Below, one piece after another: positions 1-64,000 of a stretch of DNA of 64,000 nucleotides. This stretch comes from Minwuia sp. (lineage in GTDB: Bacteria; Pseudomonadota; Alphaproteobacteria; Minwuiales; Minwuiaceae). The notes under the pieces were generated by a model. The model worked only from the letters and a program-made list of their open reading frames with translations, ran no database searches and was not told the origin of the DNA. The stretch lies in the NCBI GenBank assembly GCA_029210175.1, contig JARGPL010000019.1:62001-126000 (forward strand). The letters run 5' to 3'. Within the stretch, counting starts at the first letter, position 1. The number at the start of each line of letters is the position of its first letter. Made by a program: the position numbers and the translations under genes.

Positions 1-406
1 CTATCTGGCGGCCTATGACCTGCGTCAGGGCAATCGGCTGTGGGATCAGGACATGGCCGGCAGCGAGACACCCTGGCTGGCAGGAGAGTTCATCTTCCTG
101 GTGACCGTGGAGGCCGAGCTGGTGGCCCTGTCGACCCGCGATGGCGGCATTCGCTGGGTCACGCAGATGCCGAAATTCACCAATGTCGAAGACAGCCGTG
201 GCCGTATCACCTGGGTCGGTCCTGTTCTGGCCGGCGACCGCCTGCTGATTGCCGGCAGCGACGGCACGGTATGGTCCATGTCGCCCTACGACGGTTCGGC
301 CCTGGGGCGAATCAGGTTTTCTGATCCGATCTCGGTGGCACCTGTCGTCGCCGACCAGACTCTTTACATCATCACGGACGATGGCGACCTCGTCGCCTAT
401 CGCTAG
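1..406 (+). CDS. bamB: Outer membrane protein assembly factor BamB, C-terminal part
   Basis: The 5' end lies outside the window. The reading frame is open from base 2 to a TAG at 404-406, giving about 134 residues of PQQ-like beta-propeller repeats, with blade motifs such as LVALSTRDGGIRWV, WSMSPYDGSALG and the closing DDGDLVAYR. BamB is the lipoprotein propeller that binds BamA in the outer-membrane beta-barrel assembly machine and works at the periplasmic face. The end of the gene sits 12 bp before der, and bamB-der adjacency is a common alphaproteobacterial arrangement that supports the assignment. Other PQQ-repeat proteins look alike over so short a stretch, so the name rests partly on the neighbour. 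Confidence 0.85.
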   Translation, partial: YLAAYDLRQGNRLWDQDMAGSETPWLAGEFIFLVTVEAELVALSTRDGGIRWVTQMPKFTNVEDSRGRITWVGPVLAGDRLLIAGSDGTVWSMSPYDGSALGRIRFSDPISVAPVVADQTLYIITDDGDLVAYR

Positions 407-418
407 ATCGGCCCTTCC

Positions 419-1777
419 ATGAGCTTCACTGTCGCGATCATCGGCCGACCCAACGTCGGCAAGTCCACCCTGTTCAACAGACTGGTCGGCAAGCGCCTGG
501 CGCTTGTGGACGACCTGCCCGGTGTCACCCGCGACCGGCGGGAAGGCGAAGGCAGTATTGCCCGCCTGGAATTCCGCGTGATCGACACGGCCGGACTGGA
601 AGAGGTCTTCGACAACAGCCTGGAAGCACGCATGCGCCAGCAGACGGAGATTGCGCTGTCCGAGGCAGATGTGGCCCTGTTCGTCATTGATGCGCGCGCC
701 GGTGTCACACCGCTGGATCAGCATTTCGGCGAATGGCTGCGCCGCACCGAGGTGCCGGTCATCGTTGTCGCCAACAAGTGCGAGGGCCGCGCGGGTGATG
801 GCGGCATCTACGACGCCTTCGGCATGGGGCTGGGCGACCCCATCGCCATCTCCGCGGAGCACGGCGAAGGTCTGGTCGATCTGCATGATGCCCTGCTGCC
901 CTTTGCCCCCGCCGAAGATCCGGATGTGCGCGAAGACGAAGACCCGGAAAACAAGCCGCTGATGCTGGCCATCGTCGGACGCCCGAACGCGGGCAAATCC
1001 ACCCTGATCAACCGCATCATCGGTGAGGACCGCATGCTGGTCGGACCGGAAGCCGGCATCACCCGTGATTCCATTTCCGTCGACTGGGTGCACGACGGGC
1101 GGGTCATCCGCCTGTACGACACGGCCGGCATGCGCCGGCGCGCCCGTGTGAACCAGAAGCTTGAGAAGCTGGCTGTGGCCGATGGCCTGCGGGCTGTCCA
1201 GTTCGCCGAAATCGTCGTGCTGCTGGTGGACGCGACCCAGCCGCTGGAGCGCCAGGACCTGGTGATCGCCCGCCAGACCGAGGAAGAAGGCCGTGGCCTG
1301 GTCATCGGGATCAACAAGTGGGATCTGGTCGAGGACGGTGCCGAGACCATGGAGGAGATCCGCTACAAACTGGAAACCCAGCTTTCGCAGATCAAGGGCG
1401 TGCCCATCGTGACCCTTTCGGCCCTGAAGGGACGCGGCGTCGACAAGTTGCTGCCGACAGTCCTGAAGGCTGAGAAGGCCTGGAACCTGCGCGTCAGCAC
1501 GGCCCGCCTGAATCGCTGGGTCGAGGACATGACCCGGAAGCATCCGCCGCCGCTGGTCGATGGTCGCCGCTTCAAGATCCGATACGTCACGCAGGTCAAG
1601 GCGCGTCCCCCCACCTTCAGCCTGTTCACATCGTCAGGTGGGCAGTTGCCCGCCGCCTACGAGCGGTATCTGGTGAATGGCCTGCGGGAGACCTTTGGCC
1701 TGCAGGGTGTGCCGATCCGGCTTATGCTGCGCAAGTCCAAGAACCCGTTCGCCACCGAGGATGAAAGACGCAAATGA
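419..1777 (+). CDS. der: Ribosome-assembly GTPase Der (EngA)
   Basis: Der is a double GTPase needed for maturation of the 50S ribosomal subunit in the cytoplasm. Two complete G domains are visible. The first has GRPNVGKST (residues 9-17), DTAG and an NKCE form of the NKxD motif. The second has GRPNAGKST (about 187-195), DTAGMRRR and NKWD. A KH-like C-terminal domain follows. The length of 452 residues is normal for the family. The last four bases overlap the start of the downstream P450 gene (ATGA), so the two may be translationally coupled, although no functional link is expected. Confidence 0.97.
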   Translation: MSFTVAIIGRPNVGKSTLFNRLVGKRLALVDDLPGVTRDRREGEGSIARLEFRVIDTAGLEEVFDNSLEARMRQQTEIALSEADVALFVIDARAGVTPLDQHFGEWLRRTEVPVIVVANKCEGRAGDGGIYDAFGMGLGDPIAISAEHGEGLVDLHDALLPFAPAEDPDVREDEDPENKPLMLAIVGRPNAGKSTLINRIIGEDRMLVGPEAGITRDSISVDWVHDGRVIRLYDTAGMRRRARVNQKLEKLAVADGLRAVQFAEIVVLLVDATQPLERQDLVIARQTEEEGRGLVIGINKWDLVEDGAETMEEIRYKLETQLSQIKGVPIVTLSALKGRGVDKLLPTVLKAEKAWNLRVSTARLNRWVEDMTRKHPPPLVDGRRFKIRYVTQVKARPPTFSLFTSSGGQLPAAYERYLVNGLRETFGLQGVPIRLMLRKSKNPFATEDERRK

Positions 1778-3168
1778 CCGATGTCGTGGACCTGAAGGAC
1801 CGCCCCCTGCAACGCCACCCCGGCACCAACCGGCGTCTGAGCGTTGTGGAGACGATCCGGACAATCCGCGACAACATCATCGAAGTCTATCCGCCCTATG
1901 TGTTCGACAAGGACTACACGTTCCGGCGCATCGGCTTTCAGCCCTTCATCCTGGTCAACCGCCCTGACTGGATTCACGAAGTTCTGGTCGAAAAGCCAGA
2001 GATCTATTCCAAGGGCCGCCTGAACCGCCGCATCCTCGGCCCCGCACTAGGCAATGGCCTCTTGACCGCTGAAGGCGCGTTCTGGCGTCGGCAACGCCGT
2101 ATCGCCGCCCCCGCCTTCCACTACAAGCGCCTGCGTGTGCTGGCCGACATCATGGCCGATTGCACCGACGGACTTGTGCAGCGTTGGGAAGCGCTGGCTG
2201 ATACCGGCAAGCACGTCGACATCGCGCAGGAAATGATGCGCCTGACGATGGAGATTGTGGCCAGGACGCTGTTTTCGCGCGAGATCGCCGGATCCATCGA
2301 TGAACTGGGAAAGGCTGTCGGCACCCTGATCAACAGCTTTGGCCGCACCCCGGTGATCGAGATGCTGGGCCTGCCAGAATGGCTGCCGCGGATTCGCGAC
2401 CCGGAAGCCAAGCGGGCGCTCGCAACTCTGGACCGCATGATTCTGGACCTGATCGAGACCCGCCGGGCGTCTGGTGAAACATCCGAGGATCTGCTGCAGA
2501 TGCTGCTGGATGCGCGGGACCCGGAAACCGGTGAAGGCATGACCGATGCCCAGTTGCGTGACGAGGTCGTTACCCTGTTCGCCGCCGGGCACGAGACCAC
2601 GGCGCAGGCGCTGACCTGGGTGTTCTACCTGCTCGACCAGCACCCGGACGAAGATGCGATGCTGCATGAAGAGGTGGTCCGAATGCTGGGCGATCGCCGT
2701 CCGGGATTTGACGACATGCATGCGCTGCAACGCACCCGAATGGTCTTCGACGAGACGTTGCGACTCTACCCGCCTGCCTTTTCAATCAGTCGCTTCGCAG
2801 AGAAAGCTGACAGATTGGGTGGTGTTGGACCAGAGGGTCTGAGTGTGCCGAAGGGTGCCTACATCACGCTCAGTCCGTATATCACCCACCGCAATCCGAA
2901 GCTCTGGCCGGACCCGGAAATCTTCAATCCGGAGCGGTTCGCCGACGAAAAGGTCCACGCGCGGCACAAGCATGCCTACTTCCCGTTCGGCGGTGGCAAC
3001 CGGATCTGCATAGGCTCCGGTTTCGCGCAGACGGAGGGGCGGCTGGCCATCGCCATGATTGCACGCAGATATCGCCTGCGGCTGAAGCCGGGCCATCCTG
3101 TGCAGCCACAGGGGATCGTGACGTTGCGCCCGCGCTTCGGTATGAAGATGAGTATCGAGAGACGATAG
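1774..3168 (+). CDS. Cytochrome P450
   Basis: This is a haem-thiolate monooxygenase of 464 residues. The haem-binding loop FGGGNRICIG carries the cysteine ligand at about Cys412, the I-helix has AGHETT (about 271-276) for oxygen activation, and the K-helix ExxR is Glu327-Arg330. There is no membrane anchor and no fused reductase, so it must take electrons from a separate ferredoxin or flavodoxin system that is not in this window. The long-chain-hydroxylase-like N-terminal region and the following CaiB and acyl-CoA dehydrogenase genes suggest a lipid or terpenoid substrate, but this is inference. It overlaps der by 4 bp. Confidence 0.93.
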   Translation: MTDVVDLKDRPLQRHPGTNRRLSVVETIRTIRDNIIEVYPPYVFDKDYTFRRIGFQPFILVNRPDWIHEVLVEKPEIYSKGRLNRRILGPALGNGLLTAEGAFWRRQRRIAAPAFHYKRLRVLADIMADCTDGLVQRWEALADTGKHVDIAQEMMRLTMEIVARTLFSREIAGSIDELGKAVGTLINSFGRTPVIEMLGLPEWLPRIRDPEAKRALATLDRMILDLIETRRASGETSEDLLQMLLDARDPETGEGMTDAQLRDEVVTLFAAGHETTAQALTWVFYLLDQHPDEDAMLHEEVVRMLGDRRPGFDDMHALQRTRMVFDETLRLYPPAFSISRFAEKADRLGGVGPEGLSVPKGAYITLSPYITHRNPKLWPDPEIFNPERFADEKVHARHKHAYFPFGGGNRICIGSGFAQTEGRLAIAMIARRYRLRLKPGHPVQPQGIVTLRPRFGMKMSIERR

Positions 3169-3207
3169 TTGCCGCCCTGTTGCGGCGATCCTGGGGAGGA
3201 TGAATAG

Positions 3208-4395
3208 ATGAGTGGTGTGCTGAGCGGTCATCGGGTGCTGGATTTCGGGCGCTACATCGCAGGTCCCTATTGCGCGACCCTGCTTGCCGAATTCGGCGCG
3301 GATGTGATCCGGATCGAGAAGGTTGCCGGTTCGGAAGACCGCTATACAACGCCGGTCAATGGCGACGGCGGCGTCGGCGCCCTGTTCATGCAGGTCAACC
3401 GCAACAAGCGTGGCCTGACACTTAACCCGATGAAGCCTGAGGGGCGCGAGATCGTGGCCAGGCTGGTCGAAACCGCCGACGTGGTCGTGGCCAACCTGCC
3501 GCCACAGGGGCTGATCGCCATGGGTCTGGACCTGGAAAGCCTGCGCAAGATCAAGAAGGACATCATCCTGACCACGGTGTCCGCCTACGGTCACGGCGGC
3601 CCCTACAGTGATCGGGTCGGCTTCGATGGTATCGGTCAGGTCATGTCGGGCAGCACCTACATGTCCGGCTCCGAAGAGCAGCCGGTCAAGTTCGCCGCGC
3701 CTTTCGTCGACTTCACCACGGCCATGATGTCTGCCATCGGCACGCTGGTGGCCCTGATGCATCGCGAGAAGACCGGTGAAGGCCAGATGGTCGAAGGCGC
3801 GCTGGTACGTTCCGCCCTGACCATCGGCAACGCGGCCCTGATCGAACAGGCACTGACCGGCATCAACCGCCGCCCGACCGTCAACCGGGGCCAGACCGCC
3901 GGCCCGACCGACATCATCCAGACCGGTGACGGCTGGATGATCGTGCAGGTCGTCGGTCGCCCGCTGTTCGAACGCTGGGCCGACATGGTGGGCCGCCCGG
4001 AACTGAAGGATGATCCGCGCTTCACCAGTGATCTGGATCGGGGCGACAACGGCGAGATCCTTTCAGAAATCGCGCGCGAACATGCAAAGGGCCGGAAGAC
4101 GGTGGATGTGCTGTCCGAATATGCCGCCGCATCCGTGCCCGCCGGGCCAATGCACACGCCGCAGCAGGCGCTGGATGACCCGCACATTCAGGCCATGGGT
4201 TTCATGCAGGGGGTGGAATATCCGGACGTGAATGGCGCTGCCCCGATCGCGTCCGCACCGATCAACCTGTCCGACACGCCGGGCGGCATCCGCCACCGCG
4301 CGCCGTTGCTGGGTGAACACACCGACCAGATCCTGGGCGACCTCGGCTACGGCGCCGATGTGATCGCCGCCCTGCGCGAAAAGCGCGTGGTCTGA
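3208..4395 (+). CDS. CaiB/BaiF (family III) CoA-transferase
   Basis: Family III CoA-transferases move CoA between carboxylic acids, and relatives are racemases such as AMACR. The 395-residue protein begins with the usual VLDFGRYIAGPYCATLLAEF segment and has the NRNKRGL and SAYGHGGPYSDR motifs. In the TGEGQMVEGALVRSALTIG stretch (about 190-207), the position where I would expect the formyl-CoA-transferase aspartate is Arg201, and Glu196 lies near the AMACR aspartate position, so the catalytic residue is uncertain. The start has a clear GGGGAGG ribosome-binding site. It lies 39 bp after the P450 gene and may be co-transcribed with it. Confidence 0.92.
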   Translation: MSGVLSGHRVLDFGRYIAGPYCATLLAEFGADVIRIEKVAGSEDRYTTPVNGDGGVGALFMQVNRNKRGLTLNPMKPEGREIVARLVETADVVVANLPPQGLIAMGLDLESLRKIKKDIILTTVSAYGHGGPYSDRVGFDGIGQVMSGSTYMSGSEEQPVKFAAPFVDFTTAMMSAIGTLVALMHREKTGEGQMVEGALVRSALTIGNAALIEQALTGINRRPTVNRGQTAGPTDIIQTGDGWMIVQVVGRPLFERWADMVGRPELKDDPRFTSDLDRGDNGEILSEIAREHAKGRKTVDVLSEYAAASVPAGPMHTPQQALDDPHIQAMGFMQGVEYPDVNGAAPIASAPINLSDTPGGIRHRAPLLGEHTDQILGDLGYGADVIAALREKRVV

Positions 4396-4477
4396 GACGG
4401 TCCGTCTGACAAGAAGGCGCCCCCGGCCATGGAGCCGGGGCCTGCCTTGCCGCACTGACAATCGCCTCAGAGCCAAC

Positions 4478-4507
4478 AAAAAAGCCCCGGCCTGTTACAG
4501 CCGGGGC
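4478..4507 (-). terminator. Rho-independent terminator of the acyl-CoA dehydrogenase gene
   Basis: Two perfect 8-bp arms, GCCCCGGC (4484-4491) and GCCGGGGC (4500-4507), enclose an 8-base loop. On the minus strand they are followed by six T residues, read from AAAAAA at 4478-4483. This is a standard intrinsic terminator for the gene ending at 4534. A second GC hairpin at 4421-4440, close to the end of the CoA-transferase gene, lacks a T tract. Confidence 0.8.
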
Positions 4508-4533
4508 ATTTCCGTTTCGTGCTGCAACCGGGG

Positions 4534-5739
4534 TCAGAGGCCCAGGATCAGCTTCGCCATGATGTTGCGCTGGATCTCGTTGGACCCGGCGTAGATCGAC
4601 ACCTTGCGATAATTGTACATCTTCGGCCCGACACCACCGGCCCATTCCGGCCCGATCGGCGGTTCGTTGGAGCCCCACTTCAGCGGCTGGAACGGTGACT
4701 GCTTGGTGCCCGCTGCTTCAAAGGCCAGTTCCGACACCAGCTGCTGCAGTTCCGAGCCACGGCACTTGATCATGGAGCTTTCCGGCCCCGGGTTCTCGCC
4801 ACCGGCCAGGCGGCCCAGAACGCGCAGTTCTGTATATTCCATGGCCGTGATCAGGGTTTCGGCGTCCGCCATCTTCTTCTGGAAGACCGGATCATCGGCA
4901 ACGCGCTCGCCATTCTCCTGCTCATCGGACGCGATCTGGCGCACCTTTTCCATACCGCGCTTCAGGCCATGGCTGTAGGATCCGCCCCGCTCGAATTCCA
5001 GCAGGTACTTGGCGTAGGTCCAACCCTTGTTGACCTCACCGATCATGTTCTCTTTCGGTACCTTCACATCTTCGAAGAAGACCTGATTGACTTCCTGATA
5101 ATCCTTTTCAGGCATGTCCATGGTGATGATCGGATCGACGGTCACACCGGGCGACTTCATGTCGATGAGGATGAAGGAAATGCCTTCCTGACGCTTGCCC
5201 TCGTTCGAGGTACGGACCAGGCAGAATATCCAGTCGGCATACTGAGCAACGGACGTCCAGATCTTGGAGCCGTTCAGCAGCCAGTGATCGCCCTTGTCCT
5301 CGCACTTCATCTTGACGCTGGCGAGGTCGGAGCCCGAACCCGGCTCCGAATAGCCCTGACAGATGATCAGATCGGCGGCCTGGATCTTCGGCAGGAATTC
5401 CTGTTTCTGCTCATCGGAGCCGAACTTCATCAGCACCGGTGCCAGCATGCGCGGGCCGAACGGAATGACGATCGGCGCACCCGCAGCGGCCATCTCGGCT
5501 TCATAGATGTATTTCTGCGTCGGGGTCCAGCCACAGCCGCCGTGCTCTGTCGGCCAATGCGGCGTCGCCCAGCCCTTCCTGTGCAGCGCCTTCTGCCAGC
5601 GAACATGCAGGTGCTTCGGCATGTAGCCAGCCCGGGTCTTCTTCATCGCCGACTTCAGCTCGTCGTCGAAGGAATCATCAAGAAATGCACGGACCTCATC
5701 ACGGAAAGCCATGTCCTCGGCGGAAAAACTGACGTCCAT
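4534..5739 (-). CDS. Acyl-CoA dehydrogenase family protein
   Basis: This is an FAD-dependent acyl-CoA dehydrogenase that introduces the alpha-beta double bond in beta-oxidation-type pathways and passes electrons to ETF. Visible motifs are GYSEPGSGSDLASVK in the middle domain, NGSKIWTSVAQYADW in the FAD-binding segment, and a C-terminal YAGSNEIQRNIMAKLIL tail typical of the family. I chose the ATG at 5739 (MDVSFSAEDMAFRDEVRAFL) because GGGGAG lies just upstream; the open frame runs to 5793. That gives 401 residues. It is transcribed divergently from the alpha/beta hydrolase at 5924, with a palindromic operator candidate between them. Confidence 0.94.
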   Translation of the reverse strand: MDVSFSAEDMAFRDEVRAFLDDSFDDELKSAMKKTRAGYMPKHLHVRWQKALHRKGWATPHWPTEHGGCGWTPTQKYIYEAEMAAAGAPIVIPFGPRMLAPVLMKFGSDEQKQEFLPKIQAADLIICQGYSEPGSGSDLASVKMKCEDKGDHWLLNGSKIWTSVAQYADWIFCLVRTSNEGKRQEGISFILIDMKSPGVTVDPIITMDMPEKDYQEVNQVFFEDVKVPKENMIGEVNKGWTYAKYLLEFERGGSYSHGLKRGMEKVRQIASDEQENGERVADDPVFQKKMADAETLITAMEYTELRVLGRLAGGENPGPESSMIKCRGSELQQLVSELAFEAAGTKQSPFQPLKWGSNEPPIGPEWAGGVGPKMYNYRKVSIYAGSNEIQRNIMAKLILGL

Positions 5740-5804
5740 ATCTGCAAACTCCCCGGAATCCTGTTTGCGCATTAGATGCTGATTTCCGGCCAAGTATCAA
5801 GTCC

Positions 5805-5820
5805 TTGACGCTTACGTAAG
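5805..5820. promoter_or_regulatory. Palindromic operator candidate between divergent acyl-CoA genes
   Basis: TTGACGCTTACGTAAG contains the perfect 10-bp palindrome CTTACGTAAG (5811-5820) and a TTGACG that could be a -35 box. Similar TTTACG-type palindromes are known operators of MerR- and TetR-family regulators of branched-chain and fatty acid catabolism in Proteobacteria, such as LiuR and PsrA. It sits in the 184-bp gap between the divergent acyl-CoA dehydrogenase and hydrolase genes. The regulator itself is not in the window. Confidence 0.4.
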
Positions 5821-5923
5821 GTAAGCTGTCGCGATGACTGCCATGCTGGCAAAAGGTCTGCCCAAACGCGCGGTTTCCGTGAATAATTCCCGGCAAAAGA
5901 AACCAGCTTGGGGAGGATGAACG

Positions 5924-6736
5924 ATGGCGCGTCTTGAAATCGAACCAGGGGAGAGCCTGTATTTCGAATATGCCGCCCCGGGTGACGGGCAGCAGACGTT
6001 CGTCTTCATCAACGCGCTGACGGGCAATACCGGCACCTGGCAGGACAAGATCGGTCCCGCGCTCAGGGACCTGGGCTATGGCACACTCTGTTACAACTTT
6101 CGCGGCCAGGCAGAGACCGAATTTGCCGATGACACCCCCCTGCCCCCGACACTGGTCGGTGAGGATCTGGCACGTCTGATGGCCCATGTCGCACCGCCGG
6201 ACCCGATCCTTGTCGGGCTTTCCATCGGTGGCCTGTTCGCGGCTGAAGCAATCCTGGCCGGTGTCGAGGCGAAAGGTCTGGTGCTGATCAACACGCTGCG
6301 CCGCCCGGGGCCACGCATCGAATGGCTGGGCACGGCGATGGTGGCCATGGCCCGCCAGGGCGGATCACGCCTGATGATGGAAGCCAACCTGCCCATGCTG
6401 GTGAACCCCGATCAGCTTGTCGCCATGCGACCTACCATGTTCCCGGGCACGCCCTATGAACCCATGTCGCCCGATGATGGCCTGTTCCGGCTGATGGCCG
6501 CATCGGTCGACACCAACTGGGATTTCCCGTGGGCCGACCTGAGCTTGCCCACCCTGGTGATGACCGGCCTGCATGACCGGGTGTTCCGGATTGAACAGGA
6601 CGTGGTGGAACTCACCGCAATGATCCCCAACGCGACGACAGTCACGGTGGAGGATGCGGGACACCTGATTCCGGTGGAACGACCGGAGGCCTTCACCCGG
6701 CATCTGGTTGATTTCGCAACATCCATCCAGACCTGA
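5924..6736 (+). CDS. Alpha/beta hydrolase
   Basis: This 270-residue alpha/beta hydrolase has the nucleophile elbow GLSIGG with Ser100. The other likely triad members are Asp218 (GLHDR) and His247 (AGHLIPVERP). There is no signal peptide, so it is cytoplasmic. The fold is shared by 3-oxoadipate enol-lactonase-like, esterase and thioesterase-like enzymes, and the substrate cannot be read from sequence. The start follows a GGGGAGGA site. It lies 8 bp before an MFS transporter gene, and the two probably form an operon for uptake and hydrolysis of one compound. Confidence 0.9.
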   Translation: MARLEIEPGESLYFEYAAPGDGQQTFVFINALTGNTGTWQDKIGPALRDLGYGTLCYNFRGQAETEFADDTPLPPTLVGEDLARLMAHVAPPDPILVGLSIGGLFAAEAILAGVEAKGLVLINTLRRPGPRIEWLGTAMVAMARQGGSRLMMEANLPMLVNPDQLVAMRPTMFPGTPYEPMSPDDGLFRLMAASVDTNWDFPWADLSLPTLVMTGLHDRVFRIEQDVVELTAMIPNATTVTVEDAGHLIPVERPEAFTRHLVDFATSIQT

Positions 6737-6744
6737 GAACGCCC

Positions 6745-8061
6745 ATGCCCCGCACCGGATTCCGCGAACGGCTGGCCCTCAGCCTCAACAACCATTTCTT
6801 CTATGGCTGGGTCATGCTGGGCGTTGCCGCCCTTGTGCTGCTGGCCAGCGGCCCTGGCCAGTCCCATACCATCAGTGTCTTTGTCAGCGTGCTGGTCGAG
6901 GATATGGGGATTTCGGCGACCGCGGTCTCGTTCGCCTATGGCTTCGCGACACTGGCGGCGGCATTCCTGCTCCCCTTCGTCGGTCGCCAGGTCGACAGGC
7001 ATGGCATGCGAAAGACCGCGCTGGTCATCACGGTCCTGTTCACGCTTGCCTGTTTCGCTTTTTCACGGGTCACCGGCACGGTCATCAGCATATTCGGCAT
7101 CTTCGAGATCGCGATCTGGCTGACACTCGGCTTTGGCATGCTGCGGTTTCTGGGACAGGGCGCATTGCTGCTGAACGCCGTGAACCTGATTTCCCAGTGG
7201 TTTTCCGCCAAGCGTGGCTTCGCCATGGGGCTGATGATGCTCGGATTCGCCGGGTCCATGGCCATTCACCCGCCGCTGGCCCAATGGTTGATCGACAATG
7301 GCGACTGGCGGTCCGCCTATATCTGGCTGGGTGTCATCACGGCTGTGCTGCTGTTGCCCGGCCTTCTGGTGCTGGTCTTCAACAAGCCCGAGGATCTCGG
7401 GCTGCTGCCCGACGGCGCGAAGGCCGATGCGCAAGCTGGCGACGCCCCGAAGGCCGCCGAATTCGGCCTGACCATTTCGGAGGCTGTCCGCACGCCCACA
7501 TTCTATCTGGTGGCCATCGGCCTGTTCTGCTTCGCGATGCTGGTCACCATGCTGCACCTGTTCCAGATTTCCATCTTCGAGGCTCAGGGCCTGACCCGCG
7601 AACTCGCCGCCCGCATCTTCCCCGTATCAGCGGTCGCCATGGTGATCTGCATGCCCTTGCTGGGGCGGATGCTGGACCGGTTCCGCACGGAATGGGTCTT
7701 TGCCGGCGGGTTGCTGGTGATGGCCGCCGCGCTGATCGCCGCCGGAAACGTCACCGACCTGACCAGCGGCCTGATCTACGGCGTGATCTTCGGGATCAAC
7801 AATGCCGTTTCCATGACCTTCTTCGGCTTCATGTGGCCGCGCTATTTCGGGCGTCGCTACATTGGCTCGATCCAGGGCACCGGCCAGATGATCGGTGTTG
7901 TCGGCGCGTCACTCGGTCCCCTGCCTCTCGGTATCGCCTATGACCTGACAGGGGACTATACGGTGACACTGATGGCATTCGCAGCCATGCCGCTGATCGC
8001 GATGGTGCTGATGTTGTTGTTCCTCAGGGATCCGAAGCAGCTGCAGCCTTCAGCAGACTGA
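6745..8061 (+). CDS. MFS transporter
   Basis: This is an integral membrane protein of 438 residues with about twelve hydrophobic segments split by a hydrophilic loop near the middle (roughly residues 215-240). It has the charged loop motif GRQVDRHGMRK after the second segment, as in major facilitator transporters, with a related GRMLDRFR in the second half. Members of this type often move monocarboxylates or aromatic acids, but the substrate is unknown. It follows the alpha/beta hydrolase by 8 bp and converges on the phosphotransferase gene, whose end is 22 bp away. Confidence 0.92.
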   Translation: MPRTGFRERLALSLNNHFFYGWVMLGVAALVLLASGPGQSHTISVFVSVLVEDMGISATAVSFAYGFATLAAAFLLPFVGRQVDRHGMRKTALVITVLFTLACFAFSRVTGTVISIFGIFEIAIWLTLGFGMLRFLGQGALLLNAVNLISQWFSAKRGFAMGLMMLGFAGSMAIHPPLAQWLIDNGDWRSAYIWLGVITAVLLLPGLLVLVFNKPEDLGLLPDGAKADAQAGDAPKAAEFGLTISEAVRTPTFYLVAIGLFCFAMLVTMLHLFQISIFEAQGLTRELAARIFPVSAVAMVICMPLLGRMLDRFRTEWVFAGGLLVMAAALIAAGNVTDLTSGLIYGVIFGINNAVSMTFFGFMWPRYFGRRYIGSIQGTGQMIGVVGASLGPLPLGIAYDLTGDYTVTLMAFAAMPLIAMVLMLLFLRDPKQLQPSAD

Positions 8062-8083
8062 CGCAGCTCCGGTCACGTGCCAA

Positions 8084-9154
8084 TCAGGCCAACCCCGCCT
8101 TCTTCACGATATCCCAGCCCCATTTGGCGCGCTGTTCGGCATAGCCTGCGAACTTCCTGGCCGCATCGGAGCTGGCGTTGCCATCAAGCCCGCGCCGATA
8201 GACGCCCTGCACGATCGCGGCGGACCGGAACATCGTGTAGGCGATGTAGAATGGCCAGTTCTCGATCTCGCCCTGACCGGTCAGCTCCGAATACCGCTTC
8301 ACGAACTCGTCCTCGGTGGGAATGCCAATCTCCCTCGGGTCCGCCAGATGCGCAAAGCCGCCGTCAGCGGCATGTCCGTAGTATTCCTGGCAGCAATAGG
8401 CCAGGTCAGCCAGCGGGTGTCCCAGGGTCGACAGCTCCCAGTCCAGCACGGCAATGATCTTCGGCTCGGTCGGGTGCAGCACGCAGTTGCCGATGCGGTA
8501 GTCGCCATGAACAATCGCGACTTCATCAGCTTCCGGTGTGTTGGCCGGCAGCCATTCCATCAGCGCATCCATCTCCGGAATTTCTTCCGTCACGGACGCC
8601 ACATACTGCTTCGACCAGCGCGAGATCTGGCGGGAATAATAGTTGCCCGGCCGACCGAAATCGCCCAGTCCCACAGCTTCATGATCCACCATGTGCAGGG
8701 CTGCGAGAATGCGCAGCCAGTCATCATAAAGGGCGATGCGGTCCGCCTTGCTGAACGACGGCACGGCGGGGTCGATCAGCACCCGGCCCTCCATATGTTC
8801 CATGATGTAGAATGCCTGGCCGATGACAGCGTCATCCATGCAGAGGCAGTGGACAGCGGGGACAGGAACATCCGTGTTCTTCAGGGCTGCCATCACCTTG
8901 TATTCGCGGTCGACCTGATGGGCGGACTTCAGCAGCTCACCCGGCGGCTTCTTGCGCATGACATAGCGCTTGTTCGGTGTTTCAAGGATGTAGGTCGGGT
9001 TTGACATGCCCCCCTGAAACTGCCGCACGGTCAGCGGACCGGCAAAGCCATCCACGTTCTCGGCCATGTAGGCGGCAAGTGCACCATTGTCGATCTTGTG
9101 GTGCGGGCGAACATCGATGATCTCCACATCGCTTGCGTTGCTGCTCACGTTCAC
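8084..9154 (-). CDS. Phosphotransferase family protein (ACAD10/11-kinase-like)
   Basis: This is a kinase-fold protein of the aminoglycoside phosphotransferase (APH) superfamily, 356 residues long. It has the catalytic VHGDYRIGNCVLH loop (HGDxxxxN) and the metal-binding VLDWELSTLGHPLADLAY motif. Bacterial members next to acyl-CoA genes resemble the kinase half of mammalian ACAD10/ACAD11, which phosphorylates 4-hydroxyacyl-CoA. That role fits the neighbouring enoyl-CoA hydratase but is inference, and antibiotic resistance is unlikely. The start is a GTG preceded by GGGGAGA; a second GTG six bases later (9148) is an alternative. Confidence 0.9.
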   Translation of the reverse strand: MNVSSNASDVEIIDVRPHHKIDNGALAAYMAENVDGFAGPLTVRQFQGGMSNPTYILETPNKRYVMRKKPPGELLKSAHQVDREYKVMAALKNTDVPVPAVHCLCMDDAVIGQAFYIMEHMEGRVLIDPAVPSFSKADRIALYDDWLRILAALHMVDHEAVGLGDFGRPGNYYSRQISRWSKQYVASVTEEIPEMDALMEWLPANTPEADEVAIVHGDYRIGNCVLHPTEPKIIAVLDWELSTLGHPLADLAYCCQEYYGHAADGGFAHLADPREIGIPTEDEFVKRYSELTGQGEIENWPFYIAYTMFRSAAIVQGVYRRGLDGNASSDAARKFAGYAEQRAKWGWDIVKKAGLA

Positions 9155-9204
9155 TCTCTCCCCGTTGTCCCGTGCATTCTGTTGCCAGCACCGAAAGTCC
9201 GGTT

Positions 9205-10020
9205 TCAGCCGGACTTGTTCATGCGGTCCCAGTCGAACATCGACGGTTCCTTGGAAACGAAACGCCGCGCCGCTTCCTTGTGGAAATCGGTGGTGAACAG
9301 CAGCGGCTGTCCTGTCGCCTCTGCTGTCACGGTTTCCGCATAGGATGCTTCGAAGGTCTTGTTGACCGCCCGCTTGGTGACCGTCATGGCGGACTTCGAT
9401 CCGTGCGTCAGGCGCTCGGCAAAGGTCTCGACTTCACCCATCAGCGTGTCCGAAGGGTGAATGGCATAGACGATGCCCATGGACCTGGCTTCCTCCACAT
9501 CGATGGAACGACAGGTATACATCAGGTCCTTGGCGGCCTGCATGCCGACGATGCGCGGCAGGGTGTAGAGCAGACCAAGGTCGGGCATCAGGCCGATCCT
9601 GCCGAAGACGGAGCAGAAACGCGCCTTCGGGCTCGCGAAGACAAAGTCGGCCATCAGTGCAAAGGCGAAGCCCCCGCCGTAGGCCAGACCGTCAACAGCA
9701 GCAATCACCGGGCAATCCAGGTTCCAGAGCCGTTCCAGCCAGTTGTGCGTCGAATACATGCGCTGCTGTGCAACGGACGGATCCGCAAACTGGCGATTGG
9801 CCATGCCCTTGACGTCACCGCCAGCCGAGAACGCACGACCTTCGCCAGCGATGATCAGCACCTTCACGTCCGTGTTGCCCTGAACCTGATCCAGCATGGC
9901 AACGAAATCGCTGCGCAGATCCTCGGTCAGCGGATTCATGATATCGCCGCGGGTCATGGTGAAGCGCGCGATACCATCTTCGCCGATACTGAAATCGGTC
10001 GCCTTGAATTCGTGTGTCAT
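9205..10020 (-). CDS. Enoyl-CoA hydratase/isomerase family protein
   Basis: This is a crotonase-fold enzyme of 271 residues. The oxyanion-hole segments are visible as IAGEGRAFSAGGDVKGM and DGLAYGGGFAFALMADFVFAS. The reaction is most likely hydration of enoyl-CoA, but isomerase or hydrolase activity cannot be excluded. I used the ATG at 10020 (MTHEFKATDF) because GGGGAGGAC lies 6-12 bases upstream; the open frame extends much further but reads as non-coding there. The phosphotransferase gene begins 50 bp downstream on the same strand, so they probably share a transcript. Confidence 0.93.
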   Translation of the reverse strand: MTHEFKATDFSIGEDGIARFTMTRGDIMNPLTEDLRSDFVAMLDQVQGNTDVKVLIIAGEGRAFSAGGDVKGMANRQFADPSVAQQRMYSTHNWLERLWNLDCPVIAAVDGLAYGGGFAFALMADFVFASPKARFCSVFGRIGLMPDLGLLYTLPRIVGMQAAKDLMYTCRSIDVEEARSMGIVYAIHPSDTLMGEVETFAERLTHGSKSAMTVTKRAVNKTFEASYAETVTAEATGQPLLFTTDFHKEAARRFVSKEPSMFDWDRMNKSG

Positions 10021-10120
10021 CTGGATGTCCTCCCCATTAGCATCTGCACATTCTGCCCGCGTCGACAGGGCGGTGTCACCTGCCACGTGTTGCATGGCGG
10101 ACCTGGAGAATGCGGAGATC

Positions 10121-11230
10121 ATGGCAGCAGGCATCAGCGAACCCTTGCAGAACCCGTATCGGGGCAGCGGGCTGCCCGCTGCGGTATTGGCGGATGGCAG
10201 CATGGCGGAGGGACAGGTTGTGGTGGATGCGACCGCCGCGCTGGCCCTCTTTGCGCTTTGCCCCGCCGCACAGCGGACCCCGCTGGTGGACCGCCCCGAT
10301 CTGGCGCGTGAACTCGGTATCGGTGCACTCTGGCTGAAGGATGAGCGGTCGCGGATGGGGCTGGGCAGTTTCAAGGCCCTGGGAGCGGCCTTTGCCATCG
10401 CGCGTGCCGCAGACCAGGCCGTACGCTCCGGCAGGTCGGACAGTCATCAGACGGCACTGAAGGGCGACACCTTCATCTGCGCCAGCGCCGGGAACCACGG
10501 GCTTTCGATGGCGGCCGGCGCGGCATTGTTCGGCGCCGCCGCCGCTGTTCTGCTGGCGGAAACCGTGGCGGAGAACTTTGCCGAACGGCTGCGGGCGAAG
10601 GGTGCCACCGTGATCCGCCATGGGAACACCTATGAGGAAAGCATGGCGGAGGCCATTCGCCTGGCGAAGCTGAAGGGCTGGAACCTGCTGTCTGACAGCA
10701 GCTGGGTCGGATACAGCGCCCCCGCCCGCGACGTGATGGAAGGATATCTGATCATGGGGTCGGAAGCAGCGGCGCAGGTGTCGGATGTCCCCACCCACAT
10801 ATTCCTGCAGGCCGGTGTCGGTGGCATGGCGGCAGCAGCAGCGGCCGCGGCCCGCAGTGCCTGGGGCGACGCCCCCCGGATCATCGTGGTCGAACCGGAT
10901 CGCGCGCCGGCCTTGCTCGAGAGCATTCGGGCGGGTCGCCCCGTGGTCACGTCAGGTGCCGTCTCGAACATGGGCAGGCTCGACTGCAAGGAACCGTCTC
11001 ACCTGGCCCTGAAGTATCTCGCCGAAGCGGCCGATCAGTTCATGCTGGTTTCCGATGCCGCAGCGCAGGATGCGACCGACTGGCTCGCGGGTTCGGGGAT
11101 CGCATCAAGTCCGTCCGGCACCGGCGGTGTCACGGGATTGCGGCTTGCTGCGGGGGCGCCGGACACCTTTGGCCTGGAAGCGGATTCACGCGTGCTGGTG
11201 ATCATCTCGGAAGGGGCCGCAGATGACTGA
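10121..11230 (+). CDS. PLP-dependent ammonia-lyase, diaminopropionate ammonia-lyase-like
   Basis: This is a fold-type II PLP enzyme of 369 residues. The Schiff-base lysine is Lys85 in GSFKALGAAFA, preceded by WLKDERSRMGLG. The phosphate and substrate loops are ASAGNHGLSMAAGA and SSPSGTGGVTGLR. The KDExxRxGLxSFKALG pattern is closer to 2,3-diaminopropionate ammonia-lyase than to plain threonine dehydratase. I chose the ATG at 10121, which has GGAG five bases upstream, over the ATG at 10094. It overlaps the next gene by 8 bp and heads a three-gene operon with an M24 hydrolase and a racemase-like protein. The substrate is unproven. Confidence 0.88.
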   Translation: MAAGISEPLQNPYRGSGLPAAVLADGSMAEGQVVVDATAALALFALCPAAQRTPLVDRPDLARELGIGALWLKDERSRMGLGSFKALGAAFAIARAADQAVRSGRSDSHQTALKGDTFICASAGNHGLSMAAGAALFGAAAAVLLAETVAENFAERLRAKGATVIRHGNTYEESMAEAIRLAKLKGWNLLSDSSWVGYSAPARDVMEGYLIMGSEAAAQVSDVPTHIFLQAGVGGMAAAAAAAARSAWGDAPRIIVVEPDRAPALLESIRAGRPVVTSGAVSNMGRLDCKEPSHLALKYLAEAADQFMLVSDAAAQDATDWLAGSGIASSPSGTGGVTGLRLAAGAPDTFGLEADSRVLVIISEGAADD

Positions 11231-12371
11231 ACAGGACTTTCCGCCGGAAGAATTCGCCGAACGGCTGGAACGCGCTCAACGGGCCATGCGAAATGTACAG
11301 ATCGATGCCCTGCTGCTGACCACCGAAGCCGATGTGCGCTATTTCACCGGCTTCCGCACGCTGTTCTGGCAGAGTCCGACCCGGCCCTGGTTCCTGATCG
11401 TTCCCGCGAACGATCGTCCCATCGCCATCATTCCGGAGATCGGGGCCGCCCTGATGGCCGCGACCTGGGTCGATGACATTCGCAGCTGGTCATCACCGCA
11501 CGCCACCGATGACGGCATCGGCATGCTGGCCGACGCCTTGCGCCCGTTCAGCCGTGTCGGCATGCCCATGGGGCGGGAAAGCAGCCTGCGCATGCCGCTG
11601 ATTGACCTGAAACGCCTCGAGAGCGCCCTGGACACCGTCGAACTGCTGGACTGCACCCCTCTGATGCGCGACCTGCGGGTGGTCAAGTCAGAGCGCGAGA
11701 TCGCGATCCTGCGTGCCATCTGTGGCATCGCCTCCGATGCCTTCGACCATGCTCCGGACCTGTTTCACATCGGACAGCCGTTGAGCGAAGCCTTCCGCGC
11801 GTTCCGCATCGATCTGCTGCGCTGTGGTGCCGACGATGTCCCCTACCTCGTCGGCGGTGCCGGGCAAGGGGGGTATCCGGACGTGATCTCTCCACCGGGT
11901 CCGACGCCGTTGCTGGCGGGCGATGTCCTGATGCTGGATACCGGCGCGACCCTGCAGGGATACCATTGCGACTTCGACCGGAATTATGCCTTCGATCATG
12001 CCGACGATGCTGCCCGGGCTGCTTACCGGACTCTCCATCGGGCAACGGACGCAGCCCTGGCCATTGCCCGACCGGGGGTGACGTGTGCCGAACTGCATGC
12101 CGCGATGCAGGCGGTGATTGGCCAGGACACCGGCGATGTCGGGCGCTATGGCCACGGCCTGGGCATGCAGCTGACCGAACATCCGTCGATCATCGGCTTC
12201 GACCAGACCGTCATGCAGCCCGGCATGGTGATGACGCTGGAGCCCAGCATGCAGATCGCGGAAGGCCGGATCATGGCGCATGAGGAAAACATGGTCATCC
12301 GGGATGGTGCACCGGAACTGCTGTCGCGGCGCGCGTCGCCGGAACTGCCGATCATCGGGGGTGGCGCATGA
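11223..12371 (+). CDS. M24 family peptidase-like hydrolase (Xaa-Pro peptidase/ectoine hydrolase type)
   Basis: This 382-residue protein has a creatinase-like N-terminal domain and a pita-bread metallohydrolase domain. The five metal ligands are visible: Asp239 (MLDTGA), Asp250 (CDFDRN), His311 (GHGLG), Glu340 (LEPSM) and Glu354 (AHEEN). The family includes Xaa-Pro dipeptidases, creatinase and the ectoine hydrolase DoeA. The neighbours are a PLP ammonia-lyase and an Asp/Glu-racemase-like protein, so hydrolysis of an amide or cyclic amidine to a diamino acid is a reasonable guess. It overlaps the preceding gene by 8 bp and the next by 4 bp. Confidence 0.9.
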   Translation: MTEQDFPPEEFAERLERAQRAMRNVQIDALLLTTEADVRYFTGFRTLFWQSPTRPWFLIVPANDRPIAIIPEIGAALMAATWVDDIRSWSSPHATDDGIGMLADALRPFSRVGMPMGRESSLRMPLIDLKRLESALDTVELLDCTPLMRDLRVVKSEREIAILRAICGIASDAFDHAPDLFHIGQPLSEAFRAFRIDLLRCGADDVPYLVGGAGQGGYPDVISPPGPTPLLAGDVLMLDTGATLQGYHCDFDRNYAFDHADDAARAAYRTLHRATDAALAIARPGVTCAELHAAMQAVIGQDTGDVGRYGHGLGMQLTEHPSIIGFDQTVMQPGMVMTLEPSMQIAEGRIMAHEENMVIRDGAPELLSRRASPELPIIGGGA

Positions 12372-13114
12372 CCCTGCCCTTCACGCTGGACGGCGGCGCG
12401 GGGGCCGCAGCGCGCATCGGACTGATCGTGCTGCAGAATGACGAGACCATGGAACCGGAACTGGCACCGCTGTTCAGCCAGCAGGGTATCGCGCTGTATC
12501 ACAGCCGCATCCCCAGCGCGCCTGAGGTCACGGCGGAGACCCTGATGACCATGAAGGCCGAACTGCCAGTCGTTGCCCGCCTGCTGCCTGCCGCACACCC
12601 TCTGAGCGTCGTCGGATACGGCTGTACGTCGGGTGCCACGATCATCGGGCAATCAGTCGTCAGCGATCTGATCCGGCAGGTTCATCCCGACGCCCTGACA
12701 ACGGACCCGATCACTGCCGTCGTTGCCGCCACAACGCGGCTCAACGTCAGGCGGATCGGGTTCATCACGCCCTATGTCGCGGCGGTTTCATCGGCCATGC
12801 GGGAACTTCTGCAAGGCCATGGGCTGGAGATTGCGGCGTTCGCATCCTTCGCCCAGGCGGAGGAGGCAACTGTCGCCCGAATAGCGCAACAAAGCCTGCT
12901 GAACGCCATCTGCGCACTGGCCGATGGCACCCCCGACATGGAAGCCGTGTTCGTGTCCTGTACCAACCTGCGCAGTCTCGGCATCATCGCGGAGGCCGAA
13001 CGCCGGATCGGAAAGCCGGTGCTCAGCAGCAACCTCGTGCTCGGCTGGCACATGCTGGCCCTTGCCGGGGCGCAGGCACCGGACGGGTCACCCGGGATGC
13101 TGTTGCAGCAGTGA
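12368..13114 (+). CDS. Asp/Glu racemase superfamily protein (maleate isomerase/EutA-like)
   Basis: This protein of 248 residues has the two-cysteine active-site plan of the superfamily: Cys86 in GYGCTSGA and Cys198 in VSCTNLRSLG. Known relatives are maleate cis-trans isomerase, arylmalonate decarboxylase and the EutA protein of hydroxyectoine utilisation clusters. The GCTSG and SCTNLR contexts fit the maleate isomerase/EutA side better than true amino acid racemases. It overlaps the M24 gene by 4 bp (ATGA) and closes the three-gene operon. The reaction is not known; isomerisation or racemisation of an acidic intermediate is likely. Confidence 0.88.
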   Translation: MTLPFTLDGGAGAAARIGLIVLQNDETMEPELAPLFSQQGIALYHSRIPSAPEVTAETLMTMKAELPVVARLLPAAHPLSVVGYGCTSGATIIGQSVVSDLIRQVHPDALTTDPITAVVAATTRLNVRRIGFITPYVAAVSSAMRELLQGHGLEIAAFASFAQAEEATVARIAQQSLLNAICALADGTPDMEAVFVSCTNLRSLGIIAEAERRIGKPVLSSNLVLGWHMLALAGAQAPDGSPGMLLQQ

Positions 13115-13188
13115 ATGCGCCGAACGGGTGGGGCTTTTGTCGCATTGGTCGCCAGCTTCGCGCTATGTAGAGACAGCTTCCTTCTGCA

Positions 13189-14031
13189 ATGCTTTCCACG
13201 ATGGGGCCACGCCGCAACATGCAACAGGTCAATATCGTCACCCTGAAATGGGGCGACCGCTATCCTGCGCTGTTCGTGAACAGGCTGCACCGGGCCGTTG
13301 CACGCAACCTGAACCGGCCCTTCCGCTTTCTGTGCTTCACGGAAGACCCAAGCGGGCTGGACTCGGGAATCGAGTCGTTCCCCCTGCCCGACATCCAGAT
13401 GCCGGAGAAGTTCTACTACACCCCCTGGATGAAGCTTGGCCTGTTCCAGACCGGCATGGGCGACATGGAGGGGGAATGCCTGTTCCTCGACCTTGATCTG
13501 CTGATCATCGACAACATCGATTGCTTCTTCGACTACCTGCCGGGCAAGCGGTGTATCATCCATAACTGGGTCCAGCGTCACCACGTGTTCAAGACACGCC
13601 CCGACGTTGGCAATTCGTCGGTATTTCGCTGGACCGCAGGCACGACCCAGTACATCGTCGACAAGTTCTATGCGGAACGTGACTGGGCGCTGGCCAACTT
13701 CCGCCCGCCACAGACCTATCTGACCTATGGCCTGGGTGAGAAGCACTACTGGCCAGCCGAATGGGCCACCAGCTTCAAGCGTCACGCCATACCGACATTC
13801 CCGCTGAACCTGTTCCAGACCCCCCGGATACCGCCAGGCACGCGCATTCTGGTGTTCCACGGCCTGCCTGACCCGGATCAGGCCCTGGTCGGGTTTCGCC
13901 CGGAGGGCAAGCCGCACCGCCAGACCCGTCCTGCCCCCTGGATCGAGGATTACTGGGATGACGGGCCGGAACCCGCCCCCCACACCGCTGCAGCCATCGG
14001 CGCGGCAGCGGATCCAAGCGGCCCTGCATGA
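13189..14031 (+). CDS. Putative glycosyltransferase
   Basis: This is a predicted cytoplasmic protein of up to 280 residues. The NIVTLKWGDRYPALFVNRLH start and the CLFLDLDLLIIDNID segment (a DxD-type motif for nucleotide-sugar and metal binding) resemble GT-A glycosyltransferases. Two starts are possible: ATG 13189, or ATG 13219 (MQQVNIVTLKW), where homology-like sequence begins. Neither has a strong ribosome-binding site. The stop overlaps the downstream FkbM methyltransferase by 4 bp, so the pair probably decorates a surface glycan or lipid. No flippase or polymerase genes are nearby. Confidence 0.75.
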   Translation: MLSTMGPRRNMQQVNIVTLKWGDRYPALFVNRLHRAVARNLNRPFRFLCFTEDPSGLDSGIESFPLPDIQMPEKFYYTPWMKLGLFQTGMGDMEGECLFLDLDLLIIDNIDCFFDYLPGKRCIIHNWVQRHHVFKTRPDVGNSSVFRWTAGTTQYIVDKFYAERDWALANFRPPQTYLTYGLGEKHYWPAEWATSFKRHAIPTFPLNLFQTPRIPPGTRILVFHGLPDPDQALVGFRPEGKPHRQTRPAPWIEDYWDDGPEPAPHTAAAIGAAADPSGPA

Positions 14032-14801
14032 TCAGGCGGATCAAACGCGCGCTGGGCATTGAATTCTCGGCCAAGGCACTGGCCCGCAATCCGGCGATCT
14101 ACCTGCGTCAGTGGCGCCTGCCGAAACGTCGTTTTCCCGAACTGGTGGAGGCGGCGCTGGCGGGTACGGCCAAGGTCTCGCTGGTTCAGGTCGGGGCCAA
14201 CGATGGCGCCACCAATGACCCCGTCGGCACCCTGCTGCTCGCCCGGCCCGACCAGTTCAGCGCGGCCCTGCTGATCGAGCCTCAGGGTCCCGCATATGGC
14301 CGCCTGTCCGCCCGGTATGCCGACGTGCCGCATATCCATTGCCTGCATGCCGCAATCGATCGCGAACCGGGGGAGCGCCCGCTTTACACGCTGGACCGGG
14401 ACGCGGCATCCAGACGGCTGGGCCGCACGGTATCCGACGGCGTCGCCTCATTCGACCGGGGGCACCTGGTCTGGATCCTGCGGACCTATGATCCGGCCAT
14501 CAGTGACGCCGACATGGATGCCCTGATCACGGCCACACCGGTGCCGGTCATGCCGCTGACAGACGCACTGGCTCAGGCCGGTATCGCGCCGCCACCGACG
14601 ATCATGCTGATCGACACCGAAGGCTACGATGGCGAGATCATCCGCATGATGGCAGAAGCCGACATCTGGCCAAACCTCATCCAGTACGAGCACAAACATC
14701 TTCAACCCAATGAACGCACGCATATTTCGCGCCTGTTGCTGGGCCAAGGTTATCGCCTGCGCGCCGACCATGCCGATGCCTGGGGTTGGCGAGAGGATTG
14801 A
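14028..14801 (+). CDS. FkbM family methyltransferase
   Basis: This is a 257-residue SAM-dependent methyltransferase. The SAM-binding LVQVGANDGATNDP loop is at roughly residues 52-65, and FkbM features include LLIEPQGPAYGRL and MLIDTEGYDGEIIRMM. FkbM proteins methylate hydroxyl groups on sugars or natural products, and bacterial versions are common in glycan clusters. It overlaps the putative glycosyltransferase by 4 bp, which supports a shared role in modifying a surface sugar. The acceptor cannot be inferred. Confidence 0.87.
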   Translation: MIRRIKRALGIEFSAKALARNPAIYLRQWRLPKRRFPELVEAALAGTAKVSLVQVGANDGATNDPVGTLLLARPDQFSAALLIEPQGPAYGRLSARYADVPHIHCLHAAIDREPGERPLYTLDRDAASRRLGRTVSDGVASFDRGHLVWILRTYDPAISDADMDALITATPVPVMPLTDALAQAGIAPPPTIMLIDTEGYDGEIIRMMAEADIWPNLIQYEHKHLQPNERTHISRLLLGQGYRLRADHADAWGWRED

Positions 14802-14987
14802 GCGTCAGGAACAAACGGTGCGGAATCGCCGGCTGTCTGACCGGCACGACAACCCATTCACGTGGTTCTGCAGGCTCCATTTGCGATCGTTGGAGCGGCG
14901 GTCATGGTGCTGTCGACATTGAGACGCATTGGTCATTCTGCGGGTTGTGAATGGACACTGGCAGGCCCTGCAGTTAAGAATCCGGGC

Positions 14988-15320
14988 ATGAAGGTGATGG
15001 CGTACATTCTGGTTCTTGCATTGCTTGCCGCCTTCGGCACGGTTGGGGTTGCCAACGTGTCGGCTTCGACCAGCATGGAAATGCAGATGCTCACGGCCAC
15101 AGGCGATCATTCAGGCATGATCGAATGCATCGGCTGCGATACCCAAGGCCCAGCCATGATGTCATGCGGAGAGATGTGCTTTGCATCGCACACGATGACG
15201 CTGGCGGAATCTGAATTGGAAACTCCTTCGATGCACCGCATCGCATTTGTCCAGGCAACCGATGTATCGACCGGCATGCAGACACCCCCTGAGCCTTTCC
15301 CTCCCAAGGCACATTCCTGA
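14988..15320 (+). CDS. Secreted Met/Cys-rich small protein, possible metal binding
   Basis: I do not recognise a named family. The 110-residue product from ATG 14988 has a signal-like N-terminus (MKVMAYILVLALLAAFG, cleavage likely near NVSAS). The mature part is rich in Met, Cys and His: MEMQMLT, MIECIGCDTQGPAMMSCGEMC and ASHTMT. The spacing is reminiscent of DUF2946-type proteins found beside copper genes. The frame stays open to 14862, but the extra N-terminus looks untranslated. It is followed by DUF411, cytochrome c and a small membrane protein, so a periplasmic copper-handling role is plausible but inferred. Confidence 0.6.
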   Translation: MKVMAYILVLALLAAFGTVGVANVSASTSMEMQMLTATGDHSGMIECIGCDTQGPAMMSCGEMCFASHTMTLAESELETPSMHRIAFVQATDVSTGMQTPPEPFPPKAHS

Positions 15321-15521
15321 ACTGACTGCTGGCGGGTCGCGATGCGATCAGGCGGTCTTTCACGCACCCATGGCTGAATTGGCCATGGTGATCGGGTGAA
15401 TAACGATCATCTGCCCGTCTTCGTGAAAATCCCGAAATTCCGGAATTCCGTCGAACATCGGCGCGCAGGAATGACAGACGACATCCGCGTTGGCTGTTGT
15501 GTACCAAAGGAGAAAACAATC
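15321..15521. other. Intergenic region upstream of the DUF411 gene
   Basis: The 201-bp gap is visibly less GC-rich than its surroundings. It holds the palindrome AATTCCGGAATT at 15436-15447 and ends in a good AAAGGAG ribosome-binding site (15507-15513) for the DUF411 gene. I see no convincing promoter or terminator. Confidence 0.35.
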
Positions 15522-15962
15522 ATGCTCAAACTCATTTCATCCACTCTGCTCGGACTGCTGATCTGGACAGCTGCACCAGCAACTGCGGAAGAACCGTCTC
15601 GCAATGTGACACTATACAAAAGTCCGCAATGCGGGTGCTGTGAAGGTCATGCCGGTTACTTGCGCCAGAACGGGTTCACCGTAACCGTCAAGCCGACATA
15701 CGATCTGGCTCAGTTCAGCCGAATGGCTGGAATCTCAGAGGATTTCGAAGGCTGTCACCTCTCGATAATTGATGGATACGTCGTCAGCGGCCATGTGCCG
15801 GTGGCAAGTATCGAACGCTTGCTCAGCGAACAGCCGAAGATCGTCGGCATCACGCTGCCAGGCATGCCACAGGGTTCCCCCGGCATGTCAGGTGCAAAGA
15901 CGGCACCCTTCACAATCTATGAAATCGGCTCTCCGACGCCGCAGGTCTATGCGGTCGAATGA
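15522..15962 (+). CDS. DUF411 metal-binding protein
   Basis: This 146-residue exported protein has a signal peptide ([22 protein letters not shown]) followed by the DUF411 domain. Hallmarks are the [12 protein letters not shown] motif with CGCC, and the second half [25 protein letters not shown]411 proteins are periplasmic and are usually found beside copper-resistance genes. ATG 15522 is chosen because AAAGGAGAAAA lies upstream; the open frame runs to 15396. Its stop overlaps the cytochrome c start by 4 bp, so the two are probably coupled. Confidence 0.93.
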
Positions 15963-16429
15963 TGACGGTGATGCAGAGAATGATCTGGAGCGGTCGCGGG
16001 CGTACCCCGCGCGTGGTCGCTCTGGTCATCACCTCGATGATCCTCGCCTGGCCAGGTGCTGCCAGTCAGGCGGATCATGAGGATCCGAAAAAGGTCGCAC
16101 GGGGTGCCGACGTCTATGTCCAACATTGCGCGTCCTGTCATGGCGCAAGGCTGGAGGGGCAACCGAACTGGCGGACACGCAAGCCGGATGGACGACTGCC
16201 TGCGCCGCCACATGATGACACGGGGCACACCTGGCATCATCCGGACCCGGTTCTGTTCGCGATCACGCGGGACGGGACGGCGGCTCACGCACCCGCAGGA
16301 TACCTCACGGACATGCCGGGATTTGGTGATCTGCTCTCGGACACGGAGATCTGGTCCGTTCTCGCGTTCATCAAGTCCCGTTGGCCAAAACACATGAATG
16401 CCCCCAGGCGGGCCGCAACCAGGGAGTAA
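15959..16429 (+). CDS. Class I cytochrome c
   Basis: This is an exported mono-haem cytochrome c of 156 residues. An N-terminal signal segment ([20 protein letters not shown]) is followed by one haem-binding motif, CASCHG. The C-terminal [27 protein letters not shown] supplies a methionine ligand and the final helix. It acts as a periplasmic electron carrier. It overlaps the DUF411 gene by 4 bp, and such cytochromes often accompany multicopper oxidases or copper efflux genes, none of which are present here. Confidence 0.92.
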
Positions 16430-16434
16430 GCGAA

Positions 16435-16575
16435 ATGTCTGAACATACAGGCGGAATGATGTGGGGCATGGGCCTTGTCTGGGTCGTTGTCATCCTGGTG
16501 CTGGGGCTCAGTGTGGCCGCACTGATCAAGTATCTGAGATCCGGACCAGACCGCCGGAAAAACGGTGAGGACTGA
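16435..16575 (+). CDS. Small single-pass membrane protein
   Basis: This is a 46-residue protein with a Met-rich start (SEHTGGMMWGMG), one transmembrane helix (LVWVVVILVLGLSVAALI) and a basic tail. It starts 5 bp after the cytochrome c stop behind AGGGAG, so it belongs to the same operon. Similar short Met/His-starting membrane proteins occur beside copper and multicopper oxidase genes, some labelled SHOCT-like. The family is not certain. Confidence 0.7.
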   Translation: MSEHTGGMMWGMGLVWVVVILVLGLSVAALIKYLRSGPDRRKNGED

Positions 16576-16706
16576 AACCCGTGCCCAGACGCTGTGAGAC
16601 GACACTATTCCGGCGACGATAGCCATCAGCCGCTTTCACAATTAGCCTGCTTCCGCGCATGGAAGTGGGGTCATCGGCTGGTGCAGCCGCAATGGGGAAG
16701 ATGGTC

Positions 16707-17546
16707 ATGAAATTTGGTGTGATGATGTTCGCGACGGATTATTCGATCCGTCCGGCGCAACTGGGCTTGGAAGCGGAAGCACGTGGGTTCGAATCCATGT
16801 GGATGCCGGAACATTCGCACATTCCGGCGTCCCGGGAATCGCCCTGGCCGGGGGGCAGCGACCTGCCGAAACAGTATTATGACGTCATTGATCCGTTCGT
16901 CGCCCTGGCCTCGGCCGCGTCCGTGACATCGAGGATCCTGCTCGGCACCGGCATCTGCCTGGTCGTGCAGCGGGATCCCATCCAGCTCGCCAAGGAAGTT
17001 GCCTCGCTCGACTATATTTCCAATGGTCGCGCCATGCTGGGCGTCGGTGGTGGATGGAACGCGGAGGAAATGGCCAACCATGGCACCGAGTTCAAATCCC
17101 GCTTCAAGCTGATGCGGGAGCGTATCGAGGCGATGAAGGTCATCTGGACCGAGGACAAGGCCGAATACCATGGCGACATGGTCGACTTCGACCCGGTCAT
17201 GACCTGGCCCAAGCCGACGCAGAAACCGCACCCGCCAATCATCGTCGGCGGTGGCTTCCCCGTCGGGGCCAGGCGCGCCATTCGCTACGGCAATGGCTGG
17301 ATGCCCATCGACGGACGTGGCTGGGACATCATGGAAAGCCTGTCGCAGTTCCGCCAGATGGCCGTCGCCGAGGGGCGGGAGCCGGATGACCTGCCGGTCA
17401 GCATCTTCGCGGCATCCCAGAACCCGGACCGTATCGCCACGTACCGTGACGCAGGGGTCGACCGGCTGGTCTTCGGCCTGCCATCGGAAGGCCCCGACAA
17501 GGTCGTGCCCATGCTGGACGACCTGGCGAAACTGATGGACGTGTGA
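16707..17546 (+). CDS. Luciferase-like (LLM) flavin-dependent oxidoreductase
   Basis: This is a TIM-barrel oxidoreductase of 279 residues of the bacterial luciferase superfamily, often annotated as F420-dependent. Typical segments are FGVMMFATDYSI at the start, ESMWMPEHSHIP, LLGTGICLVVQRDP and FGVGGGWN-type sequence (MLGVGGGWNAEEM). Many proteobacterial members use FMN rather than F420, so the cofactor is open. I chose ATG 16707 because GGGGAAG precedes it at proper spacing; in-frame ATGs at 16692 and 16701 are alternatives. It is transcribed alone. Confidence 0.88.
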   Translation: MKFGVMMFATDYSIRPAQLGLEAEARGFESMWMPEHSHIPASRESPWPGGSDLPKQYYDVIDPFVALASAASVTSRILLGTGICLVVQRDPIQLAKEVASLDYISNGRAMLGVGGGWNAEEMANHGTEFKSRFKLMRERIEAMKVIWTEDKAEYHGDMVDFDPVMTWPKPTQKPHPPIIVGGGFPVGARRAIRYGNGWMPIDGRGWDIMESLSQFRQMAVAEGREPDDLPVSIFAASQNPDRIATYRDAGVDRLVFGLPSEGPDKVVPMLDDLAKLMDV

Positions 17547-17561
17547 GTTTGCAGCAGCCCG

Positions 17562-17783
17562 TCAATGCACGTGGACGGGCTGCATCTCATGCTGGCGGAC
17601 GGCGATGAAGGCTGTTTCACGGGTTGGTGCGACACCGACCTGCAGGCCGTTGGCCGAAAAGATGCCGAAGCCTTTCAGGCCTTCGGCGCTCTCGACCGGC
17701 TTCACGAAGGCAATCTTCGGCTGACCGAGTTCGGCCAGCGTTTCGGGGGTCATCTTGCGAACGGCTTCGACGGAATCAGTCAT
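17562..17783 (-). CDS. DUF1150 family protein
   Basis: This small protein has 73 residues (TDSVEAVRKMTPETLAELGQ at the start). DUF1150 proteins are a short alphaproteobacterial family of unknown function, usually encoded directly after an Hsp20 gene, as here. The ATG at 17783 has AGGAG upstream and overlaps the end of the Hsp20 gene by 8 bp, so it is translated from the heat-shock transcript. No membrane segment is present. Confidence 0.9.
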   Translation of the reverse strand: MTDSVEAVRKMTPETLAELGQPKIAFVKPVESAEGLKGFGIFSANGLQVGVAPTRETAFIAVRQHEMQPVHVH

Positions 17784-18246
17784 TTTCAGTCTCCTGCGCA
17801 ACTGTTGAATCGATGACGGAGCGGGCACCTGTCCGGCCCGCGCGGATCGGTATGGTCTTCACGAGAGCTTCCGGCACAGGGCGTTGCAGATCGATGTGGA
17901 GCAGACCGTTGTCGAGCAACGCGTCCTGCACCTCGATCCCTTCGGCAAGCACGAAGGCGCGCTGGAACTGACGTGTTGCGATGCCGCGATGCAGGAACAC
18001 GCGGCCATCATCATCTTCCGTGCGGCGGCCACGGATCACCAACTGGTTCTCCTCAACCGTCACATTCAGATCATCATCGCCAAAACCGGCAACGGCCAGG
18101 GTGATCCTGAGCGCATTGTCGCCAGTCTGTTCGATGTTGTAGGGGGGGTAGCCTTCGTTCGCGGACTTCGCCACCCGGTCGAGCACACGCTCCACATGGT
18201 CGAAGCCCAACAGGTGCGGACTGTTGAACAGGGACATCCTGGACAT
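17776..18246 (-). CDS. Small heat-shock protein Hsp20 (IbpA/HspD-like)
   Basis: This is an ATP-independent holdase chaperone of 156 residues with a full alpha-crystallin domain: YPPYNIEQTGDNALRITLAVAGF, ENQLVIRGRR and LLDNGLLHIDLQRPVPE. It binds unfolding proteins in the cytoplasm under heat stress. The ATG at 18246 follows AAGGAGA. A heat-shock sigma-type promoter about 110 bp upstream leaves a long leader, as in ROSE-thermometer genes. The C-terminal IPIRAG resembles the IxI motif that mediates oligomer contacts. Confidence 0.95.
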   Translation of the reverse strand: MSRMSLFNSPHLLGFDHVERVLDRVAKSANEGYPPYNIEQTGDNALRITLAVAGFGDDDLNVTVEENQLVIRGRRTEDDDGRVFLHRGIATRQFQRAFVLAEGIEVQDALLDNGLLHIDLQRPVPEALVKTIPIRAGRTGARSVIDSTVAQETEND

Positions 18247-18354
18247 GAACCGTCATCTCCTTCTCGGTTAAGCGAGCATGACCGGAGGTCCGTCTGGCAT
18301 GCACCAGTGGACCCCCATCAACGGACCCTGCGATAGGCGCCCGTCTGCTGTAGG

Positions 18355-18382
18355 AAATAGGCGTTTGTTTCAGGGGTTCAAG
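18355..18382 (-). promoter_or_regulatory. Heat-shock (RpoH-type) promoter of the hsp20 gene
   Basis: On the minus strand, CTTGAA (18382-18377) and CCTATTT (18361-18355) are separated by 15 bases. This fits the alphaproteobacterial RpoH pattern CTTGAA/CCTAT-T. It would start transcription roughly 100 bases before the hsp20 start codon. That is long enough for a thermosensitive leader, although I could not confirm a ROSE hairpin by eye. Confidence 0.55.
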
Positions 18383-18457
18383 ACAGCGCAGGTAGCGCGC
18401 GTCGCAGACGCCAGCGTGGCAAGCGGTTCGCGGCTGTGCTATCGCCCCTGCCAGCAC

Positions 18458-19819
18458 ATGATACTCGTGAAGAAGGCCGAACAGCCCGTGACCGAACTGA
18501 CAGCGCATCCCGATGCCAAGACATCCCTGCGGGGGGAGATCACTGCCCCCGGCGACAAGTCGATTTCCCACCGGGCGCTGATGTTCGGTGCCCTGGCGGT
18601 CGGCGAAACAAGCATCTCCGGCCTGCTGGAGGGGGAGGATGTGCGCGCCACCGCCGCCGCTGTCTCTGCACTGGGGTCTGATGTGGTGCGGGTCGGACCG
18701 GGCGAATGGCGGGTCAACGGCGTCGGCGTCGGCGGATTGTCCGAACCTGAAACCGCGCTTGATCTCGGGAATTCCGGCACCGGTGCGCGACTGCTGATGG
18801 GGCTGGTGGCCGGACATCCGATCAGCGCGACCTTCACCGGGGATGCATCTCTGTCGGGCCGCCCCATGGGCCGCATCACGCGTCCGCTGCAGCAGATGGG
18901 TGCCCGGTTCCAGGGGCGCGAGGGTGACCGCCTTCCCATGGTGGTAACGGGACCCGAGACAGTCATGCCGATCACCTATGATTCCCCGGTCGCCTCGGCG
19001 CAGGTGAAATCGGCGATCCTGCTGGCAGGCCTGAACGCGCGGGGCATCACGACAGTCCGCGAACCCAAACCATCGCGCGACCACACCGAGAACATGCTGC
19101 GCCAGTTCGGGGCAGAGATCACAAGCGAGGCTGACGGCGCTGGCCGCATCGTGCGGCTGACCGGTCAGCCCGAGCTGTCGCCGCAACAGATAATCGTGCC
19201 TGGCGATCCGTCATCTGCAGCATTCGCCACGGTCGCGGTGCTGCTGTCGCCTGGCAGCAGCGTGAAAATCCACAACGTTGGCATCAACCCGCTGCGGGCC
19301 GGTCTGTTTGATGTTCTCTGCGCCATGGGTGGCCGGATCGAACATGGCAACGTCCGGATGCAGGGCGGCGAGCCTGTCGCAGATCTGGTCATCGAAGGCG
19401 GGCCGCTGACCGGTGTTACCGCTCCGGAAGACAATGCTGCCGCCATGATCGACGAATACCCGATCCTCTGCGTCGCGGCAGCGCTTGCAGGCGGGGAGAC
19501 CGTGATGCGCGGAATCGGGGAACTCAGGGTCAAGGAAAGCGACCGGATCGCACGGATGGTGGAAGGCCTGCGTGCCGCCGGTGTCAGCGTGACGGAACAC
19601 GAGGACGGCATGACCGTCACCGGATCAGGCGGCAAGCCACCGCGCGGCGGCTGCACCATCGATGCTGGCCATGACCACCGCATTGCCATGTCATTCCTGA
19701 TCCTCGGCCTGTCCTGTGCGCAGTCGATCACGGTGACCGGGGCAGAAACCATCGCCACCAGCTATCCGGACTTCGTGGCCCACATGAACAGCCTGGGTGC
19801 GGACCTGAGGGCCGCGTAA
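18458..19819 (+). CDS. aroA: 3-phosphoshikimate 1-carboxyvinyltransferase (EPSP synthase)
   Basis: AroA joins shikimate-3-phosphate and phosphoenolpyruvate to make EPSP in the aromatic amino acid pathway. The product of 453 residues has APGDKSISHRALMFGALA near the start, the LDLGNSGTGARLLMGL motif, and LRVKESDRIA plus DHRIAMSFLILGL near the end. The start is uncertain: ATG 18458 (MILVKKAEQP) is used, but GTG 18488 has an AGAAGG upstream at about the right distance. The open frame runs back to 18278 across the divergent hsp20 promoter, which is unlikely to be coding. A single-domain enzyme not fused to cytidylate kinase. Confidence 0.96.
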   Translation: MILVKKAEQPVTELTAHPDAKTSLRGEITAPGDKSISHRALMFGALAVGETSISGLLEGEDVRATAAAVSALGSDVVRVGPGEWRVNGVGVGGLSEPETALDLGNSGTGARLLMGLVAGHPISATFTGDASLSGRPMGRITRPLQQMGARFQGREGDRLPMVVTGPETVMPITYDSPVASAQVKSAILLAGLNARGITTVREPKPSRDHTENMLRQFGAEITSEADGAGRIVRLTGQPELSPQQIIVPGDPSSAAFATVAVLLSPGSSVKIHNVGINPLRAGLFDVLCAMGGRIEHGNVRMQGGEPVADLVIEGGPLTGVTAPEDNAAAMIDEYPILCVAAALAGGETVMRGIGELRVKESDRIARMVEGLRAAGVSVTEHEDGMTVTGSGGKPPRGGCTIDAGHDHRIAMSFLILGLSCAQSITVTGAETIATSYPDFVAHMNSLGADLRAA

Positions 19820-19826
19820 GCCGGGT

Positions 19827-20492
19827 TCAATCGCCCGACGGGGCATCCAGCAATGCCAGCATGGCTGCGCCGGGTGTCCCCATCGGCACCCGCTCGAAGT
19901 CCGCATGAAGCGGCAGCGCTTCCGCCAGCTCCGCCAGATAGTCTGCCTTTGGCACGCAACGGATGTGGAACTGTTTCAGGTGATCATTGACGAACTGGCT
20001 GTCGAGCAGGCGATAGCCCCCTGCCCTGAGCCGCGCGACGAGGTGCACCAGCGCCACCTTGCTGGCGTCCGTTGCGACACTGAACATGCTTTCGCCGAAG
20101 AACGCCGCCCCAATGGAAACCCCGTACAGGCCGCCGACGATCTTGCCGTCCTGCCAGCATTCGACGCTGTGGGCATGCCCAAGCTGAAACAGCTGCGCAT
20201 AGGCACGCACGATCTCGATATTGATCCAGCTGTCATAGCGGCCACGGCGCTGATCCAGTTCGGAACAGGCCTGGATCACCTGCTCGAACGCCAGATCGTG
20301 CGTGACCCGGAACCGATCCTGCTTGACCGTCCGTCGGAGGCGCTTCGGCACATGGAAGCCGTCAATGGGCAGCACGCCGCGCTCATCCGGGTCGACCCAG
20401 AACAGACGCGGATCGTTGCGGCTCTCTGCCATCGGAAACAGGCCGCGAGAATAGGCCTGAACCAGCAGACCCGGTGACAGCCGGTCACTCAC
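19827..20492 (-). CDS. aat: Leucyl/phenylalanyl-tRNA-protein transferase
   Basis: Aat attaches Leu or Phe from charged tRNA to N-terminal Arg or Lys of proteins, marking them for ClpAP through the N-end rule. The 221-residue product has AYSRGLFPMAE near the start, FWVDPDERGVLPID, the conserved SVECWQDGKIVGGLYGVSIG, FFGESMFS and LLDSQFVNDHL. The start lies 13 bp after the accC stop on the same strand, making aroQ-accB-accC-aat one probable operon. It converges on aroA, whose stop is 7 bp away. Confidence 0.96.
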   Translation of the reverse strand: MSDRLSPGLLVQAYSRGLFPMAESRNDPRLFWVDPDERGVLPIDGFHVPKRLRRTVKQDRFRVTHDLAFEQVIQACSELDQRRGRYDSWINIEIVRAYAQLFQLGHAHSVECWQDGKIVGGLYGVSIGAAFFGESMFSVATDASKVALVHLVARLRAGGYRLLDSQFVNDHLKQFHIRCVPKADYLAELAEALPLHADFERVPMGTPGAAMLALLDAPSGD

Positions 20493-20505
20493 CGGCGGCC
20501 ACCAG

Positions 20506-21858
20506 TCAGAACTTCGTCACCAGCCGGTCGAGATTCTTCTCCAGCCAGTGAATGTCGTAATCGCCATCAATGAAGACAGGGTCATCAATCAACGCCCTGT
20601 GCAGCGGAATCGTGGTCTGGATGCCGCCAATGACATATTCGTCAAGGCAACGACGCAGGCGCATCAGACACTCGTTGCGGGTCCGGCCATGCACCACGAG
20701 TTTCGAGATCAGGCTGTCGTAGTTCGGGGGCACGCGATAGCCGTCATAAAGGCCCGAATCGACACGCACGCCCAGACCGCCTGGTGCGTGATAACCCTTG
20801 ATGGTTCCGGGTGCCGGCGCGAACGTTGCCGGGTTTTCCGCATTGATGCGGCATTCCATGGCATGCCCGGAAAACTCCACGTCAGACTGCTTGATGCTGA
20901 GCGGGATACCTGATGCGACGCGGATCTGCTCGCGTACCAGGTCGATGCCGGTGATCGCCTCCGTCACCGGATGCTCCACCTGCAAACGGGTATTCATCTC
21001 GATGAAATAGAAGGCACCATCCTGGTACAGGAACTCTATGGTTCCCGCCCCGCGATAGTTCATCTCCGAAATGGCCTCGGCCACCACATCGCCGATCTGC
21101 TGGCGTTGATCGGCATTGAGCGCGGGCGAAGGGGCTTCCTCGACGACCTTCTGGTGGCGGCGCTGGATCGAGCAGTCGCGCTCCCCCAGGTGCACCGCAT
21201 GCCCCTGGCCATCGCCAAACACCTGAACCTCGATGTGGCGCGGCTTGCCGAGATACTTTTCCATGTACATCGTGTCATCGCCGAAGGCGTGCTTGGCCTC
21301 GGACCGGGCGCGCGACAGGGATGCCTCCAGGTCTTCCTCACGCTCCACCACGACCATGCCGCGACCGCCGCCGCCGGATGCCGCCTTGCAGAGGACGGGA
21401 TACCCGATTTCGAGGGCCGCTTCCTTGGCCGAATCCAGATCGCCCAGCGCGCCTTCTGTACCCGGGACGACCGGCACACCCAGGCGGATCATCGTCTGCT
21501 TCGCGGCGATCTTGTCACCCATCAGGCGAATGTGTTCCGGCGTCGGGCCGATGAAGGCAATGTCATGGGCCTCCACGATCTCGGCAAATCGGGCGTTCTC
21601 GGACAGGAACCCGTACCCCGGATGTATCGCGTCAGCCCCGGTGATCTCCGCCGCGGAAATCAGCGCCGGGATGTTCAGATAGCTGAGTTGCGGGTTGGCG
21701 GGGCCGATGCAGACGGATTCGTCAGCCAGCCGCACGTGCATTGCTTCGGTGTCTGCAGTGGAATGCACGGCAACGGTGCGGATGCCCATTTCATGGCATG
21801 CACGGAGGATGCGAAGCGCGATCTCGCCGCGGTTGGCAATCATTACCTTTTCGAACAT
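20506..21858 (-). CDS. accC: Acetyl-CoA carboxylase biotin carboxylase subunit
   Basis: AccC carboxylates biotin on AccB with bicarbonate and ATP, the first half-reaction of fatty acid synthesis. The 450-residue product begins [20 protein letters not shown]. It has the glycine-rich ATP-grasp loop [43 protein letters not shown] and EHPVTE. It starts 13 bp after accB and belongs to the same operon. Length and motifs are fully typical. Confidence 0.97.
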
Positions 21859-21871
21859 GCGCTTGCTGCCG

Positions 21872-22357
21872 CTATTCGATCAGGAACAAGGGCTGTTCGT
21901 ACTCGACCGGTTGTTCGTTCTCGGTCAGCACGGCGACGATCCGTCCGGCCTTGGTCGCAGGTACGGTGTTCATGGTCTTCATGGCCTCGATGATCAGCAG
22001 GGTCTGGCCCTGGGTCACCGTGTCGCCAACCTTCACGAAGTTCGGCGCGCCGGGTTCCGGTGCCAGATAGGCCGTTCCCACCATCGGTGAAAGAACCTCA
22101 ACGGAACCGGGGTGCTGGCTGGCCGCGCTGCCGGACGCCGGTGCGGCGTTCGCTGCGGGTGCCGACGACGGGGCGGCCGGGGCCGCTGGTGCCGGTGCAG
22201 CGGGGGCGGCAACGGTCGCCGTCACGGTCTGCTGTACCTTGCGTTCCAGGCGCAACTTGAAGTCGTCCTGTTCGATCTCGATTTCGGTCAGGCCGGTGTC
22301 GGCGAGCAAGTTCGCCAGTTCCCGTACCGTTTCGACGTCCACTTTGAGTTTGGTCAT
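21872..22357 (-). CDS. accB: Biotin carboxyl carrier protein of acetyl-CoA carboxylase
   Basis: AccB carries the biotin that shuttles CO2 between AccC and the AccAD transferase. The 161-residue protein has an N-terminal helical part, an Ala/Pro-rich flexible linker (about residues 48-80) and the C-terminal biotinyl domain with EAMKTMN, where Lys127 is biotinylated. It lies between aroQ (4 bp upstream) and accC (13 bp downstream) in the usual alphaproteobacterial order. Confidence 0.97.
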
Positions 22358-22360
22358 GCT

Positions 22361-22822
22361 CTATGCCATTGCCTGTTGTTTCTTGGACTTTATCTCGGCG
22401 GCCTGGGCCTGAAGTGCAAGGATATATCCCAGCGAACCGAAACCGCAGATCACACCCTGGGCGGCGCGACTGACGTAGGAATGCTGCCGGAACTCTTCGC
22501 GCTTGTGGATGTTGGAGAGGTGAACCTCCACCGTGGGAAGGTCGACGGACAGCAGCGCATCCAGAATGGCCACCGACGTATGGGAATAGGCGCCCGGATT
22601 GATGATGATCGCGGCGTGCTTGCCCCTCGCCTCGTGAATCCAGTCGACAAGTTCGCCTTCGTGATTCGATTGGCGGAAGTCGATGCCGATGCCGAACCCG
22701 TCACCGACCTGCGTGCAATGCGCCTCGATATCGTTGAGGGTTTCGCGGCCATAGACCTCTGGCTGCCGGGTTCCCAGCAGATTGAGATTTGGTCCGTTCA
22801 GAATAAGGATTGAGTCACGCAT
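22361..22822 (-). CDS. aroQ: Type II 3-dehydroquinate dehydratase
   Basis: AroQ dehydrates 3-dehydroquinate to 3-dehydroshikimate in the shikimate pathway. From ATG 22822 the product has 153 residues and starts [22 protein letters not shown] with the lid-loop Arg. [18 protein letters not shown] contains the active-site His-bearing segment, and [15 protein letters not shown] follows. The open frame extends to 22903 but the added sequence is not family-like. No strong ribosome-binding site precedes the chosen ATG. It is the first gene of the aroQ-accB-accC-aat unit and diverges from thiSG. Confidence 0.95.
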
Positions 22823-22968
22823 GGTGATTGACGGAAGCCCCTGTTGCCATATTTCCCGGCTGGTTATAGTTCGTTTCCCGGCGGCGCGAAACCGTGGCGA
22901 CACCTGTCACCCTTCGCCGCCATCGCCATCAGGCGACACCTGTAGTTCGACCGAGAGGACCCGGTTCC

Positions 22969-23964
22969 ATGCGTATCACCGTCAACGGCAAGCAGCAGAT
23001 CGTGGAGGAAGGCACCACGGTGCGGGAGCTTCTGAGCGGAATGCGCATCGATTCGCGCAAGGTTGCAGTGGAACTGAACCTGGAGATCGTGGCCAAGTCC
23101 GCCTACGATCGGACGGGGATTGAGGAGGGTGACCAGGTGGAAATCGTGCATTTCATCGGTGGTGGAGACGATGCCGGACGCGCCGATCCGGCGTCGGACG
23201 ATTCGTTTGTTGTCGCGGGCCGTACCTTTCACTCCCGCCTGCTGGTCGGGACCGGCAAGTACAAGGACTATGAACAGAACGCGCGGGCGGTCGAAGCGGC
23301 GGGCGCGGAAATCGTCACCGTTGCAGTGCGTCGGGTAAACGTCACCGACCCGGACCAGCCCATGCTGGTGGATTTCATCGACCCGAAGAAGTTCACGTAT
23401 CTGCCGAATACCGCGGGCTGTTTCACCGCCGACGATGCGGTCCGCACCCTGCGGCTGGCTCGCGAAGCGGGTGGCTGGGACCTGGTGAAGCTGGAGGTTC
23501 TGGGCGACCAGAAGACACTTTACCCAAACATGCCCGAAACCATGGTGGCAGCCGAAAAGCTGTTGGCCGAGGGGTTCCAGGTAATGGTCTATTGCTCAGA
23601 TGATCCGATCCAGGCCAAGCGTCTGGAGGACATGGGCTGTTGCGCGATCATGCCGCTTGGTGCGCCCATCGGGTCGGGGCTGGGCATTCAGAATCCCGTC
23701 AACATCCGCCTGATCGTGGAACAGACCAGCGTGCCCGTGCTGGTCGATGCAGGCGTCGGGACGGCATCGGACGCGGCAATCGCCATGGAACTGGGCTGTG
23801 ACGGTGTGCTGATGAATACGGCAATTGCGGAAGCCAAGGACCCGATCCTGATGGCACACGCCATGAAACATGCGGTCAAGGCCGGGCGTCTGGCCTATCT
23901 GGCCGGGCGCATGCCCCGGAAAAAGTATGCCGATCCGTCCAGTCCGCTTGCCGGCCTGATCTGA
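22969..23964 (+). CDS. thiG: ThiS-ThiG fusion (sulfur carrier protein/thiazole synthase)
   Basis: One frame of 331 residues joins two thiamine genes. Residues 1 to about 66 are ThiS ([20 protein letters not shown] to FIGGG), the ubiquitin-like sulfur carrier. After a short acidic linker, residues from about 79 are ThiG ([20 protein letters not shown]), the TIM-barrel thiazole synthase with the Schiff-base region [10 protein letters not shown] and [21 protein letters not shown]. Free ThiS is activated at its C-terminal Gly-Gly, which here is internal (Gly64-Gly66). The start follows GAGAGG. I saw no TPP riboswitch upstream. No other thiamine genes are in the window. Confidence 0.95.
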
Positions 23965-24062
23965 CGGGGATCCCTTGCTGGCCGATCACATTTCATGATT
24001 CAGCCAAATCGTGATCATGTCGGGTCTGGCAGTATCCCCTTACCCGTCGCATGCTGGAGTCC

Positions 24063-24689
24063 ATGAGAACCATGCCAGCAACATCCTCTTGCAAGGCGCT
24101 CGCTGCCCTGCTGCTGCTTCTGGTCGCCGCGGCCTGCACACCGGTACAGCCGGTTTCGGTCACGCAGCACAGCCGGATTGCGGACGTGGCATCGGCGGGA
24201 ACAGCGGTGGCCATAGCGCGCCAGGGCGACAGTCTGCAGGAAGCCGATTTCAACAAGGCCCTGGCGCAGCGTCTGACCAGTGCCGGGTTCACCGTGGTCG
24301 AGGGCGCGTCCGATGCACGCCTGATCGCAACACTGAAAGCGGGCGTTGCAGAAGGCATCGACAAGGAACAGGTCTACCGATACCCGGAATACATCACCCG
24401 CAGCCGCCTGATCACCCTGAACGACGGGCGTCAGGTGCGCGATATCGAGCGCATTTACATGGGGGACCGGGTGGAGCGGCACCGCTATACCATCTGGCCC
24501 GCGACCGTGGCGCTGACCCTGACAGACACGACAACGGGCAAGCCGGTCTTTGAAGGTGAAGTGGCAACGCAAGGATCATGTGGAGCCATGGCCGCGCTGA
24601 TCGGCCCGATGCTGGATGCCCTGTTCAAGAACCTGCGCAGTGAAAGCGGCACTGTGGAGCGCAGTTATGTCGAGGTTCCGACCTGTTGA
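24063..24689 (+). CDS. Putative lipoprotein, DUF4136-like
   Basis: This is a predicted outer-membrane or periplasmic lipoprotein of 208 residues. The signal peptide ends in a lipobox-like LLLLLVAAAC. The remainder has a conserved-looking TRSRLITLNDGRQVRD segment and ends in VERSYVEVPTC. The pattern of a predicted lipoprotein with a nucleotide-like beta domain resembles DUF4136, but I cannot confirm the family. ATG 24063 is preceded by GGAG at short spacing; ATG 24051 and 24072 are alternatives. It is a single gene upstream of mreB. Confidence 0.65.
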   Translation: MRTMPATSSCKALAALLLLLVAAACTPVQPVSVTQHSRIADVASAGTAVAIARQGDSLQEADFNKALAQRLTSAGFTVVEGASDARLIATLKAGVAEGIDKEQVYRYPEYITRSRLITLNDGRQVRDIERIYMGDRVERHRYTIWPATVALTLTDTTTGKPVFEGEVATQGSCGAMAALIGPMLDALFKNLRSESGTVERSYVEVPTC

Positions 24690-25941
<1,252 letters not shown>

Positions 25942-25967
25942 TTGCGTCCCGTGCAAAACGGAGCATT

Positions 25968-26939
25968 GTGACAGCCATGGCCATCAAGAATGATGACCGG
26001 GTGCTCGTCGCTGCGGTCCGTCAGTTCGCGGCGGAGAACGGATGCACCGTCAAGGGAATTTCCCATGACTGGCTGTTGCTGCTTGGTACGCCTGACGGTC
26101 GGCACCTGCCGCTGTTCGGCTATGACATCGGACTGAACAGCGCGACCACCTTGCGGATAGCCAACGACAAGGCGGCGACGGCTGATCTGCTTCGCACGTT
26201 GGACGTCGCGCACATTCCACATCAGCTGTTCCTCAACCCGGACCTGCATGTCTACACGCGCGGCGGCGGCAACTGGTCCACACTGGCAGACGCGTTCGAA
26301 GCAGCAGGTCAGGACGTGGTCCTGAAATCGAACGAGGGCACGAGCGGCAAGGACGTGCATCGGGTGCAGACGCATCTGGCGCTGGAGCGTACGGCGCATG
26401 TCCTGTTCCGCACCGAACGGTCCATCGCGCTCAGTCCCTTCACGGCCATCGCGCAGGAATCCCGCTTCGTTGTCCTGGATGGCGTCGTGAAGCTTGGCTA
26501 CGCGAAGCGCGCGCCTTCACTGCAGGGGGATGGCAGGACGTCGCTGCGCCAGATCCTCGCACAGGCCATGACACCCGAAATGGGGCCCAGTCTCGGCGCG
26601 TGGCTGGAGGGGGCAGATTCCGCTGACCTCGATACGGTGCCGCCGGAGGGCGCTTCGCTGCCTATCGGCTGGCGGCACAATCTTGGCCAGGGCGGCGGCA
26701 TCGTGGCCATCGCCAATGATGCGCCGGGCGCTGATCTGGCCCTCGCCGCCGCCGCCGCCCTCAATCTGAGGTTTGGCAGCGTCGACATTGCCCACCCGGC
26801 CAAGGGCGGTGACCAGGTGATGGAGGTCAATGCGGGCGTCATGCTGGAACATTACGCCCGCTCCGCCCCCGACCGCCGGGCAGCCGTGATCGCGACCTAC
26901 GCAGATGCGTTGGCGCTGTTGCTTGCGTCTGCGTCCTGA
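25968..26939 (+). CDS. ATP-grasp domain protein of unknown substrate
   Basis: This 323-residue protein resembles the ATP-grasp region of cyanophycin synthetase and RimK/glutathione-synthetase-like ligases. [21 protein letters not shown] precedes the fold, [17 protein letters not shown] fits the glycine-rich ATP loop, [20 protein letters not shown] is typical of cyanophycin-synthetase relatives, and [15 protein letters not shown] ends with the metal-binding ExN. It should ligate an acid to an amine with ATP, and the substrate is unknown. The start is GTG 25968 or ATG 25977. Its last 43 bp overlap the convergent ribB gene. Confidence 0.8.
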
Positions 26940-27613
26940 TTTCCGTTCTGGACCAGCGCCCCATCGCGCCGATCCATCCAGCCCACCAGGTCCTCGATCG
27001 ACACGACCGGCATGTCGTGCGCCCGACCGAACACAGCGATCTCCGGCAGCCGAGCCATGCTGCCATCAGGGTTTGCCAGTTCGCACAGGACTGCTGCCGG
27101 CTTGAAACCCGCGAGTGTCACCAGATCGACTGATGCTTCCGTGTGTCCACGGCGAACACGAACGCCACCGTCCGCGGCCCGCAACGGGAACACGTGACCC
27201 GGACTTGCCAGATCACCGGCACTCGCCTGCGGTGCAATCGCGGCGCGCACCGTGGTGACACGGTCTGCAGCGGATACCCCGGTCGTCACGCCCTGCCGCG
27301 CCTCGATGGATACGGTGAATGCCGTGCCCATGCTGGAGGTGTTGTTGGTGACCATGGGCGCCAGCCCGAGATGGTCGATCAGGCGTCCCTTCATCGGCAG
27401 ACAGACAATGCCGCTGCATTCACGGATCAGCATCGCCATCTGATGTTCGCTGACGGTTTCGGCAGCAAAGATGATATCTCCCTCGTTCTCGCGATCCTCA
27501 TCATCCACGACCAGCACGCCGCCGCCGCGCCCCAGCGCAGCAATGGCCCTGTCCACACGCTCCTGCGCGGTTCCGAACTGATCCAGCAATGATTGGTATC
27601 CAAGTGTCTGCAA
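26897..27613 (-). CDS. ribB: 3,4-dihydroxy-2-butanone 4-phosphate synthase
   Basis: RibB makes the four-carbon precursor of riboflavin from ribulose 5-phosphate. The 238-residue protein has the acidic loop [24 protein letters not shown] and [16 protein letters not shown]. It is a stand-alone enzyme not fused to GTP cyclohydrolase II. Translation begins at a TTG behind a very strong GGAGGAGGG, which suits riboswitch control of ribosome access. An FMN riboswitch lies 148-317 bp upstream. The Asn/Ala-rich tail overlaps the ATP-grasp gene by 43 bp. Confidence 0.96.
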
Positions 27614-27760
27614 GATGCCCTCCTCCAGGCGAGAAGGCCGGACTCAGGGCATCGAATCGCGCGGGCGCCTGTCCCGAATTCCGGACACGCGCACGATCAC
27701 GATACACGCGCGGCGAACCGGCGCGCGTTCGCGCACCGTCGTCACACATGTCGGCTGCAT

Positions 27761-27930
27761 CTCTTCCATCCGGACTGTACCGTCGGCCCCGGAGTTACAC
27801 CGGGTCTGCTGACCCCGGACGCTGCTCCACCGAAGCGGATCACCTGTCCGGGCGCTCGCGGGCTCTGCCCCCGCCCCATCGCTGGAACGCAAGGCTTACC
27901 GCCGGTCGGGAATTTCACCCTGCCCTGAGA
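27761..27930 (-). promoter_or_regulatory. FMN riboswitch (RFN element)
   Basis: Read on the minus strand, the element starts TCTCAGGGCAGGGTGAAATT (from 27930). It continues with the conserved GACCGGCGGTAAG and GTCAGCAGACCCGGTGTAA, and ends with GGGCCGACGGTACAG and CCGGATGGAAGAG (to 27761). These are the hallmark blocks of the FMN-binding aptamer. It lies upstream of ribB, so flavin mononucleotide should repress it. Bases 27614-27760 form the expression platform, with GC hairpins including TGTCC/GGGACA near 27670. Confidence 0.95.
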
Positions 27931-28035
27931 TCAAGCCAGATTTTGACTTCACGCTTCCCCGTTGGAGAAGCCACATGACGCTAGCAGAAGGGCTTGCGCG
28001 ATCAAGCGAACGGCACGCATGGGGCGGTTGCAACA

Positions 28036-28917
28036 TCAGGCCGCCGCGATCTCCCGGATGATGCGGATTGTTTCTTCCGGCTGGTCCAGCAGGACATGAT
28101 GATAGGCGTCCGGCATCTCGGTGAATGTGGCACCCGATGGCGCCACATCGCGCATGTAGGCCATTGTATCCGGCGTGCAGAGCGCGCTCAGCGTGCCCCA
28201 GACCACATGCAGCGGTACCGTCACGCGGGGAAAGCGTTCCCGCTGATCCTGCCAGTAGTCATCGCCGAAGGCCGGATGGCCGAAGATGTTCGTCCTGGCC
28301 TTCCATATCCAGCCGCGACGGGTCTCGGTGATGCCCGTGTCGGCGATATAGTTGACGGCCCAGTCGTTGACTGTGGGCTGTTCGGGGATCAGGCGAAACC
28401 GTTCCAGCGCGATTTCGCGCTTCGGATACCGGCGTGGCGCGATCTTGGGCGGTGCGGGGCGTGCGCCGCCGATCTCGGGCGGCGGATAGATCGGTGAATC
28501 CATCATCACCAGCCCGCGGATCAGTTCCGGTCGGGTTTCCGCCAGATACATGGACATGCCACCGCCAAAGCTGTGACCGATCAGCAGCGGCGGCAACGTG
28601 AAGGCAGCGTCGGCGATCACCTGGGCGATATCCCCGGCGAATCCCTCCGGCGTAACCTTGCGGCGTTCTTCCGAATCCCCCATCCCGGCGAAATCCATGG
28701 CCGCGACGCGATGGGTCTCTGCCAGAGCGGGTGCGATGAAGTCCCACCAGCCGGAATGCGCCGCATTGCCGTGGCACAGCACGATGCCAGGTGCATCCGG
28801 CGCGCCGCGCAGTCGGTAATGCACCTTCACACCGCCGCTTTCGACGAAACGCTTCTCCCAAGGGCTTTCGACCGCCGACCGAAACCAGTCAGGCGCCGTC
28901 TGTCGCCACTCGCTCAT
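28036..28917 (-). CDS. Alpha/beta hydrolase
   Basis: This 293-residue alpha/beta hydrolase has GIVLCHGNAAHSGWWDF (oxyanion HGN motif), the nucleophile elbow GHSFGGGMS and AYHHVLLDQPEE with the likely catalytic His near the end. Epoxide hydrolase, haloalkane dehalogenase and esterase relatives share this plan, and no substrate is evident. ATG 28917 (MSEWRQTAPDWF) is chosen because GGAGGAA precedes it; the open frame runs to 28986. It is monocistronic, between ribB and the cNMP-binding gene. Confidence 0.9.
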   Translation of the reverse strand: MSEWRQTAPDWFRSAVESPWEKRFVESGGVKVHYRLRGAPDAPGIVLCHGNAAHSGWWDFIAPALAETHRVAAMDFAGMGDSEERRKVTPEGFAGDIAQVIADAAFTLPPLLIGHSFGGGMSMYLAETRPELIRGLVMMDSPIYPPPEIGGARPAPPKIAPRRYPKREIALERFRLIPEQPTVNDWAVNYIADTGITETRRGWIWKARTNIFGHPAFGDDYWQDQRERFPRVTVPLHVVWGTLSALCTPDTMAYMRDVAPSGATFTEMPDAYHHVLLDQPEETIRIIREIAAA

Positions 28918-29034
28918 CCTGTTCCTCCGCCGAAGAGCATCTATTGCCGATGGCAGGAACCATAGGCAGCAAACGCGGGTCCGCACAGGGGGTGCTGATG
29001 GACAGGTCGCATGCCACAGACGACGGACTGCAGT

Positions 29035-30186
29035 TCAGGCGGCAGCCTTCGTGTTGCTGAGCTTGACGTAGCGACTGGTGGTTTCGCGCAGCCGTTCCAC
29101 CAGGATCAGGGACAGATTGTGCAGCACACGGGCCGCGATGGTCGGCATCGTCTCCATGATCTTCTGCATGTTTTCCTGGGTCAGGATCAGAAGCTCGGAC
29201 GGTTCCGCCGCCACCACATCCGCCGTGCGGGGCTCCGCATTCAGGTAAGCCATCTCACCAAAGATCGCGCCACGACCGAAACTGGCCACCCGACGTTCGC
29301 CGTCGCGGACATCGACGGCCCCCGAAAGCAGCACATACATCTCGTTGCCCACATCCCCCTTGGCCACGATCTTCTGCCCTTCGGAGCAGGCAACGACCGT
29401 TGCCAGTTTCAGGAACTTGCAGGCATCCCGGAAATCCAGCCCCACCAGCAGCGGCACACCGTGGTGCGGCACCTGATTGAGCTTGCGTGTCAGCATCGAC
29501 CAGAACGCATCCTCATCCATGGATGCGGGCTGCGCCGAGCCGATGGCTTCCGGGAACGTCCGGTTGAACCAGTTCACCGGCTGGGGGTCATGATCCAGCA
29601 CCCGCGCGATGGACTGATAGGGCGACCGGACCTGAACCATGTGTGCCAGATCCCCGGTGGGCAGGACCAGTGGAACACGCATGCCCCCTGCCTCATCCTC
29701 GAACCCGTCACCCAGCCTGCGATAGCCCAGCCGTTCCAGCATGGCGATCTCCCCCGGGGCGGCATGGGTGAAGTCAAAGACACTCTTCTTGGCCGTGGCG
29801 ATCTTGTAGGCGGCGGTCATCAGCAACCGCATCATCCGGCTGTCATCAATGTCCGGGTCCACGACAAGATGCTCGGTGATGGAAAGCGTCAGGTCGGCCA
29901 TGTCGTCGAATGCGGACATGCTCAAGCGATCCCGCGTCAGGGCCGGCACGTCCCTGACCGAAGCGACGAGGATACGCACTGCGGCGGCGACGCGACCCGA
30001 ATGGGTCAGATAGACATGCAGCGCGCCGCGATCCGCCGGATCATCGATTCGCTTCGTTTCGCGGTCTGCGAATGCCGGGGTTCGGCCCAGCCCTTCGACC
30101 TCCACCCGGTAGCGCAATTGCCGGATGGCTCGCACTTCATCTGCCGTGCGGGCGATCAGTACCTGAAGCTGTGCTGCATCTGCCAT
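29035..30186 (-). CDS. Acyltransferase-like (GNAT/FeeM) protein fused to a cyclic-nucleotide-binding domain
   Basis: This is a two-domain protein of 383 residues. Residues 1 to about 225 resemble the acyl-homoserine-lactone-synthase/N-acyl amino acid synthase (FeeM) branch of the GNAT fold: LRYRVEVEGLGR, AAAVRILVASVR, ITEHLVVDP and LLMTAAYKIA. Residues from about 255 form a cyclic-nucleotide-binding domain (VVACSEGQKIVAKGDVGNEM, VLLSGAVDV, FGEMAYLNAEPRTADVVA), with the phosphate-binding FGE..and R.A motif. A second messenger may gate the acyltransferase. ATG 30186 is used; ATG 30234 is a weaker alternative. It diverges from the amidase. Confidence 0.82.
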   Translation of the reverse strand: MADAAQLQVLIARTADEVRAIRQLRYRVEVEGLGRTPAFADRETKRIDDPADRGALHVYLTHSGRVAAAVRILVASVRDVPALTRDRLSMSAFDDMADLTLSITEHLVVDPDIDDSRMMRLLMTAAYKIATAKKSVFDFTHAAPGEIAMLERLGYRRLGDGFEDEAGGMRVPLVLPTGDLAHMVQVRSPYQSIARVLDHDPQPVNWFNRTFPEAIGSAQPASMDEDAFWSMLTRKLNQVPHHGVPLLVGLDFRDACKFLKLATVVACSEGQKIVAKGDVGNEMYVLLSGAVDVRDGERRVASFGRGAIFGEMAYLNAEPRTADVVAAEPSELLILTQENMQKIMETMPTIAARVLHNLSLILVERLRETTSRYVKLSNTKAAA

Positions 30187-30267
30187 ACCAGCACTCTGCG
30201 ACACGGCGGTTGAGAAGCCGTTAAGCCCGTGCATGATCAGGGCTGAACGAACGCAGGGGGATGGAAG

Positions 30268-31611
30268 ATGCTCGATCAGGGTCTGGAAGCGCTGGCAGAA
30301 GCACTGGCGACAGGAAAGACAACAGCATCCGCGTTGGTCGCAAACGCACTGGCTGCGGCCGAAACCGGCCAAGGGCCGACGGCGATCATGCACCTGCATG
30401 CCGACAGGGCACGCGCCGAAGCCGCCGCCGTTGACGCCATGCGCAAGGCAGGGCGGGAGGTGCGCCCGCTTGCCGGCATCCCCTTCACGACCAAGGACCT
30501 GTTCGATGAGGCCGGGCACGCAACGACTGCCGGGTCCCGGGTGCTGACCGACACGCCCTCAGCAATGACTGATGCGCCGGTCATCGAACGGCTGCGCCGG
30601 GCCGGGCTGATCATCATCGGCCGGACCGTCATGACGGAATTCGCTTACTCCGGCCTCGGCCTGAACCCGCATTACGGCACGCCGCTGTCCCCCTGGGATC
30701 GGGAAACGGGCCGCATTCCCGGCGGCTCGACATCAGGCGGGGCGGTCAGTGTGGCCGATGGCATGGCTGCCGCGACGCTCGGCACGGACACCGGTGGATC
30801 ATGCCGTATCCCGGCTGCGTTCTGCGGCATCACGGGGTTCAAGCCAACGCAGCAGCGGGTGCCCCTGATCGGTGCCACCCCCCTGTCATTCACGCTGGAT
30901 TCGATTGGTCCGCTGGCCCGCAGTGTCGCCTGCTGCGCCATCCTGGATGACATTCTAAGCGGTGGCGCAGGTCGATCCGAGACACCCCGCGACATCGCCA
31001 CCATGACCTTTCTGGCCCCGACCAACCATGTACTGGACGGCATCGATGAAACTGTTGCCGCGACATGGACAGCTGGTCTGGCGAAGCTGCGCCGGGCTGG
31101 TGCCCGGATCATTGACGCCCCCCTCGCCGACCTGGATGCACTGCCCGGCCTCAACGCAGCGGGCGGTTTCGCAGCGGCGGATTCCTTTGCCTGGCATCGC
31201 GGTTTGCTGGCCACGGGGGCAGATGCCTATGACCCGCGCGTGGTTGGCCGCATCCGCCGGGGTGAGGCCATCAGCGCCGCCGACTACATCGATCTGATGC
31301 ATGCCCGGCAGGCCATGATGCTGTCAGTGGCCAGGGCGATGCGCGGGTACGATGCCATTCTGACACCAACGGTTCCCATCGTGCCGCCGAAGATCAGCAT
31401 CTTCGACGGAGATGAGGATGCATACACGCAGATCAACCTGCTGTGCCTGCGGAACCCGAGCATCGCCAACTTCATCAACTGTCCGTCCATCAGCCTGCCC
31501 TGCCACGATGCAGGCTCGGCCCCGGTCGGACTGATGCTGACAGGTCCGCAGAATCACGACCGGGTGCTGTTTCAGGTCGCAGCCGGGGTGGAAGCTGCAC
31601 TGGCGGCCTGA
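30268..31611 (+). CDS. Amidase (amidase signature family)
   Basis: This is an amidase-signature hydrolase of 447 residues. The Ser-cisSer-Lys triad is visible as Lys76 in IPFTTKDLFDEAG, Ser154 or Ser156 in PGGSTSGGAVSV, and the nucleophile Ser178 in GTDTGGSCRIP. GatA, AtzF and fatty acid amide hydrolase share this core. The absence of gatB and gatC nearby makes a catabolic amidase more likely than tRNA amidation. Its 3' end overlaps the convergent epimerase gene by 40 bp. Confidence 0.92.
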   Translation: MLDQGLEALAEALATGKTTASALVANALAAAETGQGPTAIMHLHADRARAEAAAVDAMRKAGREVRPLAGIPFTTKDLFDEAGHATTAGSRVLTDTPSAMTDAPVIERLRRAGLIIIGRTVMTEFAYSGLGLNPHYGTPLSPWDRETGRIPGGSTSGGAVSVADGMAAATLGTDTGGSCRIPAAFCGITGFKPTQQRVPLIGATPLSFTLDSIGPLARSVACCAILDDILSGGAGRSETPRDIATMTFLAPTNHVLDGIDETVAATWTAGLAKLRRAGARIIDAPLADLDALPGLNAAGGFAAADSFAWHRGLLATGADAYDPRVVGRIRRGEAISAADYIDLMHARQAMMLSVARAMRGYDAILTPTVPIVPPKISIFDGDEDAYTQINLLCLRNPSIANFINCPSISLPCHDAGSAPVGLMLTGPQNHDRVLFQVAAGVEAALAA

Positions 31612-32588
31612 CCCGACATGGCTGGCTTCGCAGCTTCGGACAGGCAACCGAGGCCGATCAGGCTCTCGCGCAGGGCGTTGTCCAGGGGTGTATGCGGCTC
31701 TGCACCGATCAGCGACTGCAGTCGGGCATTGTCCAGCCTGATCGGGGTCTGCCAGAGGTAACGCATTTCCGCCAGTTCGCGGAACAGCGGTACGAAGACT
31801 GCCCCCGTGCGCATGATCCACCAGGGAAACCCCTTCACCCTGTCTTCGCCCAGACCCGCGACGCGGGCAGTGGCGCGCGCAAAGTCCGCGCCGTCGTCGA
31901 ACCAGTGCCCGGCCATGTGCAGGCTCTCGATCGGATCAAGGTCCGCCTCTGCTTCAAGCAGGCGCGCAGCCGTCTCGGCCAGGTCCGGCAGATAGACCCA
32001 GGCATGGCCGACACCGGGATACCCGGGATGGCGGACACTGCGGGGTACATGCCCGGGGCGCACCATGGCGCCCGAGAGCCATGACCCCGGTGCATGCGGC
32101 GCAAAGAAATCTCCGGCGCGGAGGATGATTGCCTTCAGACCATCTGCAGCCGCGTCGTGGATCATCTGCTCCATGTCGCGGCGCACCACACCCTTGCGGC
32201 TGACCGGGTTCTGGACCGCGCCTTCTTGCAGCACCGGAAAGGCGTCTGGCCCGAAGTTGTAGATGTTCCCGGGGAACAGCAGACGGGCACCTGCGGCACG
32301 TGCCCCAGCGATGCTGTTGGCCAGCATCACCGGTGCGGTGGCGGCCCAGTTGCGATAGCCAGGCGGGTTGGCACCATGGAATATCGCATCCACACCCGCG
32401 GCTGCGCCCAGCACATCTGCGCTGAGCAGGGCATCACCCTCATACCAGGTAACGGAGGGCACATGGGGCCGTTCCCCCACCGGGCGGCGGGTCAACGCCG
32501 TCACCTGCCAGCCGCGTGCGATACAGACGTTCATGAATGCGTTTCCGGCCCCTCCGGTTGCGCCAATGATCAGAACATGACGGGTCAT
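31572..32588 (-). CDS. NAD(P)-dependent epimerase/dehydratase family protein
   Basis: This is a Rossmann-fold protein of 338 residues, starting MTRHVLIIGATGGAGNAF with a nucleotide-binding GATGGAG loop. It is an extended or atypical short-chain dehydrogenase; I do not see the canonical YxxxK, although NPVSRKGVVRRDM and the GNIYNFG segment lie where the active site should be. The substrate is unknown. ATG 32588 has a strong AGGAGG site. It overlaps the amidase by 40 bp and diverges from a LysR regulator that is likely to control it. Confidence 0.85.
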   Translation of the reverse strand: MTRHVLIIGATGGAGNAFMNVCIARGWQVTALTRRPVGERPHVPSVTWYEGDALLSADVLGAAAGVDAIFHGANPPGYRNWAATAPVMLANSIAGARAAGARLLFPGNIYNFGPDAFPVLQEGAVQNPVSRKGVVRRDMEQMIHDAAADGLKAIILRAGDFFAPHAPGSWLSGAMVRPGHVPRSVRHPGYPGVGHAWVYLPDLAETAARLLEAEADLDPIESLHMAGHWFDDGADFARATARVAGLGEDRVKGFPWWIMRTGAVFVPLFRELAEMRYLWQTPIRLDNARLQSLIGAEPHTPLDNALRESLIGLGCLSEAAKPAMSGQAASAASTPAAT

Positions 32589-32667
32589 TGCTGGATCCTC
32601 CTGTTGATGCGTTGGTCCCCTGAATACGCCCGCGCACATCCATAAGTTAATTGCCTATAAACAACTA

Positions 32668-32693
32668 ATATCCATACATTCATGTATGGATAT
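32668..32693. promoter_or_regulatory. 26-bp perfect palindrome over the LysR start codon
   Basis: The arms ATATCCATACAT (32668-32679) and ATGTATGGATAT (32682-32693) are exact complements separated by TC. The right arm contains the proposed LysR start codon at 32686. The whole stretch from 32640 is AT-rich compared with its surroundings. It is a strong candidate operator for autoregulation or control of the divergent epimerase gene. Confidence 0.7.
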
Positions 32694-33594
32694 GACCTGG
32701 GATACCTGTCGAAGCTTTCTGGCCGTGATGCGCGCCGGCTCCCTTTCCGGGGCCGCGCGGGACCTGGGGCTGACCCAACCGACGCTGGGACGGCACATCG
32801 ATCAACTGGAGACGCTGCTGGGTCACCCGTTGTTCACCCGCGCCCGCAACGGCCTCACCCCGACCGAGCGCGCGCTGAACCTGTTGCCGCATGCGGAGGC
32901 AATGGAATCCGCCGCCGCCGCCTTCAACCGGTCCGGCCAGGGTACACCGGGCGCGGCAGAGGGCACGGTGCGCCTTACCGTCAGCCAGTTCGTGGGGACG
33001 GAGGTCATGCCCGGCATGCTCACCAGCTTCCGCGACGCGCATCCGGGAATCGACATCGAACTGGTGCAGTCCGACCGGCCGCTCAATCTGCTGACGCGGG
33101 AAGCGGACATCGCGATCCGTATGATCCGGCCGGAGCAGTCAGGTCTGGTGGCAAGACTGATCGGGACCGTCGAGATCGGTCTGTTCGCACACCGGGACTA
33201 CATCGCGCGATTCGGAATGCCCCGGAATGCCGATGATCTGAAACGGCACCGGTTGATCGGCTATGATTCCGCTCCGCATTTCGCGCGGGTGATCTCGGAA
33301 TCGGGAATCGACGTGTCACCAAGGGACTTTGCAGTGCGTGTTGATGTGGAATCGGTACAGCTTTCCCTCATCCGCGCCGGCTTCGGTATCGGCGGCTGCC
33401 AGGTGCCGCTCGCGGCACGTGAACCGGCGCTGGTCCGTGTCCTGCCGGACGTCCTGCATTTCCGGCTGGACGTCTGGCGGGCGGTCCACGCCGACATGCG
33501 CAACAGCCTTCCCGTCCGGTTGCTGGCCGGTCATCTGGACCGCGAATTCAAGGCCTATCTGGCCCCGGCAGAACCCGCCCGGACGCCGGTCTGA
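32686..33594 (+). CDS. LysR family transcriptional regulator
   Basis: This is a DNA-binding regulator of 302 residues. The N-terminal winged helix-turn-helix is clear (FLAVMRAGSLSGAARDLGLT and QPTLGRHIDQLETLLGHPLF), followed by the periplasmic-binding-like effector domain starting near VRLTVSQFVG. It is divergent from the epimerase gene, the classical LysR layout. The start could be ATG 32686 or 32692; neither has a ribosome-binding site, because the bases ahead form an AT-rich palindrome, so translation may be leaderless or start differently. The effector is unknown. Confidence 0.92.
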   Translation: MDMTWDTCRSFLAVMRAGSLSGAARDLGLTQPTLGRHIDQLETLLGHPLFTRARNGLTPTERALNLLPHAEAMESAAAAFNRSGQGTPGAAEGTVRLTVSQFVGTEVMPGMLTSFRDAHPGIDIELVQSDRPLNLLTREADIAIRMIRPEQSGLVARLIGTVEIGLFAHRDYIARFGMPRNADDLKRHRLIGYDSAPHFARVISESGIDVSPRDFAVRVDVESVQLSLIRAGFGIGGCQVPLAAREPALVRVLPDVLHFRLDVWRAVHADMRNSLPVRLLAGHLDREFKAYLAPAEPARTPV

Positions 33595-33815
33595 AATCGG
33601 CTGTGACCCGAGGGTTTATGCGGGTTGCAGGGGTGTTCAGGATTATGCGACATATCGCCCCTGTGGTGCCGCGAGACTCGGGACTAAGGTCCGGCCTGTC
33701 TATAGTTTGCACTGCTTTTTTGCTGGTTGTTGAGCCGCTTGAGGTAATGCGCAATCAGCCGGGGCCATGCCGATGGATGGCCTTCTGTGCCAAATGAATT
33801 GAGGGAGCGGAACGC
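33595..33815. other. Intergenic region upstream of the cytochrome oxidase operon
   Basis: This 221-bp stretch presumably holds the promoter of the coxB operon. I find no convincing -35/-10 pair or FNR/FixK-type palindrome. A ribosome-binding site GAGGGAG lies at 33800-33806, ahead of the GTG start of coxB. Confidence 0.35.
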
Positions 33816-34637
33816 GTGAAACGTTTCATTCTGATGATGATGGGCCTGTTCGCAATGACGGGTCAGGCGATGGCCGAAAAAGGCATGGCGGAGCCGTGGC
33901 AGCTCAACCTGCAGGAACCGGCGTCGCCGCTGGCGCAGAGCGTGACAGACTTTCACGACATCCTGCTGGTGGTGATCACGCTGATCACCCTGTTCGTGCT
34001 CGGTTTGCTGATCTGGGTGATGGTGAAGTTCAACGAGAAGTCCAATCCCGTCCCCACCAAGACGTCGCACAACACGCTGATCGAAGTTGTCTGGACCGTC
34101 GTTCCCGTGCTGATCCTCGTGATCGTCGCGATTCCGTCGTTCCAGCTGCTCTATCAGTCGGATGATGTCGCTGACGCCGAGATGACGCTGAAGGTCACGG
34201 GCTACCAGTGGTATTGGGGTTACGAGTATCCCGACCAGGGGGGCATCGCCTTCGAAGCCTACATGAAGGCCGATGATGAGCTGCTGCCCGGTGAACCCCG
34301 TCTGCTGACCACCGACACTGCGGTGGTCATTCCCGTGAAGACCAACATTCAGGTTCTGGTGACGTCTGCCGACGTCGGTCATTCCTGGGCACTTCCCGCG
34401 AACGGGCACAAGACGGATGCCTGGCCGGGCCGGACCAACCATCTGCCGCTCTATATCGATGAGCCGGGGATGTATTACGGCCAGTGCTCGGAACTGTGCG
34501 GACGCAACCACGGCTTCATGCCGATCATGGTGAAGGCTGTGCCGAAAGAAGAATTCGACGCCTGGGTCGCGACCCAGCAGGCCGCCATGGGCATCACGCC
34601 GCCCAAGGTCGACGTCGCCCAGATCTCAGGTAACTGA
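33816..34637 (+). CDS. coxB: Cytochrome c oxidase subunit II
   Basis: Subunit II carries the binuclear CuA centre that receives electrons from cytochrome c. The 273-residue protein has a signal peptide, two transmembrane helices (about residues 40-110), and the CuA domain with YQWYWGYEYP, DVGHSWALPANGHK and the ligand set in GQCSELCGRNHGFMPIMV. The start is a GTG. Subunit I follows after 39 bp, and the order through SURF1 is that of an aa3-type oxidase operon. Confidence 0.97.
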   Translation: MKRFILMMMGLFAMTGQAMAEKGMAEPWQLNLQEPASPLAQSVTDFHDILLVVITLITLFVLGLLIWVMVKFNEKSNPVPTKTSHNTLIEVVWTVVPVLILVIVAIPSFQLLYQSDDVADAEMTLKVTGYQWYWGYEYPDQGGIAFEAYMKADDELLPGEPRLLTTDTAVVIPVKTNIQVLVTSADVGHSWALPANGHKTDAWPGRTNHLPLYIDEPGMYYGQCSELCGRNHGFMPIMVKAVPKEEFDAWVATQQAAMGITPPKVDVAQISGN

Positions 34638-34673
34638 TCCGCCGCGAACGGATACGAAGAAAGAAAGGCCTAA

Positions 34674-36296
<1,623 letters not shown>

Positions 36297-36334
36297 TCGG
36301 AACGGAACGCAAAGAAGGAAATGGTTCAGAGCAT

Positions 36335-37258
36335 ATGAGCGACATCACCTACGCATCCAATGACGGCAGCACCGCTGCCCCGCGAGAGGCCAGCGCAGGC
36401 GATTACATTGCCCTGCTGAAGCCGCGGGTGATGTCGCTTGTTCTCTTCACCGGCCTGATCGGTCTCGTCGTGGCACCGGGGGCAATCCACCCTGCCATGG
36501 CGGCCATCGCGCTGATCTGCATTGCTGTCGGTGCCGGGGCGTCCGGGGCGATCAACATGTGGTTCGACGCGGACATCGATGCGGTCATGGAACGGACAAG
36601 CAAGCGTCCGATCCCCCGTGGCCGGATCGAACCGCATGAGGCACTGACCTTCGGGCTGTTCCTTGCCGCGGCGTCGGTATTCACCATGTTCCTGCTGGTC
36701 AATCTGGCGGCTGCCGGGTTGCTGGCCTTCACGATCTTCTTCTACGTCGTCATCTACACCATGTGGCTGAAACGCCGCACGGTTCAGAACATCGTCATCG
36801 GTGGCGCAGCCGGTGCCTTCCCGCCCGTGATTGGCTGGGCGGCAGTGACCGGTGGGCTGGAACTTCCGGCCTGGGCCATGTTCCTGCTCATCTTCATGTG
36901 GACACCGCCGCACTTCTGGGCGCTGGCCCTGTTCCGGCGTGGCGACTATGCCGCTGCCGGGGTGCCGATGCTGCCTGTCGTCAAGGGTGAGGCAAGTACC
37001 CGCCGCCAGATTGTCGGCTATACGGTGCTGATGCTGGCCGCGTCCGTCACGCCGCTGTTCTTCGGTATCGGCGGTCTGGCCTACATGATCGGCGCAGCTG
37101 CCCTGGGCATCACGTTCCTGGCGATCTCCTTCCTGGTCCTGCGGGAACAGGAAGGCACCTATTGCTGGGCCGGGCGTCTGTTCGGTTTCTCCATCTTCTA
37201 TCTGTTCGCGCTCTTCGCGCTGCTGCCTGTCGGCACACCCATCGTTCTGGGGCTCTGA
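36335..37258 (+). CDS. ctaB: Protohaem IX farnesyltransferase
   Basis: CtaB (haem O synthase) adds a farnesyl group to haem b, the first step to haem a for the oxidase. The 307-residue membrane protein has seven or more hydrophobic helices and the prenyltransferase motif [20 protein letters not shown]. The aspartates there bind the prenyl diphosphate via magnesium. ATG 36335 is used; an earlier in-frame ATG at 36293 would overlap the ctaD stop. It ends at the start of the small coxF gene. Confidence 0.96.
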
Positions 37259-37419
37259 TGACCATGGCCATGACACCGGAAGACGAGAAGCGGCGTCACG
37301 GGCGTAACCGGGCCATTGCCCTGGCGCTCGCCGCATTTGTTGTCCTGATCTTCGTCGGCTCCGTCGTGAAGATGACCAACGGCGTGATCCCGCAACTCGA
37401 TGTGGAGATCGGTCGATGA
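37258..37419 (+). CDS. coxF: CoxF-like small cytochrome oxidase assembly protein
   Basis: This is a 53-residue protein with a charged start (EDEKRRHGRNRAIALALAAF) and one transmembrane helix (IALALAAFVVLIFVGSVV) ending KMTNGVIPQL. Short proteins of this form sit between ctaB and ctaG in alphaproteobacterial oxidase operons and are called CoxF. The start codon overlaps the ctaB stop, and the stop overlaps the ctaG start, so it is translationally coupled on both sides. Its exact role is not known. Confidence 0.85.
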   Translation: MTMAMTPEDEKRRHGRNRAIALALAAFVVLIFVGSVVKMTNGVIPQLDVEIGR

Positions 37420-38030
37420 CAGAACCCGCAAACGACAGCAGGTCCGACCGCAGCAGCACCGGGAACAATCGCAATCGCCGTCTGGTCTTCGCCTGTGTTG
37501 GCGTTGTTGGCATGATGCTGGCCGCGTCCTATGCAGCTGTGCCCCTGTACGACCTGTTCTGCCGGGTGACCGGATACGGTGGTACGACACAGCAGGCGGA
37601 TACCGGCGCGGATCATGTGGGCAAACGCATGGTCACCGTGCAGTTCGATGCCAATGTGGCCCGTGGCATGCCGTGGGAATTCAAGCCGGTTCAGCGTGAA
37701 ATCAAGCTGCTGACGGGTGAGACGGGGATCGCGTTCTATCGCGCCACCAACAATACCGATCGCACGATCGTCGGGACGGCAACGTTCAACGTCACCCCGC
37801 TGAAGGTCGGTTATTACTTCAACAAGATCGAATGTTTCTGCTTCACCGAACAGGTGCTTGCACCGGGACAGTCCGTCGACATGCCGGTCCAGTTCTTCGT
37901 GGATCCGGAAATGGAAGACGACCGCAATGCGGATGAGGTGAAACTGATCACCCTGTCCTACACTTTCTTCGAACGGCCACCAGAGCAGGCCGCATCGTCA
38001 ACGATCCAGATGAGTGCCGTTCAGCAATGA
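37416..38030 (+). CDS. ctaG: Cytochrome c oxidase assembly protein CtaG/Cox11
   Basis: CtaG delivers copper to the CuB site of subunit I. The 204-residue protein has one N-terminal membrane helix (LVFACVGVVGMMLAASYAAV), PLYDLFCRVTGYGGT, and the copper-binding KIECFCFTEQ with two cysteines in the beta-sandwich facing the periplasm. It overlaps coxF by 4 bp and ends 26 bp before ctaE, as in other alphaproteobacteria. Confidence 0.97.
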   Translation: MTEPANDSRSDRSSTGNNRNRRLVFACVGVVGMMLAASYAAVPLYDLFCRVTGYGGTTQQADTGADHVGKRMVTVQFDANVARGMPWEFKPVQREIKLLTGETGIAFYRATNNTDRTIVGTATFNVTPLKVGYYFNKIECFCFTEQVLAPGQSVDMPVQFFVDPEMEDDRNADEVKLITLSYTFFERPPEQAASSTIQMSAVQQ

Positions 38031-38056
38031 ACGGCGAGGGTTAGGGAGCTGGAATT

Positions 38057-38893
38057 ATGGCAGACGCACACGCCAAGAATCATGACTACCATCTGGTAGA
38101 TCCGAGTCCGTGGCCGATCGCGGGGTCAATCTCCGCCTTCGTCACGGCGGTCGGTGCCATCACGTGGATGCACGCCGAAGAAGGCGCTGGGATGATTCCC
38201 GGGATCGTCTTCTGGGTGGGTATGCTCGGCATCCTCTACACCATGTTCGTCTGGTGGCGTGACGTCATTTCCGAGGCGGAGCACAAGGGTGATCACACCC
38301 CTGTTGTGCAGTTGCACCATCGTTATGGCATGGTGCTGTTCATCGCGTCGGAGGTCATGTTCTTCGTCGCCTGGTTCTGGGCATTCTTCAATGCGAGCCT
38401 GTTCCCGACCGACGCCATGGGCGGGATCTGGCCGCCGGAAGGCATTCAGGTCTTCGACCCCTGGCACCTGCCGTTCCTGAACACCGTCATCCTGCTGCTG
38501 TCCGGGACCACCGTCACCTGGGCGCATCACGCGCTGGTGTCGGGCGACCGCAAGGGCCTGGTCAATGGTCTGATCTGCACCGTCATCCTGGGCGCCATGT
38601 TCAGCGGCGTGCAGGCATACGAATATGCCCACGCGCCGTTCAGCTTCTCCGGCGGCATCTATGGCGCAACCTTCTACATGGCGACCGGTTTCCACGGCTT
38701 CCATGTTCTGGTCGGCACCATCTTCCTGCTGATCTGCCTGATCCGCGCGACGAAGGGCCATTTCAAGCCCGACCACCACTTCGGCTTCGAAGCTGCGGCC
38801 TGGTACTGGCACTTCGTTGATGCTGTCTGGCTGTTCCTGTTCTGCGCCATCTACTGGTGGGGCAGCATCGGCGCCGATATCTACCACGGCTGA
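38057..38893 (+). CDS. ctaE: Cytochrome c oxidase subunit III
   Basis: Subunit III supports the stability and proton uptake of the oxidase. The 278-residue protein has seven hydrophobic segments. [30 protein letters not shown] and [14 protein letters not shown] are characteristic, and the C-terminal [17 protein letters not shown] is the conserved signature. It starts behind AGGGAGCTGG. A shorter paralogue-like protein is encoded about 500 bp downstream. Confidence 0.97.
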
Positions 38894-39044
38894 TCAATAC
38901 CGGAATTTCGACCGGGGGCCGTGCCAGCGAACATGCTGGTGCGGCCCTTCGCGTTTGGGGTTCTGACATTGGGCCAGCCCCGCCCCTGCCCTGCCGTAAT
39001 ACGCTCCCGCGTGCGCCCGGCAACCAGACCTGTGAGGCCAGCAG

Positions 39045-39410
39045 ATGAACGAGAACTATATCTCTCCCTTTCGTGCCGGGCTGACGGCCCGCTGCCCGAG
39101 ATGCGGCGAAGGCAAGTTGTTCAGCGGCTACCTGGAAGTGGCGGAGGGATGCGATGTCTGCGAACTGGATTTTTCCAACGTCAATTCCGGCGATGGTCCG
39201 GCGGTTTTCATCATCCTGATCATGGGTGCAGTCACGGTCACACTTGCCCTGCTGGTGGAGGTCAATTTCCAGCCACCGCTTTGGCTGCACGTCGTGCTGT
39301 GGGCACCGTTCATTCTGGGCGGCTCACTGGCGCTGCTGCGGCCCTTCAAGGCAACGATGATCGCGTTGCAGTTCAAGTATGAAGCATCACAGGACGTGGA
39401 TGTCGAATAG
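39045..39410 (+). CDS. DUF983 family protein
   Basis: This 121-residue protein has an N-terminal Cys4 metal-binding motif (ARCPRCGEGKLF and EGCDVCELDF) and two transmembrane segments (GPAVFIILIMGAVTVTLALLV, LHVVLWAPFILGGSLALL). DUF983 proteins typically sit between cytochrome oxidase subunit III and SURF1 in alphaproteobacteria and probably help oxidase assembly, but the function is not established. The stop overlaps the next gene by 11 bp. Confidence 0.9.
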   Translation: MNENYISPFRAGLTARCPRCGEGKLFSGYLEVAEGCDVCELDFSNVNSGDGPAVFIILIMGAVTVTLALLVEVNFQPPLWLHVVLWAPFILGGSLALLRPFKATMIALQFKYEASQDVDVE

Positions 39411-39963
39411 CCCCGGAATCGGCGCACTGCCCCTGCTGATCGTGCTGTCCGTGATCGCGGCAGCGACGGCAACCGGCTTCCTGGCGCTGCCACCACTGCT
39501 TGAATACTGGCTGAACCTTCGCCAGCTCGGAGCACCGGCGCAGCCGCTGGTGCTCGACTGGCCCCGGTTGTTGCTGTTGTCCCTGATCCCGGCCGTTGCG
39601 ACAGCGTTGCTCTGGCTCGTCCTGTTGAGCCGCAGTGATGAACCAAGATGGCTGGTGTCCTGCCTTGGTGCCGCTGCACTGGCGCTGCTGTTCGCGGTGC
39701 TGCAGCTGGTTCGGCACACCACCAGCTTTGACGGTCCGACCAGTATCGCGACGCAGGTCCTGTTCACGGCGGAGGGCTGGCACGGCTTCGCCATCCTGTT
39801 CGCCATCGCGATCAGCCTTCTGGCTTCCCTGCTGGGTATGGAACGGTTCTCGACCGCGCCCGGTAGCCGCATCGCCGGGGTTGCCGTGGCGTGGTACTGG
39901 ACGTTCGTGAGCCTGCTCTGGCTGGTGCTGTTGCTGTCTTGGCGCGGCCTTCAGACCGGATAG
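39400..39963 (+). CDS. Cytochrome c oxidase subunit III-like membrane protein
   Basis: This 187-residue protein has about five hydrophobic segments. I do not recognise a named family, but two conserved segments of subunit III are clearly echoed. TAEGWHGFAILFAIAISLL resembles [18 protein letters not shown] of ctaE, and VAWYWTFVSLLWLVLLLSW resembles [16 protein letters not shown]. The earlier helices are different and shorter. ATG 39400 lies inside the DUF983 gene, overlapping 11 bp. It sits between DUF983 and SURF1 in the oxidase operon, so an accessory subunit or assembly factor is likely. Confidence 0.75.
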   Translation: MSNSPGIGALPLLIVLSVIAAATATGFLALPPLLEYWLNLRQLGAPAQPLVLDWPRLLLLSLIPAVATALLWLVLLSRSDEPRWLVSCLGAAALALLFAVLQLVRHTTSFDGPTSIATQVLFTAEGWHGFAILFAIAISLLASLLGMERFSTAPGSRIAGVAVAWYWTFVSLLWLVLLLSWRGLQTG

Positions 39964-40000
39964 GCCGCGTGTCCCTGGTCCTGTAACAGGAATTTCCGAC

Positions 40001-40708
40001 GTGCGTAATTTCCGCCCCTCATTCTGGCTGACGGCTGCCTGGCTGCCGTCGCTGGTTTTCCTGCTGTTCCTTGGCACCTGGCAGATGGATCGCCGTGCCT
40101 GGAAACTGGACCTGATCAGCGACATCGACGCCCGGATGACACAGGAATCCGTGCCCCTGCCCGAACGGATCGAAGACCCCGAAGCCTGGCGCTTTCGCAA
40201 GGTCAGCGTCACCGGCACCTTCATCCACGAAGCGGAGGCGCACCGCGTGTCGCAGCCGCGTCAGGGCACCAACGGCTTTCAGGTGCTGACCCCGCTGTTG
40301 CGCGACAACGGCACCGCCGTGATCGTTGACCGAGGCTGGATCCCGAAACCGCTGAAGGATCCTGCATCCCGCGCCGACGGCCAGATTGCCGGTCCCGTCA
40401 CCGTGACGGGCATCGTCCGGCTGAAGGGGGAGCAGACCATGTTCGTCCCCGACAATGAACCGGTCGCGAACAACTGGTTCTTTGTCGATCTTGCGGCGCT
40501 GGAAACACGCGCCGGCGTGCCTCTGCAGCAGGTCTATCTGGTCCAGACGGAATCGCCGGTGGCATGGCCGGATGCCGCGCCGCCGTCGTTCAGCCTGCGC
40601 AACAATCATCTGGAGTACGCATTCACCTGGTACAGCATGGCCGTCATCATGACGGTCATCTACATCCTGATGGGCCTGACGCGTGGCCGGGAAAGAAAAG
40701 CCAAATGA
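40001..40708 (+). CDS. SURF1 family protein
   Basis: SURF1 (Shy1) helps insert haem a into subunit I. The 235-residue product has an N-terminal and a C-terminal membrane helix: FWLTAAWLPSLVFLLFLGTWQ and EYAFTWYSMAVIMTVIYILM. Between them lies a periplasmic domain with VSVTGTFIHEAEAH and VIVDRGWIPKP. The start is GTG. The gene closes the oxidase operon, and its stop overlaps the start of the M32 carboxypeptidase gene by 4 bp. Confidence 0.95.
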   Translation: MRNFRPSFWLTAAWLPSLVFLLFLGTWQMDRRAWKLDLISDIDARMTQESVPLPERIEDPEAWRFRKVSVTGTFIHEAEAHRVSQPRQGTNGFQVLTPLLRDNGTAVIVDRGWIPKPLKDPASRADGQIAGPVTVTGIVRLKGEQTMFVPDNEPVANNWFFVDLAALETRAGVPLQQVYLVQTESPVAWPDAAPPSFSLRNNHLEYAFTWYSMAVIMTVIYILMGLTRGRERKAK

Positions 40709-42207
40709 CCAACACCGCATCTTCGGCCCTCACCCGGCTGCACCAGAGCTTTCGCCGCCGCAGCCTGGTCGAGGATGCGCTGGCCATGCTGTACTGGGAC
40801 CGGTCAACCCTGATGCCGGACGGGGCCGCTGACGCCCGCACGGATCAAATTGCTGAACTGACCCGCATGGCGCGGGAAATCCTCGTCTCCGATGAAACGT
40901 CCGATCTGCTGGACGCTGCCGAGCAGGACCGCGCCGGGCTTTCTGCGCTTGATACGCGGGACCTTGCCCTGATGCGCCGGGCATACGTGCTGGAGACTGC
41001 GGTGCCTGCCGATCTGGTGGAGGCGTCACAGCGCGCGGGGGCCAGGTCGGAAATGGCCTGGCGTCAGAACCGCGCGGCCAACGACTTCGCTGCCCAGCGC
41101 CCCCTGCTGGAAGAAGTCATGCGCCTGACGCAGGAAACCGCGAGCGTGCGCGGTGCCGCGCTGAACCTCAGCCCCTATGACGCGCAGCTGGAACTGTTCG
41201 AACCCGGCCTGCGGGACGCGGACGTGGCCCCGGTACTGGACGACCTGAGCAGCTGGCTGCCGCAGATGGTGCAGCAGATCATCGACGTGCAGGCGACCCG
41301 TCCGACGCCGCAGGAACCGCGAGGCCCGTTCGCGGAGGCAACGCAGAAGGCTCTCGGCGAAGGGTTCATGCGTGCCCTCGGGTTCGATTTCTCGCGCGGC
41401 AGGCTGGATGCCAGCCTGCACCCCTTCACCGGCGGTATCCCCGACGACAGCCGGTTGACCAACCGCTATACGACAGCAGGCTTCGCTGAGGCGATGATGG
41501 GCATCCTGCATGAAACAGGTCATGCGCTCTATGAACAGGGTCTGCCCGCGGACCACCGCGCCCGCCTCGTCGGGCGTTCCGGCGGCATGGCCCTGCATGA
41601 GAGCCAGTCCCTGATCATCGAGATGCAATTGTGCCGCGGCCAGGCATTTCAGGACTATGCCCTGCCCCTTGTCCGCGCGGCGTTCGGCGATCAACCGGCG
41701 TTGGCCGCAGGCAACTTCAATGCGCTGACGACGCGTGTGGAACGCGGTCTGATCCGTGTGGACGCTGATGAGGCGACCTATCCGCTGCATGTCATCCTGC
41801 GCCATGGGCTGGAACGGCAACTGCTTTCCGGCGATCTGGCCGTCGTGGACCTGCCTGACGTCTGGAACAACGCGATGGAGACCCTGATCGGCATTCGCCC
41901 CGGTGATGACCGCAACGGCTGCCTGCAGGACATCCACTGGATGGACGGTGCCATCGGATATTTCCCCACCTATACGCTCGGGGCGCTGGCCGCTGCGCAG
42001 TTGATGGCTGCGATGCGCAGCGCGATCACCGATCTGGACGAACAGGTCCGGGCGGGTGATTTCACGGCCCTGCTCGGCTGGCTGCGGCGCCATGTGCACC
42101 AGCGCGGACTGCAGGCGACAACAGGTGAGATCATTCAGGATGCGACAGGCACGGCGCTTTCGGCCGACGCCTTCCGCGCGCATCTGACCAGTCGTTATCT
42201 CAACTGA
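40705..42207 (+). CDS. M32 family carboxypeptidase (thermostable carboxypeptidase 1 type)
   Basis: This is a zinc metallocarboxypeptidase of 500 residues. The HExxH motif is HETGH (His269, Glu270, His273), with the LHESQSLIIEMQ segment providing the third metal ligand glutamate. The rest follows the mostly helical M32 fold. Enzymes of this family remove C-terminal residues from peptides in the cytoplasm. ATG 40705 overlaps SURF1 by 4 bp, so it may be carried on the oxidase operon, but there is no evident functional link. Confidence 0.94.
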   Translation: MTNTASSALTRLHQSFRRRSLVEDALAMLYWDRSTLMPDGAADARTDQIAELTRMAREILVSDETSDLLDAAEQDRAGLSALDTRDLALMRRAYVLETAVPADLVEASQRAGARSEMAWRQNRAANDFAAQRPLLEEVMRLTQETASVRGAALNLSPYDAQLELFEPGLRDADVAPVLDDLSSWLPQMVQQIIDVQATRPTPQEPRGPFAEATQKALGEGFMRALGFDFSRGRLDASLHPFTGGIPDDSRLTNRYTTAGFAEAMMGILHETGHALYEQGLPADHRARLVGRSGGMALHESQSLIIEMQLCRGQAFQDYALPLVRAAFGDQPALAAGNFNALTTRVERGLIRVDADEATYPLHVILRHGLERQLLSGDLAVVDLPDVWNNAMETLIGIRPGDDRNGCLQDIHWMDGAIGYFPTYTLGALAAAQLMAAMRSAITDLDEQVRAGDFTALLGWLRRHVHQRGLQATTGEIIQDATGTALSADAFRAHLTSRYLN

Positions 42208-42240
42208 CAGGCAAACGCCGCGTAGAAATCCTGCAAGTGA

Positions 42241-43320
42241 TCAGAGCCTTGGCATCACCTGTTCGGCGAATTCCCTGAAGTTCTCCCGCATCACGGCGCG
42301 GGGTGGCAACAGGGTGACTTCCTTCAGCCCCGCGTCGGCCAGTTGGCCAATGCGTTCGACGATCTCATCCGGTTCCCCCACCAGTCCACCGGCAATGCGA
42401 ATCATGTCGGGGGTGATGAAACGACGCTCCTCCGGCGGGCAGAAGGCGCAATGCCCGCGATGCAGCATCTGATGGCGGCGTTCCGCCGGCATCGTGGTCT
42501 CGACATAGGTCCGATAGTCTTCCCAGACCCCGCGCACCCGGGATGAAACGAAGTCATCCCGCCCCCATTCCTGATAGAGCTCGTACCAGTAATGCAGCGT
42601 GGAAACGACAGCCGCGTCCACATGGTCGATGACCCGTTCGCTGGCCAGTGTCTCGCCGGGGCGCATGACGCAGGCAAAGGTCAGCGCGGCGGTGTGGAAA
42701 TCCTCACCAACCTCCCGCCCCGCCTCTGCCGCGCCTTCCCTGATCGTGTCCAGATTGCGCGCCAGCACCCCCAGCGGCTCGTTTCCGGCGCAGATGCGGC
42801 CATCACCATAGGCCCCGGCGGCGCGCAATGCCTTCGGGCCGTTTGCACCGACGTAGATCGGCACGGGATCATCCAGATTCAGACACTCAAGCTCCCGATC
42901 CAGGAAACGGATCGGTCGTGCCTCTCCGTTCAGTTCATGGATCACTTCCTCGCCCTGCAACAGGCCGCGCAGCACCCGCAGGTAATCCCGGAACGCCTTG
43001 GCCTTCACCGGTCGTGCGCCCATGATCCGCATCGCCGTGTGCCCGGTGCCGATCCCCAGGAACGTCCGCCCCGGGGCCAGCTTGTTGATGGAAGCGATGG
43101 AGTGCGCCGTCACCGGGGCCAGCCGCGTACCCGCGATTGCCACACCGGTCCCCAGACGGATACGGCTGGTGTGGTGCGCGGCCAGCGCCAGCGTTGCGTA
43201 AGCGTCCGACCAGATCATCTGGCTGTCAGGCGCCCAGCCGTGGTCGAAGCCCAGGGCCTCCATCTCCGGAAATATCTGCCAGTCGTCGATCTTGGTCGCG
43301 ACCATGCCGCCGATCTTCAT
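42241..43320 (-). CDS. Luciferase-like (LLM) flavin-dependent oxidoreductase
   Basis: This is a second luciferase-superfamily oxidoreductase of 359 residues. It begins MKIGGMVATKIDDW and has LGFDHGWAPDSQMIWSDAYA, RLGTGVAIAGTRLAPVTAHS and TFLGIGTGHTAMRIMG, matching the FMN or F420 binding barrel. The substrate is unknown. The start was set at ATG 43320, six bases after GGGAGGG, with an alternative ATG at 43326; the remaining open frame to 43536 is unlikely to be coding. It diverges from the dioxygenase-like gene at 43405. Confidence 0.88.
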   Translation of the reverse strand: MKIGGMVATKIDDWQIFPEMEALGFDHGWAPDSQMIWSDAYATLALAAHHTSRIRLGTGVAIAGTRLAPVTAHSIASINKLAPGRTFLGIGTGHTAMRIMGARPVKAKAFRDYLRVLRGLLQGEEVIHELNGEARPIRFLDRELECLNLDDPVPIYVGANGPKALRAAGAYGDGRICAGNEPLGVLARNLDTIREGAAEAGREVGEDFHTAALTFACVMRPGETLASERVIDHVDAAVVSTLHYWYELYQEWGRDDFVSSRVRGVWEDYRTYVETTMPAERRHQMLHRGHCAFCPPEERRFITPDMIRIAGGLVGEPDEIVERIGQLADAGLKEVTLLPPRAVMRENFREFAEQVMPRL

Positions 43321-43362
43321 GTTCATCCCTCCCCCACAAGTCGCTTCCCCAAGTCTGCATTC

Positions 43363-43386
43363 CGTGATTAGGGTCTGGCAATCACG
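43363..43386. promoter_or_regulatory. Inverted repeat between the LLM and dioxygenase-like genes
   Basis: CGTGATT (43363-43369) and AATCACG (43380-43386) form a 7-bp inverted repeat with a 10-base spacer in the 84-bp divergent gap. Its position just before the start of the gene at 43405 suits an operator, but no regulator gene is adjacent. Confidence 0.35.
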
Positions 43387-43404
43387 TGCAGAGGGAACAA
43401 TGCC

Positions 43405-44406
43405 ATGCCTGTCGCCCAGCCGCTTTCCTTCCCCGTCACCAACCCCGCAGGTTTCGCCCTGCTGGACAGCGAGCCCGCCTTTGATCCAACCCGTCACCTG
43501 GCGCTGGAAATGCCGGAGACACGGATCAGCCTTCACGACCTGGGTTATGGCGACGAAGAGATCGCGCTGTGCCCGTCTGACCTCGGCATCACATCCCCGT
43601 TCCGCGTGTTGAGTGATGAAGGTGCGGCCTGCATGCTGGAAGTCGCACGACTGCTGTCAGCACATGCAACGTCCAACTTCCGCATCGAACGTCTGGTCCG
43701 CGGCGGCACCTATCGTTCGCGCTTTCTGCGTGACCTCAGCCTGTCGCCTGACGTTTGTGACTGGATCTCGCGCATTCTGGGCGCACCGGTTCTGCCGCAC
43801 ACGATCCCGCATCAGCTTGGCCACCTGAACTACAATCCGGAGAAGATCGGCACCAATGTCGACAAGTGGCATACGGATACGCTGCGCATTGATTACGTCA
43901 TGTTCGTGACCGACCCCACCAAAGTGAAGGGTGGGGAGTTCCAGTACTTTCAGGGCACGAAGCATGAGATGAAGGCGCTGGCCGATGCTGGCAGGCCGAT
44001 CCCCGCTGGCCGCATCGTCTCGCCGTCCTTGCCCGGCGCAGGATATGCGGTGCTGCAGCAGGGCAACATGGTGGTCCACCGGGCGAAGGCCCTGACTGAA
44101 CCGGCAGAACGGATCACCATGGTCAACGGCTATGTACCAGGGGAAATCGGGTATCCGGATTTCACGCGCTACGACCAGCTCTACCTGGTCGACCCACGCC
44201 ATGTGGTGACAGAGAAATACACCCGCCATGTCGCCTGGATGGGGCGAGAGATGCTGCGAGACCGCATCGATCACCCGGCGTATTCCGAAGACCGGTCACT
44301 TGATGCGGCGCACTTCGACCGGCTTTCCGCCCTGTTTGCCGAAGCCGCCAGTCAGATCCGCAATGCGGACAATGCTCATGCGGAACACTTCGGCGACGGC
44401 GAATAG
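43405..44406 (+). CDS. Putative 2-oxoglutarate/Fe(II)-dependent dioxygenase-like protein
   Basis: I do not recognise a named family. The 333-residue protein has the facial-triad pattern of phytanoyl-CoA-type dioxygenases: His156 and Asp158 in KWHTDTLRIDYVM, His225 in NMVVHRAKAL and a distal Arg236 in ERITMVNGYVP. The middle, MFVTDPTKVKGGEFQYF, also resembles the cupin-like barrel. The substrate is unknown. It starts behind GAGGGAA and ends 12 bp from the convergent type I secretion operon. Confidence 0.7.
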   Translation: MPVAQPLSFPVTNPAGFALLDSEPAFDPTRHLALEMPETRISLHDLGYGDEEIALCPSDLGITSPFRVLSDEGAACMLEVARLLSAHATSNFRIERLVRGGTYRSRFLRDLSLSPDVCDWISRILGAPVLPHTIPHQLGHLNYNPEKIGTNVDKWHTDTLRIDYVMFVTDPTKVKGGEFQYFQGTKHEMKALADAGRPIPAGRIVSPSLPGAGYAVLQQGNMVVHRAKALTEPAERITMVNGYVPGEIGYPDFTRYDQLYLVDPRHVVTEKYTRHVAWMGREMLRDRIDHPAYSEDRSLDAAHFDRLSALFAEAASQIRNADNAHAEHFGDGE

Positions 44407-44418
44407 GCAGCGCGGCCA

Positions 44419-45708
44419 CTATCTCTCGCGAAATGCCTCATGCTGCAGTTTCAGGACCGGCTGCAGCAGAAAACTGGCAACGGAGCGCGACCCGGTGTGG
44501 ACGTCGATCGTGGCCAGCATGCCGGGGCCGATCGGAAACTGCCCCGGCTGATCACCCAGATAGGACTTGTCCGTTTCCACGACGACCTTGAAGTAGGGGT
44601 CACCACGTTCATTCAGGCTGCTGTCAGGGGCGATCCGCACGACCCGTCCATCCAGACTGCCGTAACGGATGAAGTCGTAGGATGAGATCTTCACCGTCGC
44701 CCGCTGGCCGACAGTCACGAAGCCACGGTCCGTCGGACTCAGTTCCGCCTCCACAACCAGTGGGCCACCGATGGGTACGATTTCCAGGATCGGCTGGCCG
44801 GACTGGATCACCGCACCGACCGTCGACACTTTCAGATCGGCCACCACGCCATCGATCGGGCTGCGCACCGTCGTGCGACTGGCCTGTTCGGCCGCGCCGG
44901 TCAGCCGTTCGGCAACGCTGGCAATCTGCACCTCCACCGCGGCCAGTTCCGACTGGGCTTCGCGCCGATAGGATCGGGCGGCTTCCTCCTTGCGCTCCTG
45001 CGCTTCCCGCCGCTCCGACGCCGCCCGGCTCATGGCCGCATCCAGACTGCCGATCTCGCCCACCAGGCGCGCAATGTCGGCGCGTTTCTGGTTCAGCTCC
45101 AGCTGCGAGGCCAGATTGTCCCGCGCCAGATCCTCCAGCGTTGCCAGTGATTCCTGGCCCAGCGCCAGTTCCTGACCGCGTGCGTCACGGGCTGCGCGAT
45201 ATTCACGAATTTCCTCTCCCCGCTGGCGGAACTGCTGATCCAGCACCGCTTCGGCACTGCGCAGTTCCGACCGTCGGTCGGCGAACGCCCGCTGTTCCGC
45301 AAGCAGCACCTCTGGCCGGCGCTCGCTCGGCGCTGCCGGAAAGTCGGGATTCTGGCCTGCAGCCTCCGCCAGCAGGCGCGCACGCTTCAGTTCCAGACCA
45401 TCCAGCCTGACGCGCAGTTCTGCCGGGTTCTGTGCGGCCAGACCGAGTTTCAGGCGCACCAATGGCTCACCCGCAGTGACCTGCTGCCCCTCCGTCACCA
45501 TCAGGGCTTCGACAATGCCGCCTTCCAGATGTTGCACGACCTTGACGTCGCCCTGCGGCACGACCGTCCCGGGCGCGACCGCGACCTCCTCCAGCTCCGC
45601 GAACATGGACCACAGACCCAGCAGCACGATGACGAGGGCCAGCGCGCGGGCGATCCAGGCGACGGATCCGGGACGGTGGCGAGTGACAAGTTCATCCAGC
45701 GCGCTCAT
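44419..45708 (-). CDS. HlyD family type I secretion membrane fusion protein
   Basis: This is the adaptor of a type I secretion system that links the inner-membrane ABC transporter to a TolC-like channel. The 429-residue protein has one N-terminal membrane helix (WIARALALVIVLLGLWSMF), a lipoyl half (VVPQGDVKVVQHLEGGIVEAL), and long coiled coils between about residues 95 and 270. The second lipoyl half and beta-barrel follow. It overlaps the ABC permease gene by 4 bp. Confidence 0.95.
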   Translation of the reverse strand: MSALDELVTRHRPGSVAWIARALALVIVLLGLWSMFAELEEVAVAPGTVVPQGDVKVVQHLEGGIVEALMVTEGQQVTAGEPLVRLKLGLAAQNPAELRVRLDGLELKRARLLAEAAGQNPDFPAAPSERRPEVLLAEQRAFADRRSELRSAEAVLDQQFRQRGEEIREYRAARDARGQELALGQESLATLEDLARDNLASQLELNQKRADIARLVGEIGSLDAAMSRAASERREAQERKEEAARSYRREAQSELAAVEVQIASVAERLTGAAEQASRTTVRSPIDGVVADLKVSTVGAVIQSGQPILEIVPIGGPLVVEAELSPTDRGFVTVGQRATVKISSYDFIRYGSLDGRVVRIAPDSSLNERGDPYFKVVVETDKSYLGDQPGQFPIGPGMLATIDVHTGSRSVASFLLQPVLKLQHEAFRER

Positions 45709-47423
45709 GCCCGCCCCCCGGCACCGGACGTCAGTTGTTCGCGCATCTGTGCTGCGGGACCGGCGGCAGTGATCTGCCCCCCCTCCATCAGCACGATGTT
45801 CTGGCAGGCCGCCAGCAAGGCAGGGCTGTGGGTCACGGCGATCACGGTGCGGTCTTCCCCCAGGGCCTGAAGGTTGTGGGCGAGCCGGGCGGTTGCCTGC
45901 CCGTCCAGATTGCCCGTCGGCTCATCCAGCAGCAGGACTGTCGGATTGCCCAGCAAGGCACGGGCGATCGCGATCCGCTGCCGGATGCCACCGGGCAGTT
46001 CCATGCCGCCCTCCCCCACCTTCGCGCCATACCCGTCCGGCAGAGCGGAAATCGCCTCATGCACGCCAGCCAGATGAGCCACGTCGACAATCATGTCATC
46101 ACTGACACGCGGGTCAGCAATCGAGATGTTTTCGCGAATGGTGCCCGCGAACAGGAACGTATGCTGCGGCACGTATCCGATGGCACGCGCCAGATCCTCG
46201 CGTCCGTACTGGCTGATATCCGCATCATCCAGCATGACCCGACCCGCATCGGGACGATACAGCCCCTGCATCAGCTTCAGCAGCGTTGTCTTGCCTGAGC
46301 CATTGGCCCCCACCAGCCCGTGCAGCCCTGTCGAAATCTTCAGGCGCGCGTCGCGGATGGCCGGCGGACGCCCCGCCTGATATCCGAATGAGACATTGTC
46401 GAGCCAGATGGTGCCCTGCAGACCGGAAACGCTGATCGCGCCCCGCGCAGCCTCTTCCGGCGTGTTCACCACCTCACCCAGCCGCGACAGGGCCTGACGG
46501 GTGGCGGCAAAGGTGCGCCAGTTGGTCACCAGTTGCTGGAACGGCTGCACGATCCGCCCGCCGAGCATGTTCGCGGCGACCAGCGCACCGATGGACAGTT
46601 CCTGGTTCAGGATGGCGATGGCACCAACCGTCGTTGTCGCGATGGTGGTCAGCACCATCATGGTCATGCCGAGGTGAATGTAGAAATCCGAACTCGCGCC
46701 GCGGCGCAGCCCTTCCTCCACCGCACCGGCATGACGCTGTTCCCAGCTGTCGCGCATCGGCCCCTGCAGTGCCAGCGCCTTGATCGTGGTCCGGCCCCCG
46801 ATCAGCTCTGCCATCATGCTGTCGCGGTCGAACACCGCGCGCCGTTCCGTCTCGTTCGCGGCCCGCACGACACGCCCGGAATACCAGGCCAGCAGGATGA
46901 ACAGCGGAAAGACAGCCAGAAACACCCAGGCGACCGGTGCCGCCACGACAAAGATCACGATGGCGAAGATGACCGCGAATGGCAGATCCGCAACCAGTAC
47001 GGCTGACAGCCCGGAGAAGGTGTTTCGGACCGTCTCAGCATCCCGGAACAGGGCCTGCCACCAGGCGGTCGGCCTGGATTCCAGCATGGCGAGCGGTGCG
47101 CCGGTTATGCGGGCATAGAGGGCACGGGCAAGCGTGACATCGATCTCGGTCGCTGCCGCGCGCAACAGGCGCCCGCGGCCCTGACGAAGGGCAAAGTCGA
47201 ACGCGAGCGCAATCAGGACGCCGATGACAAGCCCCTGCAGCGTCGACAACCCGCCGTGAAACACCACCCGGTCGTAGACCTGCAGCACGAAAATCGGCAC
47301 CGCAATCGCCAGAATGTTGACGATGAACGACAGCGCGATGACTTCCCCCAGGCGTTTCCGCACCGGGGCAAGCAGATCGCGAAGCCAATCGCCCCCTGCG
47401 TCTGATGAAATCCTGTCCTGCAA
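45705..47423 (-). CDS. Type I secretion system permease/ATPase
   Basis: This ABC exporter has about six membrane helices and a C-terminal ATPase. Walker A is GANGSGKTTLL, Walker B is VLLLDEPTGNLD and the switch histidine is in AVTHSPAL. The signature loop reads LPGGIRQRIAIARAL rather than the usual LSGGQ, so both Ser and Gln are replaced. There is no peptidase domain at the N-terminus, as in RTX-type exporters. I set a TTG start at 47423, with AGGAG five bases upstream; the frame is open to a GTG at 47486. It precedes the HlyD gene on the same strand. Confidence 0.93.
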   Translation of the reverse strand: MQDRISSDAGGDWLRDLLAPVRKRLGEVIALSFIVNILAIAVPIFVLQVYDRVVFHGGLSTLQGLVIGVLIALAFDFALRQGRGRLLRAAATEIDVTLARALYARITGAPLAMLESRPTAWWQALFRDAETVRNTFSGLSAVLVADLPFAVIFAIVIFVVAAPVAWVFLAVFPLFILLAWYSGRVVRAANETERRAVFDRDSMMAELIGGRTTIKALALQGPMRDSWEQRHAGAVEEGLRRGASSDFYIHLGMTMMVLTTIATTTVGAIAILNQELSIGALVAANMLGGRIVQPFQQLVTNWRTFAATRQALSRLGEVVNTPEEAARGAISVSGLQGTIWLDNVSFGYQAGRPPAIRDARLKISTGLHGLVGANGSGKTTLLKLMQGLYRPDAGRVMLDDADISQYGREDLARAIGYVPQHTFLFAGTIRENISIADPRVSDDMIVDVAHLAGVHEAISALPDGYGAKVGEGGMELPGGIRQRIAIARALLGNPTVLLLDEPTGNLDGQATARLAHNLQALGEDRTVIAVTHSPALLAACQNIVLMEGGQITAAGPAAQMREQLTSGAGGRA

Positions 47424-47556
47424 GTCCGCTCCTGCGTTCAAAACTGTCGATGTGTGACTTAACCCGAAGGCTGGCGTGTTATACACCTGCTATCTTCGTG
47501 CCATCAGGCTGATTCGTTTGCTTGCCGGTATTTAAGCCAAGGGATTCCACCCCGCG

Positions 47557-48846
47557 TTGTTTCGCTCGCTGCTCATAGCAATCGCCCTGCTCGGGTTGCC
47601 GTCTATCGGTCAGGCTGCCCCTCTGCATGAGGAATTGCGCGGACTGATGGGTAAACACCCGGACGTGCGCGCCGCGGAGCGGCGGCTGGACCAGGCCCGG
47701 GAAGCGGTGCGGGAAGCGCGCGCGCCCCTGTTCCCCCAACTGCGTCTGACCGGTGAATATGGCTTCGAGAACGTGGACAGTCCGGTACGCCGGAACGCTG
47801 GCGGTGACGCTGTCGTGCAGAGCCGGGAAATCGGCCGCTTCGAGGTGACGCAGAAGATCTTCGACGGTTTCGGTACCGACGGACAGCTGAAGGCCGCGAT
47901 CAACCGGGAATTTCAGGCAGGCTATGGCCTGGAGCGATCCGAGCAGCAGCTGATGCTGCGGGCCACCACGGCCTATCTTTCGGTCCTGCGCCAGACCGAA
48001 CTGGTGGACATTTCCCTCGCGACGGAAGGCACGATCCGCCGTCAGCTGGCGCTGGAAGACGAGCGGGTGCGCCGCGGGTCCGGCCTTTCGGTTGATGTGC
48101 TGCAATCGAAATCCCGGCTGCAGAACGCCAAGGAACAGCGGGTCCAGCTGGAAGGCCAGTTGCGATCCGCCGTCGCCGAATATGTCGCCGTGTTTCACCA
48201 TGCGCCAGAGATCGGCGCCATGGAGCCGCCAATCGCACCGAACGTCCTGTTGCCCCTTGATCTCGACGTTGCCATCGACCGGGCGTTCCTGGTGAACCCG
48301 GTCATGAAACAAAGTCAGGAACGGATCGGCGAGGCGCGCCAGCAGCACAAGACAGCCATTTCAGACTTCATGCCGGATGTGAACCTCGTCGCTGAAGGCG
48401 GCCTGGAAAATGATGCCGAGGGCATTACCGGTAACCGCCGGGAGCTGTTTGTCGGCGTCCGGGCGGACTGGAACATCTTCAACGGCTTTGCCACCGTGGC
48501 CGCCGGGAACCGGACGCAGCAGCGGGTTGCCGAAACGATGGAGAACCATGCCTCGCTCAGCCGCGAAGTGGCGAAACGGGTGGAGGTGGCCTGGCAGGCG
48601 CTTGTGACCCTGCGGGAACGACAGGCGCTTGCGGAAAATGCCGCAGCCATTGCGTCAGAACTGTTCGTCGCCCGCACACGACTGCGCGGTGCGGGACGCG
48701 ACTCGGTTGTCAATGTTCTGGATGCGGAGCGGGAAGTGAATGCCGCCCGATCCCGTGCGGCAGCCGCGCGCTATGACTCGCTGATCCAGACATTCCGGCT
48801 GCTGTTCGAAATCGGCGACCTTGGCCTGGATGCCTACAGCGATTAG
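47557..48846 (+). CDS. TolC family outer membrane protein
   Basis: This is the outer-membrane channel of the type I secretion system, 429 residues. It has a signal peptide (FRSLLIAIALLGLPSIGQA), long repeated helices with ERRLDQAREAVREARAPLFPQLRL and VDVLQSKSRLQNAK, and strand regions of the TolC fold. The second half repeats the pattern. The start is TTG 47557. It is divergent from the ABC and HlyD genes, 133 bp apart, and the three make a complete exporter without a recognisable substrate gene nearby. Confidence 0.92.
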   Translation: MFRSLLIAIALLGLPSIGQAAPLHEELRGLMGKHPDVRAAERRLDQAREAVREARAPLFPQLRLTGEYGFENVDSPVRRNAGGDAVVQSREIGRFEVTQKIFDGFGTDGQLKAAINREFQAGYGLERSEQQLMLRATTAYLSVLRQTELVDISLATEGTIRRQLALEDERVRRGSGLSVDVLQSKSRLQNAKEQRVQLEGQLRSAVAEYVAVFHHAPEIGAMEPPIAPNVLLPLDLDVAIDRAFLVNPVMKQSQERIGEARQQHKTAISDFMPDVNLVAEGGLENDAEGITGNRRELFVGVRADWNIFNGFATVAAGNRTQQRVAETMENHASLSREVAKRVEVAWQALVTLRERQALAENAAAIASELFVARTRLRGAGRDSVVNVLDAEREVNAARSRAAAARYDSLIQTFRLLFEIGDLGLDAYSD

Positions 48847-48907
48847 ATCTGTCCAACAAATCATGGAAGCGGGCTGGTGATGTAATCTATCAGCAGAACG
48901 ATCTAGG

Positions 48908-49133
48908 TGTGAGGTTTCATTAGGTTGTCCATCCGGGCGTTATCCGGGAAGCTGGTGTTGTGAAGCATCAACTGATCCAGGAGCGCCCGAATGAACATCC
49001 ACAAGAATGCCCGCCTGACGCCGATCCGTCGAGCCGAACTTGTTAGTGCCGTGCTTGGTGACGGGCAATCCCTTACAGGAGCTGCTGTGTCCTTTGGTGT
49101 GACGCCGAAGACAGCCTCGAAGTGGGTGCGCCG
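48908..49133 (+). mobile_element. Truncated IS481-family element, transposase N-terminal remnant
   Basis: A terminal-like sequence TGTGAGGTTTCATTAGG begins at 48908, followed 83 bp later by ATG 48991. The frame encodes about 47 residues of an IS481-type helix-turn-helix transposase start (MNIHKNARLTPIRRAELV, then GAAVSFGVTPKTASKWVRR). The DDE catalytic domain is absent, and at 49134 the sequence changes to the tail of another gene. The remnant is therefore a deletion scar. I saw no right-hand terminal repeat. Confidence 0.75.
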
Positions 49134-49220
49134 GACATTGAATTCAAACGCACCCAGACCATCATGTCAGGCGCGGCCTATTGCGATTTCCGCTACCGGT
49201 TCAACCCGGATCAGGACTGA
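49134..49220 (+). pseudogene. C-terminal remnant of an ATC-hydrolase-like gene
   Basis: Directly after the transposase remnant, another reading frame gives 28 residues ending in TGA: EFKRTQTIMSGAAYCDFRY and then RFNPDQD. The ending with CDFRY resembles the C-terminus of the L-2-amino-thiazoline-4-carboxylic acid hydrolase family. No start or upstream body is present, so the gene was lost when the insertion element was deleted or recombined here. The family name rests on this short stretch only. Confidence 0.5.
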
Positions 49221-49240
49221 CGGCGACGGCGGGCGTGGTA

Positions 49241-49951
49241 TCAGTCTTCTTCGGAGTCGGACCTGGTGCCGGCGCGAAAGCCCTGTGCGACCAGATAGGC
49301 TTCTGCAGAATCCTTGCGACTGGCATCCGGCTTGGCAAACCGGACCTGCTTGAAGTCCCGTTTCACCTGCAGCAGGAAGTCATTCTCCCCGCCGCCTTGC
49401 AGGAGCTTCACCACAAAGCCCCCGCCCGGTGACAGCACCTGGCGCGCGAAGTCATGCGCCAGTTCGGCCATCGCCACGATGCGGATATGGTCGGTCGGGC
49501 GGTGCCCTGTCGCAGGCGCCGCCATGTCGCAGAGTACCAGATCGGCCGGACCGCCGAGCGCGTTCATGACCTGCTTGTCCGCGTCCGGCTCGGTGAAATC
49601 AAGCTGCATGCACTCGACACCCGGCATCGGTTCCATTTCAAGGATATCGACGGCGAGTACGGACCCACGATCGCCAATCCGCTTGCGCGCAACCTGGCAC
49701 CAGCCCCCCGGTGCCGCGCCCAGATCCACGATCCGCTGGCCGCGGGTGAACAGCTTGAAGCGATCATCCAGCTGCACGATCTTGAAGGCGGCACGCGAAC
49801 GATACCCTTCGACCTTGGCAGCCTGCACGTAGGGGTCATTGATCTGGCGCTGCAGCCAGCGGGTGGATGAAACCTTCCGCCCGCGCGCCGTCTTGACCCG
49901 CTTGGTGACATCCCTGCCGCCGCCCGGTGGTGATCCGATGTTCTTTGCCAT
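49241..49951 (-). CDS. rlmE: 23S rRNA (uridine-2'-O)-methyltransferase RlmE
   Basis: RlmE (FtsJ) methylates U2552 of 23S rRNA late in 50S assembly. The 236-residue product has YRSRAAFKIVQLDDRF, the SAM-binding DLGAAPGGWCQVA, the catalytic Asp in LVLCDMAAPATGH, and GGGFVVKLLQGGGENDF with the catalytic Lys. An N-terminal basic extension precedes the core. It lies 5 bp downstream of the Ppx/GppA phosphatase gene, probably in one transcript. Confidence 0.96.
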   Translation of the reverse strand: MAKNIGSPPGGGRDVTKRVKTARGRKVSSTRWLQRQINDPYVQAAKVEGYRSRAAFKIVQLDDRFKLFTRGQRIVDLGAAPGGWCQVARKRIGDRGSVLAVDILEMEPMPGVECMQLDFTEPDADKQVMNALGGPADLVLCDMAAPATGHRPTDHIRIVAMAELAHDFARQVLSPGGGFVVKLLQGGGENDFLLQVKRDFKQVRFAKPDASRKDSAEAYLVAQGFRAGTRSDSEED

Positions 49952-49956
49952 GTTCT

Positions 49957-50958
49957 CTAGTCCCCGGCGGCCATCAGCGCCGCATCCTCACGCATCAGGC
50001 GCAGCAGGATACCTTCGCGCAGGCCCCGGTCGGCCACGGTGATGTCCGGTATCGGCCAGAGATCCAGAATGGCCTGCAGGATGGCACAGCCACCGATCAC
50101 CAGATCGGCGCGTCCCGGCCCCACACAAGGGTGCTCTGCCCGTTGCTTCAACGACAAGTGCTGCAGGTGATCGGAAATCTCCGTCATCTTGCGGGCTGGA
50201 ATGGAAAGCCCGTCCACCGCCGCGCGGTCATACCGGATCAGGTTCAGGAAAACCCCTGCCAGTGTCGTCACGGTGCCGGACGTGCCAACGAGCATGAGAT
50301 CGTTCAGCGCGAAAGCACCTTCGGTCGATTGTGCAAACTCCGAAAAGATCGTCCGCGCCCGGGCAACCATCGCGGCGTAGGTCGCGTCATCGACCACATC
50401 ACCACCAAAGTCCTCGGCAAAGTTGACCACGCCAACGGGGAACGTGGCGTAGCGAGACAGACTGTGGGAGCGTCCGCCCGTCGGATGAGCCAGCGCGAAC
50501 TCCGTGCTGCCGCCGCCAATGTCAAAGACCAGCGCCGGACCAGGATGGGTGCTCAACAATGACATGCAGCCGGCCAGGGCCAGCGTTGCCTCTTCTTCGG
50601 CATCGATCACATCGATGCGCAAACCGGTTTCCCGGCGCACACGCTCCACAAATCCGGCGGAATTGTCGGCGGCCCGGCAGGCGGCGGTCGCGACACAGCG
50701 CAGGTCCCAGACGCCGCGCCGGGCAATCTTGTCGGCACAGATCTTCAGTGCATCGATGGTGCGGTCAATCGCATCCTCATGCAGCAGGCCGCGCGCGGCC
50801 ACGCCCTCCCCCAGACGCACAATGCGGGAATAGGCATCCACGACGCGGAACGATTCTCCTGCCGGTTGGGCAATCAGCAGGCGGCAATTGTTTGTTCCAA
50901 GATCAACGGCGGCATAACTCCGCTCCCGCCGCCGATCCCATGTTCCGCCAGACACCAC
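49957..50958 (-). CDS. Ppx/GppA family phosphatase
   Basis: This is an actin-fold exopolyphosphatase or guanosine pentaphosphatase of 333 residues. SYAAVDLGTNNCRLLIA starts the first lobe, RIVRLGEGVAARGLL follows, and VFDIGGGSTEFAL is the second phosphate loop. It lacks a C-terminal HD extension, so it is the short form common in alphaproteobacteria next to rlmE. The start was moved to GTG 50958, with AGGGAG upstream; the frame is open to 51021. Confidence 0.93.
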   Translation of the reverse strand: MVSGGTWDRRRERSYAAVDLGTNNCRLLIAQPAGESFRVVDAYSRIVRLGEGVAARGLLHEDAIDRTIDALKICADKIARRGVWDLRCVATAACRAADNSAGFVERVRRETGLRIDVIDAEEEATLALAGCMSLLSTHPGPALVFDIGGGSTEFALAHPTGGRSHSLSRYATFPVGVVNFAEDFGGDVVDDATYAAMVARARTIFSEFAQSTEGAFALNDLMLVGTSGTVTTLAGVFLNLIRYDRAAVDGLSIPARKMTEISDHLQHLSLKQRAEHPCVGPGRADLVIGGCAILQAILDLWPIPDITVADRGLREGILLRLMREDAALMAAGD

Positions 50959-51136
50959 AAGACTCCCTGAAAACCTGTTTCGCACACGCCGGATTGCGCC
51001 CCCGCAACACCTGCATACCATGGACCGAACATATCAACGCAGACCATCTGCTGTTAAGCCCATCTTGCAGATGTCGCATCGGTTGACAGTGACGCCCCGA
51101 AACCGTAATTAGCGGCCCTGCCTGACGGGCACCTGC

Positions 51137-51210
51137 TGGGGGATCGTCTAATGGTAGGACAGCGGACTCTGACTCCGTCAATCTAGGTTCGAATCCTAGT
51201 CCCCCAGCCA
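51137..51210 (+). tRNA. tRNA-Gln (anticodon CTG)
   Basis: A full cloverleaf can be drawn. The acceptor arm TGGGGGA pairs with TCCCCCA, followed by G and an encoded CCA. The D arm is GTCTAATGGTAGGAC. The anticodon stem GCGGA/TCCGT encloses the loop CTCTGAC with CTG at its centre, and the T arm is CTAGGTTCGAATCCTAG. The anticodon CTG reads CAG codons for glutamine. The U1-A72 pair is typical of tRNA-Gln. Confidence 0.95.
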
Positions 51211-51354
51211 CTTCGTTCCATCTCTCATTTCATTGAAATGCTGCCCCTGCAGGCTCCTGCAGAGTCAGGCGGTCATGAGACGGTTTTCAAGACCTTCTGG
51301 ATTCACTGAAACTCCCCACAACCTATTGTTTTTGCTTAAGTTACTCACCAGTAT
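51211..51354. other. Intergenic region downstream of tRNA-Gln
   Basis: This stretch contains an inverted repeat CTGCAGG (51247-51253) and CCTGCAG (51256-51262) separated by CT, and no coding sequence. With the next 155 bases it forms a 299-bp gap before the monooxygenase gene. I see no integrase or attachment-site duplication next to the tRNA. Confidence 0.35.
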
Positions 51355-51382
51355 TTGAATATGCCTCAAGGTATGCTATGAT
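51355..51382 (+). promoter_or_regulatory. Sigma70-like promoter for the monooxygenase gene
   Basis: TTGAAT (51355-51360) and TATGAT (51377-51382) are separated by 16 bases in an AT-rich patch. This is a good housekeeping-type promoter for the gene starting at 51510. It would give a leader of about 120 bases. Confidence 0.45.
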
Positions 51383-51509
51383 GTTCTGAAACCATAGAAC
51401 CCTCCGGCCTGTTTCAGGATGGAAGCGTAGCGTCCCGACGTGTCCTTGCAGATGCGCCTGGAACACCGAACGTGCAGCGAAAACGAACCGTCGATGAGGA
51501 AACAAGATC

Positions 51510-53216
51510 ATGCCCGACAGCAACATAGCAAAATCCCAATCAACAGAAGCCCAGACCGATTACGAGGCCATCATCATCGGTGCCGGTGTCTGCGGCATCT
51601 ATCAGATGAAGCGGCTGAAGGATCTGGGAGTCAGCGCGACCGTGCTGGACAGCGCCGGTGATCTGGGCGGGACCTGGTACTGGAACCGCTACCCGGGCGC
51701 GCGGTTTGACTCGGAGAGTTATACCTACGGCTATTCCTTTTCCCGGGAACTGCTGGACGAATGGCACTGGAAGGAGCGGTTTTCCAGTCAGCCGGAGAAC
51801 CTGCGCTATCTGAACTACGTCGCGGACAAGTTCGACCTGCGCAGGCACATGCAGTTCAACGTCAAGGTCGAGGCGGCGCATTTCGACGAGGACCAGTCGA
51901 TCTGGCGCCTGAAGCTGAGTGACGGACGCACGCTCAGCTGTCGTTTCATGGTCATGGGCCTGGGCCTGCTGTCCCAGCCGACGATGCCGCGGGTCGAAGG
52001 TGTCGATGATTTCAAGGGCGAGTCTTTCCATACATATTACTGGCCGCAGGAACCCGTCGATCTGAAGGGCAAGAAGGTCGGCATCATCGGCACCGGGGCA
52101 ACCGCGATCCAGGTGATCGCGGAGATCGGCGACAAGGTGGGTGAACTGACCGTGTTCCAGCGTCGCCCCAACTGGAGCGCGCCGCTGAACAACAGCGAGA
52201 TTTCCGATGCGGAAATGGCAGACATCCGAAAGCGCTATGACGAGATCTTTGCCAATTGCGCAAAGAGTCCGGGCGGCTTCGAGCATCAGCCTGACCGGCG
52301 TGGTTTCTGGGATGTCTCGCGGGAGGAGCGGATTGCGCTCTGGGATCGTCTCTATGACGAACCGGGCTTCGGCATCTGGCTGCAGAACTTCCGCGAGATC
52401 TTCACGGACGAGGACGCCAACGCCGAAATCTCCGAGTACATTGCGGACCGCATCCGCCGCCGGGTCAAGGATCCCGTCGTCGCCGAAAAACTGATCCCGA
52501 AGGATCACGGCTTCGGCGTGCAGCGGGTGCCTCTGGAGACCAACTATTTCGAGGTCTATAACCGCGACAACGTCGAACTGGTGGACATCAGCGAAACACC
52601 GCTCGAGCGGATCACGGAAAAGGGCATCAAGACCAGCGAACGGGAGTTCGAGTTCGACATCATCATCTACGCCACGGGTTTCGATGCGATCACCGGTGCC
52701 TATGACCATATCGACATTCGCGGTGTCGGTGGCCAGACCCTGCGCGAGAAGTGGTTCGAGGGGCCGCAGACGTACCTCGGCATGATGGTGCATGGCTTCC
52801 CCAACATGCTGATGCCTGCCGGACCGCAGAGCGGTTCCGCCTCGTCCAACTACCCGCGCGGTATCGAGATTGGCGTCAACTGGTGCACCGACTTCATGGA
52901 GCACATCTGGGAGAATGGAATCGAGCGCGCCGATGCAACGGATGCCGCCGAGGAACGCTGGACCGCACACGTCACCAAGATGTACTCCACGATGCTGATG
53001 CGGAAGGCGAAATCCTGGTTCACCGGCTACAACTCCAACGTCGACGGGCACGAAGCCGGACGCGTGCGTTACTTCGTCTACAACGGCGGTGCGCCGAAAT
53101 ACGTTACCCGCATCAATGAAGTCGCGGGCAACGACTACGAAGGCATTGCGCTGACCGGCGAGCGTCCGACGGACCCGCGCATGGCGCTGACACAGATCGG
53201 CGACGCCGCCGAGTAA
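51510..53216 (+). CDS. Baeyer-Villiger flavin monooxygenase (cyclohexanone monooxygenase-like)
   Basis: This FAD- and NADPH-dependent enzyme of 568 residues inserts oxygen next to a ketone to give an ester or lactone. The FAD loop IIGAGVCGIY has Gly24, 26 and 29, followed by the family-typical GTWYWNRYPGARFDSE. The Baeyer-Villiger fingerprint FKGESFHTYYWP begins at Phe168, and the NADPH loop is IIGTGATAIQ. The start follows GAGGAA. It stands upstream of a decayed transporter and an acyl-CoA ligase, suggesting breakdown of a cyclic ketone or sterol-like compound. Confidence 0.95.
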   Translation: MPDSNIAKSQSTEAQTDYEAIIIGAGVCGIYQMKRLKDLGVSATVLDSAGDLGGTWYWNRYPGARFDSESYTYGYSFSRELLDEWHWKERFSSQPENLRYLNYVADKFDLRRHMQFNVKVEAAHFDEDQSIWRLKLSDGRTLSCRFMVMGLGLLSQPTMPRVEGVDDFKGESFHTYYWPQEPVDLKGKKVGIIGTGATAIQVIAEIGDKVGELTVFQRRPNWSAPLNNSEISDAEMADIRKRYDEIFANCAKSPGGFEHQPDRRGFWDVSREERIALWDRLYDEPGFGIWLQNFREIFTDEDANAEISEYIADRIRRRVKDPVVAEKLIPKDHGFGVQRVPLETNYFEVYNRDNVELVDISETPLERITEKGIKTSEREFEFDIIIYATGFDAITGAYDHIDIRGVGGQTLREKWFEGPQTYLGMMVHGFPNMLMPAGPQSGSASSNYPRGIEIGVNWCTDFMEHIWENGIERADATDAAEERWTAHVTKMYSTMLMRKAKSWFTGYNSNVDGHEAGRVRYFVYNGGAPKYVTRINEVAGNDYEGIALTGERPTDPRMALTQIGDAAE

Positions 53217-53341
53217 CCGCCCGACAATCTGGCTCGGTGGCAAGATACCCCGGGGACGGCTGTTGACCGTCCCCGGCGATCACCTGCTGTGCCCGATATT
53301 GAGAAGCGTCACCGAAAGACGCTCATCCTCGGGAGGAAAAC

Positions 53342-53964
53342 ATGAAACTTTCGGTCAAGTGCCTGATGGGCGCGACCGCGGCTGCGGCCCTGTCATTCGG
53401 CATCACTGCCGGTGCGCAGGCCGCTTCGCATTCGGAAACATTCAAGATCGGGATCGTCACGTTCCTGTCGGGCGGCGCTGCGGAAAGCTTTGGCGTACCG
53501 GCCCTGAACGGCGGCAAGCTGCTGATCGAGATGATGAACAAGGGCGAACTGCCTGCCCTTATGATCAGAAAGGCTTCGGCGGCCTGACCATCGAAGCTGT
53601 CGAGATCGACGAGGCCGGCGGCGCCACCAAGCAGGTGCAGGAATTCCGCAATCTGGTGCAGCGCGAATAGGTCGATGCGGTTCTGGGGTATGTCAGCTCC
53701 GGCGATTGTCTGGCCGTACCGCCGGTCGCCGAGCAACTGAAGGCGTTCCTGGTGCTGTACGACTGCGGCACGCCCCGCGTGTTCGAGGAAGCCAGCTACA
53801 ATTATGTCTTCCGGACCGCAGCCCATGCCGCGATGGATAACATCTCGCTGGCCAAGTACATGACGTCCCGCGGCATCAAGGTCGACACCTTCGCCGGTGT
53901 GAACCAGGACTATGCCTGGGGCCAGGACAGCTGGGCCGGTTTCCCCGGCGCGAAGTGCAACTAA
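53342..53964 (+). pseudogene. Branched-chain-type ABC transporter substrate-binding protein, broken
   Basis: The start MKLSVKCLMGATAAAALSFG with signal cleavage near GAQA and the IGIVTFLSGGAAESFGVPAL core are those of a periplasmic amino acid or amide binding protein. After GELPA near 53560 the frame shifts by what looks like one lost base, then continues as YDQKGFGGLTIEAVEIDEA. A TAG replaces a codon after NLVQRE (about 53668). The frame finally ends at DSWAGFPGAKCN, at under half the usual length of about 400 residues. Three independent lesions make it a pseudogene. LivH, LivM, LivG and LivF-type genes follow. Confidence 0.85.
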
Positions 53965-54076
53965 TCCGCATCGGGGATCGGGCAACCGGTCTCCGGCACT
54001 TCTGATTTCAAGATTCTACTGACAGGAACCGACCGGCATCCCGCCTGGGGTGCCGGTCGACTTCAGGGCGTATCCA

Positions 54077-54948
54077 ATGGATCTTCTTCTCGTCATTCTC
54101 GTCGACGGGCTGATCTACGGCGCTTGGCTCTTCATCATCTCGGCATTCTGAACCTCGCACACGGCAGCCTCTATGCCATCGGGGCCTATGCCACCGCGAC
54201 TGCGGTCGGCATCTGTTTCGCCCATGGTGGCGACGCCTTCCCGCTCGGGTCCTACTTCGTCATGGCGTTCGCGGCGCTGCTTGTGGCCGTCGTTGTCGCG
54301 CCGATCCTGGAGCGCGGACTGCTGCGCCACTTCTATCACCGCGACGAAGTGATCGGCGTGCTGGTCACCTATGGTGTCTTCCTGATCCTCGAAGACGCGA
54401 TCAAGCTCATCTGGGGCGTTGATCCCCTGTTCGTCTACGAGCCCCATGACCTGCTTGGCATGGTGGAGGCGGGACCACTGTTCTATGTGGCCTACGACTT
54501 CCTGGTCATTGCGGTCTCTGCAATCACCGGCTTCGCGGTCTGGTATTTCCTGAACCGGACCCGACGCGGCAAGGTCATGCTCGCCGTCATCCATGATCGG
54601 GAATTGAGCCAGACCATGGGCGTCAACGTCGACAGGGTGTTCCTGCTCGCGTTCGGCACCGGCGTCTTCCTCGCCGCATTCGGCGGCGCGCTGACGGCCC
54701 CCATGATCTCGGTTTCGCCGGGTATCGGCGTGAACGTCATCATCGTTGCCTTCGCGGTCATCATCATCGGCGGGCTCGGCTCCATCGAGGGCGCGGCCCT
54801 TGGTGCTGTCATGGTCGGCATCTCCCGCGCCGCCTCCGTGCATCTGATGCCGGAGCTTGAGCTGTTCATCATCTACTTCGTGATGGCAGTGGTCCTGTTC
54901 TTCCGCCCGGAGGGAATTTTCGTGCGCACCCAGACGCGAAAGGTATGA
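54077..54948 (+). pseudogene. Branched-chain-type ABC transporter permease LivH, broken
   Basis: The start MDLLLVILVDGLIYGAWLFI ends in ISAF and a TGA. The family-like continuation GILNLAHGSLYAIGAYATAT is in another frame, and the expected segment between them is missing, probably about 30 bases. The rest is intact, from FYHRDEVIGVLVTYGVFLIL through LSQTMGVNVDRVFLLAFGTG to IIIGGLGSIEGAALGAVMVG, as in LivH. A shortened protein could only be made from a TTG at 54124. It overlaps the LivM start by 4 bp. Confidence 0.85.
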
Positions 54949-55390
54949 GAGCGCTCTCTGACGTTCGCGTTGCGGCGGCACTTGCGCTGCTGATCCTGGT
55001 CGGAGGCGGCTATGTGCTGCCCGACTGGGCGCTGTTCCCGATGACCATTGCGCTATACGCCGGACGAATGCCATCAACTATGTCATCTCCGCCGTTCTGG
55101 GTGGCATCGGTGGGGTGATCACCGGACTGGCGATCGGCCATGTCGATCCGGAATATGCCTTCTGGACCACATCGGGGGAATTCGTGTTCGTCGCGATCCT
55201 GGCCGGATACCTGTCGATTCCGGCGGTTTTCGCGGCATCCATCATCCTTGAACTGGTTCGTTCATTCTCCAACCTCTACTTCCCGAACACCTGGCAGATG
55301 GTGCTCGGCGTGTTCCTGCTGGTCATCATCCTGACCCTGCCGAACGGTCTCGGGTCGCTGTTCAACCGCAGGCGGGAGGGCGGATCATGA
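54945..55390 (+). pseudogene. Branched-chain-type ABC transporter permease LivM, broken
   Basis: ATG 54945 begins RALSDVRVAAALALLILVGG and reads to a TGA at about 55118. In another frame the typical LivM sequence resumes (NAINYVISAVLGGIGGVITG, then YFPNTWQMVLGVFLLVIIL). LivM proteins have about 300 residues or more; here the whole locus is 446 bp, so more than half of the coding sequence has been deleted. The 3' end overlaps the LivG start by 4 bp. Confidence 0.85.
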
Positions 55391-56172
55391 ATGTCTCATC
55401 CACTGACGCGACGCCCGCACTGGAAACACGCGGGCTGATGAAGACATTCGGTGCGGTGACTGCGGCGCATGACATCACGGTTTCGGTGCCTGAGAAGGCC
55501 GTCTGGTCACTGATCGGGACCAATGGTGCGGGCAAGACCACCTTCGTCAACATGGTGACGGGATATCTGCATCCTGATGAGGGTACGATCCTGTTTCAGG
55601 GCCGCGACATCACCCGACTGGGTCCGCGCGACGTCACAAGGGCGGGCATCTGCCGATCCTTCCAGATCCCGCAGCTTTGCAGCGAGTTGACCGTGCTGGA
55701 GAACATGCTGGTGTCCCTGGCCATAGCAGACCCGAAGCCGCCCTCGTTCTTCCGCAAGGCGCGCGAAAGCGAATCCGAAGACCGGGCCATGGAAATCCTG
55801 AAACGGTTCAAGATCGAGGAATATCGCGGGCGTCTGATGGGCGAATTGCCTGCAGGTGTGCGCAAGCTGCTCGACATCGCCATGTCCATGAGCGGGCATC
55901 CGAAGGTGATGCTGCTGGATGAGCCGACCAGCGGTGTCGCGGCGGAGGAAAAATTTCCGATCATGGATCTGGTGATGGAAGCGCTGGCTGCGGAAAACGT
56001 CACGACCCTTTTCGTAGAGCATGACATGGAGATCGTCACCCGATATTCCGACCGGGTGCTGGCATTCCATGATGGTCGCATCATCGCTGACGACGCGCCC
56101 GAAGACGTGCTGAATGACCCGCAGGTGCAGCGCTGTGTGACCGGCACCCTGCCAGCGGAGGTGAAGTCATGA
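55387..56172 (+). CDS. ABC transporter ATP-binding protein, LivG type
   Basis: This is a full-length ATPase of 261 residues of the branched-chain amino acid transporter family. Walker A is GTNGAGKTTF, the signature loop is LPAGVRKLLDIAM and Walker B is VMLLDEPTSGV. The LivG-type tail region with FVEHDMEIVTRYSDRVLAFHDG is present. The gene has no lesion I can see although the permeases before it are broken. It overlaps LivM and LivF by 4 bp each, so it was part of one operon. Confidence 0.92.
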   Translation: MNVSSTDATPALETRGLMKTFGAVTAAHDITVSVPEKAVWSLIGTNGAGKTTFVNMVTGYLHPDEGTILFQGRDITRLGPRDVTRAGICRSFQIPQLCSELTVLENMLVSLAIADPKPPSFFRKARESESEDRAMEILKRFKIEEYRGRLMGELPAGVRKLLDIAMSMSGHPKVMLLDEPTSGVAAEEKFPIMDLVMEALAAENVTTLFVEHDMEIVTRYSDRVLAFHDGRIIADDAPEDVLNDPQVQRCVTGTLPAEVKS

Positions 56173-56813
56173 TGCTTTCCCTGTCAGACATCGATGTGGA
56201 CATCCAGTCCGCCCCCATCCTGCGCGGCCTGTCGATGGACGTGGGCGCGGGGCAGCTTGTCAGCCTGGTGGGCCGCAATGGCGCAGGCAAGACAACCACC
56301 ATGCGCACGATCATGGGCATGACGAAACCACGTGGCGGGGCGATCCGGTTCGATGGTGAAGCAATCACCGGCATGGCAGCCTATCGCCGTCCTGCCCTGG
56401 GGATCGGGTACATGCCGGAGGACCGCAGGCTGGTGCCGCAGCTGACGGTGGAGGAGAACATGGGGCTCCCCGCCTGGGTCAATGCAACGATCGACCAGCA
56501 GGCAGGATTGACGTTCATCTATGATCTGATGCCCGAACTCGACGCCATGAAGGACCGCAAGGCCCTGCTGCTTTCCGGTGGTCAGCAGAAGCTGGCAGCC
56601 CTGGGGCGTGCGTTGATGGCAGGCTCGCGCCTGCTGTTGCTGGATGAACCGTTCGAAGGTGTGGCCCCTGCGCTGGCCAACCGCTTGTCGGAAGTCATAG
56701 GCACCCCGCGCGAGAGCCAGCGTTCCATCCTGATCGCGCAATCGGAACTCAGCCAGTCGCGCGCGGTAGACGACAGGGAATATATCATTGAACGCGGTGC
56801 CATTGTAGACTGA
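56169..56813 (+). CDS. ABC transporter ATP-binding protein, LivF type
   Basis: This is a second ATPase of 214 residues. Walker A is GRNGAGKTTTMRT, the signature loop LSGGQQKLAALGRAL and Walker B LLLLDEPFEGV. IGYMPEDRRLVPQLTVEENM is typical of LivF. It ends at REYIIERGAIVD, about 15-20 residues earlier than many LivF proteins, so slight C-terminal truncation is possible. The gene is the last of the decayed transporter operon and lies 37 bp before the ligase gene. Confidence 0.9.
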   Translation: MMLSLSDIDVDIQSAPILRGLSMDVGAGQLVSLVGRNGAGKTTTMRTIMGMTKPRGGAIRFDGEAITGMAAYRRPALGIGYMPEDRRLVPQLTVEENMGLPAWVNATIDQQAGLTFIYDLMPELDAMKDRKALLLSGGQQKLAALGRALMAGSRLLLLDEPFEGVAPALANRLSEVIGTPRESQRSILIAQSELSQSRAVDDREYIIERGAIVD

Positions 56814-56850
56814 TCACATCCGCAGTGTTGATGAAGACGACGAGGCTGAT

Positions 56851-58509
56851 ATGACGACGGAAATCCAGGTTGAACCCTTTGCCCCGGCTGCTGAGTCCGC
56901 CGACCCGCGCATCCCGCGGCGCGACCATGTCGTGGTGCGCGACCTGATCGAGCGCTGGAATCGGGAGGCCCCGGACAAGGTCTTCGCGGTTCTGGATGAT
57001 GGCAGCACCTGGTCCTATGCCGAGTTCCGCAGGCTGGTCCTGCAGACGGCACTTGGCCTGCAGCAGCAGGGCGTGAAACAGGGCGACCATGTGGTCGTCT
57101 GGATGCCGAATTCGCCGGCCAACATCCGGATTTTCATGGCGCTGAACTATCTCGGCGCAGTCTATGTCGGCATCAACACCAGCTATCGCGGCAGCTTGCT
57201 GGCTCATGTGCTGAAGACATCGGATGCCCGTCTGATCATCGCCCACGCAGAACTCGCACCGCGCCTGTCGGAGATCGATACGGCGGATCTGCAAACGGTG
57301 ATTTCGGTCGCCGGCAGCATCGGGATCGATGGCCTGACCTGTGTCACCTACGAGGACACGCTGTTGCCGGAAAGCGGCACGATAGCAGCGCCGGAACGTA
57401 CCATCGAACCCTGGGACCCGCACCAGATCATCTACACATCCGGCACCACGGGGCCGTCCAAGGCGGTGATGTGTTCCTACCTGCATATCTATTCGAACGC
57501 CGGCCCTGAATCCTGGCCCTGCATCACCGGGGAAGACCGGTTTCTGATCAACCTGCCGCTGTTCCACATCGGTGGATCGGGCCTGACATACAACATGCTG
57601 GTCCGCGGTGGCTCCATCACCCTGGTGGAGCGGTTCGACACAACCTCCTTCTGGGAGGTCATTCGCAAGACAGAGACCACGGCGACCTTCCTGCTGGGCG
57701 TGATGGCGCAGTTCATCGAAAAACTGCCCCCTGCCCCCGACGATGCCGACAACCCGCTGAAGGTCATGTTCATGGTTCCTCTGGCCGGAGACATCAAGGC
57801 GTTCTCGGCGCGGTTCGGGGTCGATGTCTATACCATCTTCAACATGACCGAGGTTTCGACACCGATCTTCTCCGAACCCAACCCGGAAGTGCGCGGCACC
57901 TGCGGCAAGGCCCGTGCGGGCGTGGAAGTCCGTCTGGTCGATGACAATGACTGCGAGGTGGCGCTGGGCGAGATCGGCGAGATGATCGTGCGCACCGACC
58001 GCCCGTGGGCCATGAATTCCGGATATTACAACAATGCAGAGGCAACGGCGAAAGCCTGGCGCAATGGCTGGTTCCACACCGGTGATGCATTCCGCATGGA
58101 CGCCGAGGGCAATTTCTATTTCGTTGACCGGATGAAGGACGCAATCCGTCGCCGGGGTGAGAACATCTCCTCCTTCGAGGTGGAATCGGATGTCGGGGCG
58201 CACCCGGACGTGCGGGAGGTTGCGGCCATCGCCGTACCGAACGAGATGAGCGAGGATGAGGTCATGGTGGTCGTGGCCCCGGTCGAGGGCCACACGATCG
58301 ATCCCGTCGATCTGATCGAATTCCTCAAGCCACGCATGGCCCACTTCATGGTGCCCCGCTATATCCGCATCGTCGATGAACTGCCGAAGACACCGACGGC
58401 CAAGGTGCAGAAGGCAATGCTGCGCGAACAGGCGGTCACGAACGATACATGGGACCGGGAAGCTGCAGGCATCCGCCTGAAGGGGGACCGCCTGTCAAAG
58501 GCATCCTGA
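56851..58509 (+). CDS. AMP-dependent acyl-CoA ligase (CaiC-like)
   Basis: This ANL-family enzyme of 552 residues activates a carboxylic acid as an acyl-adenylate and transfers it to CoA. IIYTSGTTGPSKAVMCSYLH is the P-loop motif, NMTEVSTPIF the A5 motif, and DRMKDAIRRRGENISSFEVE and PTAKVQKAMLRE carry the hinge and the catalytic lysine. The N-terminal RDLIERWNREAPDKVF resembles crotonobetaine or carnitine CoA-ligase and medium-chain ligases. It follows the transporter and precedes an enoyl-CoA hydratase, so it probably activates the product of ring opening. Confidence 0.93.
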   Translation: MTTEIQVEPFAPAAESADPRIPRRDHVVVRDLIERWNREAPDKVFAVLDDGSTWSYAEFRRLVLQTALGLQQQGVKQGDHVVVWMPNSPANIRIFMALNYLGAVYVGINTSYRGSLLAHVLKTSDARLIIAHAELAPRLSEIDTADLQTVISVAGSIGIDGLTCVTYEDTLLPESGTIAAPERTIEPWDPHQIIYTSGTTGPSKAVMCSYLHIYSNAGPESWPCITGEDRFLINLPLFHIGGSGLTYNMLVRGGSITLVERFDTTSFWEVIRKTETTATFLLGVMAQFIEKLPPAPDDADNPLKVMFMVPLAGDIKAFSARFGVDVYTIFNMTEVSTPIFSEPNPEVRGTCGKARAGVEVRLVDDNDCEVALGEIGEMIVRTDRPWAMNSGYYNNAEATAKAWRNGWFHTGDAFRMDAEGNFYFVDRMKDAIRRRGENISSFEVESDVGAHPDVREVAAIAVPNEMSEDEVMVVVAPVEGHTIDPVDLIEFLKPRMAHFMVPRYIRIVDELPKTPTAKVQKAMLREQAVTNDTWDREAAGIRLKGDRLSKAS

Positions 58510-58540
58510 CCGCCACGGCACCTTGACCGCCACGGAACCT
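58507..58540. repeat. Two-copy 17-bp tandem repeat
   Basis: The unit TGACCGCCACGG(C/A)ACCT occurs twice, at 58507-58523 and 58524-58540, with one mismatch, and a third partial TGACCG follows. It starts within the last codon/stop of the ligase gene (tga at 58507-58509), so the duplication has probably not altered the protein. Confidence 0.7.
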
Positions 58541-58590
58541 TGACCGGATTGGTCCCGAATTGATAAAGCGTTGAATGGGGAGGATACGCA

Positions 58591-59367
58591 ATGACCGCTT
58601 ATGGCAGCTACGAAGACCTTGGGGTAACCTTGGAAGACAATGTCGCGATCGTGGAGATTCAGCGTCCGCCGCACAACTTCTTCAATTTCGCCCTGATCGG
58701 CGCCATCGCCAGCGCGTTCGAGGATCTGGGGGATGACGCCAACTGCCGCGCCATCGTTCTGTGCGCCCAGGGCAAGTCATTCTGCGCCGGGGCCGATTTC
58801 AGCGGCGACGACAGCAAGAACATCGGCAAGGGTGGTGATCTCTATCAGGAGGCCGTTCGCCTGTTCCGCACCTCGAAGCCGGTGATCGGTGCCATTCAGG
58901 GTGCGGCCATCGGTGGTGGTCTCGGACTGGCCATGATGCCGGATTTCCGCGTCGCCTGCCCCGAAGCGCGATTTGCCGCCAATTTCACCCGCCTGGGCTT
59001 CCATCCCGGTTTCGGCCTGACGACGACCCTGCCGGAAGTCATCGGCACGTCGAAGGCCAACCTGATGTTCTATACCTCGCGCCGTATCAAGGGCGAGGAA
59101 GCGCTGCAGATGGGACTGGTGGACGTTCTTGTCCCGCAGGACGAACTGCGCGGCGCTGCCATGGCGCTGGCCGCCGAGATCGCCGAGAACTCACCGCTTG
59201 GCGTGCTGGAAACCCGCGCGACCATGCGTGCAGGACTGGCGGAGCGCGTGAAGGCCGCGACCGACCATGAACTGGCCGTTCAGGACAAGCTTCGCACCAC
59301 GGAAGATTTCGCGGAGGGCATCAAGGCCACCGCCGAACGCCGCGTCCCCAACTTCAAGGGCCGTTGA
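58591..59367 (+). CDS. Enoyl-CoA hydratase/isomerase family protein
   Basis: This is a crotonase-fold enzyme of 258 residues. The two oxyanion-hole segments are CAQGKSFCAGADFSGDD and GAAIGGGLGLAMMPDFRVA, followed by ARFAANFTRLGFHPGFGLTT. It probably hydrates an enoyl-CoA made by an acyl-CoA dehydrogenase. GGGGAGGA precedes the ATG. It lies 81 bp after the ligase gene and belongs to the same catabolic cluster. Confidence 0.94.
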   Translation: MTAYGSYEDLGVTLEDNVAIVEIQRPPHNFFNFALIGAIASAFEDLGDDANCRAIVLCAQGKSFCAGADFSGDDSKNIGKGGDLYQEAVRLFRTSKPVIGAIQGAAIGGGLGLAMMPDFRVACPEARFAANFTRLGFHPGFGLTTTLPEVIGTSKANLMFYTSRRIKGEEALQMGLVDVLVPQDELRGAAMALAAEIAENSPLGVLETRATMRAGLAERVKAATDHELAVQDKLRTTEDFAEGIKATAERRVPNFKGR

Positions 59368-59408
59368 GAACGATCGCAGACTGAATATGCCGGATCATCG
59401 GCTTCGCC

Positions 59409-59452
59409 GTTCACCCCCATCCCGACCTTCCCCCGTCGAAGGGGAAGGGGAA
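59409..59452. repeat. REP-like GC-rich intergenic palindrome
   Basis: TTCACCCCCATCCCGACCTT followed by CCCCCGTCGAAGGGGAAGGG forms a strong hairpin (CTTCCCC...GGGGAAG). The sequence has the form of the dispersed intergenic palindromes common in alphaproteobacterial genomes, which often start CCCTCATCC. It sits between converging genes, where it may also act as a terminator. Only one copy is in this window. Confidence 0.55.
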
Positions 59453-59480
59453 GAGGTGTTCGGATCAGGTTGCCCTGGGG

Positions 59481-60632
59481 TCAGACTGTTTCTTCGGCTC
59501 CAAGGATGACTGTGGCCTGACTGGACAGGTAGCCGCCGCTGCCGTGCGCCAGTCCCAGTTTCGCGCCCTCCACCTGTCGGACGCCGGCGGTGCCCGTGAC
59601 CTGTTGTGTGGCTTCCACCAGGGTGAACAGCCCGTACATGCCCGGATGAACGCAGGACAGGCCGCCGCCGTTGGTGTTCACCGGTTGCGCGCCGCCGGGT
59701 GCGGTATGGCCGTTTTCGAAGAATGCCCCGCCCTCTCCCTTCGCGCAGAACCCGAGGTCTTCCATGAACAGGACCGGGTTGATGGTGAAGGCGTCATAGA
59801 GTTCGACCACATCGATGTCGGACGGTTTCACACCGGCCTGCGCAAATGCCTGCGGCCCGCTTTCGCATGCCGCGGTAACGGTCAGGTCCGGCATCTGCGA
59901 GATGTTGTGGTGGAACGTGGCCGCCGCCGCGCCCAGCACATAGGCCGGCGCCTTCGTGTGATCCTTTGCCCGGTCGGCACGGGTCACGACGATGGCGGCA
60001 CCGCCGTCTGTTACCAGGCAGCAATCGCGGATACCCAGCGGTGTCGAGACGCGCCGGGCGGACAGCACGTCATCCACGCTCAGGTCGCCCTGCATCCAGG
60101 CATCGGGGTTCAGGTTGGCCCACTGCCGGGCCGACACGGCGACTTCTGCCAGTTGCTCCGGCGTTGTGCCATATTCATGCATGTGGCGCGACGCAGCCAG
60201 CGCATAGGCGGACACGGGCAGACGCGGCTTGTAGGGGCCTTCATAGGGGTCGGCACCAGACGGCGTGACCAATTTCCCCGCGCCTGACAGCTGGTTGCTG
60301 CCATAGGCGATCAGGGCCACATCACAGAGGCCAGCGTCGAGGGCCAGGCAGGCCGACTGCAGGTGTGTCAGGAACGCCGAACCGCCGGTGCGATTGTTCT
60401 CCGTGATCTTCGGCTGAATACCCAGATATTCAGCGAAGGTGAGGCCGGAGAGGAAATTGTCTGGCAGGCAGATGAACAGCGCATCGACGTCGCCGGGCTG
60501 CATCCCAGCGGCGGAGAGCGCCCTCACACTGGCGTTGACGGCGATGTCCATGCTGCTGAGGCCGGGGTTCTTGCCAATGCCGTAGGTGGCGGAGCCAACG
60601 ATTGCCGTCCTGCCGCGCGGGAATCCATTCAT
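59481..60632 (-). CDS. Thiolase-like protein (SCP-x/Ltp2 type)
   Basis: This is a thiolase-fold protein of 383 residues that acts on acyl-CoA. At the place of the nucleophilic cysteine the sequence is ENNRTGGSAFLTHLQSA, without Cys. The histidine loop is NGGGLSCVHPGMYGLFTLVE, and the final loop LGLAHGSGGYLSSQ also lacks the second cysteine. This resembles the Ltp2-type retro-aldolases that pair with a DUF35 domain, rather than a normal 3-ketoacyl-CoA thiolase. It lies 18 bp after the DUF35 gene on the same strand. Confidence 0.88.
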   Translation of the reverse strand: MNGFPRGRTAIVGSATYGIGKNPGLSSMDIAVNASVRALSAAGMQPGDVDALFICLPDNFLSGLTFAEYLGIQPKITENNRTGGSAFLTHLQSACLALDAGLCDVALIAYGSNQLSGAGKLVTPSGADPYEGPYKPRLPVSAYALAASRHMHEYGTTPEQLAEVAVSARQWANLNPDAWMQGDLSVDDVLSARRVSTPLGIRDCCLVTDGGAAIVVTRADRAKDHTKAPAYVLGAAAATFHHNISQMPDLTVTAACESGPQAFAQAGVKPSDIDVVELYDAFTINPVLFMEDLGFCAKGEGGAFFENGHTAPGGAQPVNTNGGGLSCVHPGMYGLFTLVEATQQVTGTAGVRQVEGAKLGLAHGSGGYLSSQATVILGAEETV

Positions 60633-60650
60633 GATCTGATCCTCAATGCT

Positions 60651-61028
60651 TCACGCGGGGTCGAAGACGAGCAGCGGGCTGCCGTCTTCATCAATGATGC
60701 GGGCCTTGACGGCCATGCCAATCTGCACGTCCTCGGCCGCCACACCTTCGACGCGGCTCATCATCCGCGGCCCTTCGGCCAGATCGATCAGCGCAACATT
60801 GTAAGGTGGCGTTGGCGGGCGCTGGTTGACGGCAGTCGATGCGTAGACCCTGCCCTCACCCGATGCCTCGACCCATTCAAGGTCGGTGTTGCCGGTCACC
60901 GGTTCGGCGACACGCGGGTAGAACATGCATTTGCCGCTGGAGCGACTGCGCAACAGCATGAAGCGCCCATCCGCCAGATGCGCGCGATATTCCTGTTCCG
61001 GCCTGATACCGGTCGGCTGTTCGGTCAT
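60651..61028 (-). CDS. DUF35/OB-fold acyl-CoA-associated protein
   Basis: This OB-fold protein of 125 residues is of the type that binds acyl-CoA next to thiolase-like enzymes. Family members usually have a CxxC...CxxC zinc ribbon; here only one Cys remains (SGKCMFYPRV) and the second pair is replaced by AEPVTGNTDLEW, so the zinc site appears lost. The OB-fold part begins with EASGEGRVYASTAVNQRPPT. ATG 61028 follows GGGGGGAGGG. It is the upstream partner of the thiolase-like gene. Confidence 0.88.
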   Translation of the reverse strand: MTEQPTGIRPEQEYRAHLADGRFMLLRSRSSGKCMFYPRVAEPVTGNTDLEWVEASGEGRVYASTAVNQRPPTPPYNVALIDLAEGPRMMSRVEGVAAEDVQIGMAVKARIIDEDGSPLLVFDPA

Positions 61029-61161
61029 GCTGCCCTCCCCCCAAGCACTTGAAACATGGCCAACCTGACGCAAGCGGACCGCCCGCGCAACGGCGCGATG
61101 TGCATGTTAGCCTTGCCGTCATCACGGTGACGACCGGATGCAATGCAGGGGAGCAGGCAAC

Positions 61162-62115
61162 ATGAAGATCGGAATTCTGGACGACTATCAGGACGCAACG
61201 CGCGTCTATGCAGACTGGAGCAGGCTTCCATCAGAAGCGGAACTGGTGATCCTGAACGAGAACATCCCCGATCCGCTGGCGCTTGCTGCCCGACTGGGCG
61301 ATGTCGAGATCCTGTGTGTCATGCGCGAACGCACCCCGGTCACGGACACGCTGATGCAGAAATTGCCGGACCTGCGGTTGATCGTGACGACAGGCATGTG
61401 GAACGCAGCCATCGACATGGACGCGGCCAAGCGCCGAAACATCACTGTCTGCGGCACCGGTGGCCCGGGGCATCCAACAGCGGAACTGACGTTCACATTG
61501 CTGCTGATGCTGGCACGGCAGATGCCAAAGCAGATGGCGGCACTGGCCAGCGGGGGCTGGCAGCCGCCCGAGATCGGACACAGCCTCGCCGGCGCGACGC
61601 TCGGCCTGATCGGTCTGGGAAAACTGGGCGGCCGGGTGGCTGGCTACGCGAAGGCATTCGGCATGAACGTGGTGGCGTGGAGCGCCAACCTGACCGATGC
61701 ACGTGCGGCAGAGGTCGGGGTGAAACGCGTCACCTTCAACGAACTGCTCGCCACATCCGATCATGTCTCGGTTCACGTCCGCCTGTCGGATCGGACGAAT
61801 GGCCTGCTGGATGCGGCTGCAATCAGCCGCATGAAACCTGGCGCGACCCTGATCAATACATCGCGCGGTCCCAACATCGACGCGCCTGCGATGATCGCGG
61901 CTCTGGAGTCAGGCGCGCTTTCCGGCGCCGGAATCGATGTCTACGCGCAGGAGCCCCTGCCCGCCGACGATCCCATCCGCAAGGCGCCAAACGTGATCCT
62001 GACACCGCATGTCGGGTACGTATCCGACGACACCTGGCAGATGTTTCACGCGCAGATGCTGGAAAACATTCTGGGGTTTCTGGACGGAAACCCTCATCGC
62101 GTCATCAGCGACTGA
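61162..62115 (+). CDS. D-2-hydroxyacid dehydrogenase
   Basis: This NAD-dependent dehydrogenase of 317 residues has the Rossmann motif GLIGLGKLGGRVAGYAKAF. The catalytic residues are Arg in INTSRGPNIDAPA, Glu in YAQEPLP and His in LTPHVGYVSDD. Substrates of the family include D-lactate, D-glycerate, D-3-phosphoglycerate and formate, so the substrate is unclear. ATG 61162 follows GGGGAG. It diverges from the DUF35 gene and is not obviously part of the cluster. Confidence 0.93.
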   Translation: MKIGILDDYQDATRVYADWSRLPSEAELVILNENIPDPLALAARLGDVEILCVMRERTPVTDTLMQKLPDLRLIVTTGMWNAAIDMDAAKRRNITVCGTGGPGHPTAELTFTLLLMLARQMPKQMAALASGGWQPPEIGHSLAGATLGLIGLGKLGGRVAGYAKAFGMNVVAWSANLTDARAAEVGVKRVTFNELLATSDHVSVHVRLSDRTNGLLDAAAISRMKPGATLINTSRGPNIDAPAMIAALESGALSGAGIDVYAQEPLPADDPIRKAPNVILTPHVGYVSDDTWQMFHAQMLENILGFLDGNPHRVISD

Positions 62116-62184
62116 GGGGTGCCGGACCAGGCAGCTTGCCGTCACCCCTGCACTCAGGGGTGACGGCAGCAGGTACGTTCAGGA

Positions 62185-63051
62185 TCAGCTCGGGGCTTCG
62201 ATCTTGTCCTGGGTCTTGGTCTCGAAATCGCTGGCGTCGTGGCGTTCGCGCAGCTGTGATGCCGGATCACCGAAGGAACGATTGACCATGCGGCCACGCT
62301 TGACCGCCGGGCGTGCACCGATCTCCTTGGTCCAGCGGTTCATGTGCTTGTAGGACGCGGTGTCCAGGAACTCCGCCGCTTCATAGACGGCATTGTTCAC
62401 CAGCGCGCCGTACCAGGGCCAGATTGCCATGTCGGCAATGGTGTACGCGTCACCGGCGATGAACCTGTTGTCGGCAAGCTGGCGGTCCAGCACGTCCAGC
62501 TGCCGCTTCACTTCCATCGCGAAGCGGTTGATGGGGTATTCCATCTTCGACGGCGCATAGGCGTAGAAGTGACCGAAGCCGCCGCCCAGATACGGGGCGC
62601 TGCCCATCTGCCAGAACAGCCAGTTGAGGGTTTCGGCCCGCTTCGCCGGATCCGTCGGCATGAACGCACCAAACTTTTCCGCCAGGTACAGCAGGATGCT
62701 GCCGGATTCGAACAGCCGTGTCGGCGTCGGCGTGCTGTGATCCATCAGTGCCGGTATCTTCGAGTTCGGGTTGATGGCAACGAAGTCACTGCCGAACTGG
62801 TTGCCTTCACCGATATTGATCAGCCAGGCATCATATTCCGCACCGGTGTGACCTGCCGCCAGCAGTTCCTCCAGCAAGACCGTGACCTTCACGCCATTGG
62901 GTGTCGCCAGCGAATAGAGCTGCAGCGGATGCTTGCCGACCGGCAGTTCCTTGTCATGCGTTGCACCGGCGATGGGACGGTTGATGTTGGCAAACTTGCC
63001 GCCACTCTCCGCATCCCATGTCCAGACTTTCGGCGGGGTGTATTCGGTCAT
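62185..63051 (-). CDS. Glutathione S-transferase family protein (YghU-like)
   Basis: This 288-residue protein has an N-terminal thioredoxin-fold glutathione site and a C-terminal all-helical domain. WTWDAESGGKFANINRPIAG and LYSLATPNGVKVTVLLEELL match the long N-terminal form of YghU and YfcG, which act as disulfide-bond reductases of glutathione disulfide. NPNSKIPALMD and FESGSILLYLAEKFG are the cis-Pro and Ser-bearing segments. The ATG at 63051 was chosen over the open frame to 63096. Confidence 0.93.
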   Translation of the reverse strand: MTEYTPPKVWTWDAESGGKFANINRPIAGATHDKELPVGKHPLQLYSLATPNGVKVTVLLEELLAAGHTGAEYDAWLINIGEGNQFGSDFVAINPNSKIPALMDHSTPTPTRLFESGSILLYLAEKFGAFMPTDPAKRAETLNWLFWQMGSAPYLGGGFGHFYAYAPSKMEYPINRFAMEVKRQLDVLDRQLADNRFIAGDAYTIADMAIWPWYGALVNNAVYEAAEFLDTASYKHMNRWTKEIGARPAVKRGRMVNRSFGDPASQLRERHDASDFETKTQDKIEAPS

Positions 63052-63290
63052 GATCTGAAATCTCTTTCTGTCTTGATTGTGACGGACCCGGGGCACGCAT
63101 CACTCTTCGCAAATGGCTCCTCTGCCGCGTGCCGATCCTGGTCGGGATCGTGCGGCCTGCCCCTTCATCTAGCCATCCTGCCACGAAAGGAAAGCCCCTG
63201 AAGCCGTCTTTGCAGCGGCCACACAACAGCTTGAAATACCCTGCATTCAGCCGGAAGGTGGCAGCCACTTCAGTTGTCGGGAGAACAATC

Positions 63291-64000
63291 ATGGCCAGCG
63301 GCACGGTTACGGAAACCATCGACAGGGACGCCATTCGCCGGAAATATCTGGCCGAACGGGACAAGCGTGTGCGCAGCGATGGCAACAGCCAGTACCTGCG
63401 GCTGGAGGGACAGCTGGCGCACTATCTCGACGACCCGTACACACCCCGCACCGAACGGGACGCGAAGACTGACCATGTGACATTTGCCTTCATCGGCGGC
63501 GGTTTCGCGGGCCTTGTCACGGGTGCCCGACTGGTCGAGGCCGGTATCAGGGATGTGCGCATCATCGAAAAGGGCGGGGACTTCGGTGGCACCTGGTACT
63601 GGAACCGCTACCCCGGTGCCCAGTGCGATACCGCGTCGATGATCTACATGCCAATGCTGGAAGAGACCGGGCACATGCCAAGCGAGAAATACGCGCATGC
63701 ACCGGAAATACTGGCCCATTGCCATCGCATCGGTCGCCAGTACGGCCTCTACGACAACGCCCTGTTCCATACCGAGGTTTCATCGCTGGTCTGGGACCAG
63801 GCGCAGCAGCACTGGCTGGTGGAGACCAATCGCGGCGATACCTTCACGGCGCAGTTTGTTGGCATGGGCACCGGACCGCTGCATGTCCCGAAACTGCCCG
63901 GCATTCCGGGGATCGCGGATTTTGCAGGCCATTCCTTCCACACCAGCCGCTGGGACTATGACTATACCGGTGGCGATCCGGCGGGCGCACCGCTGGACCG
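63291..64000 (+). CDS. Baeyer-Villiger flavin monooxygenase, N-terminal part
   Basis: The frame is open from ATG 63291 to the end of the window, so the gene is truncated at its 3' side after 236 residues. The FAD loop FIGGGFAGLV has Gly69, 71 and 74. GTWYWNRYPGAQCDTASMIY and the start of the fingerprint FAGHSFHTSRWD match cyclohexanone- and cyclopentadecanone-type enzymes. The start has GGGAGAA upstream. It is the second Baeyer-Villiger enzyme in the window, about 12 kb from the first, and differs from it in the N-terminal extension. Confidence 0.93.
   Translation, partial: MASGTVTETIDRDAIRRKYLAERDKRVRSDGNSQYLRLEGQLAHYLDDPYTPRTERDAKTDHVTFAFIGGGFAGLVTGARLVEAGIRDVRIIEKGGDFGGTWYWNRYPGAQCDTASMIYMPMLEETGHMPSEKYAHAPEILAHCHRIGRQYGLYDNALFHTEVSSLVWDQAQQHWLVETNRGDTFTAQFVGMGTGPLHVPKLPGIPGIADFAGHSFHTSRWDYDYTGGDPAGAPLD

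Follow-up and report, generated by a model that had tools for sequence, protein, structure and literature searches.

In the sea, ectoines serve as nutrients rich in nitrogen. In R. pomeroyi and S. meliloti the utilisation of hydroxyectoine and ectoine is encoded by the cluster eutABCDE-asnC-ssd-atf, in which EutB is of the threonine dehydratase type and EutD is metal-free. Another described system is the E. coli stretch ygeV-ygeW-ygeX-ygeY-hyuA-yqeA, whose ygeW-ygeX-ygeY part includes diaminopropionate ammonia-lyase (DpaL) and an M20 hydrolase. DpaL uses a two-base mechanism, with catalytic Asp120 acting alongside the PLP lysine, Lys77. The route from DL-2-aminothiazoline-4-carboxylate (ATC) to L-cysteine, finally, runs through ATC racemase, ATC hydrolase and carbamoyl-cysteine amidohydrolase.

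In the window, by which we mean the whole 64,000-nucleotide stretch of Minwuia sp. DNA that was analysed, three open reading frames lie in tandem (Table 1), with overlaps of eight bases between the lyase and M24 genes and four between the M24 and racemase genes, which confirms the operon proposed in a preliminary description. Like the eut cluster, this trio comprises an EutA-like racemase, a PLP lyase and an M24 protein. It differs in that its lyase comes from the DpaL superfamily, its M24 protein has a metal site, and its operon contains no EutC. A lyase of the DpaL superfamily, found in many relatives beside an M20 hydrolase, is shared with ygeW-ygeX-ygeY, although the E. coli stretch contains neither an M24 nor an EutA-like gene.

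Table 1 Genes of the trio in the window
Feature	Positions	Strand	Evidence
PLP-dependent lyase (fold type II, short clade of the DpaL superfamily)	10121-11230	+	NCBIfam, tree, residues, fold match
M24-family hydrolase, prolidase/creatinase fold	11223-12371	+	Pfam, NCBIfam, ligand columns, tree, fold matches
EutA-like racemase, Asp/Glu racemase / arylmalonate decarboxylase / maleate isomerase group	12368-13114	+	NCBIfam, Pfam, tree

The mechanical call of the lyase frame begins at 9896; we prefer the start at 10121 since homologues are of similar length (372 aa in the same-genus locus L036, 369 aa here). Pfam domains were PALP in the lyase (183.6 bits), Peptidase_M24 and Creatinase_N in the M24 protein (112.6 and 61.5 bits) and Amdase in the racemase (67.6 bits). 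Comparison with genomes G002 and G003, based on home-made gene calling, showed that the upstream APH gene (8084-9154) is kept there at 90% identity. The enoyl-CoA hydratase, MFS transporter and alpha/beta-hydrolase of the window have no homologue at the trio of these two genomes and were therefore not counted in the unit. Neither the window nor the same-genus operons carry M20, AsnC or transporter genes adjoining the trio.

Sequence comparison puts the lyase in a short clade of its own within the DpaL superfamily, well away from EutB. Its best NCBIfam match was the DpaL model PRK08206, at 265.9 bits against a cut-off of 276, while a further DpaL model gave 162.2 bits (cut-off 532.25). The EutB models TIGR02991 and NF005680 scored far lower, at 65.2 and 74.6 bits (cut-offs 413.35 and 413). 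The best PDB sequence matches were 5ygr and 4d9g, and the structure model matched best, with a TM of 0.83, the fold of the E. coli diaminopropionate ammonia lyase (4d9i). In the lyase tree, where lyases were labelled "solo" without a neighbour check, the window protein lies within the DpaL-side branch and EutB forms a separate clade, both with support of 100/100. The resemblance to diaminopropionate ammonia-lyase over EutB claimed previously thus holds in scores, tree and fold, and assignment as EutB was rejected.

The lyase is no strict DpaL equivalog either, given its scores under both cut-offs and its active site. The alignment places the PLP lysine at K85, which is kept, although A123 stands at the position of Asp120, a residue lost in all 23 short-clade sequences. 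Unlike E. coli DpaL, the short lyases have also lost Arg150 and Glu338, and they have gained Arg286 and Lys290; F153 and P331, like these two, are specific to the clade. Diaminopropionate itself may therefore not be the substrate of the short lyase. In the long-type lyases of other trio loci the DpaL signature is mostly kept, including Asp120. Racemases accompany these lyases too, which weakens the notion that the racemase does no more than make up for the missing Asp120.

The M24 protein has the features of an M24 metallohydrolase of the prolidase/aminopeptidase P-like type, with a predicted D, D, H, E, E site made up of D239, D250, H311, E340 and E354 or E355, the choice of the fifth ligand depending on an alignment gap. 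All five ligands are present in 29 of 29 trio-group M24 sequences and absent in 14 of 14 EutD sequences. Against NCBIfam, the protein reached 69.9 bits for DoeA_2 (cut-off 575) and 34.8 bits for EutD (cut-off 613). In the M24 tree, which carries a long-branch warning for M24b and YpdF, EutD forms its own clade (100/98) with the trio proteins outside it. An identity as EutD or DoeA was rejected on scores, tree and ligands. Prolidases and dipeptidases came closest in both fold and PDB sequence; with a pLDDT of 75.5 the structure model is moderately confident, and its fold scores against prolidase and EutD differ little.

The racemase is classed by its residues as a two-cysteine isomerase of the Asp/Glu racemase type, with one cysteine per half-domain: C86 and C198 are both present in all 47 rows of the alignment. 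Its best NCBIfam match was EutA (TIGR02990), at 155.1 bits under a cut-off of 318. The 23 rows of trio racemases form a group (99/98) that excludes the EutA of G048, the only canonical EutA in a tree with weak deep forks. Score and placement both led us to reject canonical EutA.

The preliminary description suggested a search for the same trio in other genomes, and it recurs there. Among the best 80 of at least 505 confirmed M24 matches, which are closely related to the window's own M24 protein, a racemase homologue was found at 71 loci and a lyase homologue at 64. All three genes lie within about 9 kb at 57 of the 80, a set in which contig edges truncate some loci, and 41 of the 80 show the tandem arrangement in the window's order. 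Such recurrence argues against chance, and relatives of the trio are widespread in (mostly marine) Alphaproteobacteria. A literature search returned no substrate and no earlier description for the trio.

The companions of these 80 loci recall the eut cluster: an AsnC regulator at 35, an M20 deacylase at 32, with DoeB2-like enzymes among these M20 partners, and several types of flanking transporter, of ectoine, compatible-solute or polyamine kinds, including Ehu, TRAP and BCCT. The absence of deacetylase, transporter and AsnC-type genes noted earlier is thus true of the window and not of many of its relatives. The lyase is of the short type at 27 loci, of the long type at 37 and of both at none. 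The two types are separate clades in the lyase tree, and L127 and L151 combine a short lyase with an M24 protein and racemase of the long-type branch. This mutual exclusion in the same slot, together with the mixed loci, suggests one required step common to both types, a DpaL-type beta-elimination. At L196, dpaL is adjoined by RidA, which handles 2-aminoacrylate.

Across 387 alphaproteobacterial genomes, EutD was found in 44 of 60 with a trio-type M24 protein versus 13 of 327 without (Fisher test, which ignores ancestry; one genome-level scoring used four candidates per genome). Counted by family, the stricter M24 set covers 18, of which 13 include a genome having both. The two genes lie within 20 kb in 7 of the 44 genomes (0.68 expected). 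In this count G191 and L080, whose contigs are equally long (57,745), almost certainly represent one assembly, and G270 belongs to the same genus; at L306, L307, L308 and L309 no lyase was detected, nor a racemase at L307. L080 is an operon of lyase, M24, racemase, EutD and EutE, as is L304; at L086 the trio adjoins eutE-eutD, in G191 and G270 it lies next to EutE, and at L305 (G170) it occurs with complete eutB, eutC, eutD, eutE and a transporter. L121, one of four loci from genome contigs taken as near a eut gene, had only a 31% EutC match and was left out. The trio is also linked to a Pot-type ABC transporter: in the window's own genome, EutD is encoded on a different contig together with an ABC transporter, and relatives of that transporter flank the trio in other genomes. 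Part of the co-occurrence may stem from common ancestry and a common marine ecology, and the trio does not depend on EutD, which is missing from 16 of the 60 genomes. By its gene distribution, then, the trio is tied to ectoine catabolism though its enzymes are separate from eut/doe.

The trio probably serves to degrade an uncommon amino acid derivative rich in nitrogen. From gene order, families, catalytic residues, recurrence and the links to EutD/EutE and the Pot-type transporter, all read directly from the DNA, we infer substrate, step order and products. The imported compound would be a zwitterion resembling ectoine, in which a beta-substituted alanine, most likely 2,3-diaminopropionate, carries an N-acyl group or forms a cyclic amidine. 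The M24 enzyme, presumably a dinuclear-metal hydrolase unlike EutD, would cut a C-N bond, assisted in other genomes by the M20 deacylase. The EutA-like enzyme would then invert the alpha carbon by means of its two cysteines, bringing both enantiomers into the form that the lyase accepts, and the DpaL-derived lyase would remove the beta substituent, giving an enamine whose hydrolysis yields ammonia and either pyruvate or a similar oxo acid. That the trio is the core of such a module beside ectoine use in these bacteria has, in our judgement, an even chance of being right. The separate pathway suggested previously, for a diamino acid that is cyclic or N-acylated, fits best among the readings; it is separate in its enzymes but linked to ectoine catabolism.

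The ATC route offers a parallel, in which a racemase, a ring or C-N hydrolase and an M20 amidohydrolase lead to a beta-substituted alanine; it differs in using ATC hydrolase in place of an M24 enzyme, and the trio would end in a DpaL-type lyase. At L077 (S. meliloti pSymA) an EutA-like protein has an M20 enzyme and a protein annotated as ATC hydrolase next to it, and L076 (Aminobacter) reads racemase-M24-M20, then cystathionine beta-lyase. A more specific and rather improbable version of our proposal is that a relative of ectoine with a five-membered ring occurs naturally and is encountered by marine bacteria. This would be a 2-substituted imidazoline-4-carboxylate (cyclised N-acyl-2,3-diaminopropionate), known so far, to our knowledge, as the synthetic analogue DHMICA. 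The trio would form the core of its catabolic pathway, with the racemase, one or more ring/amide hydrolases and the re-modelled DpaL lyase converting it to pyruvate and ammonia, in parallel to the thiazoline-to-cysteine route.

The same association with EutD could mean that the trio is an alternative branch for 5-hydroxyectoine, in which, once EutD has opened the ring, deacetylation falls to the M24 enzyme in place of EutE, the EutA-like enzyme epimerises and the lyase, replacing EutB, eliminates the 3-hydroxyl of hydroxy-diaminobutyrate. That compound is a nameable substrate from ectoine chemistry with a beta leaving group, and the activities of EutA, EutB and EutC are stated in PMC8739950 to be unresolved. 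Among 143 relatives, all 12 trio genomes, seven of them from one genus, have EutD; nine lack EutE at E <= 1e-10 and six lack EutB or EutC near the cut-offs, the window's genome being in both groups. The trio would, however, be redundant beside the eut genes of G170 (L305), G191 and G270, and neither the retained DpaL signature of the long-type lyases nor the genomes without EutD fit well. We regard this branch as possible but doubtful.

If the trio served more generally to salvage peptides or D-amino acids, the M24 protein would be an ordinary dipeptidase, in keeping with its nearest structural matches and intact metal ligands, the racemase would interconvert free amino acids and the lyase would deaminate D/L-serine-like or N-methylated diaminopropionate (BMAA-type) residues. 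The very strong coupling to EutD and to one type of lyase and racemase, the transporter types and the DoeB2-like M20 partners make this unlikely. That the three are merely diverged members of the eutA, eutB and eutD/doeA families is very improbable: EutA is the racemase's best match and DoeA_2 and EutB are among those of the other two, but every score is far under its curated cut-off, EutB and EutD are fully supported separate clades, and none of the 14 EutD sequences has the metal site. Curated models and trees thus set all three proteins outside the eut/doe families; their placement inside those clades was the outcome that the preliminary description had set against its own proposal.

The short lyases form a well-defined subfamily, whose members annotation pipelines call "diaminopropionate ammonia-lyase" or only "PLP-dependent enzyme", although they are without the active-site Asp of DpaL. 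Culturable carriers of the trio include Leisingera, Shimia, Roseibium, Stappia and Kiloniella. A widespread module built on diaminopropionate-lyase chemistry and tied to EutD suggests either that an ectoine-like nutrient has gone unrecognised or that hydroxyectoine catabolism has a second branch.

The preliminary description of a three-gene operon with overlapping reading frames was correct: the lyase and M24 genes overlap by 8 bases, the M24 and racemase genes by 4. Their Pfam families are tabulated below. The gene after the 280-aa protein encodes a product with a sub-threshold FkbM methyltransferase match. Of the divergent neighbours, the phosphotransferase gene is kept near the trio in two related genomes (G002 and G003, 90% identity); no homologue of the enoyl-CoA hydratase gene was found near the trio of these two.

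Positions of the operon and its neighbours (within the window) and of genes at other loci (L-numbers)
Feature	Position	Strand	Family or content
Lyase gene	10121-11230	+	PALP
M24 gene	11223-12371	+	Peptidase_M24 with Creatinase_N
Racemase gene	12368-13114	+	Amdase
280-aa protein, directly after operon	13189-14031		no Pfam match at E <= 0.001
Divergent gene beside operon	8084-9154		APH-type phosphotransferase
Divergent gene beside operon	9205-10020		enoyl-CoA hydratase
Phaeobacter inhibens pPGA1_262	L074:7332-10035		short-clade lyase, M20 amidohydrolase, AsnC regulator
Racemase-fusion locus	L073:8977-12236		EutA-like racemase, FAD-oxidoreductase/GcvT-like fusion
Aminobacter pSR3	L076:7947-12449		transporter, racemase-M24-M20, cystathionine beta-lyase
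S. meliloti pSymA	L077:8857-11550		EutA-like protein, hydrolase, M20 enzyme
M24b, window's genome	L181:15590-16804		second M24 protein

All three proteins fall outside the curated eut/doe definitions, as their NCBIfam scores lie below the cut-offs. The best match of the lyase was diaminopropionate ammonia-lyase (DpaL; PRK08206) with 265.9 bits, slightly below the cut-off of 276, and the EutB models were distant, at 65.2 and 74.6 bits against cut-offs of 413.35 and 413. With the M24 protein, DoeA_2 gave 69.9 bits (cut-off 575) and EutD 34.8 (cut-off 613). The racemase reached 155.1 bits with the EutA model (cut-off 318) and 68 with that of arylmalonate decarboxylase (cut-off 225). The top fold match of the lyase model (pLDDT 86.3) was E. 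coli diaminopropionate ammonia lyase (TM 0.83); prolidases and dipeptidases headed the matches of the M24 model (pLDDT 75.5), with EutD at rank 22.

In a maximum-likelihood tree of 73 lyase rows, the eight EutB sequences formed one clade (support 100/100), together with threonine dehydratases and IlvA, and a long branch separated this side from every DpaL-like protein. The window lyase lies inside a long-stemmed "short" clade (24 rows, 100/100), with 23 rows labelled short and one provisionally labelled solo. Most trio lyases of the second, "long" type (17/20) formed a separate clade (99/95); two others grouped with E. coli DpaL (YgeX) and a short-clade relative, and one with a solo lyase. Aligned against YgeX, the short sequences without exception (23/23) retain the PLP lysine, which is K85 in the window lyase, replace Asp120 by Ala and Arg150 by Phe, and carry Arg286 and Lys290, where Gly stands in 32/36 and 33/36 DpaL sequences, respectively; Glu338 is Pro in 21 of the 23. 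Asp120 and Lys77 are reportedly the two bases of the E. coli enzyme. The five metal ligands are complete in 29/29 trio M24 proteins, while at four of these positions the 14 EutD sequences show Glu, Pro, Tyr and Met/Ile instead. Both cysteines are present in all 47 racemase rows.

A profile search of genome_contigs with the M24 protein confirmed at least 505 relatives; the counts are based on the best 80, with neighbourhoods of usually 9 kb a side, shorter where contigs end. Among these best 80 loci, racemase homologues occurred in 71, lyase homologues in 64, the complete trio in 57, an AsnC-type regulator in 35 and an M20 amidohydrolase in 32; 41 had the tandem order lyase-M24-racemase, and in 14 all lyases were divergently oriented. 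Their hosts, by record title, were mostly marine-type Alphaproteobacteria. At one locus, the M20 protein scored 304.8 bits for DoeB2 (cut-off 550). Annotated plasmids of Aliiroseovarius crassostreae (AsnC, amidohydrolase, lyase, M24, racemase) and Rhodobacteraceae SC52 (AsnC, lyase, M24, racemase) carry the genes, which are accompanied by Ehu-type transporters on Roseovarius pelagicus and Aminobacter plasmids, by a TRAP transporter on an annotated Photobacterium plasmid, and by a BCCT transporter and RidA on that of Vibrio cortegadensis. The window lyase matched 59 Phaeobacter plasmid records; in L074, no M24 or racemase gene adjoins the lyase. At L073, and similarly L131, L134 and L143, a EutA-like racemase adjoins a fusion protein with sarcosine oxidase alpha family matches, hinting at N-methylated substrates in some loci.

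The 64 lyase-bearing loci among the best 80 comprised 27 short and 37 long, and none held both. Loci L127 and L151 have a short lyase, yet M24 and racemase from the long-type branch. We take this to mean that one DpaL-type lyase has been replaced by another at the same pathway step.

The trio is linked genomically to ectoine catabolism. In G000, the genome of the window, a single EutD scores above cut-off (675 bits); it lies on a different contig, clustered with Pot-type ABC transporter genes and M24b. Homologues of this transporter and M24b lie near the trio in L037, L045, L127, L151 and L159 (identities of 64-75% for the binding protein, 66-68% for the ATPase and 54-57% for M24b). In M24b and its homologues of L037, L045, L151 and L308 (5/5 sequences), the two metal Asp are replaced by Asn and Ala, which makes M24b a probable metal-free amidine hydrolase of a separate kind. 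At L080, EutD and then EutE (559 bits, cut-off 402.7) directly follow the trio; L304 is arranged alike, L086 has eutE-eutD nearby on the opposite strand, and L305 combines trio, transporter, eutE, eutD, eutC and eutB inside 20 kb. Among 387 genomes of the class, 60 had the M24 type, 57 EutD and 44 both, i.e. EutD in 44/60 genomes with the M24 type versus 13/327 without (Fisher p 9e-33, uncorrected for ancestry), and in 32/41 at a stricter M24 cut-off. The two lay within 20 kb in 7 of the 44, against a random expectation of 0.68. In this count, G191 and G270 belong to one genus, G191 being almost certainly the assembly that also carries L080; a lyase went undetected in L306, L307, L308 and L309, as did a racemase in L307.

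In 12 trio-bearing relatives (G000-G006, G023, G030, G049, G114, G124; trio split over contigs in G001), seven of them from one genus, EutD was always present, EutE was absent from nine and EutB/EutC from six. G000 itself had no EutE at E <= 1e-10, no EutB match near cut-off (best 219 bits versus 413.35) and no EutC (141 versus 471.65); its DoeB2-like M20 protein (339 bits, cut-off 550) lies away from the trio. Since EutB/EutC coexist with the trio in G049, G170 and others, the trio is no simple EutBC replacement, nor is it dependent on EutBC. That it forms an alternative hydroxyectoine branch is quite possible, if tentative, because the EutABC activities are stated as unknown in PMC8739950 and EutB, EutC and EutE are missing from several trio genomes. 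A role in peptide or D-amino acid salvage ranks below such a branch, and we regard it as doubtful. The main text of a 2026 ectoine catabolism survey (PMC13188858) lacks "ammonia-lyase", "diaminopropion", "Xaa-Pro" and "M24", and no earlier description of the combination was found in openly licensed literature.

A DpaL-type lyase would be the last enzyme of the pathway, which argues for a beta-substituted alanine as substrate type, with racemase, C-N hydrolase and M20 amidohydrolase acting upstream. The known conversion of racemic 2-aminothiazoline-4-carboxylate (ATC) to cysteine shares this logic (PMC10821248); the nitrogen counterpart of the thiazoline would derive from 2,3-diaminopropionate, either as an N-acyl or as a cyclic-amidine compound. 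Two gene sets support the comparison. In L077, the gene directly after that of the EutA-like protein (205.5 bits for EutA) is annotated as L-2-aminothiazoline-4-carboxylate hydrolase, and an M20 enzyme of carbamoylase type (465.9 bits for the hydantoinase/carbamoylase model) comes next. In L076, possibly a sulfur version of the module, amino acid transporter genes and racemase-M24-M20 precede the cystathionine beta-lyase (559.4 bits, cut-off 500). The EutA-like gene of L077 is a candidate ATC racemase gene. Because DHMICA, a five-membered ectoine analogue, is described as synthetic (PMC6890836, PMC5924519), a natural DHMICA-like imidazoline seems an unlikely substrate, and it is with moderate confidence that we propose the general reading, in which the trio module would degrade an N-acyl or cyclic-amidine derivative of a beta-substituted alanine.

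Follow-up and report, generated by a model that had tools for sequence, protein, structure and literature searches.

What is the small membrane protein encoded between the DUF983 and SURF1 genes of a cytochrome oxidase operon in Minwuia sp., and what might it do there? The window, which is the whole stretch of 64,000 nucleotides analysed in this work, carries the gene order ctaC-ctaD-ctaB-CoxF-like-ctaG-ctaE-DUF983-X-SURF1, where X stands for the protein in question. Pfam supported all of these genes except the CoxF-like ORF, a product of 51 aa without a Pfam match, and we read the operon as an instance of type b, the mitochondrial-like arrangement described by Degli Esposti (PMC4013037, PMC6431628). 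A sequence-only reading had placed a 187-residue membrane protein at this position, and the coordinates, the length and the Pfam assignments of the neighbours agreed with it (Table 1).

Table 1. Features of the aa3 oxidase operon around X, in window coordinates
Feature	Position	Strand	Description and basis
ctaC, ctaD, ctaB, CoxF-like ORF, ctaG	33816..38030	+	Remainder of the type-b aa3 operon
ctaE	38057..38893	+	Normal seven-helix subunit III; PF00510, 345 bits
Terminator/attenuator-like hairpin	38916..38947	+	13 bp, GC-rich, between ctaE and DUF983; fold z-scores -4.9 to -6.7
DUF983 protein gene	39045..39410	+	Gene 5' of X; PF06170, 107.8 bits
AGGA, Shine-Dalgarno-like	39391..39394	+	5 nt upstream of the X ATG, within the DUF983 3' end
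Overlap of X start and DUF983 end	39400..39410	+	11 nt; from coordinates
X	39400..39963	+	187-aa five-helix COX3-family paralogue; ATG at 39400, stop codon 39961-39963; ORF/translation, PF00510, AlphaFold2 model, Foldseek
SURF1	40001..40708	+	Oxidase biogenesis protein, gene 3' of X; PF02104, 167.9 bits

The overlap of X with DUF983 likely reflects translational coupling, as judged from the gene layout. In orthologous loci the X starts also overlap or almost overlap DUF983, and the AGGA motif was seen too in those relatives' sequences that were inspected. The X stop codon and SURF1 are spaced by 37 bases. The DUF983 protein is 90-93% identical in X-bearing relatives and returned no useful match in a PDB search; a second DUF983 copy (G000:C4:30429-30734) lies outside the oxidase operon, and such a copy is found in most genomes of the order. 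It should be mentioned that two adjoining minus-strand ORFs at window positions 44419-47486 resemble, by eye, an HlyD-like type I secretion adaptor and an ABC transporter.

The membership of X in the COX3 family was supported by several searches. Both subunit III segments that had been noticed as repeated in X were present and aligned with those of ctaE (BLASTP against the local CtaE, E=1e-8, 32% identity across 90 aa), and the HMM check suggested with that observation gave a significant match to COX3 (PF00510; 28.9 bits against a gathering cut-off of 23.8), with no other Pfam family matching X at E up to 1. Against an HMM built from 57 CtaE sequences X scored 38.9 bits and its orthologues 19.9-28.5 bits; the maximum among 2000 shuffles of X, made inside helix and loop segments with the segments preserved, was 9.2 bits, and reversed X scored -2.0. 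With the limit relaxed to E up to 10, all five X orthologues matched COX3 (best E 1e-6); in a six-frame search two of the five copies were above the Pfam cut-off (27.3-27.5 bits) and three under it, one with E 0.017. Searches of PDB sequences with X returned COX3 chains and one weak unrelated match. X is thus homologous to helices IV-VII of COX3.

The AlphaFold2 model of X, calculated from five sequences and of modest confidence (pLDDT 67), consisted of five long helices; a second model with CtaE rows added was worse (pLDDT 54). When the X model was compared with the PDB by Foldseek, the best 25 matches were all COX3 with TM about 0.6, headed by a mycobacterial five-helix subunit III, and we treat this fold match as supportive because the best E was only 0.042. 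In outline, X corresponds to helices III-VII of subunit III. The suggestion that its first helices are shorter and different can be put more precisely: helix III is heavily changed, helices I-II are absent rather than shortened, and the 187 aa of X compare with 278 aa of CtaE, in which both helices are present.

X retains WP in the loop joining helices III and IV, HG from the HGxH motif (helix VI), and YWxF together with a W in helix VII. In all five copies it lacks the CtaE residues E99, E189, H216, E245, H252 and D255, each invariant among the 57 CtaE, and H216 and H252 are conserved in the CoxO, CoxP, CyoC and NorE sets as well. In terms of CtaE motifs, X is missing the second His from HGxH and both His and Asp from WHFVD. 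We take E99, the Glu of helix III, to be the position of bovine E90. Neither the seven helices with a V-shaped I-II cleft nor the full set of E90, HGxH and WHFVD residues of a canonical subunit III were found in X, which has invariant residues of its own, e.g. DWPRL, VRH, AEGWHG, APGSRIA and LLSWR/LSWR.

Relatives of COX3 with five helices are already known, and the placement of X among them was assessed by profile comparison and phylogeny. In hhalign comparisons the probability of a match to the X profile was 94% for CtaE, 18% for CoxO, 11% for NorE, 1% for CoxP and 0.4% for CyoC. The tree built on the shared region joined X to CtaE (91/97), with X on a very long stem branch of 3.3 changes per column; the identity of X to CtaE is about 25-32%. 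AU tests rejected the grouping of X with NorE (p 0.029) and with CyoC (p 0.033) and left unrejected X with CoxO (p 0.13), X with CoxP (p 0.10) and a CtaE clade without X (p 0.19). NorE is a five-helix relative of COX3 belonging to nor operons, and CyoC has the same helix number, so X could be pictured as belonging with a different heme-copper enzyme, in the manner of NorE or CyoC. Besides the AU tests, this is opposed by the gene content of the window's genome, where no nor operon, NorB or bo3 genes were found, and we regard it as barely conceivable. The NorE partner reading was rejected since the PF00115 search for heme-copper oxidases gave only CtaD (aa3) and CcoN (cbb3).

The sequence-only reading had also considered an extra subunit related to CoxO/CoxP, the five-helix COX3 relatives encoded in the coxMNOP operons of type a-III oxidases. 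A member of this doublet moved into the aa3 operon would account for the equal size and helix number of X, and CoxO, too, is without the first-helix acidic residue and without Asp in WHFVD; the two AU alternatives quoted above also leave room for it. On the other hand, both CoxO and CoxP retain the His of WHF that X has lost, the CtaE profile is far nearer, and the X profile matched none of seven CoxO/CoxP pairs. Moreover, a coxM/coxN-type partner is lacking in a genome that has only a type b aa3 and a cbb3 oxidase. We therefore consider this origin quite improbable, and the proposed link to CoxO/CoxP was abandoned: X is a single copy in a ctaCDB-G-E operon, i.e. in a different operon type, and lies nearer to CtaE in profile. 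COX3 doublets were observed at L090-L095 and L097 (genomes G100, G061, G067, G024, G109, G035 and G057), with a CoxO-like member of about 205 aa, which is without the first-helix acidic residue and the WHFVD Asp as X is, and a CoxP-like member of about 235 aa.

From these comparisons ctaE is the likely parent of X. The earlier idea of a diverged subunit III duplicate is the best-supported origin, as CtaE is nearest in profile and, with weaker support, in the tree, although the AU tests leave some other placements; because of those alternatives and the long stem branch of X, a local duplication of ctaE is favoured, not proved. X may have arisen as a fast-changing ctaE duplicate within the clade, as an older gene lost in relatives, or from an unsampled source.

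Full-length X was found in five loci of four related Minwuia genomes, namely that of the window (G000), G001 (on two contigs), G002 and G003, and in all five it occupied the same DUF983-SURF1 junction. The second DUF983-X-SURF1 contig of G001 (L015, G001:C192) encodes an X 95% identical to the first, and may come from a mixed-strain assembly. Named records with X belong to Minwuia and IMCC3096. Two genomes of the same genus (G004 and G006) and two of the family (G007 and G008) lack X, their DUF983 and SURF1 adjoining with a gap of 6-19 nt, and G005 was uninformative, with only a partial ctaE match and no operon-type DUF983 found. X was likewise absent from 35 sampled alphaproteobacterial DUF983-SURF1 junctions in which both genes were recognised (gap of at most 148 nt). 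In the other 385 genomes of the class and 398 of the phylum that were searched there was no full-length X, the matches being to the C-terminal part of ordinary CtaE. A pattern search of genome contigs, with patterns that reach close relatives only, returned only four X loci, in Minwuia and IMCC3096, and the pattern search of plasmids gave none. The expectation of a position conserved across alphaproteobacterial operons was thus not borne out: X keeps its place within one clade of marine Minwuia bacteria, to which it is restricted, and is absent elsewhere in the survey. Among the papers covered by a literature search, none was found that describes a protein of this kind.

Among the four close copies, dN/dS was 0.08-0.19 for X, 0.04-0.08 for ctaE, 0.03-0.07 for DUF983 and 0.08-0.13 for SURF1; in pairs with the window copy the values for X reached 0.35-0.41, near saturation. 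The range in the close copies places X under purifying selection, though loosely constrained, and by these estimates it is evolving faster than the neighbouring genes. Such rapid divergence, along with the loss of conserved residues and the existence of sister species without X, would also be expected of a functionless ctaE duplicate in decay. Nevertheless, the frame is open in five loci of four genomes, the close copies show low dN/dS, and at 51-54% identity to the window copy DWPRL, AEGWHG, APGSRIA and LLSWR/LSWR are still invariant, which makes decay highly improbable; the pseudogene reading was rejected on the dN/dS evidence.

The hairpin following ctaE separates the structural genes from the downstream DUF983-X-SURF1 group. 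It is present in the X-bearing species (four Minwuia genomes), with 52 of 52 cells paired and two pairs changed on both sides, a covariation whose shuffle control was weak (62 of 500 shuffles equally high). It is absent from the 24-25-nt ctaE-DUF983 spacers of G004 and G006, the congeners without X, and similar hairpins exist in some alphaproteobacteria that have no X. The consensus terminator scan did not list it, and no Rfam families were found within 33-43 kb. If this hairpin attenuates transcription, X, DUF983 and SURF1 would be made in smaller amounts than the structural subunits.

Apart from X, the window's genome has a single COX3, and with aa3 and cbb3 as its only heme-copper oxidases the aa3 enzyme is the likely partner of X. 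Subunit III supports proton uptake through the D pathway and protects the oxidase from suicide inactivation, and its cleft has been suggested to steer O2 (PMC8361435). Since X lacks the E90 equivalent and helices I-II, which form the lipid cleft, the O2 and lipid functions of subunit III, and hence a replacement of that subunit, are unlikely.

X may instead be a stoichiometric additional subunit of the mature aa3, or an alternative one used under certain conditions, e.g. as a docking surface for a partner in a supercomplex. Five-helix subunits III, those of the Flavobacterium johnsoniae ACIII-oxidase and of Mycobacterium smegmatis (CtaE), touch complex III or ACIII, and variation in subunit III may suit different interaction partners (PMC8361435). 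X is built on this five-helix plan too, and its best fold match in the PDB is a mycobacterial COX3. However, in these two organisms, as with CyoC, the five-helix protein is the main subunit III of the oxidase, whereas X occurs in addition to a complete CtaE of seven helices. The evolution of X, much faster than that of ctaE, its loss of residues retained even in CoxP, CyoC and NorE, and its grouping with DUF983 and SURF1 past the hairpin, apart from the structural genes, also count against such a role. We consider this main alternative somewhat unlikely and keep it in view because subunit III does vary, perhaps by partner (PMC8361435).

The interpretation we prefer, at evenly balanced confidence, is that X would be a lineage-specific neofunctionalised paralogue of CtaE acting as an accessory or assembly protein of aa3, and not a replacement subunit III. 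Here ctaE would have been duplicated, and truncation and rapid divergence would then have produced X, which might still bind CtaD (subunit I) or the CtaD-CtaE interface of aa3. Co-produced with DUF983 and SURF1, X could, for instance, occupy the subunit-III site for a time or stabilise it. With SURF1, CtaG/Cox11 and DUF983 it shares its gene neighbourhood and a proposed assembly or accessory role; these proteins belong to unrelated families, whereas X would derive from a structural subunit. In a narrower proposal, X would be an assembly factor derived from a duplicated structural subunit, truncated and without the E90, His and Asp residues, which would hold the subunit-III site of CtaD temporarily, during the action of SURF1 and DUF983, before CtaE takes its place; this is unlikely in our estimate. 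Subunit and assembly-factor roles cannot be separated by sequence.

The COX3 family and its five-helix forms are already known, and paralogues of COX3 were previously known from separate oxidase operons (the type a-III doublet, NorE and CyoC); what is new here is a second copy, truncated and stripped, next to a complete type-b ctaE and confined to one clade. No other alphaproteobacterium sampled here had a second truncated COX3 beside a complete ctaE of mitochondrial type. As a natural experiment, X bears on the division of subunit III into parts needed for binding and parts needed to deliver O2, take up protons and prevent suicide inactivation; it may also be a case of a structural subunit in the course of becoming an accessory protein.
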